Position numbers and translations under genes: made by a program. A DNA stretch of 64,000 nucleotides from Pararhodobacter sp. SW119 (GTDB lineage Bacteria > Pseudomonadota > Alphaproteobacteria > Rhodobacterales > Rhodobacteraceae): contig NZ_JADDJF010000013.1 in the NCBI RefSeq assembly GCF_017811755.1, forward strand, positions 1 to 64,000. Reading direction: 5' to 3'. Below are positions 1-64,000 of the stretch, piece after piece. Each line of letters begins with the position of its first letter. The stretch's first letter is position 1. The notes under the pieces are model-generated. The model saw only the letters and a program-made list of their open reading frames with translations, made no database searches and was not told where the DNA came from.

Positions 1-356
1 AAAAAGAAGGCGCCGACAGTACGCATTCCTTCGAAACTGCTCGCCCATCTGCGTCTTTGGGAAAAACCAGCAAGAGCGAGTGGGTGGTTGAGTTTCGGGG
101 AGGCGGAGTCGCGTGCGTCAAAAAAGCCTGGGAGACTGCAAGGACCGAGGCCAATTTGCGGCAGGTCACGAGACATACCCTCCGGCACACGTCCATCACA
201 TGGGCCATGCAGGCCGGCGTCGACAATTGGCAAGCCACCGGGTACTTCGGGGTGAGCATAGATACCCTGGAGCGTGATTACGTGCACCAACATCCAGATT
301 ATCAGAGCGATGCGCTGCACGCCGCCAATCGAGGTGGCCGCCGCCGCGCTGGCTGA
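1..356 (+). pseudogene. Tyrosine recombinase (phage-type integrase), C-terminal part, frameshifted and cut by the window edge
   Basis: The reading frame from base 1 (KKKAPTVRIPSKLLAHLRLW) looks like the region before the catalytic domain of a Rhodobacterales integrase. The catalytic end continues in a different frame: RHTLRHTSITW carries the H-x-x-R box, and the tyrosine is in LERDYVHQHPD. The two frames join at the five-A run near 62-66; one extra A would restore a single frame. The gene ends at 356, about 210 bases from the 3' end of tRNA-Pro and pointing at it, the usual arrangement of an island integrase beside its attachment tRNA. The family is clear. Whether the shift is real decay or a homopolymer sequencing error cannot be told from this copy. 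Confidence 0.8.
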
Positions 357-380
357 TATGCTGATCGCGCTGACGATCTT

Positions 381-418
381 GCCCGTCGTTCCCTTGGAAC
401 GGCGGGCGTTTCTTTTTT
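381..418 (+). terminator. Intrinsic terminator after the integrase fragment
   Basis: A 12-bp stem (381-392 with 396-407, one G-T pair, three-base loop) is followed by a T-rich tract ending at 418. It lies 25 bases after the integrase stop. The remaining 419-567 up to the tRNA holds no gene that I can support. Confidence 0.8.
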
Positions 419-567
419 GGTGTCAGCGCAAACGCGGCCTCGGAAACTCCGTGATCGGGGTGCGATTCCGGTTGCACCACTATCCGCGGGCGCAGTATTT
501 CTGGCACGGGCCCCAGAAATCGACGTCCAAAGAAACGACGAACGGCCCCAAAGGGTCCTTGTTTTAT

Positions 568-644
568 TGGTCGGAGTGAGAGGATTCGAACCTCCGGCCC
601 CTGCCTCCCGAAGACAGTGCTCTACCAGGCTGAGCTACACTCCG
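568..644 (-). tRNA. tRNA-Pro (anticodon CGG)
   Basis: On the minus strand the sequence folds as a full cloverleaf: acceptor CGGAGTG pairing with CACTCCG, D arm GCTC...GAGC, anticodon stem CTGTC/GGCAG around loop TTCGGGA (anticodon CGG, reading CCG), T arm with GTTCGAATC, discriminator A, and an encoded CCA at 568-570. The length with CCA is 77. Its 3' end faces the broken integrase, so its T arm and 3' end are the likely attachment site of the island to the left. Confidence 0.97.
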
Positions 645-655
645 TACCGAGTGCG

Positions 656-684
656 GACCTACCCTTAGGTGCGGTGATTTGCAA
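656..684 (-). promoter_or_regulatory. Sigma-70 type promoter of tRNA-Pro
   Basis: Minus strand: TTGCAA at 684-679, a 17-bp spacer, then TAGGTC at 661-656, which puts the start point a few bases before the tRNA 5' end at 644. Spacing and distance fit a stable-RNA promoter; the -10 is only a partial match. Confidence 0.6.
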
Positions 685-756
685 GTCCTATGGCATGGGG
701 TTCCGTCTTTTCGGAATGAGCCGATCGTGGGGCAGAACGACCGGAAATCCGGGCGC

Positions 757-1995
757 TCAACCGCGCAGGCGCGCGGCGCCGAGGGCGCTTGGTCCGAGCA
801 TCGCCGCCGCAGTCAGCAAGCAGAGCGCCAAGCCGCCGATCTGGTAGCTGAGCCCGGACAGTAGCGTGCCCAAAAGCCGACCGGCGGCATTGGCCATGTA
901 GTAGAACCCCACGTCCATGGTGACCCGGGACTCGCTCGAGAAGGCGAGGATCAGCCAGGAATGCAGCGCCGAATTGATGGCGAACAACGCGCCGAAAAGC
1001 AGAAGGCCAAGGACCAGCACGGTGGTAAGCCAAGGTGCCGGCGTACCGGCCAGAAAGACCAGCAGGGCGAGTGCCGCGGGCACCACGAGCAGCGCCAGAA
1101 CCCAGGCGCGGGCCTCGGCGACGAGTTCAGCGGCAGTCCGCCTGTGGGCCCGCAGTACGCGCGGCGCTGCAGCTTGTACCGCACCGTAGAAGATGATCCA
1201 GCCGGCCATGAAGGTTCCGATCAGGAAAAAGGCGGTGCGGTTCCCCTCGGCAGAACCATCCGAGAGCACCGAATAGAAGTAGACCGGGACGCCGACCACG
1301 AACCAGACATCGCGCGCGCCGAAGAGAAAGATCCGGGCAAAGGCAAGTCGGTTGATGTTGGGGTCGCGCGACCAGACCTCGTTGAATGCAACACCCTTGC
1401 GTCCGGCGGGCAGCCCGACTGGCATGCCTATCAGCACAGCGAGCAGGATAACTGACAGAAGTGCCGCCATCGCCAGCACCGCCGGCACGAAGCCCAGGGT
1501 CGCCAACAGGACCGCGCCCAGCAGGAAACCCAGCCCCTTGATCGCGTTTTTCGATCCGGTCAACGCGGCGACCCACCGGAAAAGCCCGTCGCCTTCGGTC
1601 GGCGCCAGCAATTTCACCGCGCTTTTCGAGGACATCTTTGCGAGATCCTTGGCCAGCCCCGAGGCGCCTTGGACTGCCATCACGTAGGCGACCGAGGCGC
1701 CAATCGCCCAACCTGGGTCCAGCTGCGCCAGTGCAAGTAGCGCCGCCACCTGCAACCCCAGCCCGGCATAAAGCGTACGCGTCAATCCGTAGCGGGCGCC
1801 GATCCATCCGGCGGAATAGTTGGTCAAGATCCCGGCCAGTTCGTAGAGCAGGAACAGGTAGGCCAGTTGAACCGGCGAGAAGCCAAGGATGTGAAAGTGC
1901 AGCAGAACCAGCATCCTCAGCGCGCCATCCGACAGCATGAACGCCCAGTAGGCTGCCGTCACCGCGACATAGGCGGCAAGCGGCCGTTGCGTCAC
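757..1995 (-). CDS. arsJ: ArsJ, organoarsenical (1-arseno-3-phosphoglycerate) efflux permease of the MFS
   Basis: The 412-residue polytopic protein begins [20 protein letters not shown], the N-terminus typical of ArsJ, and has about twelve hydrophobic segments. ArsJ exports 1-arseno-3-phosphoglycerate made by the partner GAPDH, giving arsenate resistance without reduction. The start is GTG at 1995, overlapping the GAPDH stop by 4 bp (GTGA), so the two are translationally coupled. It is the last gene of the arsR-C / gap / arsJ operon. The call rests on sequence plus the diagnostic GAPDH neighbour. Confidence 0.93.
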
Positions 1996-2987
1996 GCTTC
2001 GCCCGCCATCAGTGCCACGTCGATCAAGCGGTGGGCATAGCCCATCTCGTTGTCGTACCAGGCATAGACCTTCACATGCGTACCGTTTACAACCATGGTC
2101 GACTGGGCGTCGATGATCGCTGACCTGGTGTCCGATCGGTAGTCTGTCGAAACGAGCGGGCGCTCCTCGTACCCGAGGATCCCCTTGAGAGGCCCTTCGG
2201 CGGCGGTCCTGAAAAGCGCATTGACCTCTTCAACCGATGTCTGACGTTCGACTTCGAACACGCAATCGGTGAGCGAGGCGTTCAGAAGCGGCACGCGCAC
2301 CGCATGCCCGTTCAGACGGCCCTCAAGCTCAGGATAGATCAGCGAGATCGCGGTGGCCGATCCGGTAGTGGTGGGAATGAGGTTGAGGAGCGCAGATCGC
2401 GCGCGCCGGAGATCCTTGGCAGGGCGGTCGACGATTGTCTGACTGTTGGTGACGTCGTGAATCGTGGTGATCGATCCGTGGCGGATACCGATCCCCTCGT
2501 GCAGGACCTTGACCACGGTCGCGAGGCAATTGGTAGTGCAGCTTGCGGCGCTGACGATCCGGTGGCGCGCGGGATCGAAGTTTTCCTGATTGACGCCCCA
2601 GACGATGTTCGCCGCCGAATCCTCCTTCACTGGGGCCGATACGACGACGCGCCTGACCCCCGCCTCAAATGCCGGCGCAAGCGCGGCGGCGGTCTTGTGC
2701 GCGCCGGTGCAGTCGATCAGGACATCGACGCCGGCCAATGGCAGATCCGACAGACTGCGCGATTTCGTCACAGCGATCCGCTGGCCGTCGATCGTGATGC
2801 TGTCCGCATCGTGCGAAAAGCGTGCGGGCCAGCGGCCATGTACCGAATCGAACTCGAGCAAATGGGCGTGCATGGCCGGATCGCCTTCAAGGTCGTTCAC
2901 GAAGGCGACTTCGGCGCCACGTTCCAGAAGAGGACGCAGTGCGAGCGTGCCGATACGACCCAACCCGTTGATTGCGTAGCGTGTCAC
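1992..2987 (-). CDS. gap: ArsJ-associated glyceraldehyde-3-phosphate dehydrogenase
   Basis: A 331-residue GAPDH: the NAD-binding fold begins [21 protein letters not shown], and the catalytic cysteine lies in SAASCTTNC (Cys150). In arsenic operons this paralogue uses arsenate in place of phosphate to form unstable 1-arseno-3-phosphoglycerate, which ArsJ removes. The start is GTG at 2987, 18 bases after the arsR-C stop, and the gene overlaps arsJ by 4 bp. Its place between an ArsR-ArsC fusion and ArsJ makes it the arsenic paralogue rather than the glycolytic enzyme. Confidence 0.93.
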
Positions 2988-3005
2988 GTCAAGATCTCAT
3001 CCGGT

Positions 3006-3788
3006 CTAGGCTTCGAGCGTGGCGATGCGATCGACGGCGCGCTGCAAGTCCGGGCGCGCCAGATCGCTGGGAAGGTCCGCTAAGGCCTTGATCCGGGCGC
3101 GCAGAATGAGGAAAGCTTCGGCATAGGCTTCGGGCGTGGCGAGTTCAACAGGGTCGGGTACCGGCCAATGCGCCGCGATCGGGGCTCCCGGCCAGGCGGC
3201 AAGATCCGCACTTGCGGCACGATTGCAAACAGTGATCACGAAATCCATCTGCGGTGCGTCATCGCCCCGAAACTGCGTGACCGGCTTGGAATAGAGGGAG
3301 TCGGTTTCGTGCCGCAGCTCGCGCAGCATCGCCATGGCCTGTGGGTCGGGTTTCGACCGCGGATCGATGCCGGCGGAGAAGGCTTCGAACCGGCTCCCGG
3401 CGCTTTGCCGCAAGATCGCCTCGGCCATCAGCGAGCGGGCCGAATTTGCCACGCACAGGAAGAGGACATTCCGGACGCGGCCTGGTTTGCCGGGCATCGC
3501 AGGGGTGACGCGCGCGCGGCAGCAGTCGCGCCAGAGATAGTCGGTCAGCCCCTCCGCCTCGGCCATGACGGGCGCATATCGCAACGAGGTTCCCCGACGC
3601 TCCTGCTCGATCAGGCCGGCTTCGGCGAGGTCCGACAGATATCCACTGAGGGTCGATGGTCGAATGTCGAGTGTGGTGCCGATCTCTCCGGCCGGGACGC
3701 GATCAGGGTAACGACGCATCAGGAGGCGGAATACCGACAGCCGCTGAGGATGGGCAAGGGCGGCGAATTGGGAGACATATTTTTCCAT
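3006..3788 (-). CDS. arsR: ArsR-type repressor fused to a low-molecular-weight-phosphatase-type arsenate reductase
   Basis: The protein has 260 residues. Residues 1-95 are a winged-helix ArsR domain (LAHPQRLSVFRLLMRR; IRPSTLSGYLSDLAEAGLIEQ), with a Cys89-Cys90 pair just after it. Residues about 106-245 are a low-molecular-weight tyrosine-phosphatase fold with the C-x5-R loop CVANSAR (Cys112), as in thioredoxin-coupled ArsC enzymes. The same polypeptide may sense arsenite and reduce arsenate, or the second domain may act as a sensor; the sequence does not decide. It is the first gene of the operon, read from a promoter whose -35 lies in a palindrome. The start is ATG at 3788, with no room for a leader. 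Confidence 0.9.
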   Translation of the reverse strand: MEKYVSQFAALAHPQRLSVFRLLMRRYPDRVPAGEIGTTLDIRPSTLSGYLSDLAEAGLIEQERRGTSLRYAPVMAEAEGLTDYLWRDCCRARVTPAMPGKPGRVRNVLFLCVANSARSLMAEAILRQSAGSRFEAFSAGIDPRSKPDPQAMAMLRELRHETDSLYSKPVTQFRGDDAPQMDFVITVCNRAASADLAAWPGAPIAAHWPVPDPVELATPEAYAEAFLILRARIKALADLPSDLARPDLQRAVDRIATLEA

Positions 3789-3795
3789 GTTTCAC

Positions 3796-3825
3796 AAAAT
3801 ACCAGCCTTGCTGCAATGCAGCAAG
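3796..3825 (-). promoter_or_regulatory. Ars operon promoter with palindromic operator
   Basis: Minus strand: TTGCTG (3824-3819), a 17-bp spacer, TATTTT (3801-3796). A perfect 19-bp palindrome, CTTGCTGCAATGCAGCAAG at 3807-3825, covers the -35 and most of the spacer, an ideal place for the ArsR domain to block polymerase. The ATG at 3788 lies only 7 bases after the -10, so the mRNA should be leaderless or nearly so. Confidence 0.7.
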
Positions 3826-3907
3826 CCCCGGCGGTCGCCGAATGGGGGTATCTTGCCGATCCGTCACGGGATGCTAGCATTCGCCGAGAAATCAGAGGGA
3901 GCGAGAC

Positions 3908-4735
3908 ATGAGCCGAACGGCGACGCGCAAAATCGGAAATGCCGAAGTGACGATCCTGACCGATGGCGGGATCAGCTTCCCGGCGGAGTATTTCCCCGGC
4001 ACGGACGAGGCGCATATCGAAGAGTTGCTTCGGGATGCCGGTAGAAGCGAGATCGAGACGAACTTCAACGCGGTGCTTATCCGCAGCGGGGGGCGGGTCA
4101 TTCTGGTCGATGCGGGGCCGCGCGACCTGTTCGGGCCGACCTGTGGCTTCCTGCCGGAGGCGTTGAAGGAGGCGGGCGTTTCCCCGGCGGAGGTCGACAC
4201 GCTTCTTGCGACGCATCTGCACCCCGACCATGTCGCCGGGATGATCACGGCGGAGGGCAAGGCTGTCTTCGAGAACGCGGTGCTGCATGTGCCGGCGGCG
4301 GAGCGGGCCTTCTGGAGCGATGAGAGCAAGACGGTGGGGGAACCGCTGGCGGATTGGGGCAAGCTTGCGCGGGCGGTGCTGGCGGCCTATGCGGGCCGGC
4401 TTGAGGAAGCGGGGGACGGGATCGAGGTCGCGCCGGGGCTGAGCACGTTCGCGCTGCCGGGACACACACCGGGTCATAGCGGGTGGCGGCTGTCCTCGGG
4501 GGCCGAGCAGTTGCTGCACGTGGGCGACATCATCCACGCGCCGGCGTTGCAGGTGGCGGACCCGGAGGTGGGCATTGCCTTCGATCTGGACATGGACACG
4601 GCGCGGGCGACCCGCAAGCGACTGCTCGATGAACTGGCCAGCGATGGGGCGTTGTTTACCGGCGGGCATTTCCTGCACCCGGCCTTCCACCAGGTCGAGC
4701 GGAAGGGGCAGGGCTACCGGCTGGTGCGGCCCTGA
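3908..4735 (+). CDS. Metallo-beta-lactamase-fold hydrolase (lactonase-like)
   Basis: A 275-residue protein with the zinc motif THLHPDH (His103, His105, Asp107, His108), a later GHTPGHS histidine, and GDIIHAP with the bridging aspartate. These are hallmarks of MBL-fold hydrolases of the AHL-lactonase/glyoxalase II type. No signal peptide is seen. It stands alone, divergent from the arsenic operon with 119 bases between them. The substrate is unknown. A second, Tat-exported member of the same type lies at 24612-25559. Confidence 0.85.
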   Translation: MSRTATRKIGNAEVTILTDGGISFPAEYFPGTDEAHIEELLRDAGRSEIETNFNAVLIRSGGRVILVDAGPRDLFGPTCGFLPEALKEAGVSPAEVDTLLATHLHPDHVAGMITAEGKAVFENAVLHVPAAERAFWSDESKTVGEPLADWGKLARAVLAAYAGRLEEAGDGIEVAPGLSTFALPGHTPGHSGWRLSSGAEQLLHVGDIIHAPALQVADPEVGIAFDLDMDTARATRKRLLDELASDGALFTGGHFLHPAFHQVERKGQGYRLVRP

Positions 4736-4810
4736 GTCTGCCGGAACGCGGGTGGCGCGGCGACGGCCGATCAGGGCCGAAACGTGCGATCTGGCGGCGG
4801 TCAAGACAGG

Positions 4811-4884
4811 TGTTCGCATGCGAACATCTGGACAAGTATTTGCAATCGCTTTAGAAAAGCCGTGATCGCAATCGAATCTTAACC
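4811..4884 (+). repeat. Composite palindrome/TTAACC element, copy a
   Basis: TGTTCGCATGCGAACA (4811-4826) is a perfect 16-bp palindrome. CAAG at 4833-4836 (CTTG on the minus strand) is 17.5 bp from its centre, and TTAACC starts at 4879, 60.5 bp from the centre. It lies in the gap between convergent genes (stops at 4735 and 4950). Confidence 0.6.
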
Positions 4885-4949
4885 CTTCCGTCGACAGCGC
4901 AGGTCGCACAGGGAGGAAGATGGCGGGTCGCGGTTTCAGGCGGTGGGCG

Positions 4950-5285
4950 TCATTCGTCGAGGCCGGGTTCGTCGAGCAGGTGGCGGCCGTGGCGGTCCTC
5001 GACCTCGATCACCCAGAGGTCGCGGTCGCGCGCCCGGTCGCGGCCGATGCGCGCATCGATCTCGTCCTCGGCGCCGGCGGCGAGTTCGATCCAGCGGCGG
5101 CGGTCGGTCATCGGGTCGAAGACGCGCTGGAAGAGCTGCGCCCGACCGTCGCGCGTGGCAAGCTTGACCAGAACCGCGCCCGCCGAGGGGTCGCCCTTGG
5201 CCAGCACATAGGCGGGGATATTGGCGAGGCGCAAACGGTTGAGATAGGCGCGCACCCAGAAATTGGCGGTCAGGCGCGGGGTCAT
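4950..5285 (-). CDS. DUF1491 family protein
   Basis: A 111-residue protein recognised as the alphaproteobacterial DUF1491 family from its N-terminus (RLTANFWVRAYLNRLRLANIPAYVLAKGD) and the tail DRDLWVIEVEDRHGRHLLDE. No membrane segment or signal is seen and no biochemical role is known to me. It follows era on the same strand after about 100 bases that contain a GC-rich repeat, and is usually found close to era in this order. Confidence 0.85.
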   Translation of the reverse strand: MTPRLTANFWVRAYLNRLRLANIPAYVLAKGDPSAGAVLVKLATRDGRAQLFQRVFDPMTDRRRWIELAAGAEDEIDARIGRDRARDRDLWVIEVEDRHGRHLLDEPGLDE

Positions 5286-5309
5286 GGCGCCGCGAAGGGT
5301 CGACGGCGC

Positions 5310-5386
5310 AGGGGGGCGCAGCCCCCCTCTTCGGCGGTGCCGAATTCACCCCCAGGGATATTTGCGGACAGAAAATGGGGGCGGGG
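5310..5386. repeat. Rhodobacterales-type dispersed intergenic repeat
   Basis: An 8-bp perfect inverted repeat (AGGGGGGC at 5310-5317 and its complement at 5321-5328, three-base loop) is followed after about 20 bases by CCCCCAGGGATATTTGCGGA and a run of Gs. This combination resembles a high-copy intergenic sequence I know from Rhodobacteraceae genomes. Only one copy is seen here, between era and DUF1491. Confidence 0.5.
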
Positions 5387-5387
5387 A

Positions 5388-6308
5388 TCAGGCATCGCCG
5401 TCGCGGAAGTCGAGGCCCATCTCGCCGTAGCGCTCTGCCTCTTCCAGCCAGTTGGGGCGGACCTTGACCTGCAGGAAGAGATGCACGGGGCGCTCGAGAA
5501 AGGCCGCGATCTCGGTCCGGGCGGCGGTGCTGATCGCCTTGATCGTCTCGCCCTTGTGGCCCAGCACGATACCCTTGTGGCCGTCGCGGGCGACATAGAT
5601 CAGCTGGTCGATGCGCACCGAGCCGTCCTTGCGTTCCTCCCAGCTGTCGGTCTCGACGGTCAGCTCGTAGGGGAGTTCCTGGTGCAGGCGGAGCGTGCAT
5701 TTCTCGCGCGTCATCTCGGCGGCGATCATCCGCAGCGGCAGATCGGCGATCTGGTCCTCGGGGTAGAGCCGGGGCCCCTCGGGCAGGGTTTCGGCGAGCC
5801 AGCGCTTCAGATCCTCCACACCGTGGCCCTTCTCGGCCGAGATCATGAAGGTCTGGGCGAAGGGATAAGCCCCGTTGAGCGTTCTGGAAAGTTCCAGAAG
5901 CACCTCGGCCTTGACCTTGTCGATCTTGTTGATCGCCAGGGCCACGGCCTGACGCGGGTTCGACCGCTCGCGCAGCGTCTCGAGGATCGCGCGCACGCCT
6001 TCGGTCAGGCCACGCTGCGCCTCGATCAGCAGGACGACCACATCGGCATCGGCGGCCCCGCCCCAGGCGGCAGCGACCATTGCCCGATCCAGCCGGCGGC
6101 GGGGGCGAAAAAGGCCGGGCGTGTCGACGAAGACGATCTGCGCGGGGCCCTCGATGGCCACGCCGCGAATGCGCGTGCGGGTGGTCTGAACCTTGTGCGT
6201 CACGATCGAGACCTTGGCCCCGACCATGCGGTTGAGCAGCGTGGATTTCCCCGCGTTGGGTTCGCCGATCAGGGCGACGAAACCGGCGCGGGTCGGGGTG
6301 TCGGTCAT
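5388..6308 (-). CDS. era: GTPase Era, 16S rRNA-binding ribosome maturation factor
   Basis: A 306-residue protein. The GTPase domain has G1 GEPNAGKST (residues 15-23), G3 DTPGLF and G4 NKID, and a C-terminal KH domain carries [19 protein letters not shown]. Era binds the 3' end of 16S rRNA during small-subunit maturation. It overlaps rnc by 4 bp and lies in the conserved lepB-rnc-era order. recO, often next in related genomes, is not in the window. Confidence 0.97.
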
Positions 6309-7009
6309 GTCTCACCTTCCAGAATGTCGAGCAGGCGGCGGGCGGCGGCCTGTTCGGCCTGCCGCTTGGAGCCGGCGCTGGCGCGCGCGGTTTCGCCCCC
6401 CGCGAGGCGCACCTCGATGGTGAACTGCGGGGCGTGCGGCGGGCCTTCGCGGGCGGTTTCGGTGTAATCCGGCGGCGGATCTCCGCGCGCCTGGGCCCAT
6501 TCCTGCAACATGGTCTTGGCGTCGCGCGAATCGGCCTCGACGCGCTGCAAGCGCTCGCCCCATTGCGTCAGGACGACGTTCCGCGCCGCCTCGAGGCCGG
6601 CGTCGAGGTAGACGGCGGCGATCACCGCCTCCATCGCGTCGGCGAGCAGCGCCTCCTTTCGGCGCCCGCCGGTCAGCATCTCTGACCTGCCCAGGCGCAG
6701 CACCGCGCCGAGGTCGAGTTGGCGGGCAACCTCGGCGCAGGTTTCCTTGCGCACGAGCGCGTTGAAGCGGGGGGCAAGCTGCCCTTCGCTGGCGCCGCGA
6801 TCGGCCTTCAGCAGCGCCTCGGACATGATCAGGCCCAGCACCCGGTCGCCGAGGAATTCCAGGCGCTGGTTGTCGGGCCGGGTCTTCGAGCCGATCGAGG
6901 AGTGGGTCAGCGCCCGTTGCAGGAGTTCCGGCCGGGTGAAGTCATGCCCGAGGCGCGCGGCAAAGGCGGCGAATTCCGCCGAAAGCCTGACAGAGGCCGG
7001 TCGCGCCAT
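6305..7009 (-). CDS. rnc: Ribonuclease III
   Basis: A 234-residue enzyme. The endonuclease domain has the signature [14 protein letters not shown] (Glu51, Asp55) and the second acidic cluster [14 protein letters not shown] (Asp124, Glu127). The C-terminal double-stranded RNA-binding domain ends [21 protein letters not shown]. It cleaves rRNA precursors and other duplex RNA. The ATG at 7009 shares one base with the lepB stop, and the gene overlaps era by 4 bp. The frame stays open upstream, but the [13 protein letters not shown] start fits the family length. Confidence 0.97.
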
Positions 7010-7803
7010 CAGTCCAGCCGGTGGAAGAACCGGTCCGACCGCCAGGTCCAGAAAGCCAGCATCGACTGACCGGCCGAGGAGAACATGACCCGGCTGGCCC
7101 GTCCGATCAGGTGGTCGAAGGGCACCATGCCGACGCCGCCGGCGTTCTGCGGAACGCGGCTGTCGACGGAATTGTCGCGGTTGTCGCCGATGAAGAAGAA
7201 CTGCCCCTCGGGGACGGTGAAGGCGGGGGTGTTGTCGGCGAAGCCGCGATCCTCGATGTTGAGGACGGGATAGCTGCGCCCGCCCGGCAGCGTCTCGATG
7301 GTGCGGGACTTCAGGCATTCGCCGCCCTGGCCGACGGGCGCGTTCTCGCACCTCGGAAACTGGCCCGCGGAGCCCTGGCGCGCGTAGACCTCGGAAAAAT
7401 CGCCGGCGGGTTCCTGGGGCAGGGCTGTGTCGTTGAGGTAGAGCGTGCCGTCGCGCATCTGCACCCGGTCGCCGGGCAGGCCGATCACGCGCTTGATGAA
7501 ATCCGAACCGGTCACCGGGTGGCGGAAGACGACGATGTCGCCGCGCTCGGGCTCGGTGGCGAAGATGCGGCCGGTGAAGGGGCACATCGCGAAGGGGCAG
7601 GAATAGCGCGAGTAGCCGTAGGCCATCTTGTTGACGAAGAGGAAGTCGCCGATCAGCAGCGTCTCTTTCATCGAGCCCGAGGGGATCCAGAACGGCTGGA
7701 AGAAGAGCGTGCGGAAGACGCCCGCGATGACCAGCGCCCAGAAGACGGTCTTGACCGTTTCCATCCAGCCGTCTTTCTTGTCGGTTCCGCTGCTCATCGT
7801 CAT
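7009..7803 (-). CDS. lepB: Signal peptidase I
   Basis: A 264-residue inner-membrane serine protease. One N-terminal membrane segment (about 16-36) is followed by [15 protein letters not shown] with the nucleophile Ser44, and [13 protein letters not shown] with the general base Lys104. It removes signal peptides from secreted precursors, including DegP-, BztA- and CtaC-type proteins encoded here. It heads the lepB-rnc-era group. ATG codons at 7803 and 7797 are both possible starts. Confidence 0.97.
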
Positions 7804-7823
7804 CCTGCTGTGGATCGCGTCAG

Positions 7824-7851
7824 AAAAAGGCGCCGCCCGAGGGACGGCGCC
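7824..7851 (-). terminator. Intrinsic terminator of the sco operon
   Basis: Minus strand: GGCGCCG, a 9-base loop, CGGCGCC, then TTTTT. It sits between the scoB stop and the lepB start, ends the scoA-DUF1801-scoB transcript and insulates lepB. Confidence 0.85.
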
Positions 7852-7904
7852 GACAGGTCGGCTTCTTGCGGGGCGGGGGGGCGCATGTCAAGCGCCACCG
7901 GGCG

Positions 7905-8534
7905 TCAGCCGACGACCGTGGCCTCGGTCGCGGCGCGCAGCTCATCCTCGGTCACGCCGTCGGCCAGTTCGACGATCTTCAGCCCGCCCTCGACCACGTC
8001 CAACACGCCGAGATTGGTGATGATCCGGTTGACGACGCCGGTGCCGGTCAGCGGCAGGGTGCAGGACTTCAGCACCTTGGACTCGCCGGCCTTGTTGGTG
8101 TGGTCCATGACGACGACGACACGCTTGACGCCGGCGACCAGGTCCATCGCGCCGCCCATGCCCTTCACCAGCTTTTTCGGGATCATCCAGTTCGCCAGAT
8201 CCCCGTTTTCGGCCACTTCCATGGCGCCGAGGATGGCCATCGCAATCTTGCCGCCGCGGATCATGGCGAAGCTCTGCGCGCTGTCGAAATAGGCGGTGCG
8301 GGCGAGTTCGGTGACCGTCTGCTTGCCGGCGTTGATGAGATCCGGGTCGACCTCGTCCTCGGTCGGGAAGGGGCCGATGCCGAGCATGCCGTTTTCGGAC
8401 TGGAGCGTCACGTCGACGCCCTCGGGGATGTAGTTGGCGACCAGCGTCGGTATGCCGATGCCGAGGTTGACGTACATCCCGTCCTTCAGTTCCTGCGCCG
8501 CGCGGGCGGCCATCTGGTTGCGGTCCCAGGGCAT
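7905..8534 (-). CDS. scoB: 3-oxoacid CoA-transferase, subunit B
   Basis: A 209-residue subunit with [17 protein letters not shown] near the start and [13 protein letters not shown], where Glu47 is the catalytic glutamate of class I CoA-transferases. With subunit A it moves CoA between succinyl-CoA and acetoacetate or a related 3-oxoacid. It is the last gene of the scoA / DUF1801 / scoB operon, 11 bases after the DUF1801 stop. Confidence 0.93.
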
Positions 8535-8545
8535 CTTTCTCTCCC

Positions 8546-8937
8546 TCAGTTCAGGTTCAGGGCTGCGCGGCGTTCATCGCGCGCGGCGATCAGCAGGTCG
8601 CGGATGGCGGGGGCCAGCGCCTCTTCGGGCAGGCGCAGCTTGACGTGGCGCAGGGTCTTGCCGGTACCATCCAGCAGCCCCTCGGGATCGGGCAGGTGCG
8701 CGCCCTGGAAGAAGCCGAGGTTCACATGCGCCTTGAAGGCGCGCGCGTAGGCGTAGCCGGCCTTCATCTTGCCGCCGGGATAGCCCCAGGTGACCGTCTG
8801 TTCCTTGCGGCTGGCGGTTTCGATCGCGTCGGGGTGCAGATCCTCGACAAGACTGCGCACCGCGCCGAGCACCGGGGCGAAGCCGCCGGCGCTTGCCGTG
8901 ACGTCCTCGAACGTGCCCAGGCGGTCGTCGATCTGCA

Positions 8938-8941
<4 letters not shown>
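8546..8941 (-). CDS. DUF1801 domain protein
   Basis: A 131-residue protein resembling the DUF1801 fold ([42 protein letters not shown], broken here by family-typical Trp and Gly positions). No signal or membrane segment is present and its role is unknown. Its start overlaps the scoA stop by 4 bp and its stop is 11 bases from scoB, so it is wedged between two subunits of one enzyme and must be co-transcribed. That suggests, without proving, a link with 3-oxoacid metabolism. Confidence 0.8.
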
Positions 8942-9633
<692 letters not shown>

Positions 9634-9742
9634 GCGCTCCCCCGAAGATTGTCCGCCCCCGTTCTGGCGCGGCGATGCAGCGAAGTCAAGGAAGCGGGGC
9701 GGGATGGCGCGGGCACGGGGCGCGGGGGCCGAAGCGGCGGCC

Positions 9743-9816
9743 TGCTCAAGCTTGAGCAATCGAGCAAGGCATTGAAATCCATATGTTAGGCGTAACAATT
9801 TTACCGGATCTTAACC
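9743..9816 (+). repeat. Composite palindrome/TTAACC element, copy b
   Basis: TGCTCAAGCTTGAGCA (9743-9758) is a perfect 16-bp palindrome. CAAG at 9765-9768 is 17.5 bp from its centre, and TTAACC starts at 9811, 60.5 bp from the centre: exactly the geometry of copy a. It lies between the topA stop and the scoA start, so reading minus it precedes scoA. Confidence 0.6.
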
Positions 9817-9847
9817 CGGATTCGGCGCCGGGGCGGTCAGGCAGGCC

Positions 9848-12463
<2,616 letters not shown>

Positions 12464-12616
12464 GCAAGCCCCTGTTTGGAAACGTCAATCACTGGTTTTC
12501 GACACTCGCGCCACCGGGATGGCGCGGCGCCTAGATGCGAGCGGTCGTGGCCGCTTGTCAATCTGTGCTTGCAAATTCACGCGGCAATGGGGCACCGGCG
12601 CGGGCGGTGCGGGGCC

Positions 12617-13783
12617 TCAGATCCTCGCGAGCAGGCCGCCCGGCTGGCGTTCGATCCGGCCGTCGAGTTCCAGAAAGAGGATCGCCGGGGCGAGGGTCGC
12701 GGCGGGTAGCGCGAGGTCGCGGATGAGTTGATCCTCGGCCAGCGGCGAGGGGCCGAGGCGGTCGAGGATCTGGCGATGCAGTCCCAGCGCATCGGGGGCG
12801 CGCGCGGGCCGGGGCGCGGCGGCGGGCGGGGGCGCGCGGTGGGCTGGCGGCGATACGGCGGGGGATTCCAGTTGAAGCTGCAGCGGGGTTTCCAGCGCCT
12901 CGAGGATGTCGGCGACGTCGCGGATCAGGCGCGCCCCGTCGCGGATGAGCGCGTTGCAGCCGGCGGCGCGCGCGTCCAGGGGATGGCCGGGCACGGCCAG
13001 AACCTCGCGCCCCTGATCGAGCGCGTCGCGGGCGGTGATCAGGCTGCCGGAGCCCTCGGCGGCCTCGACCACGACGACGGCGCGGGACAGGCCCGAGATG
13101 AGGCGGTTGCGGCGCGGGAAATGGCGCGCCTGCGGTTGCAGGCCCATCGGCTGTTCGGAAATCCGCAGCCCCTGGTGGCCGATGTCGGTGCCGAGCGGGG
13201 CGTTCTCGGTCGGGTAGAGGATGTCGACGCCGCCGGCGAGAACCGCGATCGTTCCGGTCGTGAGGGTGGCGGTGTGCGCGACGGCGTCCACGCCGCGCGC
13301 CAGGCCCGAGACGAGGACGAAGCCGTGTTCGCCCAAGCCCTCGGCCAGTTTGCGCGCCATGCGCTGCCCGAGGCTGGAGGCGTTGCGCGCCCCGACCAGC
13401 GCGACGGCGGGCCGCTGGCCCAGTTCGCGCCGGCCGACCGCCCAGAGGACCGGCGGCGCGTCGGGGATGCCGGCCAGTGCCGGGGGATAGTCCGGCGCGC
13501 CGAGGCAGAGCATCACGGCGCCGGCGCGCGCGGCGGCGTCGCGTTCGCGCAGGACGGTGTCGCGGGGGCAGGGGGTGTAGCTGTCGATGCCGGCAGCACC
13601 GGCGATGCCCGGCAGCGCGTCGAGCGCGGCGGCGGCGGTGCCGTGTTCGGCGATCAGTCGCTGAAAGGTGGAAGGCCCGACGCGGCGGGAGCGAATGAGG
13701 CGAAGCCAGTCGAGCCGGTCTTCTTCCGTGGTGGGTGGGGTGAAGGGTGTGGGAGAAGAAAGCAAATCCCCGGCCCGTCCCAA
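12617..13783 (-). CDS. dprA: DNA-processing protein DprA
   Basis: About 388 residues. An N-terminal helical region (EEDRLDWLRLIRSRRVGP) precedes the Rossmann core (PAVALVGARNAS; LVSGLARGVDAVAH; GGVDILYPTEN; RRNRLISGLSRAVVVVEA), and the C-terminus is a winged helix. DprA loads RecA on incoming single-stranded DNA. The only in-frame start codons near the N-terminus are TTG (13783 or 13765), so the start is uncertain. It precedes topA on the same strand, a common pairing. Confidence 0.93.
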   Translation of the reverse strand: MGRAGDLLSSPTPFTPPTTEEDRLDWLRLIRSRRVGPSTFQRLIAEHGTAAAALDALPGIAGAAGIDSYTPCPRDTVLRERDAAARAGAVMLCLGAPDYPPALAGIPDAPPVLWAVGRRELGQRPAVALVGARNASSLGQRMARKLAEGLGEHGFVLVSGLARGVDAVAHTATLTTGTIAVLAGGVDILYPTENAPLGTDIGHQGLRISEQPMGLQPQARHFPRRNRLISGLSRAVVVVEAAEGSGSLITARDALDQGREVLAVPGHPLDARAAGCNALIRDGARLIRDVADILEALETPLQLQLESPAVSPPAHRAPPPAAAPRPARAPDALGLHRQILDRLGPSPLAEDQLIRDLALPAATLAPAILFLELDGRIERQPGGLLARI

Positions 13784-13891
13784 CCTCGCCTCATTCGAGT
13801 CAAAATGTGCGGGACAGAGATTAACAGCTGGTGAATATTCTCCGGGTCGATGAGGAAAAAATTCAGTCCTGCGGCGGAAACGGGGCGCGGA

Positions 13892-15334
<1,443 letters not shown>

Positions 15335-15392
15335 GGGGAACCTTTGCGATTTGCCGGTAGCCGCGACCGGGGACGGGTCGCGGCGGGATGAC

Positions 15393-15433
15393 GCATCGGC
15401 GGACTTGTCCCGCCGATGCTAATGTGGTTTTAG
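15393..15433 (+). promoter_or_regulatory. ctaC promoter set in an inverted repeat
   Basis: TTGTCC (15405-15410), a 17-bp spacer and TTTTAG (15428-15433) form a promoter-like pair pointing at ctaC. A perfect 10-bp inverted repeat, GCATCGGCGG (15393-15402) and its complement (15410-15419), holds the -35 in its 7-base loop, so a protein bound to the repeat would cover the -35. Confidence 0.5.
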
Positions 15434-15539
15434 GATGCAGGGAAACCGCGGCGACCTGCAATGCCCCAAATTCGGGCCTTCAACCGCTGTGGCACGAAAA
15501 CGACCGCGATCGGGCCGCGGCGAGGAACGGGAACCGGAA

Positions 15540-16415
15540 ATGAGATTCAATCGCGATTTCATGCGGGTGGGTGCGGGGCTTTCGACCGGTGTGCTGACGC
15601 TGGCGCTGGCCGGTGCCGCCTATGCGCAGAGCCTGCCGGTCAGGGGTGAGCCGATCGAGCGCGGAATGGCGCTGCAATCCTCGGCAACGTCGATCAAGCA
15701 CGATGCGGTGTGGCTGGACAACATGCTGCTGTGGATCATCGTGCCGATCACGATTTTCGTCATGGCCCTGCTGCTGTGGGTGATCGTCTTCCACAATGCG
15801 CGGGCCAATCCGACGCCGTCGCGGTTCACGCACAATTCGCCGCTGGAAGTGGCCTGGACCGCGGTGCCCATCCTGATCCTGATCTTCATCGGCTCCTTCA
15901 CCGTGCCGGCGCTGTTCCGCGAGCAGATCATGCCCGAGCCCGAGGTGACGATCAAGGTGACCGGCTACCAGTGGCACTGGGGCTACGAATATGTCGATCA
16001 CGAGGTCGAGTTCCTGAGCTTCATGCTGGAGCGCGAGGAACTGGCCGAGCACGGCTACGAGGACCGCCACTACCTGCTGGCGACCGATACCGCCGTGGTC
16101 GTGCCGGTCGGGCGCGATGTCGTGATGCAGGTGACCGCCGCCGACGTGATCCATTCCTGGACGATCCCCGCCTTCGGCGTGAAGCAGGACGGCATTCCCG
16201 GCCGTCTTGCGGAACTGTGGTTCAACGTCGATCAGGAAGGCATCTATTTCGGCCAGTGTTCCGAACTGTGCGGCCAGGCGCATGCCTACATGCCGATCAC
16301 CGTGCACGCGGTGAGCGAAGAGGCCTATATCGCCTGGCTCGAGGCGCAGGGGGCCGAGAACCTGGCCGCCGCGCCGGGATACGAGCGGCTGCGGCAGCTT
16401 GCGGCGACCGAGTGA
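15540..16415 (+). CDS. ctaC: Cytochrome c oxidase subunit II
   Basis: A 291-residue precursor with a cleavable signal (MRFNRDFMRVGAGLSTGVLT... ending AYAQ), two membrane helices, and a periplasmic CuA cupredoxin domain: YQWHWGYEY, the DVIHSW histidine, and CSELCGQAHAYM with the two CuA cysteines. It accepts electrons from cytochrome c for the aa3 oxidase. ATG at 15540 is chosen because the signal peptide follows directly. Subunit I (ctaD) is not in the cluster, as in related species. Confidence 0.96.
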   Translation: MRFNRDFMRVGAGLSTGVLTLALAGAAYAQSLPVRGEPIERGMALQSSATSIKHDAVWLDNMLLWIIVPITIFVMALLLWVIVFHNARANPTPSRFTHNSPLEVAWTAVPILILIFIGSFTVPALFREQIMPEPEVTIKVTGYQWHWGYEYVDHEVEFLSFMLEREELAEHGYEDRHYLLATDTAVVVPVGRDVVMQVTAADVIHSWTIPAFGVKQDGIPGRLAELWFNVDQEGIYFGQCSELCGQAHAYMPITVHAVSEEAYIAWLEAQGAENLAAAPGYERLRQLAATE

Positions 16416-16470
16416 CGCGACCGACCGCGCGGCGGCGTGACCCTTCCGCCGCGACCCGCACGAGGACCCA

Positions 16471-17433
16471 ATGAGCGACATACGCGTCGATATCACCCAC
16501 AAGACCGAGCCTGCGGAAGCGGGCTTCGGCGATTTCGTGGCCCTGCTCAAGCCGCGGGTGATGTCGCTGGTCGTCTTCACCGCGCTGGTCGGCCTGCTGG
16601 TCGCGCCGAATACGCTGCATCCGATCGAGGCTTTCGCGGCGATCGTCTTCATCGCGCTGGGCGCGGGGGCGGCGGGCGCGCTGAACATGTGGTGGGATGC
16701 CGATATCGACCGGCAGATGCGCCGCACCGCGCGCCGCCCGGTACCCGCCGGCACCGTCGAGCCGGGCGAGGCGCTGGGGTTCGGGCTGGGGCTGTCGCTG
16801 ATCGCGGTCTTCATGCTGGGGCTGGCGGCGAACTGGCTGGCGGCGGGGCTGCTGGCCTTCACGATCTTCTTCTATGCCGTCGTCTACACGATGTGGCTGA
16901 AACGCGCGACGCCGCAGAACATCGTCATCGGGGGCGCGGCGGGGGCCTTTCCGCCGATGATCGGCTGGGTGGTGGCGACGGGCCATGTGGGGATCGAGGC
17001 GGTCCTGATGTTCGCGCTGATCTTCATGTGGACGCCGCCGCATTTCTGGGCGCTGGCGCTCTTCATGAACGACGACTACACCCGCGCGAAGGTGCCGATG
17101 CTGACCGTCACCCACGGCCGCCGCGCGACGCGGGTGCATGTGCTGGTCTACACGCTGGCGCTGGTGCCGGTGGCGCTGGGCGCGGGGCTGACCTCGATCG
17201 GCGGGCCTGTCTATCTGGCGGTGGCGCTGGTGCTCAATGCGATCTTCGTGGCCGGCGCGCTGCGCCTATCGCAGCGGACCGAGGTGGAGGCCGAGGCGGA
17301 TCGCTACCGCGCCGAGAAGAGTTTCTTCAAGTTCTCGCTGCTCTACCTCTTTGGCCATTTCCTGGCCTTCCTGATCGAGGCGACGCCCTGGGCGGCGTTG
17401 CTGCGGTCGCAATTCGCATACTGGGGGCTCTGA
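16471..17433 (+). CDS. ctaB: Protoheme IX farnesyltransferase (heme O synthase)
   Basis: A 320-residue UbiA-type prenyltransferase with about eight or nine membrane helices. The aspartate-rich prenyl-diphosphate motif is NMWWDADIDRQMRRTARRP. It converts heme B to heme O, the precursor of heme A for the oxidase. It lies 55 bases after ctaC, and its stop overlaps the next start (TGATG). Confidence 0.96.
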   Translation: MSDIRVDITHKTEPAEAGFGDFVALLKPRVMSLVVFTALVGLLVAPNTLHPIEAFAAIVFIALGAGAAGALNMWWDADIDRQMRRTARRPVPAGTVEPGEALGFGLGLSLIAVFMLGLAANWLAAGLLAFTIFFYAVVYTMWLKRATPQNIVIGGAAGAFPPMIGWVVATGHVGIEAVLMFALIFMWTPPHFWALALFMNDDYTRAKVPMLTVTHGRRATRVHVLVYTLALVPVALGAGLTSIGGPVYLAVALVLNAIFVAGALRLSQRTEVEAEADRYRAEKSFFKFSLLYLFGHFLAFLIEATPWAALLRSQFAYWGL

Positions 17434-17639
17434 TGGCGCTGGCTCGCGATCACGAACTTCACCGCCGCCGCTTCGGCCGCAACCTGGGGGTGGCGCTGAC
17501 GCTGGTGGCGTTCATCGCGCTGGTGTTCGGCCTGACGATCGCCAAGGTGTCGGGCGGCGGGACGGTGCAGGCGTTCGACCACACCTATCGCCCGGCCCTC
17601 GACCCGGCGATCGGCGGCGAAACGGGGGCGCGCGAATGA
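17433..17639 (+). CDS. CoxF-like small membrane protein
   Basis: A 68-residue protein with one membrane helix (about residues 18-38) after a basic N-terminus (RDHELHRRRFGRN), then a short soluble tail. Small proteins of this type sit between ctaB and ctaG in Rhodobacterales and are annotated CoxF or cytochrome oxidase assembly-related; the function is not established. It overlaps both neighbours by 1-4 bp, so it is translated with them. Confidence 0.8.
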   Translation: MALARDHELHRRRFGRNLGVALTLVAFIALVFGLTIAKVSGGGTVQAFDHTYRPALDPAIGGETGARE

Positions 17640-18226
17640 TCGGGTTCTGGAAGCGGCTGGACGGCCCGCAGCGGACCGCCGCGCAGGCGACCGCGGTGGT
17701 CGTCCTGATGGCGGGCATGGGCTGGGCGGCGGTGCCGCTTTACGACCTCTTCTGCCGGGTGACCGGGTATGGCGGGACGACGCAGGTGGGTGCGGGCTCC
17801 GACCGGGTGCTGGACCAGACCATCCGGGTGCGCTTCGACGCCTCGAAGGCGCGCGACATGCCCTGGGAATTCCGGCCGGTCGAACGCACCATGGAAATCC
17901 GCCTGGGCGAGACCGGCATTGCCTTCTACGAGGCCTACAACCCGACCGACGAACCCGTCGCCGGCTCGGCCAGCTACAACGTGACGCCCTATGAGGCGGG
18001 GCTCTACTTCACCAAGATCGACTGCTTCTGCTTCCAGCACCAGGTGTTGCAGCCGGGCGAGCGGGTCGAGATGCCGGTGACCTTCTACGTCGATCCCGAC
18101 ATCCTGAACGACCGTGACGCGCAGGGCACGCACACGATCACGCTGTCCTACACCTTCCACCGGGCGCCGCTGAGCCCCGAGGATATCGCCGCGCTCGACG
18201 AGGGCGCGGAGCCACAGACCAACTGA
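17636..18226 (+). CDS. ctaG: Cytochrome c oxidase assembly protein CtaG (Cox11 type)
   Basis: A 196-residue protein with one N-terminal membrane helix, then a periplasmic copper-binding domain with [15 protein letters not shown], the CFCF copper motif of Cox11. It delivers copper to the CuB site of subunit I. The start overlaps the CoxF-like stop (ATGA). Confidence 0.96.
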
Positions 18227-18273
18227 GACACGACCCCCGGTCAGGGGGCGAGGGGCAAGCCGAGGGAACCAAA

Positions 18274-19080
18274 ATGGCGCACGCAAAGAACCACGATTAC
18301 CACATCCTGCCGCCGTCGATCTGGCCCTTCATCGGGGCCGTCTCGGGCTTCGTGATGCTTGTCGGGGCGATCCTGTGGATGAACGCCATGGGGCCGTGGA
18401 TCTTCCTGATGGGCTTCGTCGGTGTGCTTTATGTCATGTACGCCTGGTGGGCCGACATCGTGGTCGAAAGCCACACCGGCGATCACACGCCGGTGGTGGT
18501 GATCGGCCTCAGGTACGGGTTCATCCTGTTCATCATCTCCGAAGTGATGTTCTTCGCCGCCTGGTTCTGGTCGTTCTTCAAGCACGCGCTCTATCCCATG
18601 CACCCCGAGGGGTTGAGCCCGGCCATCGACGGCGTCTGGCCGCCCGTGGGGGTCGAGACCTTCGATCCGTGGCACCTGCCGCTGATCAACACGCTTGTGC
18701 TGCTGCTGTCGGGCTGCGCCGCGACTTGGGCGCACCACGCCATCGTGCATGAGAACAACCGCAAGGACCTGCAGACCGGCCTGATCGTTGCCGTCGTGCT
18801 GGGCGTGATCTTCACCGGGCTGCAGGCTTACGAATATACGCACGCGGGCTTCGGCTTTGCCGGCAACATCTATGGCGCCAACTTCTTCATGGCGACCGGA
18901 TTTCACGGCGCGCATGTCATCATCGGCACGATCTTCCTGTTCGTATGCTACCTGCGCGCCCGCGCCGGACATTTCTCGCCGGAACGCCATGTCGGGCTGG
19001 AAGCCGCCGCCTGGTACTGGCACTTCGTCGACGTGGTCTGGCTGTTCCTCTTCGCCTCGATCTACGTCTGGGGCCAGTAG
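18274..19080 (+). CDS. ctaE: Cytochrome c oxidase subunit III
   Basis: A 268-residue integral membrane protein with seven predicted helices. Typical subunit III stretches include [37 protein letters not shown] and [18 protein letters not shown]. It supports the proton-pumping stability of the aa3 oxidase. It follows ctaG by 47 bases. Confidence 0.97.
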
Positions 19081-19156
19081 CGCCCGCGCCTGAACATCCC
19101 TTGAGTGTCGGCGCGTGCCCTTCGCGGGGCGCGCGCCGTCCGTTTCGGAGCCCGCC

Positions 19157-19834
19157 ATGTCCGCCCGGTTGATCCCCGCCCTGATCCTCGGCATCGCCGG
19201 CGTCGCGGTGCTGATGTCGCTGGGCTTCTGGCAGCTTTCGCGGCTGGATCAGAAACTGGCGCAGATCGCCGCGATCGAAGCGCGGATCGGCGACGCGCCG
19301 CGCCCCCTGCCGGCGCAGCCCGACCCGGAGGCCGATCGCTTCCGCCCGGTCACCGTCACCGGGCGCTACACGGGCGCGGTCGCGCACGTGCTTTCCTCGC
19401 GCGAGGGGTTCGGACCGGGCAGCCGGGTCATCGCCGAATTCGAGACTGCCGAGGGCCGGCGCCTGCTGGTCGACCGCGGCTACCTGCCTGCGGCCGCGCG
19501 CGAGAGCGCCGGGTTTGCGTCGGAAACCTTCACGCTTAGCGGCAATCTCGACTGGCCGCAGGACACCGACAGCTATACGCCAGAGCCCGACCTGGACCGG
19601 AACCTGTGGTTTGCGCGGTCGGTCGTGCCGCTTTCCCGGCATCTGGGGACCGAGCCTGTGATGGTCGTGGCGCGGTCGGATGCGCCGGTGCCAAGGCTGG
19701 TGACGGATCCGGTCAACAGCGCCGGGCTGCGCAACGACCACCTGGAATACGCGATCACCTGGTTTCTGCTGGCCGCGACCTGGGCGGGGATGACACTCTT
19801 TCTTCTCTGGCGTATCAGGCAGGGCAGGGCCTGA
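19157..19834 (+). CDS. surf1: SURF1 family oxidase assembly protein
   Basis: A 225-residue protein. An N-terminal helix runs into the family motif LGFWQLSRLDQK, a periplasmic domain follows (VTVTGRYTG; LVDRGYLP), and a C-terminal helix is preceded by NDHLEYAITWFLLA. SURF1 proteins help insert heme A into subunit I. ATG at 19157 puts the helix at the N-terminus; the frame runs 42 bases further upstream without good sequence. Confidence 0.94.
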   Translation: MSARLIPALILGIAGVAVLMSLGFWQLSRLDQKLAQIAAIEARIGDAPRPLPAQPDPEADRFRPVTVTGRYTGAVAHVLSSREGFGPGSRVIAEFETAEGRRLLVDRGYLPAAARESAGFASETFTLSGNLDWPQDTDSYTPEPDLDRNLWFARSVVPLSRHLGTEPVMVVARSDAPVPRLVTDPVNSAGLRNDHLEYAITWFLLAATWAGMTLFLLWRIRQGRA

Positions 19835-19844
19835 AGGAGCGCAC

Positions 19845-21245
19845 ATGCAGTACATCTCGACCCGGGGCGCGGCGCCGGCGCTGGATTTCGAAGCGACGAT
19901 GCTGACCGGGCTTGCCCGCGACGGCGGCCTCTACGTGCCCGCCGAGATCCCGGTGCTGACACCGGCCGAGATTGCCGCGCTGGCGGGGATATCCTACGAG
20001 GACGCGGCCTTTCGCATCATGCGCCCGTTCATCGGCGAGACCTTCACCGATGACGAATTCCGCGCCCTGATCGCCGCCGCCTATGCCGGTTTCGGCCATC
20101 CCGCTCGCGCGCCGCTGAAGCAACTGGCGCCGGGGCATTTCCTACTGGAGCTGTTCCACGGGCCGACGCTGGCCTTCAAGGACTTCGCCATGCAGCTGAT
20201 CGGGCAGCTGTTCCAGGCGGCGCTGAAACGCTCGGGGCAGCGGGTGACGATCGTCGGGGCGACCTCGGGCGATACCGGCTCGGCCGCGATCGAGGCGTTC
20301 CGGGGGCTGGACAATGTCGATGTCTTCATCCTGTTCCCGTATGGCCGCGTGTCCGAGGTCCAGCGCCGGCAGATGACGACACCGGCCGAGCCCAACGTGC
20401 ATGCCATCGCCATCGACGGCGATTTCGACACCTGCCAGGCGCTGGTCAAGGACATGTTCAACGACTTCGCCTTTCGCGACCGGGTGCGGCTCGCGGGCGT
20501 CAACAGCATCAACTGGGCGCGGGTGCTGGCGCAGGTGGTCTATTACTTCACCGCCGCGGTGGCGCTGGGCGCGCCGCACCGCCCCGTCGCCTTCACCGTG
20601 CCCACGGGCAATTTCGGCGACATCTTCGCGGGATCGATCGCCGCTGCGATGGGCCTGCCGATCGCGCACCTGGTGATCGCGACCAACCAGAACGACATCC
20701 TGCACCGCTGCCTTGGCACGGGTGTCTACCAGACCGAGGCTGTGTTGCCTTCGATCAGCCCGTCGATGGACATCCAGGTCTCATCGAATTTCGAGCGCGC
20801 GTTGCATCGGGCCTATGGCGGGGACGGCCGTGCGGTGGGCCAGTTGATGGACGAGTTGAAGGCATCGGGGCGGTTTGCCGTCAGCCAGGGCGCGCTGGAG
20901 GGGTTGCGCGAACTCTACGCCTCGGGGCGGGTCAGCGAGGACGAGACCAGCGCGACCATCGCCCGCACCCTGCGCGAGACTGGCGAGCTGCTGTGCCCGC
21001 ATTCGGCGGTCGGGGTGAAGGTGGCGGAGGCACATCTGGGTGCCGCGCCGATGGTGACGCTGGCAACAGCGCATCCGGCGAAGTTTCCCGATGCCGTCGA
21101 GGCCGCGGCCGATCTGCGCCCAGCCCTGCCGCCGCGCATGGCCGACCTTTTCGAGCGGCCCGAGCGGATGACGCGATTGCCCGACGACCGCGCCGCGCTG
21201 CAGGCGCTGATTTTCGACCGGATCGGCATGGAGGCGTCGGCCTGA
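19845..21245 (+). CDS. thrC: Threonine synthase
   Basis: A 466-residue PLP enzyme (fold type II, long form). Lys112 in HGPTLAFKDFAMQL binds PLP, and GATSGDTGSAAIEAF contacts the cofactor phosphate. It makes threonine from O-phosphohomoserine, downstream of LysC (51816-53078). Its stop overlaps the next start (TGATG), coupling it to the M16 protease as in other Rhodobacterales. Confidence 0.97.
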   Translation: MQYISTRGAAPALDFEATMLTGLARDGGLYVPAEIPVLTPAEIAALAGISYEDAAFRIMRPFIGETFTDDEFRALIAAAYAGFGHPARAPLKQLAPGHFLLELFHGPTLAFKDFAMQLIGQLFQAALKRSGQRVTIVGATSGDTGSAAIEAFRGLDNVDVFILFPYGRVSEVQRRQMTTPAEPNVHAIAIDGDFDTCQALVKDMFNDFAFRDRVRLAGVNSINWARVLAQVVYYFTAAVALGAPHRPVAFTVPTGNFGDIFAGSIAAAMGLPIAHLVIATNQNDILHRCLGTGVYQTEAVLPSISPSMDIQVSSNFERALHRAYGGDGRAVGQLMDELKASGRFAVSQGALEGLRELYASGRVSEDETSATIARTLRETGELLCPHSAVGVKVAEAHLGAAPMVTLATAHPAKFPDAVEAAADLRPALPPRMADLFERPERMTRLPDDRAALQALIFDRIGMEASA

Positions 21246-22504
21246 TGCATCGCCTGACCACGCTGCCCAACGGTTTTCGCATCGTTTCCGAACACATGCC
21301 CGGGCTTGCCTCGGCCGCGGTCGGGGTCTGGGTCATGGCCGGCGCCCGGCATGAGCGCCCCGACGAAAACGGCATCGCGCATTTCCTCGAACATATGGCG
21401 TTCAAGGGCACGACCCGGCGCAGCGCGCTGCAGATCGCCGAGGAGATCGAGGATGTCGGCGGCTACATCAACGCCTATACCTCGCGCGAGGCGACGGCCT
21501 ATTACGCACGTGTCCTGCAGGCCGACGTGCCGCTTGCGCTGGACGTGATCGCGGACATCGTGCTGAAGCCGGCGTTCGACGCGCGCGAGATCGAGGTCGA
21601 GCGCGGCGTCATCCTGCAGGAGATCGGGCAGGCGCTGGACACGCCCGATGATGTGATCTTCGACTGGCTGCAGGAGGCCAGCTATCCCGACCAGGCCATC
21701 GGCCGCCCGATCCTGGGCGCGAGCGAGCGCGTCGCCAGCCATGGTGCGGAGGCGTTGCGCGGCTTCGTTGCCGGGCACTACGGGCCGGCGCAGATGGTGC
21801 TGGCGGCGGCCGGCGCGATCGACCACGAAGAACTGGTCAAGCTTGCCATCGAGCAGTTCGGCGATCTGCCGGCCCAGTCCATGTCGCCGGCCGAACCTGC
21901 CCGCTTCCACTGTGGCGAGCGCCGCGAGGTGAAGCGGCTGGAACAGGCGCATTTCGCCCTCGCGATCGAGGCGCCGGCATTTCGCCATCGCGACGTCTAC
22001 AGCGCGCAGGTGTTCGCCGCGATCCTGGGCGGCGGCATGTCGTCGCGGCTTTTCCAGAAGCTGCGCGAGGAAAAGGGGCTGTGCTACACCACCTTCGCGC
22101 AGGCCGGCGCGCACGAGGATACCGGCACGATCACGATCTATGCCGGCACCGGCGCCGGCCAGGTACGCGATCTGGCCGAACTGACCATCGACGAGATCCG
22201 CCGCGCCGCGGAGGACGTGACCGAGCCGGAAGTGGCGCGCGCCCGCGCGCAGATGAAGGCGGGGCTTCTGATGGGCCTCGAAAGCCCGTCGGGACGTGCG
22301 GAACGGCTGGCGCGGATGCTGGCGATCTGGGACCGGATTCCCAGCCTGGAGGAAACGGTCGAGAAGATCGACGCGGTGGACCTGGCCGCGATCCGCGCCT
22401 ATGGCGAACGTACCGCGACCGACGCGCGACTGGCGATGGCGCTCTACGGTCCGGTCAAGCGCGCGCCCGACCTGGAGGTGTTGCGCGAAAGGCTCGTGCG
22501 GTGA
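21245..22504 (+). CDS. M16 family zinc peptidase (mitochondrial-processing-peptidase-like)
   Basis: A 419-residue protein with the inverted zinc motif HFLEH (His46, Glu49, His50) and a downstream glutamate in EIEVERGVILQEI, then a second M16 lobe with GGGMSSRLFQKLREEKGLCY. It is a cytosolic-type PqqL/MPP-like peptidase without a signal peptide. Its substrate is unknown. It overlaps thrC and the acetyltransferase by a few bases on each side. Confidence 0.94.
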   Translation: MHRLTTLPNGFRIVSEHMPGLASAAVGVWVMAGARHERPDENGIAHFLEHMAFKGTTRRSALQIAEEIEDVGGYINAYTSREATAYYARVLQADVPLALDVIADIVLKPAFDAREIEVERGVILQEIGQALDTPDDVIFDWLQEASYPDQAIGRPILGASERVASHGAEALRGFVAGHYGPAQMVLAAAGAIDHEELVKLAIEQFGDLPAQSMSPAEPARFHCGERREVKRLEQAHFALAIEAPAFRHRDVYSAQVFAAILGGGMSSRLFQKLREEKGLCYTTFAQAGAHEDTGTITIYAGTGAGQVRDLAELTIDEIRRAAEDVTEPEVARARAQMKAGLLMGLESPSGRAERLARMLAIWDRIPSLEETVEKIDAVDLAAIRAYGERTATDARLAMALYGPVKRAPDLEVLRERLVR

Positions 22505-23097
22505 TGTCCGTCTGGCCGTTCGCCCGGCGGCGGCCGAGTATCGCCACCGAACGGCTGCTGTTGCGACTGCCCGAGCATGCCGACTATCAACCCTGGTCAA
22601 ACCTGCGCGCGCAGAGCGCCGACTTCCTGATCCCGTGGGAACCCGCCTGGTCCGAGGACCATCTGACCCGGCGCGCCTTTACCGCGCGGGTGCAATGGAG
22701 CCAGCGCGTCCACGAACAGGGATCGGCGGTGCCCTTCTTCCTGATCCGGCAGAAGGACGGCGCGTTGCTCGGCGCGATCACGCTGGACCACATCCGGCGC
22801 GGCCCCAGCCAATCGGGGACCATCGGCTACTGGATTGGCCAGCCCCATGCGCGGCAGGGCTACATGCGCGAGGCGATCCGCGGTGTCGTCCATCATGCCT
22901 TCACGTCCCTGGACCTGAGCCGGATCGAGGCCGCCTGCCTGCCGGAAAATACCGCGTCGCGCGGCGTGCTGGAGAAGTCGGGTTTCAAGTACGAGGGCGT
23001 CGCGCAATCCTATCTTCAGATCAACGGCCGCTGGCGCAATCATGTGCTCTATGCCAACCTGCGCGCGGATCGGCGCGGGCGCACCGATGCAGGCTGA
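22504..23097 (+). CDS. GNAT acetyltransferase, RimJ-like
   Basis: A 197-residue acetyltransferase: TERLLLRLPEHADYQPW opens a RimJ/RimL-type domain, GYWIGQPHARQGYMREAI is the acetyl-CoA pyrophosphate loop, and LPENTASRGVLEKSGFKYEG is the C-terminal GNAT motif. It probably acetylates a protein N-terminus; the target is unknown. It overlaps the M16 stop and is part of the thrC operon. Confidence 0.9.
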   Translation: MSVWPFARRRPSIATERLLLRLPEHADYQPWSNLRAQSADFLIPWEPAWSEDHLTRRAFTARVQWSQRVHEQGSAVPFFLIRQKDGALLGAITLDHIRRGPSQSGTIGYWIGQPHARQGYMREAIRGVVHHAFTSLDLSRIEAACLPENTASRGVLEKSGFKYEGVAQSYLQINGRWRNHVLYANLRADRRGRTDAG

Positions 23098-23109
23098 GGG
23101 AAGGACAAG

Positions 23110-24528
23110 ATGCTGAACCCGGCGGAAGGGGCCTTTCTGAACGAACTCGCCGCGGCCCTGCCCGAGGGCGCGCTGCGCCAACCCGAGGCGCGCCACCTCG
23201 AGGAGCCGCGCGGGCGGTGGAGCGGCCGGGCCGGCGTGCTGGCCTGTCCGGCGTCGGTCGACGAGGTGGCGGTGATCCTGCGCGCGGCGGGCGCGGCGAG
23301 CGTGCCGGTCGTGCCCTATGGCGGCGGGACGGGGCTTGTCGGCGGTCAGGTGGCGGCCGAACTGCCGGCGCCGCTGATCCTGTCGCTCGAACGGATGGCG
23401 CGCATTCGCGCGGTCGAGCCGGCGGGCAACGCGCTGATCGCCGAGGCCGGCTGCATCCTTGCCGATGTCCAGCGCGCCGCTGCTGACGCGGGACGCCTCT
23501 TTCCACTTTCGCTTGCCTCCGAAGGATCGGCGCGGATCGGCGGGCTGTTGGCCACCAACGCCGGCGGCACCGGCGTGCTGCGCTGGGGCAACGCGCGCGA
23601 CCTGTGCCTGGGGCTCGAGGTGGTGACGGCCGACGGGCGGGTCTGGCACGGGCTGAAGCGGCTGCGCAAGAACAACATGGGCTACGACCTGCGCCACCTG
23701 ATGATCGGATCGGAGGGCACGCTGGGCGTGATCACGGCGGCCAGCCTGCGGCTGGTCCCGCGCCCGGCGCGGCAGGGCGCGGCGCTGTTTGTCGTGCGCG
23801 ACCCACAGGCGGCGCTCGATCTGCTGGACCGCGCGCAGGCGCATCTGGGCGAAGGGATATCGGCGTTTGAGTTGATCGGCGGAATGGGGCTGCGGTTCCT
23901 GGCCGACACGATGCCCCAGGTCCGCCAGCCGTTTGCCGAGCCGCCGGAATGGATGGTGTTGATCGACCTCGGCCTGCCCGAAGCGAACGATCCCCAGGCA
24001 GCACTGGAGTCGCTTTTTGCCGAGGCGGCGGAAGCCGGGCTTGCCAGCGACGGCGTGATCGCCGCGTCCGAGGCGCAGCGGGCGCAGTTCTGGGCCCTGC
24101 GCGAATCGATCCCCGAGGCGAACCGGAAGATCGGGTCGGTCTCGAACCACGATATCTCGGTGCCGCTGGCGGCGGTGCCGGAGTTCATCGACCGCGCCGA
24201 CGCCGCCTTGGCCGCGATCGGCGCGTTCCGGATCAACTGCTTCGGCCACCTGGGCGACGGCAACCTGCACTGGAACGTCTTTCCGGCGCCCGGCCGCAGC
24301 CGCGCCGAGCACGAGAACCAGCGCGACGAGATCAAGACCCGTGTGCATGACCTGGTGCACGAACTTGGCGGGTCGGTCAGCGCCGAACACGGGATCGGCC
24401 GGTTCAAGGTCCCGGACCTGGAGCGCTACGGCGATCCGGTCGCGCTGGCGTTGATGCGAACGATCAAGGACGCGCTGGACCCCGACGGCATCCTCAACCC
24501 CGGCGCGGTGCTGCGCATGCGCGACTGA
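23110..24528 (+). CDS. FAD-binding 2-hydroxyacid oxidoreductase
   Basis: A 472-residue flavoprotein of the FAD_binding_4 / FAD-oxidase C family. The N-terminal FAD site has VPYGGGTGLVGGQ, the C-terminal domain NCFGHLGDGNLHWNV, and SAEHGIGRFK closes the active site. These features fit D-2-hydroxyglutarate or D-lactate dehydrogenases. The exact substrate cannot be read from sequence. It is 12 bases after the acetyltransferase. Confidence 0.9.
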   Translation: MLNPAEGAFLNELAAALPEGALRQPEARHLEEPRGRWSGRAGVLACPASVDEVAVILRAAGAASVPVVPYGGGTGLVGGQVAAELPAPLILSLERMARIRAVEPAGNALIAEAGCILADVQRAAADAGRLFPLSLASEGSARIGGLLATNAGGTGVLRWGNARDLCLGLEVVTADGRVWHGLKRLRKNNMGYDLRHLMIGSEGTLGVITAASLRLVPRPARQGAALFVVRDPQAALDLLDRAQAHLGEGISAFELIGGMGLRFLADTMPQVRQPFAEPPEWMVLIDLGLPEANDPQAALESLFAEAAEAGLASDGVIAASEAQRAQFWALRESIPEANRKIGSVSNHDISVPLAAVPEFIDRADAALAAIGAFRINCFGHLGDGNLHWNVFPAPGRSRAEHENQRDEIKTRVHDLVHELGGSVSAEHGIGRFKVPDLERYGDPVALALMRTIKDALDPDGILNPGAVLRMRD

Positions 24529-24611
24529 TTTCCCTTGCCCTTGGTCGGTGGCGACCGATCTTTTCCCCATGGGGCACGATTGCCGCAATCACGAAGAAGG
24601 GGAGCAAGACG

Positions 24612-25559
24612 ATGACGATTTCGAGACGCGCGATGATGGCGGGCACTGTCGGTCTGGGTGCGGCCTTTGCCTTCCGCCCGTTGTCGGCGCAGGCACAGAC
24701 GGAAGCCGGGGAGGGATACATGCGCACGCGGATCGGCGATTTCGAAGTGATCGCGCTGAGCGACGGTTCGGTACAGCGACCGCTGGATGCAGGCTTCGTG
24801 CGCAATGCGCCGCTGGAGGACGTTCAGGCGGCGCTTGCGTCGGCGGGCCTGCCCACCGATCACGTCACCAACAGCTTCTCGCCCGTGGTCGTGATCGCGG
24901 ACGGGCGTCACATCCTGTTCGACGCGGGCTTTGCCGACAATGGCCCCGACGGCACGGGACTGCTGGCGGAGAACATGGAAGCCGCCGGGATCGCGCCGGG
25001 GGACATCGACGCGGTGGTGATGAGCCACCTGCACCCGGACCATGTGAACGGCCTGCGGCGCAGCGACGGCACGCTGGTCTATCCCGACGCGGAGATCTGG
25101 ATACCGCAGCCCGAGCTTGACCACTGGATGAGCGACGAGCGGATGAACGCCGCCCCCGAAGGCGCGCGGGGCGCGTTCCGCGTGGTCCGCCGGGTACTCG
25201 ACGGCTACCCCGAGGGGCGGTTGAACGCCTTCGCGCCCGGGACGCGCGTGGCGGGTGCGATCGACACCGCGCCGGCCTTCGGGCATACGCCCGGGCACAC
25301 GGTCCTGTCGGTCGGCGAGGGCGCCGAGAGCTTCACCTTCATCGGTGACGCGGCGCATATCCCGGCGCTGTTCGTGGCCAATCCCGACTGGCAGCTGATG
25401 TTCGACATGGACCCCGACGCCGCGCGCGAATCGCGCCACGCGCTGCTGGCGCGGCTTGCCGAGCAGGGGGGGCTGGTCGCCGGCTATCACTTCCCGGCGG
25501 GCACCATCGGCCGGATCGAAACGGCCGGCGACAGCTACGCCTACAGCACGAACGGCTGA
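24612..25559 (+). CDS. Tat-exported metallo-beta-lactamase-fold hydrolase
   Basis: The protein has 315 residues. The N-terminus TISRRAMMAGTVGLGAAFAF ending SAQAQ is a twin-arginine signal, so the enzyme should act in the periplasm already folded with metal. The zinc motif is SHLHPDH (His139, His141, Asp143, His144), followed by GHTPGHT and FIGDAAH. It resembles the cytosolic MBL protein at 3908-4735 in motif spacing. The substrate is unknown; lactone or thioester hydrolysis is plausible. Confidence 0.9.
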   Translation: MTISRRAMMAGTVGLGAAFAFRPLSAQAQTEAGEGYMRTRIGDFEVIALSDGSVQRPLDAGFVRNAPLEDVQAALASAGLPTDHVTNSFSPVVVIADGRHILFDAGFADNGPDGTGLLAENMEAAGIAPGDIDAVVMSHLHPDHVNGLRRSDGTLVYPDAEIWIPQPELDHWMSDERMNAAPEGARGAFRVVRRVLDGYPEGRLNAFAPGTRVAGAIDTAPAFGHTPGHTVLSVGEGAESFTFIGDAAHIPALFVANPDWQLMFDMDPDAARESRHALLARLAEQGGLVAGYHFPAGTIGRIETAGDSYAYSTNG

Positions 25560-25578
25560 TCCGGGTGCGCCCCGGCGG

Positions 25579-26187
25579 TCAGCCGTCGTCGGGGCGCTTC
25601 AGCGTGAAGGTGTCGCGCACGACCGTGTAGTCGCGATAGCCGAGCCGGGCGACCGGGTTGTAGCGGGTGATTTCGAATATCCCGTCCACCAGGCAGTCGT
25701 CGCGCAGGTGGATTCCGGTGACCTCGCCGATGACGAGGTAGTTGGCGGCCCCGGCCAGTTGCACGATCTGGCTCATCTGGCATTCCAGCGCCGCGGGCGC
25801 GCCGGCGACGCGCGAACAGGGGATCGTCTCGCACGCGGCCCGTTGCAGGGCGGCAAGGTCGAACTCGTCGGTCTCCCTCGGCCAGCCGCCGGAGCTTTGG
25901 TTCATCGCGTCGATCATCGCCTCGGCCACGATATTGACGCAGAAGACGCCGGTTTCGCGGATGTTGGCGACGCTGTCCTTGGTGCCGGCCCGGTCGGACT
26001 TGGCGCCGGTTGACGCGAAGATGACCTGCGGTGGCACGTAGGCGACCGCGTTGAAGAAGGAATAGGGCGCAAGGTTCTCCGCCCCGTCCGCGCCGCGCGT
26101 CGAGATCCAGCCGATGGGGCGCGGCGTGACGATGGCGTTGAACGGGTTGTGGGGTAGGCCGTGGCCGTCGGACGGTTTGTAGAACAT
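25579..26187 (-). CDS. Flavin reductase-like FMN-binding protein
   Basis: A 202-residue flavin-reductase-like split-barrel protein: NPFNAIVTPRPIGWISTRG at the N-terminus, NLAPYSFFNAVAYVPP and RETGVFCVNIVAEAM are characteristic of the FMN-binding DIM6/NTAB group. It is probably an NAD(P)H:FMN reductase or a flavin-dependent oxidoreductase component; no partner monooxygenase is adjacent. It is convergent with the Tat-MBL gene, only 19 bases away. A longer reading frame upstream lacks family sequence. Confidence 0.88.
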   Translation of the reverse strand: MFYKPSDGHGLPHNPFNAIVTPRPIGWISTRGADGAENLAPYSFFNAVAYVPPQVIFASTGAKSDRAGTKDSVANIRETGVFCVNIVAEAMIDAMNQSSGGWPRETDEFDLAALQRAACETIPCSRVAGAPAALECQMSQIVQLAGAANYLVIGEVTGIHLRDDCLVDGIFEITRYNPVARLGYRDYTVVRDTFTLKRPDDG

Positions 26188-26259
26188 GCGCTCTCCTTCG
26201 ATTTGAAACCGACATAGGCCCGTGCTACGCGCGCTTCCAGCGGAAAACCGGGGGCGGGC

Positions 26260-26754
26260 GTGGAACTTGGGCAGGAGCGGGCCGGGGACTGGTGGGAGGT
26301 CGAGGCCCTCTATGACCTCTGCTTCGCACCGGGGCGCGAGGCGCTGTCGTCCTACCGCCTGCGCGACGGAGTGCCGCCCGTGCCGGAACTCTGCCTCTGG
26401 CTGCGCGACGAGACCGGCGCGCTGGTCGCGGCGATCCGGCACTGGCCGGTGCGGGTGGGCGGCGCCCCGGCGCTGCTGCTGGGGCCGGTCGCGGTGCATC
26501 CGACGCGCCAGGGCGAGGGGCTGGCGGGCAACCTGATGGGCGAGAGCATGGCGCGGGCGGCGGACCTGGGCTGGGCGCGGGTGATGCTGGTCGGCGATGC
26601 CCCCTATTATGCGCGCTTCGGCTTCAGCCGGCTCGAGGGCGTCGAGATGCCGCCGCCCACGAACCCCGACCGTGTGCTGGGCTACGCGCTGCAGCCCGGG
26701 GCCTGGGAGGGGGTCACGGGGTTGGTCAGTCGCTGGTGCGCAGCGGGGTCGTGA
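26260..26754 (+). CDS. GNAT acetyltransferase (YhbS-like)
   Basis: A 164-residue GNAT domain with GPVAVHPTRQGEGLAGNLM (acetyl-CoA loop) and GDAPYYARFGFSR, the signature of the YhbS/predicted N-acetyltransferase group. The start is GTG at 26260. It stands alone, divergent from the flavin reductase and convergent with the nitronate monooxygenase. The target is unknown. Confidence 0.88.
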   Translation: MELGQERAGDWWEVEALYDLCFAPGREALSSYRLRDGVPPVPELCLWLRDETGALVAAIRHWPVRVGGAPALLLGPVAVHPTRQGEGLAGNLMGESMARAADLGWARVMLVGDAPYYARFGFSRLEGVEMPPPTNPDRVLGYALQPGAWEGVTGLVSRWCAAGS

Positions 26755-26816
26755 CTGCGGGGTCGTGACGGCGGGGTGCGCGAAACCGGGTCGTTGCGCG
26801 GGCAGGTCGAGAGGGC

Positions 26817-26879
26817 TGCGCAAATTTGCGCAATATCATAACCTTCTGTTATTGTTATAAAAGGTCATATCTGTTAACC
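26817..26879 (+). repeat. Composite palindrome/TTAACC element, copy c
   Basis: TGCGCAAATTTGCGCA (26817-26832) is a perfect palindrome; TTAACC starts at 26874, 49.5 bp from its centre. The CTTG position is degenerate here (GTTA on the minus strand). The region is visibly AT-rich. It lies between convergent stops at 26754 and 26945. Confidence 0.6.
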
Positions 26880-26944
26880 AAATTTCAACCCGCCCGAAGG
26901 CGCGGGACGGGTCAGGTCAGACGTCGCGGCTGGCGGTGCGGCGA

Positions 26945-27970
26945 TCACGGTTGCCGGGATTCCGGGGCGCGCAACTGGTCGCCCCGGCTGGCGGCGGCAA
27001 GGACCGCCCGCGCCTCGGTCACGATGTCGCGGACGATGTCGGCTGCCGGCTGTTCGCGGCGCACGAGGCCGACGCCCAGGCCGGCCCAAAGCGGCAGGGC
27101 CTCGATGTCGCCGGTGAACTCGGCGTGCGCCACGATTGCGTCGTAACGGCGAATGGGGCCTTTGGGCCGGTTCGCGACGATGTCGCCCTCGCCGGGCCGG
27201 TTGCCGCTGGGCGGGCGGCCCGCGTCTTCCCAGGCGGCGACGGTCGGGGTGCGCAGGACCCGGCCCGGTGCGTCCGGCCAGGTACCGTCGTAGAGCGTCG
27301 AAATGACCGTGTCCCGCGCCTCGGCCGCCAACACGCGGGTGCGGTAGAGCGGGTGGATCTCGGCCTCGGTCGCGCCGAGGAATCGCGTGCCCATGAAGGC
27401 GGCCTGAGCGCCGAGTGCGAGAACGGCGGCAAGGCCGCGACCGTCGCCGATGCCGCCCGCCGCAGCCACCGGCACGGGGGCCACCGCATCGACCACCGCC
27501 GGCACCAGGGCCAGCGTGGAGACCGTACCGCGTACGTGGCCGCCGGCCTCCCACCCCTGCGCGACGATGATGTCGGCCCCGGCTTCGGCCGCGCTTTCGG
27601 CCTCGGCGACGCTGCCGACGGTCATCATCAGCAGCGCCCCGGAATCGTGGATGCGCCCGACCAGCGGGGCGGGATCGCCCCAGAAGAGCGAGACGACCGG
27701 CACGCGCTCGGCCAGCATCGCCTCGAACTCCGCCGCGATATCATAGGAGAGGAGGAGGTTGCAGGCGAAGGGGCGGTCGGTGCGTGCGCGAACCTCGCTG
27801 ATACGGCGCCGCGTGCCGTCGGCGCCCCAGCCGGTCAGCGTGACCGTCCCGAGCCCGCCGGCGCCCGAAACCGCAGAGGCCAGCGCCGGACCCGCCGGGC
27901 CGCCGATCGGGGCCTGGATGATCGGATGGTCGATCCCGAGCCTTTCGCACAGCGGCGTCCGCATCGGCAC
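26945..27970 (-). CDS. Nitronate monooxygenase (NMO/2-nitropropane dioxygenase family)
   Basis: A 341-residue FMN-dependent TIM-barrel enzyme: IDHPIIQAPIGGPAGPALASAVS at the N-terminus, ADIIVAQGWEAGGHVRG and VAAAGGIGDGRGLAAVLALGAQAAFMGTRF (split family motifs) bind FMN phosphate. It oxidises alkyl nitronates such as propionate 3-nitronate. The start is ATG at 27970 or 27964. It is divergent from rplO. Confidence 0.92.
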   Translation of the reverse strand: MPMRTPLCERLGIDHPIIQAPIGGPAGPALASAVSGAGGLGTVTLTGWGADGTRRRISEVRARTDRPFACNLLLSYDIAAEFEAMLAERVPVVSLFWGDPAPLVGRIHDSGALLMMTVGSVAEAESAAEAGADIIVAQGWEAGGHVRGTVSTLALVPAVVDAVAPVPVAAAGGIGDGRGLAAVLALGAQAAFMGTRFLGATEAEIHPLYRTRVLAAEARDTVISTLYDGTWPDAPGRVLRTPTVAAWEDAGRPPSGNRPGEGDIVANRPKGPIRRYDAIVAHAEFTGDIEALPLWAGLGVGLVRREQPAADIVRDIVTEARAVLAAASRGDQLRAPESRQP

Positions 27971-28102
27971 CCTCCGGCCCTATTCCAAGGACCCTGAATC
28001 TAGCATGGATCGGCCGGGGGCGGTGACAGATTCGTCAGCCCCGGTTCGCCAGCGGTGAGCGTGGCAAGCGCAGGGGTCCGTGCGCGCCCTTTCCGGCGGG
28101 GC

Positions 28103-28131
28103 TTGCGCGGCGGGCGCGTTTGGTCTAGGCA
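28103..28131 (+). promoter_or_regulatory. Probable promoter of the rplO operon
   Basis: TTGCGC (28103-28108), a 17-bp spacer and TAGGCA (28126-28131). It is the best -35/-10 pair in the divergent gap before rplO and resembles the promoter before rpsM in having a TAG-type -10. A gene-proximal promoter is expected because the upstream spc genes are missing here. Confidence 0.45.
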
Positions 28132-28224
28132 CCCGCCAGCCTTCGGGCCGACCAATCGATGACAACAACATGCCGTGTTCGCCCATTATCGCTTCGGGGG
28201 CGTTTCCGGCCAAGGAGAAGCGAC

Positions 28225-28704
28225 ATGAAACTCAACGATCTGCGCGACAATCCCGGCGCGATGACCAAGAAGAAGCGGGTCGCGCGCGGCCCCGGCTCGG
28301 GCAAGGGCAAGACCGCCGGGCGCGGCATCAAGGGCCAGAAGTCCCGTTCGGGCGTGGCGCTGAATGCCTATGAGGGCGGTCAGATGCCGCTTTACCGCCG
28401 CCTGCCGAAGCGCGGCTTCACCAAGCCGAACCGCAAGGCCTTTGCGGTCGTGAACCTGGGCGCCATCGCCCGGTTCATCGAAGCCGGCAAGCTGGACGCG
28501 AAGGCCGAGATCACCGAGGACCTGCTGGTGACCTCGGGGCTGGTACGGCGCAAGCTCGACGGCGTGCGCGTTCTGGCCAAGGGCGAGATCGCGCAGGCGG
28601 TGACGCTGTCGGTGACCGGCGCGTCGAAAGCCGCGGTCGAGGCCGTGGAAAAGGCCGGCGGAACCCTGAAAACCGCGCAGGCTGTCGCCGAAGCGGCCGA
28701 ATAA
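28225..28704 (+). CDS. rplO: 50S ribosomal protein L15
   Basis: A 159-residue protein: [41 protein letters not shown] and [19 protein letters not shown] are the L15 core. It binds 23S rRNA late in 50S assembly. ATG at 28225 follows AAGGAGAAG. It is the first gene of this ribosomal block; rpmD and the rest of the spc operon that normally precede it are absent. Confidence 0.98.
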
Positions 28705-28754
28705 GGTGTTGTGAGCGCCCGCGCGCGCGACTACATCTTCACCGAGGTTTTCCT

Positions 28755-28786
28755 GCGCCGCCGACCGGGGACCGGTTCGGCGGCGC
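28755..28786 (+). other. GC-rich hairpin between rplO and secY
   Basis: A perfect 10-bp inverted repeat, GCGCCGCCGA (28755-28764) and its complement (28777-28786), surrounds a 12-base loop. There is no T tract, so it is more likely an mRNA-processing or stability hairpin than a terminator. Confidence 0.5.
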
Positions 28787-28807
28787 GCGCATGAAAGAGA
28801 CGGGCAC

Positions 28808-30205
28808 ATGACATCTGCGGCAGAGCAAATGGCGGCCAACACCAGCTGGGCCGCCCTGGTGAAGGCGAAGGAACTGCGCCAGCGCATTCTCTTCGCGCTC
28901 GGCCTTTTGATCGTCTACCGGATCGGCACCTACATTCCGGTGCCCGGCATCGACGGCGGCGCGCTGCGCGAGTTCATGGACGAGGCGACCGCCGGACTGG
29001 GCGGGATGCTCAACATGTTCACCGGCGGCGCGATCGCGCGGATGGGCATCTTCGCCCTGGGCATCATGCCCTACATCTCGGCGGCGATCATCGTGCAGCT
29101 GGTGGCGGCCATGTACGGCCCCTGGCAGGCGCTGAAGAAGGAAGGCGAGATGGGGCGGCGCAAGCTGAACCAGTACACGCGCTTCGGCACCGTCCTGCTG
29201 GCCACGATGCAGTCCTACGGGCTGGCGGTCAGCCTGGAGGCCGGCGATCTGGCCACCGATCCGGGCTGGTTCTTCCGCATATCGACCGTCATCACGCTGG
29301 TCGGCGGCACCATGTTCCTGATGTGGCTGGGCGAGCAGATCACCGCGCGCGGCATCGGCAACGGCATCTCGCTGATCATCTTCGTGGGCATCATCGCCGA
29401 GATCCCGGCGCAGCTTGCGCAGTTCCTCAGCCAGGGACGGACCGGGGCGATCAGCCCGGCGGTGGTGATCGGCATCCTGCTCATGATGATCGCGCTGGTG
29501 GCGTTCATCGTGTTCATGGAACGCGCCTTGCGAAAGATCCATATCCAGTATCCCCGCCGGCAGGTGGGCATGAAGGTCTTCGACGGCGGCGCCTCGCACC
29601 TGCCGGTGAAGGTCAATCCCGCGAACGTGATCCCGGCGATCTTCGCCTCGTCGCTCTTGCTTCTGCCGACGACCGTCTCGACCTTCTCGGGGCAGTCGAC
29701 CAGCCCGTTCATGGCCACCATGCTGGCCTATTTCGGGCCGGGACAGCCGCTCTATCTGCTGTTCTTCACCGGCATGATCATCTTCTTCACCTTCTTCTAC
29801 ACGCTCAACGTGTCGTTCAAGGTCGAGGATGTGGCCGAGAACCTGAAGAACCAGAACGGCTTCATTCCCGGTATCCGGCCGGGCAAGCGGACCGAGGAAT
29901 ACCTCTACTACGTCGTCACGCGAATCGTCACCGTCGGGTCGCTCTATCTTGCCGGCGTCGCCCTCATGCCCGAGATCCTGCGCGCGCAGTTGCAGATCCC
30001 CTTCTATTTCGGCGGCACCTCGGTCCTGATCGTCGTCGTGGTCGGGATGGACACGATGAACCAGGTCCAGTCGCACCTGCTGGCGCACCAGTACGAGGGG
30101 CTGCTGGAGAAGTCGCGCCTGCGTGGCAAGGGCGCGCGCGGCTCCGGTTCGCGCGGCTCGGGCGGGCGGAGCGGTAGCCCGCGCAAGGGGCCGTCGCTGC
30201 GCTGA
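28808..30205 (+). CDS. secY: Protein translocase subunit SecY
   Basis: A 465-residue channel with ten predicted membrane helices. Recognisable stretches are GTYIPVPGIDGGALREFM, GIMPYISAAIIVQL, and QNGFIPGIRPGKRTEEYL with the cytosolic loop that contacts ribosome and SecA; a basic Gly/Arg/Ser tail ends the protein. It is the core of SecYEG (secE at 62293-62490). adk, usual after secY in this group, is not present. Confidence 0.98.
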   Translation: MTSAAEQMAANTSWAALVKAKELRQRILFALGLLIVYRIGTYIPVPGIDGGALREFMDEATAGLGGMLNMFTGGAIARMGIFALGIMPYISAAIIVQLVAAMYGPWQALKKEGEMGRRKLNQYTRFGTVLLATMQSYGLAVSLEAGDLATDPGWFFRISTVITLVGGTMFLMWLGEQITARGIGNGISLIIFVGIIAEIPAQLAQFLSQGRTGAISPAVVIGILLMMIALVAFIVFMERALRKIHIQYPRRQVGMKVFDGGASHLPVKVNPANVIPAIFASSLLLLPTTVSTFSGQSTSPFMATMLAYFGPGQPLYLLFFTGMIIFFTFFYTLNVSFKVEDVAENLKNQNGFIPGIRPGKRTEEYLYYVVTRIVTVGSLYLAGVALMPEILRAQLQIPFYFGGTSVLIVVVVGMDTMNQVQSHLLAHQYEGLLEKSRLRGKGARGSGSRGSGGRSGSPRKGPSLR

Positions 30206-30281
30206 TCCGGGCCTGGCGGCCGGCGCGACGGACCGCAAGGCAGCCCGCCGCCAACCGTTCAACGGTTCCGGCGATGCGCTC

Positions 30282-30310
30282 TTGACCTCGGTCTGAAAAA
30301 CGCCTAGCGG
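30282..30310 (+). promoter_or_regulatory. Promoter before rpsM
   Basis: TTGACC (30282-30287), a 17-bp spacer and TAGCGG (30305-30310), about 127 bases before rpsM. The perfect -35 and TAG-type -10 look like a strong alphaproteobacterial ribosomal promoter. It makes rpsM-rpsK at least partly independent of secY. Confidence 0.6.
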
Positions 30311-30436
30311 GAGCCCTCGAATTCGCGCTCCGAGTCGCGTTGCGACCCGGGCGCGTTTCATATCACACGGCCACTTGGGCGCGTGTTGTGAAAAAAGGTT
30401 CTGGAACTACGGAACCGCAACGAAAGGAAGACCTGC

Positions 30437-30805
30437 GTGGCACGTATTGCTGGCGTCAACATCCCTACCGGAAAGCGCGTACCGATCGCGCTGACCTATA
30501 TCCATGGCATCGGTCCGACCATTGCCAACAAGATCGTCGAATCGCTGAACATCGCGCCCTCGCGCCGGATCAACGAGCTGTCCGATGACGAGGTTCTGGC
30601 GATCCGCGAGTTCATCGACGCCAACCTGACCGTCGAAGGCGACCTGCGCCGCGAGGTGCAGATGAACATCAAGCGCATGATGGACATCGGCTCGTATCGC
30701 GGTCTGCGTCACCGCCGCAACCTGCCCGTGCGCGGCCAGCGCACCCATACCAACGCCCGCACGCGCAAGGGCCCGGCGAAAGCGATCGCCGGCAAGAAGA
30801 AATAA
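30437..30805 (+). CDS. rpsM: 30S ribosomal protein S13
   Basis: A 122-residue protein: [27 protein letters not shown]-type helix-two-turn-helix, and the basic tail [24 protein letters not shown] that reaches the decoding centre. It contacts the 50S subunit through inter-subunit bridges. It is followed by rpsK after 12 bases. Confidence 0.98.
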
Positions 30806-30817
30806 GGGGGCGGAACA

Positions 30818-31207
30818 ATGGCTCGTGACAAGACGCGCGTGAAGCGCAAGGAACGCAAGAACATCGCCGCCGGCGTGGCGCATGTGAATTCGTCGTTCAA
30901 CAATACCAAGATCCTGATCTCGGACGTTCAGGGCAACGCGATATCGTGGTCCTCGGCCGGCACCATGGGCTTCAAGGGGTCGCGCAAGTCGACGCCCTAT
31001 GCGGCGCAGCTTGCCGCCGAAGATGCCGCCAAGAAGGCCCAGGAACACGGCCTGCGCACCCTCGAGGTCGAGGTGCAGGGGCCGGGATCGGGCCGGGAAT
31101 CGGCGCTGCGGGCACTGGCCGCCGCCGGACTGGTGATCACCTCCATCCGCGATGTCACGCCGCTGCCGCACAACGGCTGCCGCGCGCCGAAACGGCGCCG
31201 CGTCTGA
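30818..31207 (+). CDS. rpsK: 30S ribosomal protein S11
   Basis: A 129-residue protein: [39 protein letters not shown] and the C-terminal [15 protein letters not shown] are typical of S11. It sits on the 30S platform near the Shine-Dalgarno helix. It is in the rpsM-rpsK-rpoA-rplQ order. Confidence 0.98.
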
Positions 31208-31227
31208 CATCCGACCGCTGCAAGCGG

Positions 31228-31263
31228 GCCGCGCCACCCCGGCGCGGTCCGGCTTTTCGTTTT
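31228..31263 (+). terminator. Terminator-like hairpin between rpsK and rpoA
   Basis: GCCGCGCC (31228-31235) pairs with GGCGCGGT (31241-31248) with one G-T pair, followed after a short GC stretch by CTTTTCGTTTT. It may attenuate transcription into rpoA, lowering it relative to the ribosomal proteins. Confidence 0.5.
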
Positions 31264-31322
31264 GATCCTCGGGCGTATCGGGCCTTGGACATGGGCCGGA
31301 TACTGGAATGGAGGCGAACTAC

Positions 31323-32339
31323 ATGATCCACAAGAATTGGCAGGAACTGATCAAACCGGCACAGCTGGAGGTCAGGCCCGGCAGCATTCCGGCGCGCCGC
31401 GCGACCGTCGTCGCCGAACCGCTGGAGCGGGGCTTCGGCCTGACGCTGGGCAACGCGCTGCGCCGGGTGCTGATGTCGTCGCTTCAGGGCGCGGCGATCA
31501 CCAGCGTGCAGATCGACAACGTCCTTCATGAATTCTCCTCGGTGCCCGGCGTGCGCGAGGACGTGACCGACATCGTCCTCAACCTCAAGGGCGTCGCGCT
31601 GAGGATGGAGGTCGACGGTCCTAAGCGCGTGACCGTTTCGGCGCGCGGCCCGGCGGTGGTCAAGGCCGGCGACATCGCGGTCACCAACGGCATCGAGGTG
31701 CTGAACAAGGACCAGGTGATCTGCCACCTCGACGACGGCTCCGAGCTTTACATGGAACTGACGGTCAATACCGGCAAGGGCTATGTCTCGGCCGACAAGA
31801 ACCGGCCCGAGGATGCGCCGATCGGTCTGATCCCGATCGACGCGATCTATTCGCCGGTCAAGAAGGTCGCCTACGAGGTCACGCCGACCCGCGAGGGTCA
31901 GGTGCTGGACTATGACAAGCTGACCATGAAGCTCGAAACCGATGGCTCGGTGACGCCCGAGGATGCGGTCGCCTATGCCGCGCGCATCCTGCAGGACCAG
32001 TTGCAGATCTTCGTCAACTTCGACGAGCCCGAAGCGGCCGGCCGCGGCGACATGGACGACGGTCTGGAGTTCAACCCGCTGCTGCTGAAGAAGGTGGACG
32101 AACTGGAGCTTTCGGTCCGGTCCGCCAACTGCCTGAAGAACGACAACATCGTCTATATCGGCGACCTGATCCAGAAGACCGAGGCCGAGATGCTGCGCAC
32201 GCCGAACTTCGGCCGCAAGTCCCTCAACGAGATCAAGGAAGTGCTGTCGGGCATGGGTCTGCACCTGGGCATGGATGTCGAGGACTGGCCGCCGGAGAAC
32301 ATCGAGGATCTGGCCAAGCGCTACGAGGACCAGTTCTGA
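31323..32339 (+). CDS. rpoA: RNA polymerase alpha subunit
   Basis: A 338-residue protein. The N-terminal dimerisation/assembly domain has [23 protein letters not shown] linker leads to the C-terminal domain with [16 protein letters not shown] and [14 protein letters not shown], which binds UP elements and activators such as FnrL. ATG at 31323 is chosen because GGAGGCG lies at the right distance; an in-frame ATG 15 bases upstream would bury that site. Confidence 0.98.
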
Positions 32340-32461
32340 GCAGGCGCGCTTAACCAGGGGGCGCGCCCGTCGCGCCCCATCGGGCCCCGGCCCGCAAGGA
32401 GAGCCGCCTTCATTCGCAGGGGTGGCCGGACAAAGAATAAAGTGACTGAAGGAGAGACATC

Positions 32462-32881
32462 ATGCGTCACGCCCGCGGCTACCGCCGCCTGAACCGTACC
32501 CACGAGCACCGCAAGGCGCTTTTCGCCAACCTGTCCGGCTCGCTGATCGAGCACGAGCAGATCAAGACCACGCTGCCCAAGGCCAAGGAACTGCGTCCGG
32601 TGATCGAAAAGCTGATCACGCTGGCCAAGCGCGGCGATCTGCACGCCCGCCGGCAAGCCGCGGCGCAACTCAAGCAGGACAAGGACGTCGCCAAGCTCTT
32701 CGACGTGCTGGGACCGCGCTACAAGGACCGTCAGGGCGGGTATGTCCGCGTCCTGAAGGCCGGATTCCGCTATGGCGACATGGCGCCGATGGCGATCATC
32801 GAATTCGTCGACCGCGACCTGGAGGCCAAGGGCGCCGGCGACCGCGCCCGCCTGGAAGCGGCCGAGGCCGCCGAGGACTGA
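32462..32881 (+). CDS. rplQ: 50S ribosomal protein L17
   Basis: A 139-residue protein starting [20 protein letters not shown], with [16 protein letters not shown] in the centre and an acidic/Ala-rich tail. It lies near the exit tunnel of the 50S subunit. The start has a strong GAAGGAGAG site. It is the last gene of the block and is followed by a terminator. Confidence 0.98.
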
Positions 32882-32904
32882 TCCCCGACGCCATCGCGAT
32901 TTTC

Positions 32905-32935
32905 AGGCCCGCGGCGCCCGCCGCGGGCCTTTGTC
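32905..32935 (+). terminator. Terminator of the ribosomal/rpoA operon
   Basis: A perfect 10-bp stem (32905-32914 with 32921-32930, 6-base loop) is followed by TTGTCGTTT, 23 bases after the rplQ stop. The T tract is imperfect but the position is right. Confidence 0.7.
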
Positions 32936-33008
32936 GTTTCGGTCGGTGATTGAACCTCGGGGCTGGCAGACCCATAGTCCTGTCCGGTTCGGAGTGCAGG
33001 AGGGGGCG

Positions 33009-34394
33009 ATGCGCGGAGTGCTGGCGATCATTCTGGCGGCGGGGCTTCTGCCGGGGGCCGGCGCGGCGCAGAACGTGCCGGCGGATCGCGGCCAGATCGC
33101 GCTGAGCTTCGCGCCGGTCGTGCGCGCGGCCGCGCCCGCGGTGGTCAGCATCTACGCGCAGCGCGTGGTCGAGGCGCGCGCCAATCCCTTCTTCGACGAC
33201 CCGCTTTTCGGCCAGCTATTCGGCGATTTCGGCCGGCGGGTGCCGCGCGTGCAGAATGCGCTGGGATCGGGCGTGATCGTCTCCGCGGACGGGATCGTGG
33301 TGTCGAACCAGCACGTCGTCGGCGGCGCCGACGATATCCGCGTGGTCCTGGGCGATCGGCGCGAATTCCTGGCCGACCTGATCCTGGAGGACGCCGAGAG
33401 CGATCTGGCGATCCTGCGCATCCGCGGCGCCGAGGGGCTGCCGGTCCTGCAACTGGCCGATTCCGACCGGCTGGAGGTGGGCGATCTGGTGCTGGCCATC
33501 GGCAACCCCTTCGGCGTCGGGCAGACGGTGTCCAGCGGTATCGTCTCGGCGCTGGCGCGGTCGGGGATCGCGGTGGGGTCCGGACGGGGCTATTTCATCC
33601 AGACCGACGCGGCGATCAATCCCGGCAATTCGGGCGGCGCGCTGGTCGATCTGCGCGGACGGCTGGCCGGCATCAACACGGCGATCCTGACGCGGACCGG
33701 TGGCTCGCACGGGATCGGCTTCGCGATTCCCTCGAACCTTGTCGCGCAGGTCGTAGCACAGGCGCAGGAGGGGCAGTCGAGGTTCCAGCGCCCCTGGGCG
33801 GGCATGACCGGGCAGTCGGTCGATGCGAGCCTCGCCGAGGCGTTCGAGATGAGCCTGCCTCAGGGCGTGGTCATCACCGAACTGCACCCGGCCAGCCCGC
33901 TGGCGCTGGCCGGGCTGGTGCCGGGCGACGTGATCCTGTCGCTCGACGGCGAGCCGGTGAACTCGCCGCCCGAGATGAACTTTCGCATGGCGGCGCGCGG
34001 CATCGGCGCGCGGGCGCGCCTGAGCGTGCTGCGCAACGGCAGCGACGCGCAGGTGACCATCGACCTGATCGCCCCGCCCGACGAGCCGCCGCGCAACCGG
34101 CTGGAGGTGCGCCACGGTGTCGCGCTGCGCGGTCTGGTGGCCGAAAACATCAACCCCGCCGTGGTCGCCGAGCATGGCCTGCCGCCGGCGGTCGACCGGG
34201 GCGTGATCGTCGTTACCGTGCGCGACATCGCGCTGCGGGCGGGGATCCGGGCGGGCGACGTGCTGCTGGCGATCAATCGCCAGCCCATCGCCACCACCGA
34301 CGATCTGGACCGCGTCCTGCGCGATCCGACGCGCAACTGGGAAATCGAGATCCTGCGCGAGGGCCGGCGCACCTGGCTGCGGTTCCGCATCTAG
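33009..34394 (+). CDS. degP: Do/DegP-type periplasmic serine protease
   Basis: A 461-residue precursor. The signal peptide (about 1-19, ending GAAQ) precedes a trypsin-like domain with His102 (SNQHVVGG), Asp132 (ESDLAIL) and Ser208 (NPGNSGGAL). Two PDZ domains follow (about 260-350, PASPLALAGLVPGDVI; about 370-461, DIALRAGIRAGDVLL). It degrades or refolds damaged periplasmic proteins. Whether it is DegP, DegQ or DegS in role cannot be told; the two PDZ domains exclude DegS. It is a single gene between two terminator-like regions. Confidence 0.94.
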   Translation: MRGVLAIILAAGLLPGAGAAQNVPADRGQIALSFAPVVRAAAPAVVSIYAQRVVEARANPFFDDPLFGQLFGDFGRRVPRVQNALGSGVIVSADGIVVSNQHVVGGADDIRVVLGDRREFLADLILEDAESDLAILRIRGAEGLPVLQLADSDRLEVGDLVLAIGNPFGVGQTVSSGIVSALARSGIAVGSGRGYFIQTDAAINPGNSGGALVDLRGRLAGINTAILTRTGGSHGIGFAIPSNLVAQVVAQAQEGQSRFQRPWAGMTGQSVDASLAEAFEMSLPQGVVITELHPASPLALAGLVPGDVILSLDGEPVNSPPEMNFRMAARGIGARARLSVLRNGSDAQVTIDLIAPPDEPPRNRLEVRHGVALRGLVAENINPAVVAEHGLPPAVDRGVIVVTVRDIALRAGIRAGDVLLAINRQPIATTDDLDRVLRDPTRNWEIEILREGRRTWLRFRI

Positions 34395-34443
34395 GTTTTT
34401 ACCGACCGTCCGCACCGGCCTGGACTGGCGCCCGCACCGGGGG

Positions 34444-34514
34444 TGTGCGCATGCGCTCAGGATCGCAAGCTATGATGCTGAACGAGAAATCGGCGCCGTT
34501 AACCGCAACGAAAC
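34444..34514 (+). repeat. Composite palindrome/TTAACC element, copy d
   Basis: The palindrome at 34444-34459 has core GCGCATGCGC (34447-34456) with one mismatched pair outside it. CAAG at 34466-34469 is 17.5 bp from the centre and TTAACC starts at 34499 (47.5 bp). The 18-mer CGTTAACCGCAACGAAAC at 34497-34514 is identical, inverted, to 51595-51612. It lies between degP and rarA. Confidence 0.65.
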
Positions 34515-34621
34515 CTTTGCGCGGCGTCGCGCCGGGGCGGTCGACGGCGATCGTCGCCCGGTGCGAAGGCCGTTTCCGCGGGCCTCGCAACCGTCTATGA
34601 TCACGCGCGAGGTGACCCCGC

Positions 34622-35935
34622 ATGGCAGATCTCTTCGATACCGACGCCGCGACCCCGGACGCGGAGAGCGCGCCCCGGCCGCTGGCCGACCGGCTGCGCC
34701 CGCGCACGCTGGCTGACGTGATCGGTCAGGACAAGGTGTTGTCGCCCGATGGACCCTTGGGCGCGATGCTCGCCGCCGGCGCGCTGTCGTCGCTGGTCCT
34801 CTGGGGGCCGCCCGGCACCGGCAAGACCACCATCGCCCGCCTTCTGGCCGATGCGACGGATCTGCATTTCGTCCAGATCAGCGCGATCTTCACCGGCGTG
34901 CCCGATCTGCGCAAGGTCTTCGAGGCCGCCAAGCACCGGCGCGCGAACGGGCAGGGGACGCTGCTGTTCGTCGACGAGATCCACCGCTTCAACAAGGCGC
35001 AGCAGGACGGCTTCCTGCCGCATATGGAGGATGGCACAATCCTGCTGGTGGGGGCCACGACCGAAAACCCTTCGTTCGAGTTGAACGCGGCGCTTCTGTC
35101 CCGGGCGCAGGTGATCGTGCTGCAACGGCTCAGCCTTGCCGATCTGGAACTGCTGGCGCAGCGGGCCGAGCAGGCGCTGGGTCGCGCCCTGCCGCTGAAG
35201 GCCGACGCGCGCGACGCGCTGCTGGAAATGGCCGATGGCGACGGGCGCGCGCTGCTGAACCTGGTCGAGCAGGTGATGGCCTGGAAACTCGACGGTCCGT
35301 TGGACAGGGCGACCCTGTCGGCGCGGCTGATGCGGCGCGCGGCGCAGTACGACAAGTCGGGGGATGCCCATTACAACCTGATTTCGGCGCTGCACAAATC
35401 CGTGCGCGGCTCGGACCCCGATGCCGCCCTCTATTGGCTGGCACGGATGCTGGAGGGGGGCGAGGACCCGCGCTATCTGGCCCGGCGTATCACCCGCATG
35501 GCGATCGAGGATATCGGCCTGGCCGAACCGCAGGCGCAGGCGCTCTGCCTGCAGGCCTGGGAGGTCTACGAGCGCCTCGGCAGCCCCGAAGGCGAATTGG
35601 CGCTGGCGCAGGCGGTGGTCTACCTGTCGCTCGCGCCCAAGTCGAACGCCGTCTACGCGGGTTTCAAGGCCGCGCAGGCGCTGGCGAAGAAGACCGGATC
35701 GAAACCGCCCCCGGCGCATATCCTGAACGCCCCCACGAAGCTGATGCAGGAACAGGGCTATGGCGCGGGCTACGCCTATGACCACGATGCCGAGGACGGG
35801 TTTTCGGGCCAGGACTATTTTCCCGAAGGGGTGAAGCGCCCGGTCCTCTATGTCCCGCCCGAGCGCGGCTTCGAGCGGGAGTTGAAGAAGCGTCTGGATT
35901 ACTTTGCAAAGCTGCGCATCCGCCGGCAGGGCTGA
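34622..35935 (+). CDS. rarA: Replication-associated recombination protein A (AAA+ ATPase)
   Basis: A 437-residue protein of the RarA/MgsA/WRNIP1 family: PLADRLRPRTLADVIGQD, Walker A GPPGTGKTT, Walker B LLFVDEIHRFNKAQQD and sensor GATTENPSFE, then the C-terminal tetramerisation domain (KSVRGSDPDAALYWLARM). It acts at stalled replication forks. It is the first of a run of plus-strand genes to ATP12. Confidence 0.97.
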   Translation: MADLFDTDAATPDAESAPRPLADRLRPRTLADVIGQDKVLSPDGPLGAMLAAGALSSLVLWGPPGTGKTTIARLLADATDLHFVQISAIFTGVPDLRKVFEAAKHRRANGQGTLLFVDEIHRFNKAQQDGFLPHMEDGTILLVGATTENPSFELNAALLSRAQVIVLQRLSLADLELLAQRAEQALGRALPLKADARDALLEMADGDGRALLNLVEQVMAWKLDGPLDRATLSARLMRRAAQYDKSGDAHYNLISALHKSVRGSDPDAALYWLARMLEGGEDPRYLARRITRMAIEDIGLAEPQAQALCLQAWEVYERLGSPEGELALAQAVVYLSLAPKSNAVYAGFKAAQALAKKTGSKPPPAHILNAPTKLMQEQGYGAGYAYDHDAEDGFSGQDYFPEGVKRPVLYVPPERGFERELKKRLDYFAKLRIRRQG

Positions 35936-35976
35936 CGGCGGTTGACAAGGCGAGCCTTGCGCGAAATGGAAGGCGC

Positions 35977-36354
35977 ATGTTCGGAACCCTCGCACAGGTG
36001 GCTATCGGTGGCGCATTGGGCGCACTCGCGCGCTTCGGCACGCAGGCGCTGGCCTTTCGCACCTTCGGCCCGGCCTTTCCGGTCGGCACGCTGGCCGCGA
36101 ACGTGCTGGGCAGCTTCCTGATGGGGCTGGCCGCCGCTTGGCTGCTGGACCGCGAATTTGCGCGCTTCGCGCCCTTCGTCATCGTCGGCTTCCTTGGCGC
36201 CTACACGACCTTCTCGACCTATGCGCTGGACGCGCTGAAGCTGTGGGAGAGGGGCGACGCGCTGCCGGCACTGGGCTATGTGCTGGGCTCGGTCGTGCTG
36301 TCCATCGCCGCCTGCCTCGCCGGGCTGGCCCTGGGGCGGAGCCTTGCGGCATGA
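35977..36354 (+). CDS. crcB: Fluoride ion channel/exporter CrcB (Fluc)
   Basis: A 125-residue protein with four membrane helices and the Fluc motifs GGALGALARFGTQ, GTLAANVLGSFLMG and GFLGAYTTFSTYALD. It works as a dual-topology dimer to export fluoride. I see no fluoride riboswitch in the 41-base gap upstream. It overlaps rluC by 4 bp. Confidence 0.96.
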   Translation: MFGTLAQVAIGGALGALARFGTQALAFRTFGPAFPVGTLAANVLGSFLMGLAAAWLLDREFARFAPFVIVGFLGAYTTFSTYALDALKLWERGDALPALGYVLGSVVLSIAACLAGLALGRSLAA

Positions 36355-37388
36355 GCGGTGTTCAGCACCTGACCGTGGCCGAGGATGCGGGCGACCAGCG
36401 CCTCGACCGCTGGCTCAAGCGCCAGTTCCCGCAGATCAACCAGTCGATGGTCGAAAGGCTCTGCCGTAAGGGCGAATTGCGCGTCGATGGCGGGCGGGTC
36501 AAGGCCGCGACGCGGCTGCAGGCCGGGCAGACCGTGCGCGTCCCGCCGCTGCCCGATGCGCCCGCACCCCCGCCGCCTGCCACCGCCCCCGCCATCCCCC
36601 GCGACGATGCCGAGATGATCCGCGCGGCGGTCCTGTGGAAGGACGAGCATATCATCGCGCTCGACAAGCCGCCGGGCCTGCCCAGCCAGGGCGGATCGGG
36701 GCAGGGCGACCGGCATGTCGACGCCCTGACCGAGGCGCTGACCTTCGGCTACAAGGAACGCCCCGTGCTGGTGCACCGGCTGGACAAGGACACCTCGGGC
36801 GTGCTGCTGCTGGCGCGCACCCCGCGCATCGCGCGCCGCCTGGGCGAGGCGTTCCGGCACCGCGCCACGCGCAAGATCTACTGGGCCATCGTCGCCGGCG
36901 TGCCCAGCCCGGCGAAGGGCACCATCCGCTACGGGCTGGTCAAGGCCGGCGGGCCGCGCGCCGAGAAGATGCGCTGCATCCATCCCGACCAGGTCAACGC
37001 GACCGAGGGCGCCAAGCGCGCCACCACCGATTACGCGGTGCTGGAACGGCTGGGCAGCCGCGCCGCCTGGGTGGCGCTGGTGCCGGTGACCGGGCGCACG
37101 CACCAGTTGCGCGCGCATATGGCGGAAATCGGGCATCCGATCGTCGGGGACGGCAAGTACGGCGGCTCGGGGCAGGACAATCCGGGCGATGGCTGGGGCG
37201 CGCAGATGGGCGGCGAGATCAGCCGCAAGCTGCACCTGCACGCGCGGTCGATCCGGTTCGAGCATCCGATCACGGGCAGGACGGTCACGATCAGCGCCCC
37301 GTTGCCCGAGCACATGCGCAGAAGCTGGGCGACCTTCGGCTGGTCCGAATCCGACGTGCCCGCCGATCCGTTCGAGGAGGAGGCATGA
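36351..37388 (+). CDS. rluC: RluA-family pseudouridine synthase, RluC-like
   Basis: A 345-residue enzyme. The N-terminal S4 RNA-binding domain (DQRLDRWLKRQFPQINQSMVE) precedes the catalytic domain with HRLDKDTSGVLLLART, whose aspartate is the nucleophile, and TGRTHQLRAHMAEIGHPIVGD. It pseudouridylates 23S rRNA. The site specificity follows the RluC group by likeness only. It overlaps crcB and the HAD gene by 4 bp each. Confidence 0.93.
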   Translation: MSGVQHLTVAEDAGDQRLDRWLKRQFPQINQSMVERLCRKGELRVDGGRVKAATRLQAGQTVRVPPLPDAPAPPPPATAPAIPRDDAEMIRAAVLWKDEHIIALDKPPGLPSQGGSGQGDRHVDALTEALTFGYKERPVLVHRLDKDTSGVLLLARTPRIARRLGEAFRHRATRKIYWAIVAGVPSPAKGTIRYGLVKAGGPRAEKMRCIHPDQVNATEGAKRATTDYAVLERLGSRAAWVALVPVTGRTHQLRAHMAEIGHPIVGDGKYGGSGQDNPGDGWGAQMGGEISRKLHLHARSIRFEHPITGRTVTISAPLPEHMRRSWATFGWSESDVPADPFEEEA

Positions 37389-38053
37389 GCGCTCGGCTGA
37401 TCGTCTTCGACGTCGACGGGACCCTGCTCGACAGCCAGGCGCATATCCTGGCGGCGATGGCGCGCGCGTTCGCGACGCACGGGCTGGATTGTCCGCCGCC
37501 GGCACAGGTGCTGTCGATTGTCGGGCTGTCGCTGCCGCAGGCGATCGCGCGGCTGATGCCCGGACCCGACGCGGCGCTGCTGACGGCGCTCGTGGCGACC
37601 TACAAGGACAGCTTCACGGCGCTGCGGGCGCAGGATGCCTCGCCCCTCTATCCCGGTGCGCGCGCGGTGCTGGAGCGGCTTCTCGGGCGCGACGATGTCA
37701 TCCTCGGGGTGGCGACGGGCAAGTCGCGCCGGGGGCTCGACCATGTGATCGCCGCGCATGGGCTGGGCGGGTACTTTCGCACCCTGCAGGTCGCCGACGA
37801 CCACCCGTCGAAGCCGCATCCGGCGATGCTGCGCGCCGCGCTGGCCGAGGCCGGCGTGCGGCCAGCGGACGCGGTGATGATCGGCGACACGACCTACGAC
37901 ATCGACATGGGCCGCGCCGCGGGCACCCGCACGCTGGGCGTGACCTGGGGGTATCATCCGCCCGCGTCGCTGGTTCAGGCCGGCGCCGACCGCGTGCTCG
38001 AGGATTTCGAGGCCCTGCTCCCCGCCGTCGAGGCGTTCTGGGAGGCGGCATGA
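37385..38053 (+). CDS. HAD-family phosphatase (phosphoglycolate-phosphatase-like)
   Basis: A 222-residue protein with motif I FDVDGTLLDS (residues 8-17), motif II VATGKSRRG, a lysine in HPSKPHPAML and motif IV MIGDTTYDIDMGRAAG. The cap type resembles Gph. The physiological substrate is unknown. It is coupled to rluC and ATP12 by 4-bp overlaps; rluC-HAD-ATP12 is a common order in this group. Confidence 0.92.
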   Translation: MSARLIVFDVDGTLLDSQAHILAAMARAFATHGLDCPPPAQVLSIVGLSLPQAIARLMPGPDAALLTALVATYKDSFTALRAQDASPLYPGARAVLERLLGRDDVILGVATGKSRRGLDHVIAAHGLGGYFRTLQVADDHPSKPHPAMLRAALAEAGVRPADAVMIGDTTYDIDMGRAAGTRTLGVTWGYHPPASLVQAGADRVLEDFEALLPAVEAFWEAA

Positions 38054-38757
38054 GCGCCTGGGGTGCCCGACGGTTCTGGACCGAGGTGTCGATCCTGCCG
38101 GTCGAGGGCGGTTTTGCCGTCCGGCTTGACGGGCGCGATCTGCGCACGCCGGCGAAGGCGCCGCTGGTGCTGCCGACGCAAGCCTTCGCCGACCTGGTCG
38201 CCGCCGAATGGGCCGCGCAGGAGGGCACGATCCGCCCCGACACGATGCCCGCGACGCGCGCCGCGAATGTCGCCATCGACAAGGTCCGCGGCCAGGCGCG
38301 CGCGGTCGCGGGCCTTATCTCCGACTACGGCGCCACCGACCTTCTGTGCTATCGCGCCGCGGCGCCGGAAGCGCTGGTCGCCCGGCAGGCCGCGGCCTGG
38401 GACCCGCTGCTGGACTGGGCGGCGCGCCGCTTCGGCGTCAGCTGGCAGGTCACCACCGGCGTCATGCCCTGCGACCAGCCGCAGGCCACGCTCGATCGGC
38501 TTTCCGCCCATGTCGCAGGCTTCGGTGCCTTCGAATTGACCGCCATGCACGATCTCGTCGCGCTCTCGGGCTCGCTGGTGATCGGCCTTGCGGTGACGGA
38601 AGGCGAAGACCAGCCCGAAACGCTGTGGCGGATTTCGCGGATCGACGAGGAGTGGCAGATATCACAATGGGGCGAGGATGCGGAAGCGGCGCAGAAGGCC
38701 GCGCTGCGGCAGCGCGATTTCCTCAATGCCGCGCGCTTCTTCGCCGCCTGCCGCTGA
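38050..38757 (+). CDS. ATP12-family F1-ATPase assembly chaperone
   Basis: A 235-residue protein of the ATP12 family: ARRFWTEVSILPVEGGFAVRLDGR, ATDLLCYRAAAPEALVARQAAAWDPLL and HDLVALSGSLVIGLAV are family stretches. Mitochondrial ATP12 binds the F1 alpha subunit before assembly; the bacterial protein is presumed to act likewise. No atp genes are near. It is the last gene of the rarA-to-ATP12 run. Confidence 0.93.
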   Translation: MSAWGARRFWTEVSILPVEGGFAVRLDGRDLRTPAKAPLVLPTQAFADLVAAEWAAQEGTIRPDTMPATRAANVAIDKVRGQARAVAGLISDYGATDLLCYRAAAPEALVARQAAAWDPLLDWAARRFGVSWQVTTGVMPCDQPQATLDRLSAHVAGFGAFELTAMHDLVALSGSLVIGLAVTEGEDQPETLWRISRIDEEWQISQWGEDAEAAQKAALRQRDFLNAARFFAACR

Positions 38758-38956
38758 CCTTTCGCGGCGACCCCGCTGCGCCTGCCGGCACGATTGTCTT
38801 GACGGGCCGGGAATATCAGAACAAGTTGACACCACGGGCGACAAGCGGAAGTTTGCCGAATGACCGGCGATGCGTCGTGACTCGACCGATATGCAAGGGG
38901 CTCAGCAGGGCCCGTATGACTGTCTGTCATGGCAGTTCCACAGGATGAGGTTAGGG

Positions 38957-39973
38957 ATGAAAAAATCCGTATTTCTCGGTACGCTGGCGGTAAGTGCGCT
39001 GGCGGCCGGTATTGCGTCCGCGCAGACGCTTGAAGAAGTGACGTCGCGCGGTGAACTGAACTGCGGTGTCTCCACCGGCGTCAACGGCTTCTCGGCCCCC
39101 GACGCGAACGGTGTCTGGCAGGGGTTCGACGTGGCGGTCTGCCGCGCGATCGCCGCGGCGGTGCTGGACGATTCGATGGCGGTGAACTTCGTGCCCACGA
39201 CCGGGCAGACCCGCTTCACCGCGCTCGCCTCGGGCGAGGTCGACGTGCTGTCGCGCAACACCACCTGGACGTTCTCGCGCGATGTCGACCTGCGCTTCAC
39301 CTTCACCGGCATCAACTACTACGATGGCCAGGGCTTCATGGTGAACCGCAACCTCGGCGTCTCGTCCTCGACCGAACTTGATGGCGCGACCGTCTGCATC
39401 CAGACCGGCACCACGACCGAGCTGAACCTGGCAGACTATTTCCGCGTCAACGGCATGAACTACGAGCCGGTGCCGATCGAGACCAACGCCGAGGCCCAGC
39501 AGCAGTATCTGGCCGGCGCCTGCGACGTCTACACGACCGACGTGTCGGGCCTGGCCGCGACGCGCGCCAGCTTCGAGGCGCCGGGCGACCACGTCATCCT
39601 GCCCGAAGTCATCTCGAAGGAGCCGCTGGGCCCCGCCGTGCGCCACGGTGATGACCAGTGGGCCGACATCGTCCGCTGGGTGCTGAACGCGCTGATCGCG
39701 GCCGAGGAACTGGGCGTGACGTCGGCCAACCTGGCCGAACTGGCCGCCGGCACCAACAACCCCGAGATCAACCGCCTGCTCGGCAACGAAGGCAACCTGG
39801 GCGAGATGTTCGGGCTGGACGCCGAATGGGCGGTGCGGGCCATCGCCGTCGCCGGCAACTACGGCGAGATCTTCGCCGCCAATATCGGCGAGGCGACGCC
39901 GATCGGTCTCGCGCGCGGGCTGAACGCGCAGTGGACGCAGGGCGGGCTGATGTACTCGCCGCCCTTCCGCTGA
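38957..39973 (+). CDS. bztA: Polar amino-acid ABC transporter, periplasmic binding protein
   Basis: A 338-residue precursor: signal peptide (KKSVFLGTLAVSALAAGIASA), then ELNCGVSTGVNGFSAPDANG and WQGFDVAVCRAIAAAVL of the AapJ/BztA family of glutamate/glutamine/aspartate/asparagine binders. It delivers substrate to BztB-BztC-BztD. ATG at 38957 places the signal first; an upstream in-frame start lacks one. It is followed by a strong hairpin that probably shapes operon stoichiometry. Confidence 0.95.
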   Translation: MKKSVFLGTLAVSALAAGIASAQTLEEVTSRGELNCGVSTGVNGFSAPDANGVWQGFDVAVCRAIAAAVLDDSMAVNFVPTTGQTRFTALASGEVDVLSRNTTWTFSRDVDLRFTFTGINYYDGQGFMVNRNLGVSSSTELDGATVCIQTGTTTELNLADYFRVNGMNYEPVPIETNAEAQQQYLAGACDVYTTDVSGLAATRASFEAPGDHVILPEVISKEPLGPAVRHGDDQWADIVRWVLNALIAAEELGVTSANLAELAAGTNNPEINRLLGNEGNLGEMFGLDAEWAVRAIAVAGNYGEIFAANIGEATPIGLARGLNAQWTQGGLMYSPPFR

Positions 39974-39985
39974 TATCCGACTTCG

Positions 39986-40017
39986 GGGCGCGCGCGGTGG
40001 CGACACCGCGCGCGCCC
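39986..40017 (+). other. Strong intercistronic hairpin after bztA
   Basis: A perfect 14-bp stem (39986-39999 with 40004-40017) closed by GCGA, 12 bases after the bztA stop, with no T tract. Such hairpins commonly protect the binding-protein message from 3' decay so that it exceeds the permease genes downstream. Confidence 0.75.
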
Positions 40018-40110
40018 TACCTTCGAACATTCGCATAAGGCGCGGCCCCTGATCGCCCACAAGGCGGAAGGGACACGACAACCGACCGCGCCGGTGCAGG
40101 GAGAGCGTCG

Positions 40111-41367
40111 ATGGCCGTCACGGAAAGCGGAGCCCCGCCCGAGTCGTTCCGCCTGAGCATGTTGCTCTACGACACGCGGTATCGCTCCTACACGATCCAG
40201 ATCTTCGCGCTGATGATGCTGATGCTGGGCGCGGCCTGGCTGATCGACAACACCGTGCGCAACCTTGCCGCGCTGGGCAAGGATTTCTCCTTCGCCTTCC
40301 TCTGGAACGTCGCGGGCTACGACATCAGCCAGCGTCCGATAGAATACGACAGCACCATGACCCACGGCCGCGCCGCCGTGGTGGGCTTTCTCAACACGAT
40401 GATCCTGGCGGTCATGGCCTGCGCGCTGGCGACCGTCGTCGGGGTGATCGCCGGCGTCCTGCGGTTGTCGAACAACTGGATGGTCGCGCGCCTGATGACC
40501 GTCTATGTCGAGGTGTTTCGCAATATCCCGACGCTTCTTTGGATCCTCGTCTTCGGCGCGATCATGACCGAGGCGATGCCGGCGCCCAACGCCTTTCGCG
40601 GCGACGATCCGGCCGCCAGCATGGTCTTCTTCGACAGCGTCGCCATCACCAACCGCGGCGTCTACGTGCCGCTGCCCGAATTCACCCGCAGCCTTGGCGC
40701 CCTCGACCTCGGCGGCGTTCGGCCCAGCCTCGACGCGATCGCCTTCGTGATCGTGGTGGCGCTCAGCATCTGGGCCAACAAGCTTGTCATCGCGCATGCC
40801 ACCCGCGTGCAGAACGCGACCGGCGTACGCCCCAAGACCTGGTGGAAGAGCCTGCTCATCCTGCTGGGACCGGCGATCCTGCTGCTCTGGGCGCTCGGCT
40901 TCCATCTGACCTATCCCGAGCTCAGGGGCTTCAACTTCCAGGGCGGGATCCACATGCGCAACTCGCTCATCGCGATGTGGCTGGGCCTGGGCATCTATAC
41001 CGGCGCCTTCATCGCCGAGAACGTGCGCTCGGGCATCCTCGCGATTTCCCGGGGCCAGACCGAGGCCGCCTTCGCGCTGGGAATGCAGCCCGGCAAGACC
41101 ATGCGCCTGGTGATCCTGCCGCAGGCGATGCGCGTCGTCATCCCGCCGCTGATCTCGCAGTACCTCAACATCACCAAGAACACCTCGCTGGGTCTGGCGG
41201 TGGGCTACATGGACCTGCGCTCGACGCTGGGCGGCATCACCATCAACCAGACCGGGCGCGAGCTGGAGGGGATGATGCTGATGATGCTCATCTACCTGCT
41301 GATCAGCTTGACGATCTCGGGGGCGATGAACGTCTACAACAGCCGCATGAAGCTGAAGGAGCGCTGA
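40111..41367 (+). CDS. bztB: Polar amino-acid ABC transporter, permease 1
   Basis: A 418-residue inner-membrane protein of the HisM/AapQ type. A long N-terminal region with early helices precedes the core permease domain, which has the EAA loop RGQTEAAFALGMQPGKTMRLVILP contacting the ATPase. The stop is followed by bztC after 1 base. The family length (about 400) matches AapQ/BztB. Confidence 0.95.
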   Translation: MAVTESGAPPESFRLSMLLYDTRYRSYTIQIFALMMLMLGAAWLIDNTVRNLAALGKDFSFAFLWNVAGYDISQRPIEYDSTMTHGRAAVVGFLNTMILAVMACALATVVGVIAGVLRLSNNWMVARLMTVYVEVFRNIPTLLWILVFGAIMTEAMPAPNAFRGDDPAASMVFFDSVAITNRGVYVPLPEFTRSLGALDLGGVRPSLDAIAFVIVVALSIWANKLVIAHATRVQNATGVRPKTWWKSLLILLGPAILLLWALGFHLTYPELRGFNFQGGIHMRNSLIAMWLGLGIYTGAFIAENVRSGILAISRGQTEAAFALGMQPGKTMRLVILPQAMRVVIPPLISQYLNITKNTSLGLAVGYMDLRSTLGGITINQTGRELEGMMLMMLIYLLISLTISGAMNVYNSRMKLKER

Positions 41368-41368
41368 G

Positions 41369-42676
41369 ATGAGCGATCTCCACGCCCACACCGTCGCCTA
41401 TGTGCGCGAGTCGATGATCCCCGAACAGGTGGCGCCGGTGACCGAACGCGGCGCCGTGAAGTGGATGCGCGAAAACCTGTTCAACGGCTGGCTCAGCACA
41501 ATCCTGACGGTGCTGTCGCTCCTCGTGGTCTTCTGGATCGTGGCCGATCTCGGCCCCTGGCTGATGCGGTCGGTCTGGGACGCGGGGTCGCTGTCGGAAT
41601 GTCGCCGCATCTGGGCCGAGGCCGGCCAGCCCGCCGGCGCCTGCTGGGGGGTCATCAACGACCGCCTGCACCAGCTTCTCTTCGGCTTCTACCCGCCGCA
41701 TCTCTACTGGCGGCCGGTGCTGGCGCTGGTGTTGATGATTCCGGCGCTGGGGCCCATTCTCTATCCTTGGGTGCCGCGCAAGCTGATCTGGTTCTCCGCC
41801 GTCTATCCTTTCCTGGCCTACTTCCTGCTCTGGGGCGGATCGATCTGGCTGCCGGTGACGGCCGCGATGGGGTTCGTGGCCGGCGGCGCGGCGCTGGTGC
41901 TTCTGCGCCCGCTGGGCACCCTGCCGGCAACGATCGCGGCTTTCGTGGTTCCGGTCATCTGGTGGATCGTCGCTGCCGGCCCGTTCGCCGCGGTGATGAC
42001 CCAGATCCTGCCCATCGGGATCGAGTTCGTCCGCTCGGACCGCTTCGGCGGGTTCCTGATCTCGCTGGTGATCGGCGTTTCCGGCATCTCGCTGTCGCTG
42101 CCGCTGGGCATCCTGCTGGCGCTGGGCCGGCAGTCGGACATGGTGCTGATCAAGTCGGTCTGCGTGATCTTCATCGAGTTCATCCGCGGCGTGCCGCTGA
42201 TCACGCTGCTGTTCACGGCCTCGCTTCTGCTCAACTACTTCCTGCCGCCGGGGACCAGCTTCGACCTGATCCTGCGTGTGATCATCATGGTCACGCTCTT
42301 CGCCGCGGCCTACATGGCCGAGGTGATCCGCGGCGGGCTGGCCGCCCTGCCGCGCGGACAGTACGAGGCCGCCGACGCACTGGGGCTGGATTACTGGAAG
42401 GCGCAACGCCTGATCATCATGCCGCAGGCGCTGAAAATCGCGATCCCCGGCATCGTCAACACCTTCATCGGGCTGTTCAAGGACACGACGCTGGTGGTCT
42501 TCATCGGCCTCCTGGACCCGATCGGCCTGAGCAACGCGATCCGCGCCAGTTCCGACTGGCAGGGGATCTACTGGGAACTCTTCATCTTCATCGGCGCGGT
42601 CTTCTTCGTCTTCTGCTTCGGCATGTCGCGCTATTCCATGTATCTCGAGCGCCGCTTGCGCACCGACCACCGCTGA
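41369..42676 (+). CDS. bztC: Polar amino-acid ABC transporter, permease 2
   Basis: A 435-residue permease of the AapM/BztC type with about eight hydrophobic segments, [15 protein letters not shown], and the EAA loop [25 protein letters not shown]. It forms the channel with BztB. It is 11 bases before bztD. Confidence 0.95.
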
Positions 42677-42687
42677 GGAGGCCGAAA

Positions 42688-43491
42688 GTGACCGATACCG
42701 CTGCCGAGATCGGCATCGACCGCAAGATCGACACCCGCCACATGAAGGTGAGTGACGAGGTCGCGATCCAGATCACCCGCATGAACAAGTGGTTCGGATC
42801 GTTCCACGTGTTGCGCGACATCGACATGACCGTCCATCAGGGCGAACGGATCGTGGTCTGCGGGCCCTCGGGGTCGGGCAAGTCGACGCTGATCCGCTGC
42901 ATCAACCGGCTGGAGGAACACCAGTCGGGCCAGATCATCGTCGACGGGACGGAACTGACCTCGGACCTCAAGAACATCGACAAGGTGCGCTCGGAAGTCG
43001 GCATGGTCTTCCAGCACTTCAACCTGTTTCCCCACCTGACGATCCTGGAGAACTGCACGCTGGCGCCGATCTGGGTGCGCAAGATCCCCAAGCAGGAGGC
43101 CGAGGAAATCGCCATGCATTTCCTCGAGAAGGTGAAGATCCCCGAACAGGCGCTCAAGTTTCCCGGGCAGCTGTCGGGCGGTCAGCAGCAGCGCGTGGCG
43201 ATCGCGCGCTCGCTCTGCATGAAGCCCCGGATCATGCTTTTCGACGAGCCGACGTCGGCCCTCGACCCCGAGATGATCAAGGAGGTGCTGGACACGATGA
43301 TCCAGCTGGCCGAGGAAGGCATGACGATGATCTGCGTTACCCACGAGATGGGCTTTGCGCAGGCGGTGGCCAACCGGGTGATCTTCATGGATCAGGGCCA
43401 GATCGTCGAGCAGAACGAGCCGCGCGAGTTCTTCCACAACCCGAAATCCGAGCGCACGCAGCTGTTCCTCAGCCAGATCCTGGGTCACTGA
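42688..43491 (+). CDS. bztD: Polar amino-acid ABC transporter, ATP-binding subunit
   Basis: A 267-residue ATPase: Walker [11 protein letters not shown] loop [11 protein letters not shown], signature LSGGQQQR, Walker [14 protein letters not shown] and switch histidine VTHEMGFA. The start is GTG at 42688 after GAGGAG; an ATG at 42742 would remove about 18 residues of a non-conserved N-terminus. It closes the bztABCD operon. Confidence 0.95.
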
Positions 43492-43586
43492 GCCGCCGCG
43501 CGGCTGGCGCTTGCCAACGCTTCGGGCAACTGCCGGAACGGCCCCCCAGTCGATGCCGGGGCAGGCCGAAAACCGGGTTGAAATCC

Positions 43587-43649
43587 GGTTAATTTTTTCG
43601 CGCTTGTGCTGCGATATCAACGACTTGCTTGATTGTCCAAATTTGGACG
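43587..43649 (-). repeat. Composite palindrome/TTAACC element, copy e
   Basis: GTCCAAATTTGGAC (43635-43648) is a perfect palindrome; CTTG at 43624-43627 is 17.5 bp from its centre. GGTTAA at 43587-43592 (TTAACC on the minus strand) is 49.5 bp away. It lies between convergent stops at 43491 and 43702 and runs opposite to copies a-d. Confidence 0.6.
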
Positions 43650-43701
43650 CTCGCCCCGGAAGGGGTCCCCGGGGCGGAATCGGCGCCCGCCAGCGCCGGG
43701 G

Positions 43702-44457
43702 TCAGACGGGAAAACCGCCGTCGCTGTCGTCGCCCGATTCCTCCAGCAGCCGGTCGAAATCGGGGATGGTCACGCGGCGCTTGCCCTGAACCTCGATCAC
43801 GCCGTCGCGCTTCAAGGCCGAGATCTGGCGGCTGACGGTTTCCAGCGTCAGGCCCAGGTATTCCGACATCGCCTCGCGTGTCAGCGGCAGTTCGATCTCG
43901 ACCGCGCTGCCCTTGCGCGGCATCGCCAGCGAGGCGTGGCGGCGGGCGATGATCGCGATCAGGCTCGCGATCTTCTCGCGCGCGGTCTTGCGGCCCAGCA
44001 GCAGCATCCATTCCCGCGCCGCGTCCAGCTCGTCCAGCGTCATCTCCAGCAGCCGCTGCCCGATATGCGGCGTCGCCAGCATCATCGCCTCGAACGGCTT
44101 CTTGCGAAAGCAGCACATCACCAGGTCGGTGGTCGCGGTCACGTCATAGGCCGCGGTCTCGCGTCCCGGCCGGCCGACGAAATCCGACGGCAGCAGCAGC
44201 CCGACGATCTGGCGGCGCCCGTCCTCCATCGTCTGGGTCAGCGTCGCGATTCCGGTCACCACCGACGCCACGAAATCCATCCGGTCGCCCGACCAGATCA
44301 CGGTCTGGCCGGCCTCGAAGCTGCGGTAGTACTTCATCCCTTCGAGCTGCGACAACTCGTCGGACTCGCACCGCGCGCAAACGGCGCGGTGGCGGATCGG
44401 ACAATCGTCGCAATCCGGCGAGGTGATCTTCGGCTCTAAGGCGGTCGTGTTCTGCAT
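43702..44457 (-). CDS. fnrL: FnrL, oxygen-responsive Crp/Fnr-family activator
   Basis: The protein has 251 residues. N-terminal cysteines 16, 19, 27 and 30 (CDDCPIRHRAVCARC) and a Cys115-Cys116 pair supply ligands for a [4Fe-4S] cluster. A cyclic-nucleotide-type fold follows, and then a helix-turn-helix with LTLETVSRQISALK, whose E..SR contacts read TTGA half-sites. It switches on anaerobic/microaerobic genes when oxygen falls. ATG at 44457 is 5 bases from a perfect Fnr box shared with hemN, so autoregulation is likely. Confidence 0.96.
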   Translation of the reverse strand: MQNTTALEPKITSPDCDDCPIRHRAVCARCESDELSQLEGMKYYRSFEAGQTVIWSGDRMDFVASVVTGIATLTQTMEDGRRQIVGLLLPSDFVGRPGRETAAYDVTATTDLVMCCFRKKPFEAMMLATPHIGQRLLEMTLDELDAAREWMLLLGRKTAREKIASLIAIIARRHASLAMPRKGSAVEIELPLTREAMSEYLGLTLETVSRQISALKRDGVIEVQGKRRVTIPDFDRLLEESGDDSDGGFPV

Positions 44458-44461
44458 CGAT

Positions 44462-44475
44462 TTGACTTGCGTCAA
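44462..44475. promoter_or_regulatory. Fnr box between fnrL and hemN
   Basis: TTGACTTGCGTCAA matches the FnrL consensus TTGAY-N4-RTCAA exactly. It is 5 bases before the fnrL start and 35 before hemN. The positions suggest repression of fnrL itself and activation of hemN. Confidence 0.88.
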
Positions 44476-44509
44476 TGTCCCCGAAGGCATTCTCGTAGAC
44501 GGTATGCTA

Positions 44510-45859
44510 ATGGAAAGCACGACGCAACTCGCCCGGCTGGGTCTTTTCGATGCGCGCGTCCCCCGGTACACCAGCTACCCGACGGCGCCGCAGTTCCGGA
44601 ACGACGTGAGCGCGGAGACATTTCGCGACTGGCTGGGGGCGATCCCGCCCGGCAGCCGCATCTCGCTCTACCTGCATGTGCCGTTCTGTCGCAGGCTCTG
44701 CTGGTTTTGCGCCTGCCGGACGCAGGGCACCAGCACCGACGCGCCGGTCCTGTCCTATGTCGAGACGCTGAAGGCCGAGTTGCGCCTGCTGCGCGCCGCG
44801 CTGCCCGAGGGCGTGACGGCCGCGCGGCTGCACTGGGGCGGCGGCACGCCGACGCTGCTGCCGGCGCCGGTGATGCGCGATCTGGCCGCCGCGATCTTCG
44901 ACGTCGTGCCGCTGGCCGAGGGGGCCGAATTCTCGGTCGAGATCGACCCGAACGAGATCGACGCGCCGCGCCTCGACGCGCTGGCCGAGGTCGGGATGAA
45001 CCGCGCCTCGATCGGCGTGCAGGACTTCGACGCCGAGATCCAGGCGACGATCGGCCGCAACCAGAGCTTCGAGGTCACCCGCGACGCGGTCGAGGCGATT
45101 CGCGCCCGCGGCATCGGCAGCCTGAACGCCGACATCCTCTATGGCCTGCCGCACCAGAACCGGGCGCGGATCGGCGATTCGGTCCAGAAACTGCTGTCGC
45201 TCTCGCCCGACCGGGTGGCGCTTTACGGCTATGCGCATGTGCCGTGGATGGCGCGGCGCCAGCAACTGATCCCGTCCGAGGCGCTGCCGATCGCGGAAGA
45301 ACGGCTGGACCTGTTTGAGACCGCGCGCCGGCTATTCCTCTGGGACGGCTATGACGAGATCGGTATCGACCATTTCGCCCGGCCCGACGACGGACTGGCC
45401 GTGGCCGCGCGCGAAGGCCGGCTGCGGCGCAATTTCCAGGGGTATACCGACGACGTCGCGCCGGTGCTGGTCGGGCTGGGCGCCTCCTCGATCTCGCGGT
45501 TTCCGCAGGGCTATGCGCAGATGAACGCCGCCACCTCGGGCTGGGCGAAGGCGGTACAGGCGGGGCAGTTCGCCACCGCGCGCGGCCATGCTTTCCGGGG
45601 CGAGGACCTGTTGCGCGCGCGGATCATCGAGGCGCTGATGTGCGACTTCCGCGTCCGCAGCGGCGAGTTGATGCGCGACTTCGGCCTCACGGCGGCCGCG
45701 TTCGACGCGCTGATCGGCCCGGTGGTGGCGCGCTTCGATCCCTTCCTGGTGCTGGACGCCGAGGGGGTGTTCATCCCGCCGGAGGGCCGGCCGCTGACAC
45801 GGGTGATCGCCGCGGCCTTCGACGCCTACGCGCCGGCCCAGCATTCCGCCGCGATCTGA
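44510..45859 (+). CDS. hemN: Oxygen-independent coproporphyrinogen III dehydrogenase
   Basis: A 449-residue radical-SAM enzyme with the cluster motif HVPFCRRLCWFCAC (Cys60, Cys64, Cys67) and the HemN sequence RYTSYPTAPQF near the start. It makes protoporphyrinogen when oxygen is scarce. Starts at 44510 and 44504 are both possible (MLM). Divergent from fnrL with an Fnr box between, as in Rhodobacter. Confidence 0.96.
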   Translation: MESTTQLARLGLFDARVPRYTSYPTAPQFRNDVSAETFRDWLGAIPPGSRISLYLHVPFCRRLCWFCACRTQGTSTDAPVLSYVETLKAELRLLRAALPEGVTAARLHWGGGTPTLLPAPVMRDLAAAIFDVVPLAEGAEFSVEIDPNEIDAPRLDALAEVGMNRASIGVQDFDAEIQATIGRNQSFEVTRDAVEAIRARGIGSLNADILYGLPHQNRARIGDSVQKLLSLSPDRVALYGYAHVPWMARRQQLIPSEALPIAEERLDLFETARRLFLWDGYDEIGIDHFARPDDGLAVAAREGRLRRNFQGYTDDVAPVLVGLGASSISRFPQGYAQMNAATSGWAKAVQAGQFATARGHAFRGEDLLRARIIEALMCDFRVRSGELMRDFGLTAAAFDALIGPVVARFDPFLVLDAEGVFIPPEGRPLTRVIAAAFDAYAPAQHSAAI

Positions 45860-45875
45860 ACGCAGGCCGGGTGCG

Positions 45876-46904
45876 TCAGACCGGGATCAGCGCCCAGTAG
45901 TCGAGGTCCAGCAGCACCTCGGGCAGGTGCTTGCCGTCGGCCCCCAGCCGCGCGCCGGGCGCGCCCTTGGTGGCGACCAGGCGAAGGCGCAGCGCGCCGA
46001 CGCCGGGGGCGGGGGTCTCAGCGCGATCCAGCACCTCGGACCAGGCGCGGACGGTGTCGCCGGCAAAGCACGGATTGGCATGCGCGCCGCCGTTGAGCGC
46101 CACGATCATCTGCGCATTCGCCAGCCCGTTGAACGACAGCGCGCGCGCCAGGCTGATGACATGCCCGCCATAGATCAGCCGCCGGCCGTCCTCGCGCGTG
46201 GTGGCGTCGAAATGAACCTTGGCGGTGTTCTGCCAGAGGCGGGTGGCCAGCATGTGCTCGGCCTCCTCGACGGTCACGCCGTCGACATGGTCGATCACCT
46301 CGCCCACCGCGTAGTCGCCCCAGCGGTGCGGCTCTCCGGCCAGGGTGAAATCGTAGCCGGTGAAATCCAGCCCCCGGGGGATGGCCAGGTCGGCCGGATC
46401 GACCGCGGGCGCGAGGTCCGGGATGACGGGCTCCGGGGCCGGCGCGGCGGCATCGTGCTTGCGCACCATCACCCAGCGCACGTAGTCGAGGACCGTGCCG
46501 CCGTGCTGGTTCTGCCCGGTGGTCCGCACCCAGACCACGCCCGAGCGCCCGTTCGAATTTTCCTTCAGCCCGATGACTTCGGACCGCGCAATCAGCGTGT
46601 CGCCCGGCCAGACCGGCGCCAGCCAGCGGCCCTGCGCATAGCCCAGGTTGGCGATGGCGTTCAGGCTGATGTCCGGCACGCTTTTGCCGAAGACGACGTG
46701 AAAGGCGATCAGGTCGTCGACCGGGCTTTGCGGCAGGCCGCAGGCGCGGGCGAATTCGTCCGACGAATGCAGTGCCCCGCGCGCCGGGTAGAGCGCGTGG
46801 TACAGCGCCCGTTCCCCGCCCGAGATCGTGCGCGGGACGGCATGCGGGATCACCTGGCCCAGGCGGTAATCCTCGAAAAAGCGGCCGGGGTTGGTCTTGC
46901 TCAT
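45876..46904 (-). CDS. mch: Mesaconyl-CoA (2-methylfumaryl-CoA) hydratase
   Basis: A 342-residue double-hotdog MaoC-type hydratase: NPGRFFEDYRLGQVIPHAVPR, HVVFGKSVPDISLNAIANLGYA and NTAKVHFDATTREDGRRLIYGGH. In the ethylmalonyl-CoA pathway it hydrates mesaconyl-CoA to erythro-beta-methylmalyl-CoA. ATG at 46904 overlaps the DUF1737 stop. It shares an operon with mcl2, which supports the pathway call. Confidence 0.93.
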   Translation of the reverse strand: MSKTNPGRFFEDYRLGQVIPHAVPRTISGGERALYHALYPARGALHSSDEFARACGLPQSPVDDLIAFHVVFGKSVPDISLNAIANLGYAQGRWLAPVWPGDTLIARSEVIGLKENSNGRSGVVWVRTTGQNQHGGTVLDYVRWVMVRKHDAAAPAPEPVIPDLAPAVDPADLAIPRGLDFTGYDFTLAGEPHRWGDYAVGEVIDHVDGVTVEEAEHMLATRLWQNTAKVHFDATTREDGRRLIYGGHVISLARALSFNGLANAQMIVALNGGAHANPCFAGDTVRAWSEVLDRAETPAPGVGALRLRLVATKGAPGARLGADGKHLPEVLLDLDYWALIPV

Positions 46905-47104
46905 TGCTCGCCCAGCTTCATGTCGGGGCTGTAGTCTGTATCGACCTCCTTGGTCACCGCCTGGGCGCAATGCAGCTTTCCGCTGCCGGCGTCGAAGGCA
47001 TAGGCCGGAGAGCCGTGAAGCTCCCACCCCTTCGAGAGGGCGAGCGAGACCTTGTGGCAGAATTCGGACGTGTCGGGGCCGGTCAGCAGGCGATAGAGTT
47101 TCAT
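46901..47104 (-). CDS. DUF1737 small protein
   Basis: A 67-residue soluble protein, KLYRLLTGPDTSEFCHKVSL at the start and SKGWELHGSPAYAFD after it, recognised as DUF1737. Its role is unknown. It overlaps mch by 4 bp and follows nnrU by 4 bases, so it is part of the mcl2-nnrU-DUF1737-mch transcript. Confidence 0.85.
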   Translation of the reverse strand: MKLYRLLTGPDTSEFCHKVSLALSKGWELHGSPAYAFDAGSGKLHCAQAVTKEVDTDYSPDMKLGEQ

Positions 47105-47108
47105 CGCG

Positions 47109-47660
47109 TCACCCGAACGGCCAGGCGCCGAGCCAGCCGTGAATCCAGCCGACGACGCCGGTGGCGACAACCGCGATCACGACCGCGCCGACCTCCTTTG
47201 CCGGGGTCGACGGGCCGGGGCGCGTCCAGTCGCGCTGCGCGCGGTTGATCAGGATCACCGACACCACCGCCCAGGCCAGCAACCCGCCGAAAAGGATGAT
47301 GCCTTCCAGCGTCGGCACCACCAGCAGGTGCGCCACCGCCCAGGCCTTGAAGCCCGAAAGCTGCGGATGCCGGATGCGCCGCGTGATCGCCGTCTGCAGC
47401 CCCGACGCGGCGAAGAGGTAGAAGCCCAGGAACACCAGCAGGTTGTTGACGTGCCGCAGGAAGGCGGGCGGCGACCAGAGCCAGTCGCCGTCGGCCCAGC
47501 GGTAGCCGAAGATCATCAGCAGGATCGACACGACCAGCGCGATCGCCACCAGCCCCTTGCCGGACTCGCCCAGCACCGCGCGGCGTTCCGGCGCGATGCG
47601 CTTGAAGAGATGCGCCAGCGACCAGAGCGCGACGCCCAGGATCAGGATCGGATAGCCCAT
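47109..47660 (-). CDS. nnrU: NnrU family membrane protein
   Basis: A 183-residue protein with about five membrane helices and the NnrU stretches ILGVALWSLAHLFKR and RHVNNLLVFLGFYLFAA, plus IRHPQLSGFKAWAVAHLL. NnrU was named for a role in nitrite/nitric oxide reductase expression and is related to isoprenoid-modifying enzymes; here it sits in a C2-assimilation operon with no denitrification gene near. It follows mcl2 by 1 base. Confidence 0.88.
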   Translation of the reverse strand: MGYPILILGVALWSLAHLFKRIAPERRAVLGESGKGLVAIALVVSILLMIFGYRWADGDWLWSPPAFLRHVNNLLVFLGFYLFAASGLQTAITRRIRHPQLSGFKAWAVAHLLVVPTLEGIILFGGLLAWAVVSVILINRAQRDWTRPGPSTPAKEVGAVVIAVVATGVVGWIHGWLGAWPFG

Positions 47661-47661
47661 G

Positions 47662-48534
47662 TCAGTTCCCCTCCCCGAGGGTTTCGATTGCCGCCGCGCG
47701 CGCCAGCAGGCGCTCGGCCGTGGCGACATGCAGGTTCTCGACGATCCGGCCGTCGACCACCGCCACCCCCTGGCCCTGCGCCGTCGCCTCCCGATAGGCC
47801 GCGATCTGCCGGCGGGCGAGCGCGATCTCCTCCGCCTCCGGGGCGAAGACCGCGTTGGCGATGTCGATCTGCGCGGGATGGATCAGGGTCTTGCCGTCGA
47901 AACCCAGGTCGCGCCCCTGTTCGCATTCGGCGCGCAAGCCCGCGTCGTCCTTGAAGGCGTTGTAGACCCCGTCGACCGCCACGATCCCTTCGGCGCGGGC
48001 GGCCATCAGGCAGGTCTGCAGCGCCATCTGCAGCGCCGCCCGGCCCGGGCCGGGGCGGCACCCCAGGTCCTTGGCCAGATCGTTGGTGCCCAGGACGAAC
48101 CCCGCCAGGCGCGGCGCGGCGGCGATGGCCGCGGCGTTCAGCACGCCCTTCGGGGTTTCCATCATCGCCCAGATGCGGGTCTCGGCGGTTTCGGTGCGCG
48201 CGTCCAGGCGGCGCGCCAGCGCCTCGATATCCGCGGGTCCGTCGACCTTGGGCAGCAGGATCGCCTCGGGCCGCGCCGCGGCGATCACGTCCAGGTCGTC
48301 CGTGCCCCAGTCGGTCGACAGCGCGTTGATCCGCACCAGTTTCGCGCGCCGGCCATAGTCCGCCTCGGCCAGGGTGCGGGCGAGCAGGTCGCGCGCGTTC
48401 GCCTTCTCGTCCGGGGCGACCGCATCCTCCAGATCGAAGATGATCGCATCGGCGGCGAGTCCCCGCGCCTTCTCCAGCGCGCGCTCCTTCGAGCCGGGGA
48501 TATAGAGAACCGAGCGGAACGGTCGTTCGTCCAT
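47662..48534 (-). CDS. mcl2: HpcH/HpaI-type lyase family, (3S)-malyl-CoA thioesterase (Mcl2-like)
   Basis: A 290-residue CitE-like TIM barrel: RSVLYIPGSKERALEKARGL, IIFDLEDAVAPDEKANAR (metal-binding acidic loop), MMETPKGVLNA and GFDGKTLIHPAQID. The start and length match Mcl2 rather than Mcl1. Mcl2 hydrolyses (S)-malyl-CoA to malate in the ethylmalonyl-CoA pathway; a generic citrate-lyase-beta-like role cannot be excluded. It is the first gene of the operon ending in mch. Confidence 0.85.
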   Translation of the reverse strand: MDERPFRSVLYIPGSKERALEKARGLAADAIIFDLEDAVAPDEKANARDLLARTLAEADYGRRAKLVRINALSTDWGTDDLDVIAAARPEAILLPKVDGPADIEALARRLDARTETAETRIWAMMETPKGVLNAAAIAAAPRLAGFVLGTNDLAKDLGCRPGPGRAALQMALQTCLMAARAEGIVAVDGVYNAFKDDAGLRAECEQGRDLGFDGKTLIHPAQIDIANAVFAPEAEEIALARRQIAAYREATAQGQGVAVVDGRIVENLHVATAERLLARAAAIETLGEGN

Positions 48535-48622
48535 GATTCGCTGCCTCGCAACAAAGTTGCGCGCAAACCACCATGATCCGCAATGGACCGCAAGTCGTTT
48601 CTGCAGTGCAGAGAACGCGCCC

Positions 48623-50014
48623 TCAGGCCAGCCGACCCCAGAGGTCGTATTCGCCCGCCTCCTCGACCTCGACGGTGACGATGTCGCCGGGCGACAATCC
48701 GTCGAAGCCCTCGTCGATGAAGAGGTTGCCGTCGATCTCGGGCGCGTCGGCCTGCGTGCGGCAGGTCGCGCCCTCGGCGTCGACGGCGTCCACGATCACC
48801 GGCATCCGCCGGCCGACCTTCGCCGCCAGCTTCGCCGCGGAAATCGCCTGCGCGCGTTCCATGAACCGGTCCCAGCGGTCCTGCTTCACTTCGTCCGGCA
48901 CATGGTCGGGCAGGGCGTTCGACCGGGCGCCGGCGACGTTCTCGTACTTGAAGCACCCCACGCGGTCCAATTGCGCTTCGTCCAGCCAGTCGAGCAGCGT
49001 CTGGAACTCCTCCTCCGTCTCGCCGGGATAGCCGACGATGAAGGTCGAGCGCAGGGTGATCTCGGGGCAGACGGCGCGCCAGCGGGCGATCTCGTCCAGC
49101 GTCTTCGCGCCGGCGGCGGGCCGGGCCATGCGCTTCAACACCTCCGGATGGGCGTGCTGGAACGGAATGTCGAGGTAGGGCAGCACCAACCTTTCGGCCA
49201 TCAGCGGGATCAGGTCGCGCACATGCGGATAGGGATAGACGTAATGCAGCCGAACCCAGGCACCCAGGCTGCCCAGATCGCGCGCGAGGTCGGTGATATG
49301 CGCGCGGTGGCCGCGATCCTCGGCGTGCCGGATATCCACCCCGTAGGCCGAGGTGTCCTGGCTGATCACCAGCAACTCCTTCACCCCGGCCGCGACCAGC
49401 TTCTCGGCCTCGCGCAGCACCGCATGCGCGGGGCGGCTGACCAGTTTGCCGCGCATGTCGGGGATGATGCAGAAGCGGCACTTGTGATTGCAGCCTTCCG
49501 AGATCTTCAGGTAGCTGTAATGCCGCGGCGTCAGCTTCACGCCCGTCGCCGGCAGCAGGTCCACGAACGGGTCGGGCGCGGGCGGCACCGCGACATGCAC
49601 GGCGTCGAGCACGCGCTCGTACTGGTGCGGCCCGGTCACCGCCAGCACCTTGGGATGCGCGCCGGTGATGTACTCGGGCTCGGCCCCCAGGCAGCCGGTG
49701 ACGATGACGCGGCCGTTTTCCTGCAGCGCCTCGCCGATCGCCTCCAGGCTCTCGGCCTTGGCGCTGTCCAGAAACCCGCAGGTGTTGACGATCACGGCGT
49801 CGGCGCCGGCATAGTCGGGGCTGATCGCGTAGCCCTCGGCGCGCAGGCGGGTCAGGATGCGCTCGCTGTCGACCAGCGCCTTGGGGCAGCCCAGGCTGAC
49901 CATCCCGATGGTCGGCTGGCCCTGGCGGGCGGCCGGCGCCGGCGCGCGCAGGCGCGCGGGCGGGGCCAGGTCGGGGCGGGTGCCCGAATTCAGAAGCGGC
50001 GGCGATTGGGTCAT
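48623..50014 (-). CDS. rimO: Ribosomal protein S12 methylthiotransferase RimO
   Basis: A 463-residue radical-SAM enzyme. The N-terminal domain has three cysteines ([30 protein letters not shown]), the radical-SAM motif is [15 protein letters not shown] and a C-terminal TRAM domain ends EYDLWGRL. It methylthiolates Asp of ribosomal protein S12. Starts at 50014 and 50023 are both possible. Confidence 0.96.
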
Positions 50015-50143
50015 GGCGGGCATATAAAGCCGCGCGCGCGGCGGGGGAAGGGGCAGCACAACGAAGCGGCAAGGCTTTGGCGCTATCTTGAACGCCCTGC
50101 GCCACCGGTTATTTACACTGTGAAGCAACTTCCTGGGGCCGCC

Positions 50144-50590
50144 ATGATCCGCTACGCCTTACGCTGCGACCAAGGCCATGATTTCGAAAGCTGGTTCGCC
50201 TCGGCCGCGGCCTATGACGGGCTCAAGGCGCAGGGGCATGTGGCCTGCGCGGTCTGCGGCAGCGGATCGGTGGAAAAGGCGCTGATGGCACCCGCCGTGT
50301 CGCCGGCGGCGACCCCGCCCACCCCAAGGGCGGCGGCGAAACCCCCGGCACTGCCCGCCCCACCCGATGCGGCGCTGGCGGCAAAGATCGCGGCGCTGCG
50401 CAAGCATATCGAGGCCAGTTCGGACTATGTCGGGCTGAACTTTGCCGCGCAGGCGCGCGCGATGCATCTGGGCGACGCACCCGAGCGTCCGATCCACGGC
50501 GAGGCGAAGATCGACGAGGCCCGCGCCCTGATCGACGAGGGCGTGCCGGTCGCCCCCCTGCCGTTCCTGCCGCGCAACCGGACGAACTGA
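50144..50590 (+). CDS. DUF1178 family protein
   Basis: A 148-residue protein with an N-terminal zinc-ribbon-like part ([13 protein letters not shown]...[14 protein letters not shown]), a Pro/Ala linker and a C-terminal stretch [21 protein letters not shown] typical of DUF1178. Function unknown. The C-terminal coding end and the following 120 bases have a degenerate second copy at 51459-51668. Confidence 0.9.
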
Positions 50591-50710
50591 CCGCGAACGC
50601 GGCCGGGAAAGGCCCCTTGTCGCGCAGAAACCGAAAGCTTCGTTGTGGTTAACGGCGGCGGTTTCTTATTTTCAATCAGGGGCTTGCGAGAGCGTGCAAA
50701 TTTGCACGCC
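50489..50710 (+). repeat. Direct repeat, copy A (3' end of DUF1178 plus downstream element f)
   Basis: It aligns with 51459-51668 over its whole length: GATCCACGGCGAGGCGAAGA against GCTCCACGGCGAAGCGAAGA at the start, and GCTTCGTTGTGGTTAACG against GTTTCGTTGCGGTTAACG near the end. The offset falls from 970 to 958 bases, so copy B has lost about 12 bases. Copies A and B bracket the gene at 50735-51313. Confidence 0.75.
50647..50709 (-). repeat. Composite palindrome/TTAACC element, copy f
   Basis: GCGTGCAAATTTGCACGC (50692-50709) is a perfect 18-bp palindrome; CTTG at 50683-50686 is 17.5 bp from its centre and GGTTAA at 50647-50652 is 48.5 bp away. It lies between convergent stops at 50590 and 50735. 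Confidence 0.65.
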
Positions 50711-50734
50711 CGCCCCCGGCGCGGTTCTCGCGCC

Positions 50735-51313
50735 CTACCAGGGCTTGGGAACCCAGGAATAGTTTGCGGCGACGATGGCGTTGACGCTTTTCTTGTAGTT
50801 CGTCTCCGCGGTCGTCTGCGCCGCGCCCTTCGACATTCCCGCGCTGAATTCGTCCATCGCGAAAAGCGAGAAGCACCAGGCCAGAACCACGGCCTCGCCC
50901 TTGTCCAGCTTCTCCTTGATCAGCTCGCGCAGCCGGCCGGTCGTGCGCGCGTCATTCTTCTCGTAAAGGTCCAGCATTTCCACATTGAAGCCGGACTTCT
51001 TCAGCCCGTCGACGATCTTCGCATCCTCCTTCTTGTGCTCGATGTCGTAGACCCGCTTTTTCAGGAAGGTCCCGTCGTCCTTCAGCGGATTGCCCGTCGC
51101 CTCGCCATGCCGGCCGGTGAACACCCAGACCTTCTTGCCCGACGACAGGTCCTTCGCCAGCGGGCCGTACGAGTTCTCGCCGGTGATGCAGATCGACATG
51201 TAGAGGTTTCCGACCTTGACCCAGGGCACGTCACCGTCGTTGATCGTATCCTTTGAAAAAAGCGTGTTTCCGTGGTGCTCGGCGCTGCTTGCGTCGTTGT
51301 AGGGGATGATCAC
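50735..51313 (-). CDS. Unrecognised 192-residue protein
   Basis: I do not recognise this gene. From GTG at 51313 it encodes a soluble, lysine-rich protein with no signal or membrane segment. Visible features are KKVWVFTGRHGEATGNPLKD, VDGLKKSGFNVEMLDLYEK and GEAVVLAWCFSLFAMDEFS, which suggest a Rossmann-like alternation of strands and helices; a pair of cysteines (Cys in SICITGE and AWCFS) is too sparse for a metal site. The tail is YSWVPKPW. Base use is less GC-rich than its neighbours, and the gene is bracketed by direct repeats carrying elements f and g. That suggests acquisition by insertion with duplication. The reading frame continues far upstream, but without plausible protein sequence. 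Confidence 0.7.
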   Translation of the reverse strand: MIIPYNDASSAEHHGNTLFSKDTINDGDVPWVKVGNLYMSICITGENSYGPLAKDLSSGKKVWVFTGRHGEATGNPLKDDGTFLKKRVYDIEHKKEDAKIVDGLKKSGFNVEMLDLYEKNDARTTGRLRELIKEKLDKGEAVVLAWCFSLFAMDEFSAGMSKGAAQTTAETNYKKSVNAIVAANYSWVPKPW

Positions 51314-51458
51314 GGGCCAATCCTCCAGCCGGCGCACCCGCGTCGGGGTGCAGGGAACCACAGCCTGCCGCGACCGCGCGACTCGATCAAGTCTGTTTTG
51401 TCCGGCATTTGCGCCTTCGGTTAACCAACATCGCGCCGCCAGGAAGCCGCCCGCGCGC

Positions 51459-51668
51459 CCGCTCCACGGCGAAGCGAAGATCGGAAAGGCCCGCGCCCCG
51501 ATCGGGAAAGGCGCCCCGCCGTTCCCGCGGCGCATCCACACGAACAGACCTCGAAGGCGGCCACGGGCGACCCCATCACGCGCTGAAACCAAAAGTTTCG
51601 TTGCGGTTAACGCGCGCGAAAATCTATTAGAAAACAGATGCCTGGCGAAGTGCTCAAATTTGAGCACC
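51459..51668 (+). repeat. Direct repeat, copy B (decayed DUF1178 end plus element g)
   Basis: A degenerate copy of 50489-50710. In the plus frame it still reads LHGEAKIGKARAPIGKG against [17 protein letters not shown] of DUF1178, then loses frame. It occupies most of the 502-base gap between the unknown gene (start 51313) and lysC (51816). The rest of that gap, 51314-51458, holds a TTAACC at 51421 without a matching palindrome and no gene I can support. Confidence 0.75.
51605..51667 (-). repeat. Composite palindrome/TTAACC element, copy g
   Basis: GTGCTCAAATTTGAGCAC (51650-51667) is a perfect 18-bp palindrome. At the CTTG position it reads CCTG (51641-51644). GGTTAA at 51605-51610 is 48.5 bp from the centre. 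The 18-mer at 51595-51612 is identical to the inverted one of copy d. It lies about 150 bases before lysC, in a divergent gap. Confidence 0.65.
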
Positions 51669-51815
51669 CCACGGAAACCACGTCTTCGCGCGCCACAGCC
51701 ACGGCGTCCCCGATACCGCCGCCGACCCGCCGCGCCGCGTTTCGCGCTCTTGCGTGACCGCCGCCACGCCAGTAAGAGGGCGCGCATCGGGCAGGACCGG
51801 ACGGTCGGGGGCAAG

Positions 51816-53078
51816 ATGCCGCTACTGGTGATGAAATTCGGCGGCACCTCGGTCGCCGATCTGGACCGGATCGCGAACGCGGCCGGCAAGGTCGCGCGCG
51901 AAGTGGAGCGCGGCTACGACGTGATCGTCATCGTCTCCGCCATGGCCGGCAAGACCAACGAGCTGGTCCGCTGGGTCGAGTCGACCTCGCCCTTCTTCGA
52001 TGCCCGCGAATACGACGCCGTGGTGGCCAGCGGCGAGAACGTCACCGCCGGGCTGATGGCGCTGCGCCTGCAGGAACTGGGCGTGCCGGCGCGCAGCTGG
52101 CAGGGCTGGCAGGTGCCGATCCTGACCACCAGCGCGCACAGCGCCGCGCGCTTCGTCGACATCCCCCGCGACAACATCGACGCCAAATTCGCCGAAGGCA
52201 TGCGCGTCGCGGTGGTCGCCGGCTTCCAGGGCCTCAGCCCGGAAAACCGGATTACCACGCTAGGTCGCGGCGGGTCGGACACCACCGCCGTCGCCTTCGC
52301 CGCCGCCTTCGGGGCCGAACGCTGCGACATCTACACCGACGTCGACGGCATCTACACGACCGATCCGCGCATCACCTCGAAGGCGCGCAAGCTGACCCGG
52401 ATCAGCTTCGAGGAGATGCTGGAGCTTGCCAGCCTGGGCGCCAAGGTCCTGCAGACCCGCTCGGTCGAGCTGGCGATGCGCTACAAGGTGCGGCTGCGGG
52501 TGCTGTCGTCCTTCGACGACACGGATGAAACGTCGGGAACGCTCGTCTGCGACGAGGAGGAAATCATGGAATCAAAAGTCGTCTCGGGCGTCGCCCATTC
52601 GCGGGATGAGGCGAAGATCACGCTCTTCACCATCGAGGACCGCCCCGGCATCGCCGCCTCGATCTTCGGCGCGCTGGCCGAGGCCGGGGTGAACGTCGAC
52701 ATGATCGTGCAGAACATCTCGGAAAAGGACTACGACGACGAACACCCGGGCGCGGTCACCGACATGACCTTTTCCTGCCCGGTCGACCAGGTGCCGCGCG
52801 CCCGCAAGGCGCTGGAGGCGGCGCTGGAGCGCAACCTGATCAAGTATGACGAACTGATCATCGACACCGAGGTCGCCAAGGTCTCGATCGTCGGCATCGG
52901 CATGCGCAGCCAGGCCGGCGTCGCCGCGCGCATGTTCGAGGCACTCGCCGCCGAAGGCATCAACATCAAGGTCATTGCAACCTCCGAGATAAAGATCTCG
53001 GTCATGATCGACCGGAAATACATGGAACTCGCCGTGCAGACGCTGCATGATGCCTTCGAGCTGGAGAAGGCGGGCTGA
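51816..53078 (+). CDS. lysC: Aspartate kinase
   Basis: A 420-residue enzyme: kinase domain LLVMKFGGTSVADLDRIANAA, LGRGGSDTTAVAFAAAFGA and DIYTDVDGIYTTDPRI, then two ACT domains (from about 265: LFTIEDRPGIAASIFGALAEAGVNVDMI split over two halves) that bind lysine or threonine. It starts the aspartate pathway to Lys, Thr and Met. The frame extends about 170 codons upstream but that part is the decayed direct repeat; ATG at 51816 gives family length. ptsP follows after 33 bases. Confidence 0.97.
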   Translation: MPLLVMKFGGTSVADLDRIANAAGKVAREVERGYDVIVIVSAMAGKTNELVRWVESTSPFFDAREYDAVVASGENVTAGLMALRLQELGVPARSWQGWQVPILTTSAHSAARFVDIPRDNIDAKFAEGMRVAVVAGFQGLSPENRITTLGRGGSDTTAVAFAAAFGAERCDIYTDVDGIYTTDPRITSKARKLTRISFEEMLELASLGAKVLQTRSVELAMRYKVRLRVLSSFDDTDETSGTLVCDEEEIMESKVVSGVAHSRDEAKITLFTIEDRPGIAASIFGALAEAGVNVDMIVQNISEKDYDDEHPGAVTDMTFSCPVDQVPRARKALEAALERNLIKYDELIIDTEVAKVSIVGIGMRSQAGVAARMFEALAAEGINIKVIATSEIKISVMIDRKYMELAVQTLHDAFELEKAG

Positions 53079-53111
53079 GCCTGCTGTCCCCCGCCTTTCT
53101 GGGGAGCATCG

Positions 53112-55361
53112 ATGCCCGAACGTCTTGAAACGCAAAGCCGCCGCCTGCTGCGCCGCCTGCGCGACACCCTGGCCGAACCCGGCGAGGGGCAGGAGCGGCT
53201 GGACCGGATCGTCAAGCTGATCGCGGCCTCGATGCAGACCGATGTCTGCTCGATCTACCTGTTTCGCGACGCCGAGACGCTGGAGCTTTGCGCCACGCGC
53301 GGGTTGAAGCGCGGCGCGGTGCACAAGACCCGGCTGAAGCTGGGCGAGGGGCTGGTCGGCCGGGTCGCGCGCAGCGGCAAGCCGCTCAACGCCGCCGACG
53401 CGCCGGCGCAACGCGGGTTTCGCTACATGCCCGAAACCGGCGAGGAGCGGTTCTCCTCGTTCCTCGGCGTGCCGATCCAGCGGCTGGGCGAACAGCTGGG
53501 CGTGCTGGTCGTGCAGTCGAAGAACGCGCGCAGCTATTCCGACGACGAGATCTACGCGCTGGAAGTCGTCGCCATGGTGCTGGCCGAGATGACCGAGCTG
53601 GGCGCGTTCGCCGGCGCGGATTCGGCGCTGACGCCCCTGCACAAGAACCCCGTCACCTTCCGCGGAAATTCCGGGCAGGAGGGCACCGCCGAGGGCCAGG
53701 TCTGGCTGCACGAGCCGCGCGTGGTGATCACCAACCTGGTCAACGACGACCCCGAGGCCGAGGTGGAACGCCTGCGCCAGGGGGTGAGCCAGCTGCGCGT
53801 TTCCGTGGACGAGTTGATGCGCGCCGCGACCACCGCCGACAAGGAATACCGCGAGGTGCTCGAGGCGTATCGCATGTTCGCCCATTCGCGCGGCTGGATG
53901 AAGCGGATGGAGCATTCCATCGAAAGCGGCCTTTCCGCCGAAGCCGCGGTCGAGAAGGAACAGTCCGAGGCCCGCGCGCGCCTGCAACTGGTGCCCGATC
54001 CCTACCTGCGCGACCGGCTGCACGATCTCGACGACCTCGCCAACCGGCTGCTGCGCATCCTGACCGGCCAGGGCCGCGAGACCGGGGCCGAGATGCCGGA
54101 CCGCGCCATCCTCGTCGCCCGCAGCATCGGCCCGGCCGAGCTCCTGGACTACGGCCGGCGGTTGCGCGGCGTCGTGCTGGAGGAAGGCTCGATCGGCAGT
54201 CATGCCGCGATCGTGGCGCGCGCGCTGGCGATCCCGCTGGTCGTGCAGGCTGAACGCATCACCACCGAGGCGCTGAACGGCGACTCGATCATCGTCGACG
54301 GCACCGCCGGCATCGTCCACCTGCGCCCCGATGAAAGCGTCGCGGTGGCGTTCCGCGACAAGATCGCGATGGAAACCCAGGCGCTGGCCCGCTTTGCCGA
54401 GCTGCGCGAGATGCCGGCGCAGGCCCGCTGCGGCACGCGCGTCGCGCTGCACATGAACGCCGGCATCATGGCCGACCTGCCCTCGCTGCAGGGCTCCGGC
54501 GCCGAGGGGGTGGGCCTGTTCCGGACCGAACTGCAGTTCCTGTTGCGCAATAACATGCCGCGCCGGTCCGAACTCGTCGCGCTCTACACCCGCGTGAGCG
54601 AGGCTGCCGGCGGCAAGCGCGTTGCCTTCCGCACGCTCGATATCGGGTCGGACAAGGTCATGCCCTACATGCGCCGCCCGATCGAGCCGAACCCGGCGAT
54701 GGGCTGGCGCGCCGTGCGCATCGGGCTGGACCGCACCGGCGTCATGCGCATGCAGCTGCAGGCGCTGATCCGCGCCGCCCGCGGCGGGCCCCTTGCCGTC
54801 ATGTTTCCGCTTGTTTCGGAAATGGGCGAATTCATTGCCGCCCGCGACATCCTGATGCGCGAGATCGAGCGCGAGCGCCATCTGGGCCACCCCTTGCCGT
54901 CGAAGCTGGAAATCGGCGCCATGCTCGAAACCCCCAGCCTTGCCTTCGCGCCCGACAATTTCTTCCGCGCGGTAGATTTCATCTCGATCGGCGGCAACGA
55001 CCTCAAGCAGTTCTTCTTTGCCGCCGACCGCGAGAATGAACTCGTGCGCCGGCGCTACGACACGCTGGCGCTCAGTTTCCTCACCCTCGTGCAGAACATC
55101 GTCGACCGCTGTGCCGAAGCCGGCACGCCGCTGTCGTTTTGCGGCGAGGATGCCGGCCGCCCGGTCGATGCCCTGGCGCTTGCCGGGCTTGGCCTGCGCA
55201 CGCTGTCCATGCGCCCCGCTTCGGTCGGCCCGGTGAAGGACCTGATCCGCCGCGCCGACCTGGCCGAGGTGGCCGGCATCATCGCCACCGCCCGCCGCCA
55301 GGGGGTCGAGAACCTGCGCCCGCGGCTTCTGTCCTATGTCGACGGTCTGCCACGGGCCTGA
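53112..55361 (+). CDS. ptsP: Phosphoenolpyruvate-protein phosphotransferase PtsP (enzyme I of the nitrogen PTS)
   Basis: A 749-residue protein. An N-terminal GAF domain (about 20-165, LIAASMQTDVCSIYLF) precedes the enzyme I domains, with the phosphorylated histidine in GSIGSHAAIVARALAIP (His364), SGAEGVGLFRTELQFL, and the PEP-binding barrel with FISIGGNDLKQFFFA and SFCGEDAGRP. It passes phosphate from PEP to NPr as a nitrogen/carbon signal rather than for sugar uptake. lysC-ptsP is a usual alphaproteobacterial order. Confidence 0.97.
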   Translation: MPERLETQSRRLLRRLRDTLAEPGEGQERLDRIVKLIAASMQTDVCSIYLFRDAETLELCATRGLKRGAVHKTRLKLGEGLVGRVARSGKPLNAADAPAQRGFRYMPETGEERFSSFLGVPIQRLGEQLGVLVVQSKNARSYSDDEIYALEVVAMVLAEMTELGAFAGADSALTPLHKNPVTFRGNSGQEGTAEGQVWLHEPRVVITNLVNDDPEAEVERLRQGVSQLRVSVDELMRAATTADKEYREVLEAYRMFAHSRGWMKRMEHSIESGLSAEAAVEKEQSEARARLQLVPDPYLRDRLHDLDDLANRLLRILTGQGRETGAEMPDRAILVARSIGPAELLDYGRRLRGVVLEEGSIGSHAAIVARALAIPLVVQAERITTEALNGDSIIVDGTAGIVHLRPDESVAVAFRDKIAMETQALARFAELREMPAQARCGTRVALHMNAGIMADLPSLQGSGAEGVGLFRTELQFLLRNNMPRRSELVALYTRVSEAAGGKRVAFRTLDIGSDKVMPYMRRPIEPNPAMGWRAVRIGLDRTGVMRMQLQALIRAARGGPLAVMFPLVSEMGEFIAARDILMREIERERHLGHPLPSKLEIGAMLETPSLAFAPDNFFRAVDFISIGGNDLKQFFFAADRENELVRRRYDTLALSFLTLVQNIVDRCAEAGTPLSFCGEDAGRPVDALALAGLGLRTLSMRPASVGPVKDLIRRADLAEVAGIIATARRQGVENLRPRLLSYVDGLPRA

Positions 55362-55536
55362 GCCTTGCGGGACGCCCCGCGGAAGCTTATCTTCCAAGGG
55401 CGCGGTTCACCTGAGTCGGTGAATGCGCGCAACTCATCAAAGTCATTCCCTGACGCGGATCAGGCGACCGTGATTTTCCTGAGGATCGGTCCGTCCGGCA
55501 TGTCGCCGGACCGGTTATTCAACCTTCGAGGTCGTG

Positions 55537-55665
55537 ATGGGAAAAGGCAACAACAAGCGCGGGAACAAGGAAGCGAAGAAGCCGAAGCAGGAGAAGCCGA
55601 AGGTTCTCGCCACGGCCAACTCGGGCGCCGTGAAACCGATGTCGCTGGGCGAGAAGAAGAAATAG
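55537..55665 (+). CDS. 42-residue basic small protein
   Basis: An ATG at 55537 opens a 42-codon frame, [20 protein letters not shown] followed by a [12 protein letters not shown] stretch and ending GEKKK. It is very lysine-rich and has no hydrophobic segment; proteins of this look occur as conserved hypotheticals in Rhodobacterales. A promoter-like pair, TTGCGG (55365) and TATCTT (55388) with 17 bp between, lies about 140 bases upstream. Function unknown; nucleic-acid binding is only a guess from charge. Confidence 0.7.
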
Positions 55666-55994
55666 GCCGGCACGCGCGTCGCCCCGGCGCGCGCGCTCGT
55701 TCTCGGCGGTGGCCGGACCCGGACCTGCCGGGCCCGGCCACCCACCCCCGCTGGGATTTCGGGGCTACCGCGGTCGCGATTTTTCGTCACCGCGGTTGAA
55801 AACGCATCGCGCTTACGCCGTCGCCGCAGCGCTGGTTGTGGCTCTATGCCGACCGGACCGCCACCCGCCAGATCCTGCCCCTCCCGTAGGCGTCGGCGCG
55901 GGCAGCGTGTCGCATCCCGCCTCCGAACCGCCGCATCCTTCCATTTTCCCTCTTGTCCTGCGCCTCGCTGCGCCGTATGCGCGTCAGTGGGACA

Positions 55995-56031
55995 CCCTTC
56001 CCCAACGAAGGGCGAATATCTGGAAGGATAC
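55995..56031 (+). ncRNA. serC leader: two small hairpins before the start codon
   Basis: CCCTTC...GAAGGG (6-bp stem, 6-base loop, about 55995-56012) is followed by TATCTGGAAGGATA (56018-56031), a 4-bp hairpin presenting the GGAAGG ribosome-binding site in its loop, one base before ATG. A conserved serC-leader RNA motif has been described upstream of alphaproteobacterial serC genes; this region fits by position and form, but I cannot confirm the covariance-model match. Confidence 0.45.
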
Positions 56032-56032
56032 C

Positions 56033-57190
56033 ATGACCGACCCCAAGACCCCGGCCGCGCGGCCGGCAAACCCGCGCTTCTCCTCCGGCCCCTGCGCCAA
56101 GATCCCCACATTCTCGCTGGACCTGCTCGCGGACGCGCCGCTTGGGCGCTCGCACCGGGCTGCTGTCGGCAAGGCCAAGCTTGCCCGCGCGATCGAGTTG
56201 ACGCGCGACGTGCTGTGCGTGCCCGCCGACTACCGGATCGGCATTGTTCCCGCCTCGGACACCGGCGCGGTCGAGATGGCGATGTGGTCGCTGCTGGGCG
56301 AACGCGCGGTGGAAATGCTCGCCTGGGAAAGCTTCGGCGAGGGGTGGGTGACCGACGCCGTCAAGCAGCTGAAACTCGACGCCATCGTGCGCAAGGCCCC
56401 CTACGGGCAGATCGTCGACCTGGCCGAGGTCGATTTCGACCGCGACGTGGTCTTCACCTGGAACGGTACCACCTCGGGCGTGCGCGTGCCGAGCGGCGAG
56501 GCGATCCCGGCGGACCGCGCCGGCCTGACCATCTGCGACGCGACCAGCGCCGCGTTTGCGATGGACCTGCCGTGGGAGAAGCTCGATGTCGTGACCTTCT
56601 CCTGGCAGAAGGTGCTGGGCGGCGAGGCGGCGCATGGTATGCTGATCCTCAGCCCCCGCGCCGTCGAACGGCTGGAAAGCTACACGCCCCCCTGGCCGAT
56701 GCCCAAGATCTTTCGCCTGACCAAGGGCGGCAAGCTGATCGAGGGCATCTTCAAGGGCGAGACGATCAACACCCCCTCGATGCTCGCGGTCGAGGATTAC
56801 CTCGCCGCGCTCGACTGGGCGCAATCCATCGGCGGGCTGCCGGCGCTGATCGCGCGGGCGGATGCCAATGCGCAGGTCGTCCACGACTTCACCGCCGCCA
56901 ACGACTGGATCGCCAACCTGGCCGATGACCCGGCGACGGCGTCCACGACCAGCGTCTGCCTCCGGTTCACCGACCCCCGGATCACGGACGGCGCGGCCTT
57001 CGCCAAGGCGGTCGGCAAGCGGCTGGAGGGCGAGGGCGCGGCCTTCGATATCGGCGCCTACCGCGACGCGCCGCCGGGCCTGCGCATCTGGTGCGGCTCG
57101 ACCGTCGAGACGGCCGATGTGAAGGCCCTGATGCCCTGGATCGACTGGGCCTACCGGGCCGAGATCGCCGCGCAGTTGGCCACCGCCTGA
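56033..57190 (+). CDS. serC: Phosphoserine aminotransferase
   Basis: A 385-residue PLP aminotransferase of the long alphaproteobacterial SerC type: [15 protein letters not shown] at the start, [13 protein letters not shown], and the PLP lysine in [17 protein letters not shown] (Lys193). It makes phosphoserine from 3-phosphohydroxypyruvate, the product of SerA encoded next. ATG at 56033 follows GGAAGG; the longer upstream frame is non-coding. Confidence 0.97.
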
Positions 57191-57232
57191 GTTCCGCATC
57201 CGTTACCGGTCCCTGACCGCACCGTTCGGAAC

Positions 57233-57298
57233 TGCCATACGTTTGCCATACGCTTGCCAGCCGTCTGCCATACGCTTGCCAGCACCCTGCCATCCCGA
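57233..57298 (+). repeat. Six tandem 11-bp repeats before serA
   Basis: Six consecutive 11-bp units begin TGCCA at 57233, 57244, 57255, 57266, 57277 and 57288. Two are TGCCATACGCT exactly, one is TGCCATACGTT, and the others vary after TGCCA. The unit is close to one turn of B-DNA, so each copy presents the same face. They end 15 bases before the serA start. Confidence 0.85.
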
Positions 57299-57312
57299 AA
57301 ATGGAGCCCCGC

Positions 57313-58911
57313 ATGGCCCGTCCCCGCGTCCTCGTTTCCGACAAGCTTTCCGAAACCGCCGTCCAGATCTTCCGCAACCGCGGGGTCGAGGTCGACTACC
57401 TCCCCGACCTCGGCAAGGACAAGGAGAAACTGGCCGAGGTGATCGGCAATTACGACGGCCTCGCCATTCGCTCCGCGACCAAGGTGACCGAAAAATTGCT
57501 GAACAATGCCAGCAACTTGAAGGTCATTGGCCGCGCTGGCATCGGCGTCGACAACGTCGAGATTCCGGCTGCCAGCAAGCGCGGCGTGATCGTCATGAAC
57601 ACGCCCTTCGGCAACTCCGTCACCACCGCCGAACACGCCATCGCCCTGATGTTCGCCGTCGCCCGCCAACTGCCCGAGGCCAGCGCCTCCACCCATGCCG
57701 GCAAGTGGGAAAAGAACCGCTTCATGGGCACGGAATTGTTCAATAAAACCCTCGGCGTAATCGGCGCCGGCAACATCGGCAGCATCGTCTGCGACCGCGC
57801 CCTGGGCCTGCACATGAAGGTCATCGCCTACGACCCCTTCCTGGGCGAGGAGCGCGCCAAGGCCATGGGCGTGCAGAAGGTCGAACTCGACGAACTGCTC
57901 GCCCGCGCGGACTTCATCACCCTGCACGTACCGCTGACCGACAAGACCCGTAACATACTGAATGCAGACAATATTGCGAAGACCAAGAAGGGTGTGCGCA
58001 TCATCAACTGCGCCCGCGGCGGCCTCGTCGACGAGGCCGCGCTGGCCGCGGCGATCAAGTCCGGCCATGTCGCCGGCGCCGGTTTCGACGTGTTCGAAGT
58101 GGAACCCGCCACCGACAGCCCGCTCTTCAACCTGCCGGGCGTCGTCGTCACCCCACATCTGGGGGCCTCGACCACCGAGGCACAAGAGAATGTAGCGATC
58201 CAGGTGGCCGAGCAGATGTCCGACTACCTGCTCACCGGTGCCGTTCAGAACGCCCTCAACATGCCCTCGGTCACCGCCGAAGAGGCCGCGGTCATGGGCC
58301 CCTGGATCAAGCTCGCCGGTCATCTGGGCGATTTCGCGGGCCAACTGACCGACGAACCCATCCGCGCCATCAACGTCCTTTACGACGGTTTGGCCGCCAC
58401 GATGAACTTGCGCGCGCTCGACTGCGCGGTGATCGCCGGCGTCATGAAGGCCGCCAACCCCGACGTGAACCTGGTGTCGGCGCCCGTCGTCGCCAAGGAA
58501 CGCGGCGTGCAACTGTCGACCACCACCCAGGAAAAGTCAGGCGTTTTCGACGGTTACATCAAGCTGACGGTCGTCACCGACAAGCGAGAACGTTCGGTCG
58601 CGGGCACCGTCTTCAGCGACGGCAAGCCGCGCTTCATCCAGATCAAGGGCATCACCATCGACGCCGAGGTCGGCGCGCACATGCTCTACACCACCAACGA
58701 GGACGTGCCGGGCATCATCGGTCTGCTGGGCATGACCATGGGCAAGAATGGCGTCAACATCGCCAACTTCACCCTCGGCCGTTCCGCGCAGGGGCAGGAC
58801 GCGATCGCGCTTCTCTACCTCGACCAGGCGATCGATCCCAAGGTGGTGGAGACGCTGAAGGGGACCGGCATGTTCAAGCAGGTTCGCCCCATGCAGTTCG
58901 ACGTCAGCTGA
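57313..58911 (+). CDS. serA: D-3-phosphoglycerate dehydrogenase
   Basis: A 532-residue long-form SerA. The NAD-binding domain has GVIGAGNIGSIVCDRALGL, catalytic Arg in NCARGGLVDEAAL, Glu in FDVFEVEPA and His in TPHLGASTTEAQ. An allosteric substrate-binding domain follows, and a C-terminal ACT domain (EDVPGIIGLLGMTMGKNGVNI) binds serine. It commits 3-phosphoglycerate to serine. ATG at 57313 follows GGAGCC; an in-frame ATG at 57301 is less likely. Confidence 0.97.
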   Translation: MARPRVLVSDKLSETAVQIFRNRGVEVDYLPDLGKDKEKLAEVIGNYDGLAIRSATKVTEKLLNNASNLKVIGRAGIGVDNVEIPAASKRGVIVMNTPFGNSVTTAEHAIALMFAVARQLPEASASTHAGKWEKNRFMGTELFNKTLGVIGAGNIGSIVCDRALGLHMKVIAYDPFLGEERAKAMGVQKVELDELLARADFITLHVPLTDKTRNILNADNIAKTKKGVRIINCARGGLVDEAALAAAIKSGHVAGAGFDVFEVEPATDSPLFNLPGVVVTPHLGASTTEAQENVAIQVAEQMSDYLLTGAVQNALNMPSVTAEEAAVMGPWIKLAGHLGDFAGQLTDEPIRAINVLYDGLAATMNLRALDCAVIAGVMKAANPDVNLVSAPVVAKERGVQLSTTTQEKSGVFDGYIKLTVVTDKRERSVAGTVFSDGKPRFIQIKGITIDAEVGAHMLYTTNEDVPGIIGLLGMTMGKNGVNIANFTLGRSAQGQDAIALLYLDQAIDPKVVETLKGTGMFKQVRPMQFDVS

Positions 58912-58926
58912 GCGGGCAGGGCATTC

Positions 58927-59679
58927 ATGCGGACCTATGCCATCGGCGATATCCACGGCCATCTGGACCTGCTGCGCACCGTTCACGACTGGATCGAGGC
59001 CGACCGGGCGCGAACCGGCGACACTGAAGCCCCCGTGGTGCATCTGGGTGATCTGGTGGATCGGGGCCCGGATTCGCCGGGGGTGATCGACTATCTGATG
59101 CGCGGCCAAGAGGACGGCAGGAACTGGGTGGTGCTCAAAGGCAATCACGACCGCATGTTCTCGATTTTCCTGGACGATCCGAAGGCGCAGGACCCCGGCC
59201 TGCGACAACAGTTCAGCTACCTGCACCCGGCCATCGGCGGGGCGGAAACGCTGGAGGCCTATGGCGTGCGCAGTGCCGCCAACCGCCCACTGGCAAAGGT
59301 CCATGCAGACGCGATGGTCGCGGTGCCTGCCGCGCATCGCGCCTTCCTTGCCGGCTTGCCCACGCACCTGGAACGCGGGCCGGTGTTTTACGTGCATGCC
59401 GGGATCCGTCCGGGCGTTCCGCTGCACGAGCAGACCGAGACTGATCTCGTCTGGATCCGCGCGCCCTTCCTCGAACATGGTGGCCCCCATCCCTGGTTGG
59501 TCGTCCATGGACATACGGCCATCGAGGCGCCGACACATTACGGACCCCGCGTAAACATCGATTCGCGCGCGGCCTATGGCGGCCCGCTGACGGCCGTTGT
59601 CGTCGAGGGGCGCGAGGTCTGCGTTCTGGGCCCTGACGGTCGCCAGCCGCTGCGGCCCGATCCGTCGGCGACCGCTTAA
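58927..59679 (+). CDS. Calcineurin-type serine/threonine phosphoesterase
   Basis: A 250-residue metallophosphoesterase with all three PPP motifs: AIGDIHGHLDLL, HLGDLVDRGPDS and LKGNHDRMF, then VVHGHTAIEAP. Similar to bacterial protein phosphatases and diadenosine-tetraphosphatase-like enzymes. The substrate is unknown. It follows serA by 15 bases and is probably co-transcribed. Confidence 0.93.
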   Translation: MRTYAIGDIHGHLDLLRTVHDWIEADRARTGDTEAPVVHLGDLVDRGPDSPGVIDYLMRGQEDGRNWVVLKGNHDRMFSIFLDDPKAQDPGLRQQFSYLHPAIGGAETLEAYGVRSAANRPLAKVHADAMVAVPAAHRAFLAGLPTHLERGPVFYVHAGIRPGVPLHEQTETDLVWIRAPFLEHGGPHPWLVVHGHTAIEAPTHYGPRVNIDSRAAYGGPLTAVVVEGREVCVLGPDGRQPLRPDPSATA

Positions 59680-59739
59680 CCCCGGTTTCACCTTCGGCAA
59701 TTAATCCTGTCGGTCGGGTGACGTCGAAGGGGTGTCGGG

Positions 59740-60540
59740 ATGAACCGACAGAACAATGCAGCGCCGGTGATCATCAAGCGCAAGAAGGTGGTTGCAGGTG
59801 GCGGCCATCACGGCGGCGCCTGGAAGGTCGCCTATGCCGACTTCGTCACCGCGATGATGGCATTTTTCCTGATGCTCTGGCTTCTCGGTACGACGACCGA
59901 AGACCAGCGCAAGGGACTGGCGGACTATTTCACCCCGTCGACGGCGGTCAGTAGCACTTCGGGTGGGGGCGACTCGATGTTCGGCAATGATGATCTGCGG
60001 CAACGTCGTGTCACGCCGCGTCCGTCAGACGAAGCTCCTGCCGAGGATGGATCGCATCAGGTTCATCCGGGCGAGGCAGAGAGTTTCGATCGCATTCTCG
60101 AGCGCCTGTCAGGTCTTGGCGCAGAGAGCACGATCATGAGTGATGCGCTCCGGCACGTCATCACCCGGATCAGCGACGAGGGCTTAGTGATCGAACTCTT
60201 TGATCTTCCCGGCGCGCCGCTATTTCTGGACGATGGCGACACGCCGATGCCGGTGACCGAATTGCTGGTCGATATTCTGACCGACGCATTCGACCTGGCG
60301 GTCAATCCCCTCGCGCTCGAGGGGCATACACGGACCTACACGGTGGTCCAGGCCAACGATCCGCGTTGGGGCTTGTCGACCTCGCGGGCGGAGCGCTTGC
60401 GCCTCATGTTCGAGGGGGCGGGATTCGAGCCTCAAAGGATCGCGCGCGTTGCCGGGCACGCCGACCGTCGCCCGATGCACCAGAATCCCATGTCGGTGCG
60501 CAACAATCGTATGGAAATGATCCTGTTGCGAACGCCTTGA
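59740..60540 (+). CDS. motB: MotB-type flagellar motor stator protein
   Basis: A 266-residue protein: basic N-terminus, HHGGAWKVAYADFVTAMMAF with the proton-carrying aspartate at the start of the single membrane helix, and a C-terminal OmpA-like peptidoglycan-binding domain (EGHTRTYTVVQ; LSTSRAERLRLMFEGAG; RVAGHADRRP). MotB normally works with MotA, but no motA or other flagellar gene is in the window. Confidence 0.9.
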   Translation: MNRQNNAAPVIIKRKKVVAGGGHHGGAWKVAYADFVTAMMAFFLMLWLLGTTTEDQRKGLADYFTPSTAVSSTSGGGDSMFGNDDLRQRRVTPRPSDEAPAEDGSHQVHPGEAESFDRILERLSGLGAESTIMSDALRHVITRISDEGLVIELFDLPGAPLFLDDGDTPMPVTELLVDILTDAFDLAVNPLALEGHTRTYTVVQANDPRWGLSTSRAERLRLMFEGAGFEPQRIARVAGHADRRPMHQNPMSVRNNRMEMILLRTP

Positions 60541-60574
60541 ACCGTCCGCCCTGGTTGCGAGCGACGGCGATGCT

Positions 60575-61594
60575 TCAGCCGCCGGTGTGGCTCATGTGTC
60601 GGTTCACCTGACCCGCGACCTTCTGGCGGGAGTAGTCGAAATCGTGCCCCTTGGGCTTGCGGGCGATGGCGGCGCGGATGGTCGCCTCCAGTGCCGTGTC
60701 GTCGGCGCTGGCGCGCAGGGGCGCGCGCAGATCGGCCATGTCTTCCTGGCCCAGGCACATGAAAAGCTCGCCCGTGCAGGTGACACGGACGCGATTGCAG
60801 CTTTCGCAGAAATTGTGCGTGAGGGGGGTAATGAAGCCGATCTTCTGGCCGGTCTCTTCCAGTCGGACATAGCGCGCGGGGCCGCCGGTGCGCTCGGCGA
60901 GATCGGTCAAGGTGTAGCGTTCGGCAAGTCGCGCACGCAGATCCTTCAGCGGCCAGTACTGATCAAGCCGCATCTCCTCGCCCATTTCGCCCATCGGCAT
61001 GACTTCGATCCACGTCAGATCGTGGCCTTCCCGCGCGCACCATTCGGTCAGCGAGAAAAGCTCCTCTTCGTTGAAGCCCTTGAGTGCGACCGCATTGATC
61101 TTGACGCGAAGCCCGGCGGCTTTCGCGGCCTCGATTCCGCCAAGCACCTGCGGTAGCCGACCCCACCGGGTGATCGCGGCGAATTTCTGCGGATCCAGTG
61201 TGTCGAGAGAGACGTTCACCCGCCGGATGCCAAGCGCGGCAAGGTCCTCGGCAAAGCGGCCGAGTTGCGATCCGTTGGTCGTGAGCGTGAGTTCCTTGAG
61301 GGCGCCTGACTGCAGGTGGCGTGCCATCGCCTCGAAAAAAGTCATGATCCCCTTGCGCACCAGTGGTTCGCCGCCGGTGATGCGCAGCTTCTCAACCCCC
61401 ATCCCGATGAAGGAAGTGCACAGCCGGTCGAGTTCTTCCAGCGTCAGGAGTTCTTTCTTCGGCAGGAAGGTCATGTGCTCGGACATGCAGTAGGTGCAGC
61501 GAAAGTCACACCGATCTGTGACCGAAACCCGAAGGTAGCTGATCGCGCGCTGAAACGGATCGACGAGCGGGACGGTCTGGGTTTGGGGTGACAT
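60575..61594 (-). CDS. moaA: GTP 3',8-cyclase
   Basis: A 339-residue radical-SAM enzyme with the N-terminal cluster CDFRCTYC (Cys29, Cys33, Cys36), [11 protein letters not shown], a C-terminal second cluster in [18 protein letters not shown], and the C-terminal GG (SHTGG) needed for activity. It makes the first intermediate of molybdenum cofactor. No other moa gene is near. It is convergent with motB, 34 bases apart. Confidence 0.97.
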
Positions 61595-61690
61595 TCGGCG
61601 TACTCCTTCATGGCAGCGAAGCTAGTCACCGGGCCTGCGCAGGGCAAGGCCGCAGTTGCCAATCCCCGGGGCAGCGCGATAGGATAATGC

Positions 61691-62167
61691 ATGCGCCGGA
61701 TCATCCCCCTTTTTTGCCTTTGCCTGTTTGCGGGATGTGCCGACATCCGGCTTCCCTGGACAAAAACCGAGGAGCCCGTCGATGTGACCGTGGCGCCGGG
61801 GCAAGAGGTTATGCGCCCCGAAGCAAGACCAGGGCGCGCGGGCGGTGCCCGAACCGCAGACTCGTTCGATCGCGTCGATCCCGCTGACCGCGTAGCGGCG
61901 GAAGCCCCCGTTGCAGGCGCCTACCTGGGCGAAACGCTCGCGTCGCTCGGCGCGCCCTCCGAGACCGGTTTCTGGCTGGTTACGGGCCTCGTGCGGAGCC
62001 CGGTCCAAGGCAGGGTCGAAACCGCCGCGGGGCGTGCCGTCGGCGTCGAATTGCGGCCATCTGGCGGCGACTCAGGCGCAGGCAGTCGCATTTCGCTATC
62101 AGCGATGCGGTCGCTCGATCTACCCTTGACGGCACTCGCTTCCCTCAGGGTGTATGCTGCGCGTTGA
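61691..62167 (+). CDS. Small lipoprotein of a Rhodobacterales-specific family
   Basis: A 158-residue precursor with a lipobox (RRIIPLFCLCLFAGC, lipidated Cys16), then a Pro/Ala-rich linker and a conserved domain: GAYLGETLASLGAPSETGFWLVTGLVRSP in two stretches, and GSRISLSAMRSLDLPLTALASLRVY. Related proteins are sometimes labelled D-galactarate dehydratase, which the size and lipobox do not support. It is divergent from moaA. Confidence 0.8.
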   Translation: MRRIIPLFCLCLFAGCADIRLPWTKTEEPVDVTVAPGQEVMRPEARPGRAGGARTADSFDRVDPADRVAAEAPVAGAYLGETLASLGAPSETGFWLVTGLVRSPVQGRVETAAGRAVGVELRPSGGDSGAGSRISLSAMRSLDLPLTALASLRVYAAR

Positions 62168-62228
62168 TGATGTGTCTGCAGAAGGGTCCTTCAGCGCAGA
62201 GTGGATGGCGCTGCTTCCATGTGATGGG

Positions 62229-62257
62229 TTGAAACGCATCTGGCTGCAGCGTATGTC
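62229..62257 (+). promoter_or_regulatory. Probable secE promoter
   Basis: TTGAAA (62229-62234), a 17-bp spacer and TATGTC (62252-62257), 36 bases before the secE start. Confidence 0.5.
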
Positions 62258-62292
62258 CGACCGGATCTAGCAGCTTTTCTGGAAAAGAGCCT

Positions 62293-62490
62293 ATGGCCAA
62301 GACAAACCCGCTGACCTTTCTGCAACAGGTTCGGTCCGAGACGGCCAAGATTGTCTGGCCCAGCCGGCGCGAAGTTACCGTTTCAACGGTGATGGTGCTC
62401 ATTCTGACTTCGTTGACCGCGATCTTCTTCTTTTTCATCGACTGGCTGATCCGCCAGGGGTTGGCGGGGATTCTGGGTCTCGTCGGGTGA
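62293..62490 (+). CDS. secE: Preprotein translocase subunit SecE
   Basis: A 65-residue single-span protein of the short SecE type: FLQQVRSETAKIVWPSRREV (amphipathic helix and conserved W-P) then one membrane helix (about 31-55). It clamps SecY (28808-30205). It is followed by nusG as usual, but with a terminator-like hairpin between them. Confidence 0.96.
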   Translation: MAKTNPLTFLQQVRSETAKIVWPSRREVTVSTVMVLILTSLTAIFFFFIDWLIRQGLAGILGLVG

Positions 62491-62580
62491 GCGTTCCGCA
62501 GTGGTGCGCCGGCTTCAAGCTCGGCTCTTGAACTGAAGTGCAAGGGGCGCTAAACGCTCCGCCAACCCCGAAAGACAGGC

Positions 62581-62609
62581 AGCGCACCGATTCGGTGCGC
62601 ACGTTTTTT
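62581..62609 (+). terminator. Intrinsic terminator between secE and nusG
   Basis: GCGCACCG (62581-62588) pairs perfectly with 62592-62599 over a 3-base loop, followed by ACG and seven Ts. It lies 90 bases after secE and 84 before nusG, so it would cut or attenuate read-through into nusG. Confidence 0.75.
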
Positions 62610-62692
62610 TGTGCGGCGGACGGGCCTCCAAGAGACGGAGGCGAGAATGGAACAGGTGCGGGTCAGCCCGCCCGGCACGAGGTGTGTATCGC

Positions 62693-63226
62693 ATGGCGAA
62701 GCGCTGGTATTCGGTGAGCGTTCTCTCGAACTTCGAGAAGAAGGTCGCGGAGCAGATCCGTGTCGCTACCGTGGAGGCTGGCCTTGAGGAAGAGATCGAG
62801 GAAGTTCTGGTTCCCACCGAAGAAGTGATCGAGGTGCGTCGGGGCAAGAAGGTAATGAGCGAGCGGCGCTTCATGCCCGGCTATGTGCTGGTACGGATGG
62901 ATATGAACACCCGGACCTACCACATGATCAACTCGATCAACCGAGTTACCGGCTTTCTGGGTCAGCAAGGCAAGCCGAGTCCGATGCGTGACGATGAGGT
63001 CAATTTGATCCTGAACCGCGTCGAGGAAGGCGAGATCGCGCCCCGCAACCTGATCCACTACGAGATCGGCGAACAGGTTAAGGTCAATGACGGCCCGTTC
63101 GAGGGTTTTTCCGGTATGGTCGAGGAAGTCGACGAGGACAACGCGCGCTTGAAAGTGATGGTGTCGATCTTCGGCCGCCCGACGCCGGTCGATCTGGAGT
63201 TTACTCAGGTGTCCAAATCCGCCTGA
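62693..63226 (+). CDS. nusG: Transcription termination/antitermination protein NusG
   Basis: A 177-residue protein. NGN domain: AKRWYSVSVLSNFEKKVAEQI, RRFMPGYVLVRMDM. KOW domain: GEQVKVNDGPFEGFSGMVEEVDEDNARLKV (split family motif). It binds the RNA polymerase clamp and Rho or S10. rplK, which normally follows, is absent; an IS200-type remnant comes next. Confidence 0.97.
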   Translation: MAKRWYSVSVLSNFEKKVAEQIRVATVEAGLEEEIEEVLVPTEEVIEVRRGKKVMSERRFMPGYVLVRMDMNTRTYHMINSINRVTGFLGQQGKPSPMRDDEVNLILNRVEEGEIAPRNLIHYEIGEQVKVNDGPFEGFSGMVEEVDEDNARLKVMVSIFGRPTPVDLEFTQVSKSA

Positions 63227-63329
63227 ACCTTTGGTTGCAGTTTGCACTTTTGGGCAATTCATTGTCAGTGCACTGGTTGAAACCTTCGTCTTCGAGACGA
63301 ATTCGCTTTAGCAATTCGCAATTGGCTAC

Positions 63330-63396
63330 ATGCCCGCCCCCTCCAGAATGAGACCCGCCAGAGGCGGTATGGTCTCATTCTGGAGGGGGCGGGCAT
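63330..63396 (+). other. Long hairpin sequestering the tnpA ribosome-binding site
   Basis: A perfect 26-bp stem: 63330-63355 with 63371-63396, and a 15-base apical loop holding a further small CCGCC/GGCGG helix. The 3' arm contains GGAGGGGG and the first two bases of the tnpA ATG, so translation should be blocked while the stem is folded. IS200 elements are known for such 5' structures. Confidence 0.85.
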
Positions 63397-63715
63397 GACC
63401 GCATACGACACTGGCGCAAACACGGTATTCTACCATCGGTATCACATCGTCTGGGCGACGAAATACCGCTACAAGGTTCTCGATGGCGATCGTCGACGGC
63501 GCATTCGTGACATCATCCGCCAGATGGTGCAGCGGATGAAGGGACGCTCGTCGCACAACGTCCAGCGCGAGTTTCCCGCCCTCGGCAAGCGCTACTGGGG
63601 CCGGCATTTTTGGGCGCGCGGCTTTTTCTGCTCGACCGCCGGCAACATCACGGAAGACCTCGTACTTCAGTACCTCGAAGAGCACGGCCGCGACGCTACC
63701 GGCGCCAGCCGGTAG
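63395..63715 (+). pseudogene. tnpA: IS200/IS605-family transposase TnpA, internally deleted in frame
   Basis: The 106-residue frame begins NTVFYHRYHIVWATKYRYKV and ends KGRSSHNVQREFPALGKRYWG, FWARGFFCSTAGNITEDLVLQYLEEH, as in Y1 transposases of about 140-150 residues. Between RDIIRQ and RMKGRSS about 35-40 residues are missing, including the HUH (DHVH) metal-binding motif. The nucleophilic tyrosine (in VLQYLEE) remains. The frame is intact, but the enzyme should be catalytically dead. Confidence 0.85.
63696..63715 (+). mobile_element. Right-end hairpin of the IS200-type element
   Basis: CTACCGG (63696-63702), loop CGCCAG, CCGGTAG (63709-63715): a perfect 7-bp hairpin covering the last codons and stop of tnpA, like the subterminal hairpins recognised by Y1 transposases. 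With the 5' hairpin it marks the element as about 63330-63725; the exact ends are unsure. Confidence 0.6.
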
Positions 63716-63776
63716 TGGTTCACTGAGCCGCTATCGCGGTTTCTCCAATACGTCGTTGTAAAGCAGGGAGTAGGGG

Positions 63777-64000
63777 GTGCATCCAGAGACTGCCGGCGAA
63801 GGTTGGTTGCGCGAAGTTTTGCTGCGGATTGAGGCAGGAGAGTTTTCGTTCGATACAATTGTAAGCAGGCCAAAAAACATTGTGGTGCGTTCAGACAGTC
63901 CACTTGGACCCTCCGTTCTTAAGCTTTGGAACCTCTCGGGCGCGAAAGGTCGCGTACGATCCTTTTTCCGGCACACGAAGGGCGCGGCCGAGAAACGGGT
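63777..64000 (+). CDS. Partial lipopolysaccharide-kinase-like protein (InaA/WaaP type), runs off the window
   Basis: From GTG at 63777, just after an in-frame TAG and a GGGAG site, a frame stays open to the window end: GEGWLREVLLRIEAGEFSFD, then RPKNIVVRSDSPLGPSVLKL and LSGAKGRVRSFFRHTKGAAEKR. The VLKLW lysine followed by a basic RxxRxxFRxTKGAxEKR stretch looks like the N-lobe of the InaA/Kdo-kinase family. Only 74 codons are visible, so the family call is tentative. Confidence 0.5.
   Translation, partial: MHPETAGEGWLREVLLRIEAGEFSFDTIVSRPKNIVVRSDSPLGPSVLKLWNLSGAKGRVRSFFRHTKGAAEKR

What the first reader, a model, noticed from the sequence alone, without database searches (positions are those of the whole stretch)
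50489..51668. Unknown gene bracketed by ~210-bp degenerate direct repeats
The end of DUF1178 plus its downstream element (50489-50710) recurs as a decayed copy at 51459-51668, offset 970 falling to 958 bases. Even the peptide HGEAKI survives in copy B. The unrecognised, less GC-rich gene 50735-51313 lies exactly between. This is what an insertion with tandem duplication, or recombination between element copies, would leave. The composite element may be the recombination site.
Basis: seen in the sequence. Interest (0 to 1): 0.62.

Follow-up and report, generated by a model that had tools for sequence, protein, structure and literature searches.

The report
Lineage-specific DNA element at gene ends
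The two repeats are real: a decayed second copy of a gene's tail plus an 80-base DNA element flanks an apparently gained gene of unknown function, and the element proves to be one of well over a hundred copies that sit just behind genes, mostly where two genes point at each other, most of them ending in a perfect palindrome whose letters differ from copy to copy.

Summary
Confirmed: 50480-50713 recurs at 51450-51671 (score 134; best of 1921 random segments 34), offset 970 then 958, with an orphan gene between. Two sister genomes have about 100 bp between DUF1178 and lysC: no gene, no repeat. The DUF1178 tail in copy B is a decayed duplicate (outgroups side with A at 16 of 17 sites). Gain with duplication is supported. 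But the short allele lacks both elements, and the element halves are no more alike than random family members, so the element as recombination site is not supported.

The element is the real find: about 79 bp, 149 matches in this genome (lower bound), common in the two sisters, nearly absent elsewhere. It has a 23-bp box, an IHF-like site and, 46 bp after the box, a palindrome that covaries through its centre. It occupies 20 of 38 convergent gaps of at least 90 bp, 8 of 103 tandem, 1 of 56 divergent (the one is copy B); the palindrome faces a stop codon in 29 of 33 sampled copies. I read it as a duplex-DNA gene-end boundary resembling REP/BIME elements; function is inferred, not shown.

The parts
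50144..50590 (+). DUF1178 gene (intact)
   Evidence: PF06676 E=8.6e-50
50480..50590 (+). Repeat A, coding part: last ~110 bp of DUF1178
   Evidence: 0.82 gapped identity to 51450-51548; G014 and G008 agree with A at 16 of 17 informative sites
50632..50713 (+). Element copy A, full model length
   Evidence: model R1, 84.6 bits, E=1.6e-22 in the 464-kb sample
50632..50654 (+). Box of copy A (core TTTC... starts at 50638 with one mismatch)
   Evidence: logo positions -6 to 16
50674..50686 (+). IHF-like site AATCAGGGGCTTG, exact to WATCARNNNNTTR (consensus recalled from memory)
   Evidence: sequence; family count
50692..50709 (.). Palindrome of copy A, GCGTGCAAATTTGCACGC
50735..51313 (-). Gene X, 192 aa, unknown function; 21 bases separate its stop codon from the end of element A
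   Evidence: ORF, (start placed at 51313 by comparison with L060); one relative, 62% identity, L060; nothing above cut-off in Pfam, NCBIfam, PHROGs
51450..51548 (+). Repeat B, decayed DUF1178 tail with a 12-base loss
51590..51671 (+). Element copy B, upstream of lysC; the only copy seen in a divergent gap in either survey
   Evidence: model R1, 75.4 bits
51650..51667 (.). Palindrome of copy B, GTGCTCAAATTTGAGCAC
51750..51778 (+). lysC promoter-like TTGCGT-17-TAAGAG, matched by TTGCAC-17-TATGAG in G014
   Evidence: by eye; not tested
51816..53078 (+). lysC (aspartate kinase)
   Evidence: PF00696 and ACT domains
34439..34519 (-). Another full element copy in the window
   Evidence: 66.1 bits
26812..26887 (-). 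Diverged element copy
   Evidence: 31.9 bits
4806..4882 (-). Diverged element copy
   Evidence: 30.2 bits

Best explanation
Two layers. (1) The locus. In the lineage of this genome, an element came to lie between DUF1178 and lysC; then a piece carrying gene X arrived and the end of DUF1178 with its element was duplicated, most simply by one crossover with a circular or tandem intermediate that carried 'DUF1178 tail - element - gene X'. Copy B's tail, no longer coding, decayed. (Shown: duplicate, decay, two sister genomes without any of it. Inferred: order, timing and crossover.) (2) The element. It is a lineage-specific, dispersed gene-end element, like REP/BIME in habit, that works as duplex DNA. 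An unknown factor binds the box, IHF bends the DNA between, and a dimer binds the palindrome, forming a complex of fixed geometry just behind a stop codon that ends or separates transcription, above all between convergent genes. (Shown: anatomy, fixed spacing, symmetry through the centre, place. Inferred: IHF, the factors, any effect on transcription.)
For: Locus; gene X absent from the relatives searched (11, 23, 74); the box core starts 48 bases past the DUF1178 end in both copies (offset 958 throughout). Element: 149 of 150 scored candidates match in this genome. With the box (at most 1 mismatch) as the only selection, 93 of 120 copies have all 7 inner pairs complementary, 24 have 6, 3 have fewer. 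Among the 117 with at least 6, pair 2 is kept in 115 (58 expected) and pair 1 in 103 (55 expected), 0 of 1000 shuffles as high. Pairs 1 and 2 cannot form in a hairpin with a loop, which argues for a duplex dyad. Centre at +63 (83) or +64 (11) in 94 of the 97 copies with a palindrome of at least 10, although the spacer sequence varies, which argues for DNA geometry. Gaps of at least 90 bp with an element: convergent 20/38, tandem 8/103, divergent 1/56; Fisher, convergent against the rest, 1.1e-10. In 78 convergent copies the palindrome is nearer its stop than the box in 62 (median 36 against 91 bp, p 3.7e-9). Independent of the box, perfect palindromes of 14 or more run at 2.34 per kb in convergent gaps (shuffled 0.12), 0.53 in tandem, 0.30 in divergent; in G017, without the element, 0 in convergent gaps. 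Neighbouring genes are unrelated enzymes, not a regulon: of 10 tested (of 24 listed), 9 have assorted Pfam families.
Against: No expression or binding data. Exact IHF pattern in only 29 of 120 copies. Boxes with 1-2 mismatches are about as common as exact ones (G000: 112 in all, 54 exact), as in a decaying mobile family. Fast turnover: of 58 fetched G000 copies with at most 2 mismatches, 16 had at least one flank aligned to a fetched G014 or G008 element locus (some one-sided or reversed; most G008 and inexact copies were not fetched, so this is a lower bound). The terminator test was uninformative (2 of 40 convergent gene ends with the element, 2 of 32 without). In tandem gaps the orientation bias is not significant (19 against 12, p=0.28). 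Gene calls come from my own codon-usage script, and the sampled stretches were picked by hand.
Confidence: 0.47

Rival explanations
1. Mobile REP-like or MITE-like repeat without host function. It spreads by an unknown transposase and is merely tolerated between convergent genes, where it harms no promoter.
For: In the genomes searched, essentially restricted to three related ones; smooth series of box mismatches; fast turnover; absence from promoter regions is what selection against harmful insertions would leave.
Against: Tolerance alone does not explain why the palindrome lies nearer a stop codon than the box does (62 of 78), nor the rigid spacing and the symmetry. The ends are not inverted repeats of each other. 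No intact Y1 transposase seen: one internally deleted frame and one fragment at a contig start in G000, none in G014 and G008, which are incomplete; other transposase types were not searched.
Confidence: 0.3
2. RNA-level gene-end hairpin (terminator or mRNA stabiliser) with covarying stem.
For: A palindrome a median 36 bp after a stop codon is where terminator hairpins sit; the arms covary (on copies already chosen for a palindrome).
Against: Symmetry reaches pairs 1 and 2, which cannot form in a hairpin; almost no G-U pairs at pairs 1-7, and G-U extension at pairs 10-12 on the minus strand is not above expectation; at best a weak stretch of 2-3 T on one strand beside the palindrome; no Rfam match in 50000-52000.
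Confidence: 0.13
3. The perfect symmetry is a mutational product (template switching that corrects imperfect palindromes), not selection for a dimer site.
For: Such correction is described (start of the abstracts of PMC3820800 and PMC7202029, listing; passage in PMC6060812). It would explain symmetric change through the centre.
Against: Pairs 4 and 7 are almost invariant and the variable pairs draw on few types, so the half-site sequence is constrained; symmetry fades after pair 8 or 9.
Confidence: 0.1

Closest known systems
REP/BIME elements of enterobacteria (PMC2817692, passages read)
   Same: More than 100 intergenic copies, a palindrome, an IHF-interacting stretch in BIME-1, a reported role in transcription termination
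   Different: REPs are imperfect palindromes of rather fixed sequence (many GTAG/GTGG-headed) with an associated tyrosine transposase; here the palindrome is loopless, varies and covaries, stands at a fixed distance from an unrelated box, and no intact transposase of that type was seen
Spaced motif pairs near 3' ends (PMC5217627, section 13 read), e.g. GCTTAT(N)5AAGCG in Acidovorax ebreus (44 convergent, 4 divergent, 59 co-oriented)
   Same: Dispersed, intergenic, rare in divergent gaps, function unknown
   Different: Other sequences and organisms; no covarying dyad and no IHF-like site reported in that section
Intrinsic (bidirectional) terminators
   Same: Position just behind stop codons and between convergent genes
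   Different: No proper T-run, symmetry through the centre, conserved box 46 bp away
Haemophilus uptake sequences paired as terminators (passage in PMC5217627)
   Same: A genome-wide repeat placed at gene ends
   Different: There a fixed 9-bp word pairs with itself; here box and palindrome are different sequences and the palindrome varies

Membership tests
REP/BIME with RAYT | Many dispersed intergenic copies containing a palindrome | tested here: met
   149 of 150 scored candidates in G000; palindrome of 12 or more in 92 of 119 exact-box copies
REP/BIME with RAYT | Imperfect palindrome, often with GTAG/GTGG-type head | tested here: not met
   Mostly perfect loopless dyad and an unrelated box
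REP/BIME with RAYT | REP-associated Y1 tyrosine transposase in the genome | tested here: not met
   PF01797: one internally deleted frame and one contig-start fragment in G000, none in G014 or G008; all three are drafts, two incomplete
REP/BIME with RAYT | IHF site in the element | tested here: inconclusive
   Exact WATCARNNNNTTR in 29 of 120 (24 at one position, 5 one base on), looser core somewhere in the spacer in 103 of 120, exact in 3 of 2400 shuffled spacers; binding not tested
Intrinsic terminator | GC-rich hairpin followed by a T-run | tested here: not met
   At best 2-3 T on one strand in the logo; script test 2 of 40 convergent gene ends with the element
Intrinsic terminator | Ends transcription | not testable with these tools
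   No transcript data
MITE | Terminal inverted repeats | tested here: not met
   Box end and palindrome end are different sequences
MITE | Target-site duplication | not tested
   Intergenic DNA of the sister genomes is too diverged to align at the junctions seen
Integron cassette (gene plus attC) | Integrase gene and an array of gene-attC units | not tested
   Considered because gene X is followed by an element; sampled copies lie behind unrelated genes; no integrase search made

The most novel reading that the evidence does not exclude
A bacterial gene-end insulator working as duplex DNA: a box factor, an IHF-induced bend and dimeric proteins (one tolerant or several paralogous) that read a combinatorial half-site code (GTCC, GTGC, GCTC, GCGC or GCAC joined mostly to AAA, GCA, ACG or AAG), taking the place of classical terminators at about half of the wider convergent gaps of one small lineage, with unrelated analogous families doing the same in neighbouring lineages.
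Probability: 0.2. Interest if true: 0.78.

Novelty: new variant of a known kind. Interest (0 to 1): 0.52.

Why it matters
How bacteria without obvious T-tailed terminators keep convergent genes apart is poorly known (my general knowledge). A gene-end element with rigid spacing and a palindrome that changes letters but keeps its symmetry, at 20 of 38 sampled convergent gaps of at least 90 bp and confined to one lineage, gives a directly testable system for protein-based gene boundaries and for how palindromes co-evolve. The locus also shows how such copies can mark where genes have been gained.

Tried and rejected
Rfam search of 50000-52000: nothing up to E=1. Gene X: Pfam, PHROGs and NCBIfam give nothing above cut-off (weak Pfam HEM4 E=0.012), PDB sequences one meaningless hit at E=2.2, no match in plasmids or phages, no relative in viral contigs. 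Its AlphaFold model from two sequences is poor (mean pLDDT 56) and Foldseek gave no PDB match at E<=0.001, so I give no function; the RHGE..N stretch recalls histidine phosphatases (from memory) but no family model supports this. Box pattern in viral contigs: 7 contigs with one hit each, not followed. Integron cassette, Tus/Ter, dif, telomere-resolvase, promoter and CtrA-site readings were considered from memory and dropped without a dedicated test: copies do not stand in arrays, are too many, and lie at 3' ends. The terminator test was uninformative. My first flank comparison used gapped alignments that inflate chance identity and was redone without gaps. Literature: seven answered searches listed no paper that, from title and abstract start, describes this element; the library lacks most subscription papers, so this is weak evidence of novelty.

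Full report
What was checked. The repeat is real and a little longer than reported: A 50480-50713, B 51450-51671. Local alignment scores 134; 1921 random segments of the window reach 34 at most. Identity falls to background on both sides (0.20 left; 0.45 then 0.29 right). Between the copies, on the minus strand, lies gene X (192 aa, GC 0.597 against 0.671 for the window).

Two different things are repeated. The first ~110 bp are the 3' end of DUF1178. In copy B this is a decayed, non-coding duplicate: of 17 sites where A and B differ and G014 and G008 agree, the outgroups side with A at 16. This is partly expected because A is still coding, but it shows which copy decayed. The next 41 bp are also homologous (0.707 ungapped; mean of 1540 pairs 0.322). 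The last ~80 bp are a dispersed element; there A and B are no more alike than any two copies in the genome (0.633, mean 0.604, 676 of 1485 pairs as high). The distance from DUF1178 end to box core is 48 bases in both copies, so the whole composite was probably duplicated, but the element part is not evidence by itself.

Relatives. Gene X has no relative in the other 39 of 40 relatives, 294 of 295 family genomes, 384 of 385 class genomes, plasmids or phages. A scan for close relatives in GTDB species genomes gave one, 62% identical, in an uncultured Rhodobacteraceae contig with other neighbours. In G014 and G008, whose DUF1178 is 81% and 80% identical, DUF1178 and lysC are about 100 bp apart, with a lysC promoter-like pair close behind the DUF1178 stop (by eye) and neither gene X nor element there. 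In the 18 relatives whose interval I extracted (21 loci show both genes) it runs from about 100 to about 950 bp. Five genus members (G006, G009, G010, G015, G016) share similar DNA there (blastn) that reads as a small gene; G022 holds a short-chain-dehydrogenase-like frame and G020 an AT-rich frame (by eye, no family search). The interval seems to gain and lose genes repeatedly.

The element. It was found in this genome by similarity, and copies of the box TTTCRTTGYGGTTAACG were counted: 54 exact in G000, 62 in G014, 21 in G008, none in the other 37 of 40 relatives; the reversed control pattern gave 0 in all 40. In 295 family genomes only G000 and G219 (one copy) have it; the control hit once, in another genome. 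With up to two mismatches there are 112, 137 and 48 (controls 0, 0, 1). A covariance model matches 149 of 150 scored candidates in G000, a lower bound because 150 of 1446 first-look candidates were scored; some of the 149 are partial. In 60 relatives it matches G000 77, G014 77, G008 72 (77 scored in each) and one weak place each in G003 and G045.

Anatomy (84 copies; positions from box start): box -6 to 16; A/T-rich stretch from 24; IHF-like site 36 to 48; palindrome centred between 62 and 63. The exact IHF pattern (recalled consensus) occurs in 29 of 120 copies, 24 at one position and 5 one base on (3 of 2400 shuffles). The palindrome's letters differ between copies, yet with the box as the only criterion 93 of 120 have all seven inner pairs complementary, 24 have six and 3 fewer. 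The half-sites are few: GTCC, GTGC, GCTC, GCGC or GCAC followed mostly by AAA, GCA, ACG or AAG. Symmetry includes pair 2 (115 of 117) and pair 1 (103 of 117) (on the 117 copies with at least six of seven). A hairpin needs a loop of about three bases, so such pairs cannot form there; a dimer on duplex DNA, or a mutational copying of one arm to the other, explains them. Spacing from box to centre is 63 or 64 in 94 of 97 copies with a palindrome of at least 10. Of 15 pairs with sister genomes that were aligned, some show symmetric change (for example TCACGCGTGA to GCACGCGTGC), while others contain an imperfect copy. Because both members of each pair were collected by their boxes, the conserved boxes in these pairs prove nothing.

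Place. With my own codon-usage gene caller (not an established one), box-selected copies in three genomes fall into 78 convergent, 31 tandem and 1 divergent gap among the 110 of 123 that could be classified. As a less biased check I took 400 kb of G000 in 20 hand-picked stretches plus the window: 33 elements, 22 convergent, 9 tandem, 1 divergent, 1 at a stretch end; the palindrome faces a stop codon in 29 of 33. Of gaps of at least 90 bp, 20 of 38 convergent, 8 of 103 tandem and 1 of 56 divergent hold one; there are 61 convergent junctions in all, most of the rest narrower. Without using the box or the model, perfect palindromes of at least 14 bases run at 2.34 per kb in convergent gaps against 0.12 in shuffles, 0.53 in tandem and 0.30 in divergent gaps; in G017 there is none in convergent gaps. 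The divergent exception in both surveys is copy B of this finding, which fits its being displaced by the gain of gene X. Copy A lies just behind gene X's stop, the usual place. Neighbouring genes are ordinary and unrelated (of 10 tested, 9 with assorted Pfam families).

Interpretation. I favour a gene-end boundary acting as duplex DNA, because of rigid spacing over variable sequence, symmetry through the centre and the palindrome's closeness to stop codons. Rivals are a tolerated mobile repeat, an RNA hairpin, and mutational palindrome correction. REP/BIME elements are the nearest known kind, but two of their defining features were tested and not met (palindrome type, transposase), so I do not file it as REP. 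Papers: PMC5217627 (passages and section 13), PMC6060812 and PMC2817692 (passages); PMC3820800 and PMC7202029 only as abstract starts in a search listing. No paper on this element appeared in the searches named under Tried and rejected.

A parallel. G017, a genus member without this element, has its own repeat enriched in convergent gaps (AAATATCC in 11 of 29 convergent against 11 of 176 other gaps), in several places as head-to-head pairs around GTTAAC and followed by hairpin-like repeats of varying sequence (by eye). The related pattern GGATATTTNNNGACAGA is found in 28 of 295 family genomes, including 36 copies in G000 (control: one hit in one genome). Lineage-specific gene-end repeats may thus be a wider habit in this family.

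Noticed in passing
window 5356-5372; G017 loci L197-L216; 28 of 295 family genomes: A second dispersed family, GGATATTTNNNGACAGA, patchy across the family; its AAATATCC word is enriched between convergent genes in G017, in several places as inverted pairs around GTTAAC and followed by G-rich hairpin-like repeats of varying sequence.
   Followed up: partly
DUF1178-lysC interval in L011-L027 and L034: The interval looks like a recurrent site of gene gain and loss: about 100 bp in the two sister genomes, similar DNA reading as a small gene in five genus members, other unrelated frames in G019, G020 and G022 (by eye, no family search).
   Followed up: partly
window 63395-63715 (+): IS200/IS605-type Y1 transposase frame lacking about 30 inner residues against PF01797, so probably dead; another fragment at the start of contig C143.
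   Followed up: no
window 9738-9788 (-), 43604-43654 (+); L191, L185, L190, L179: Half elements that match only model positions from about 32 to 82 (IHF-like part plus palindrome) without a recognisable box.
   Followed up: no
G000 C1:41788/41827, C149:138930/138979, C171:12194/12222, C57:77071/77167; G014 C279:5353/5369: Five gaps hold two elements back to back, boxes inward; in the four G000 pairs the two palindromes of a pair differ.
   Followed up: partly
window 51418-51426: CGGTTAACC lies between the start of gene X and copy B; possibly a remnant of another box or part of gene X's promoter.
   Followed up: no
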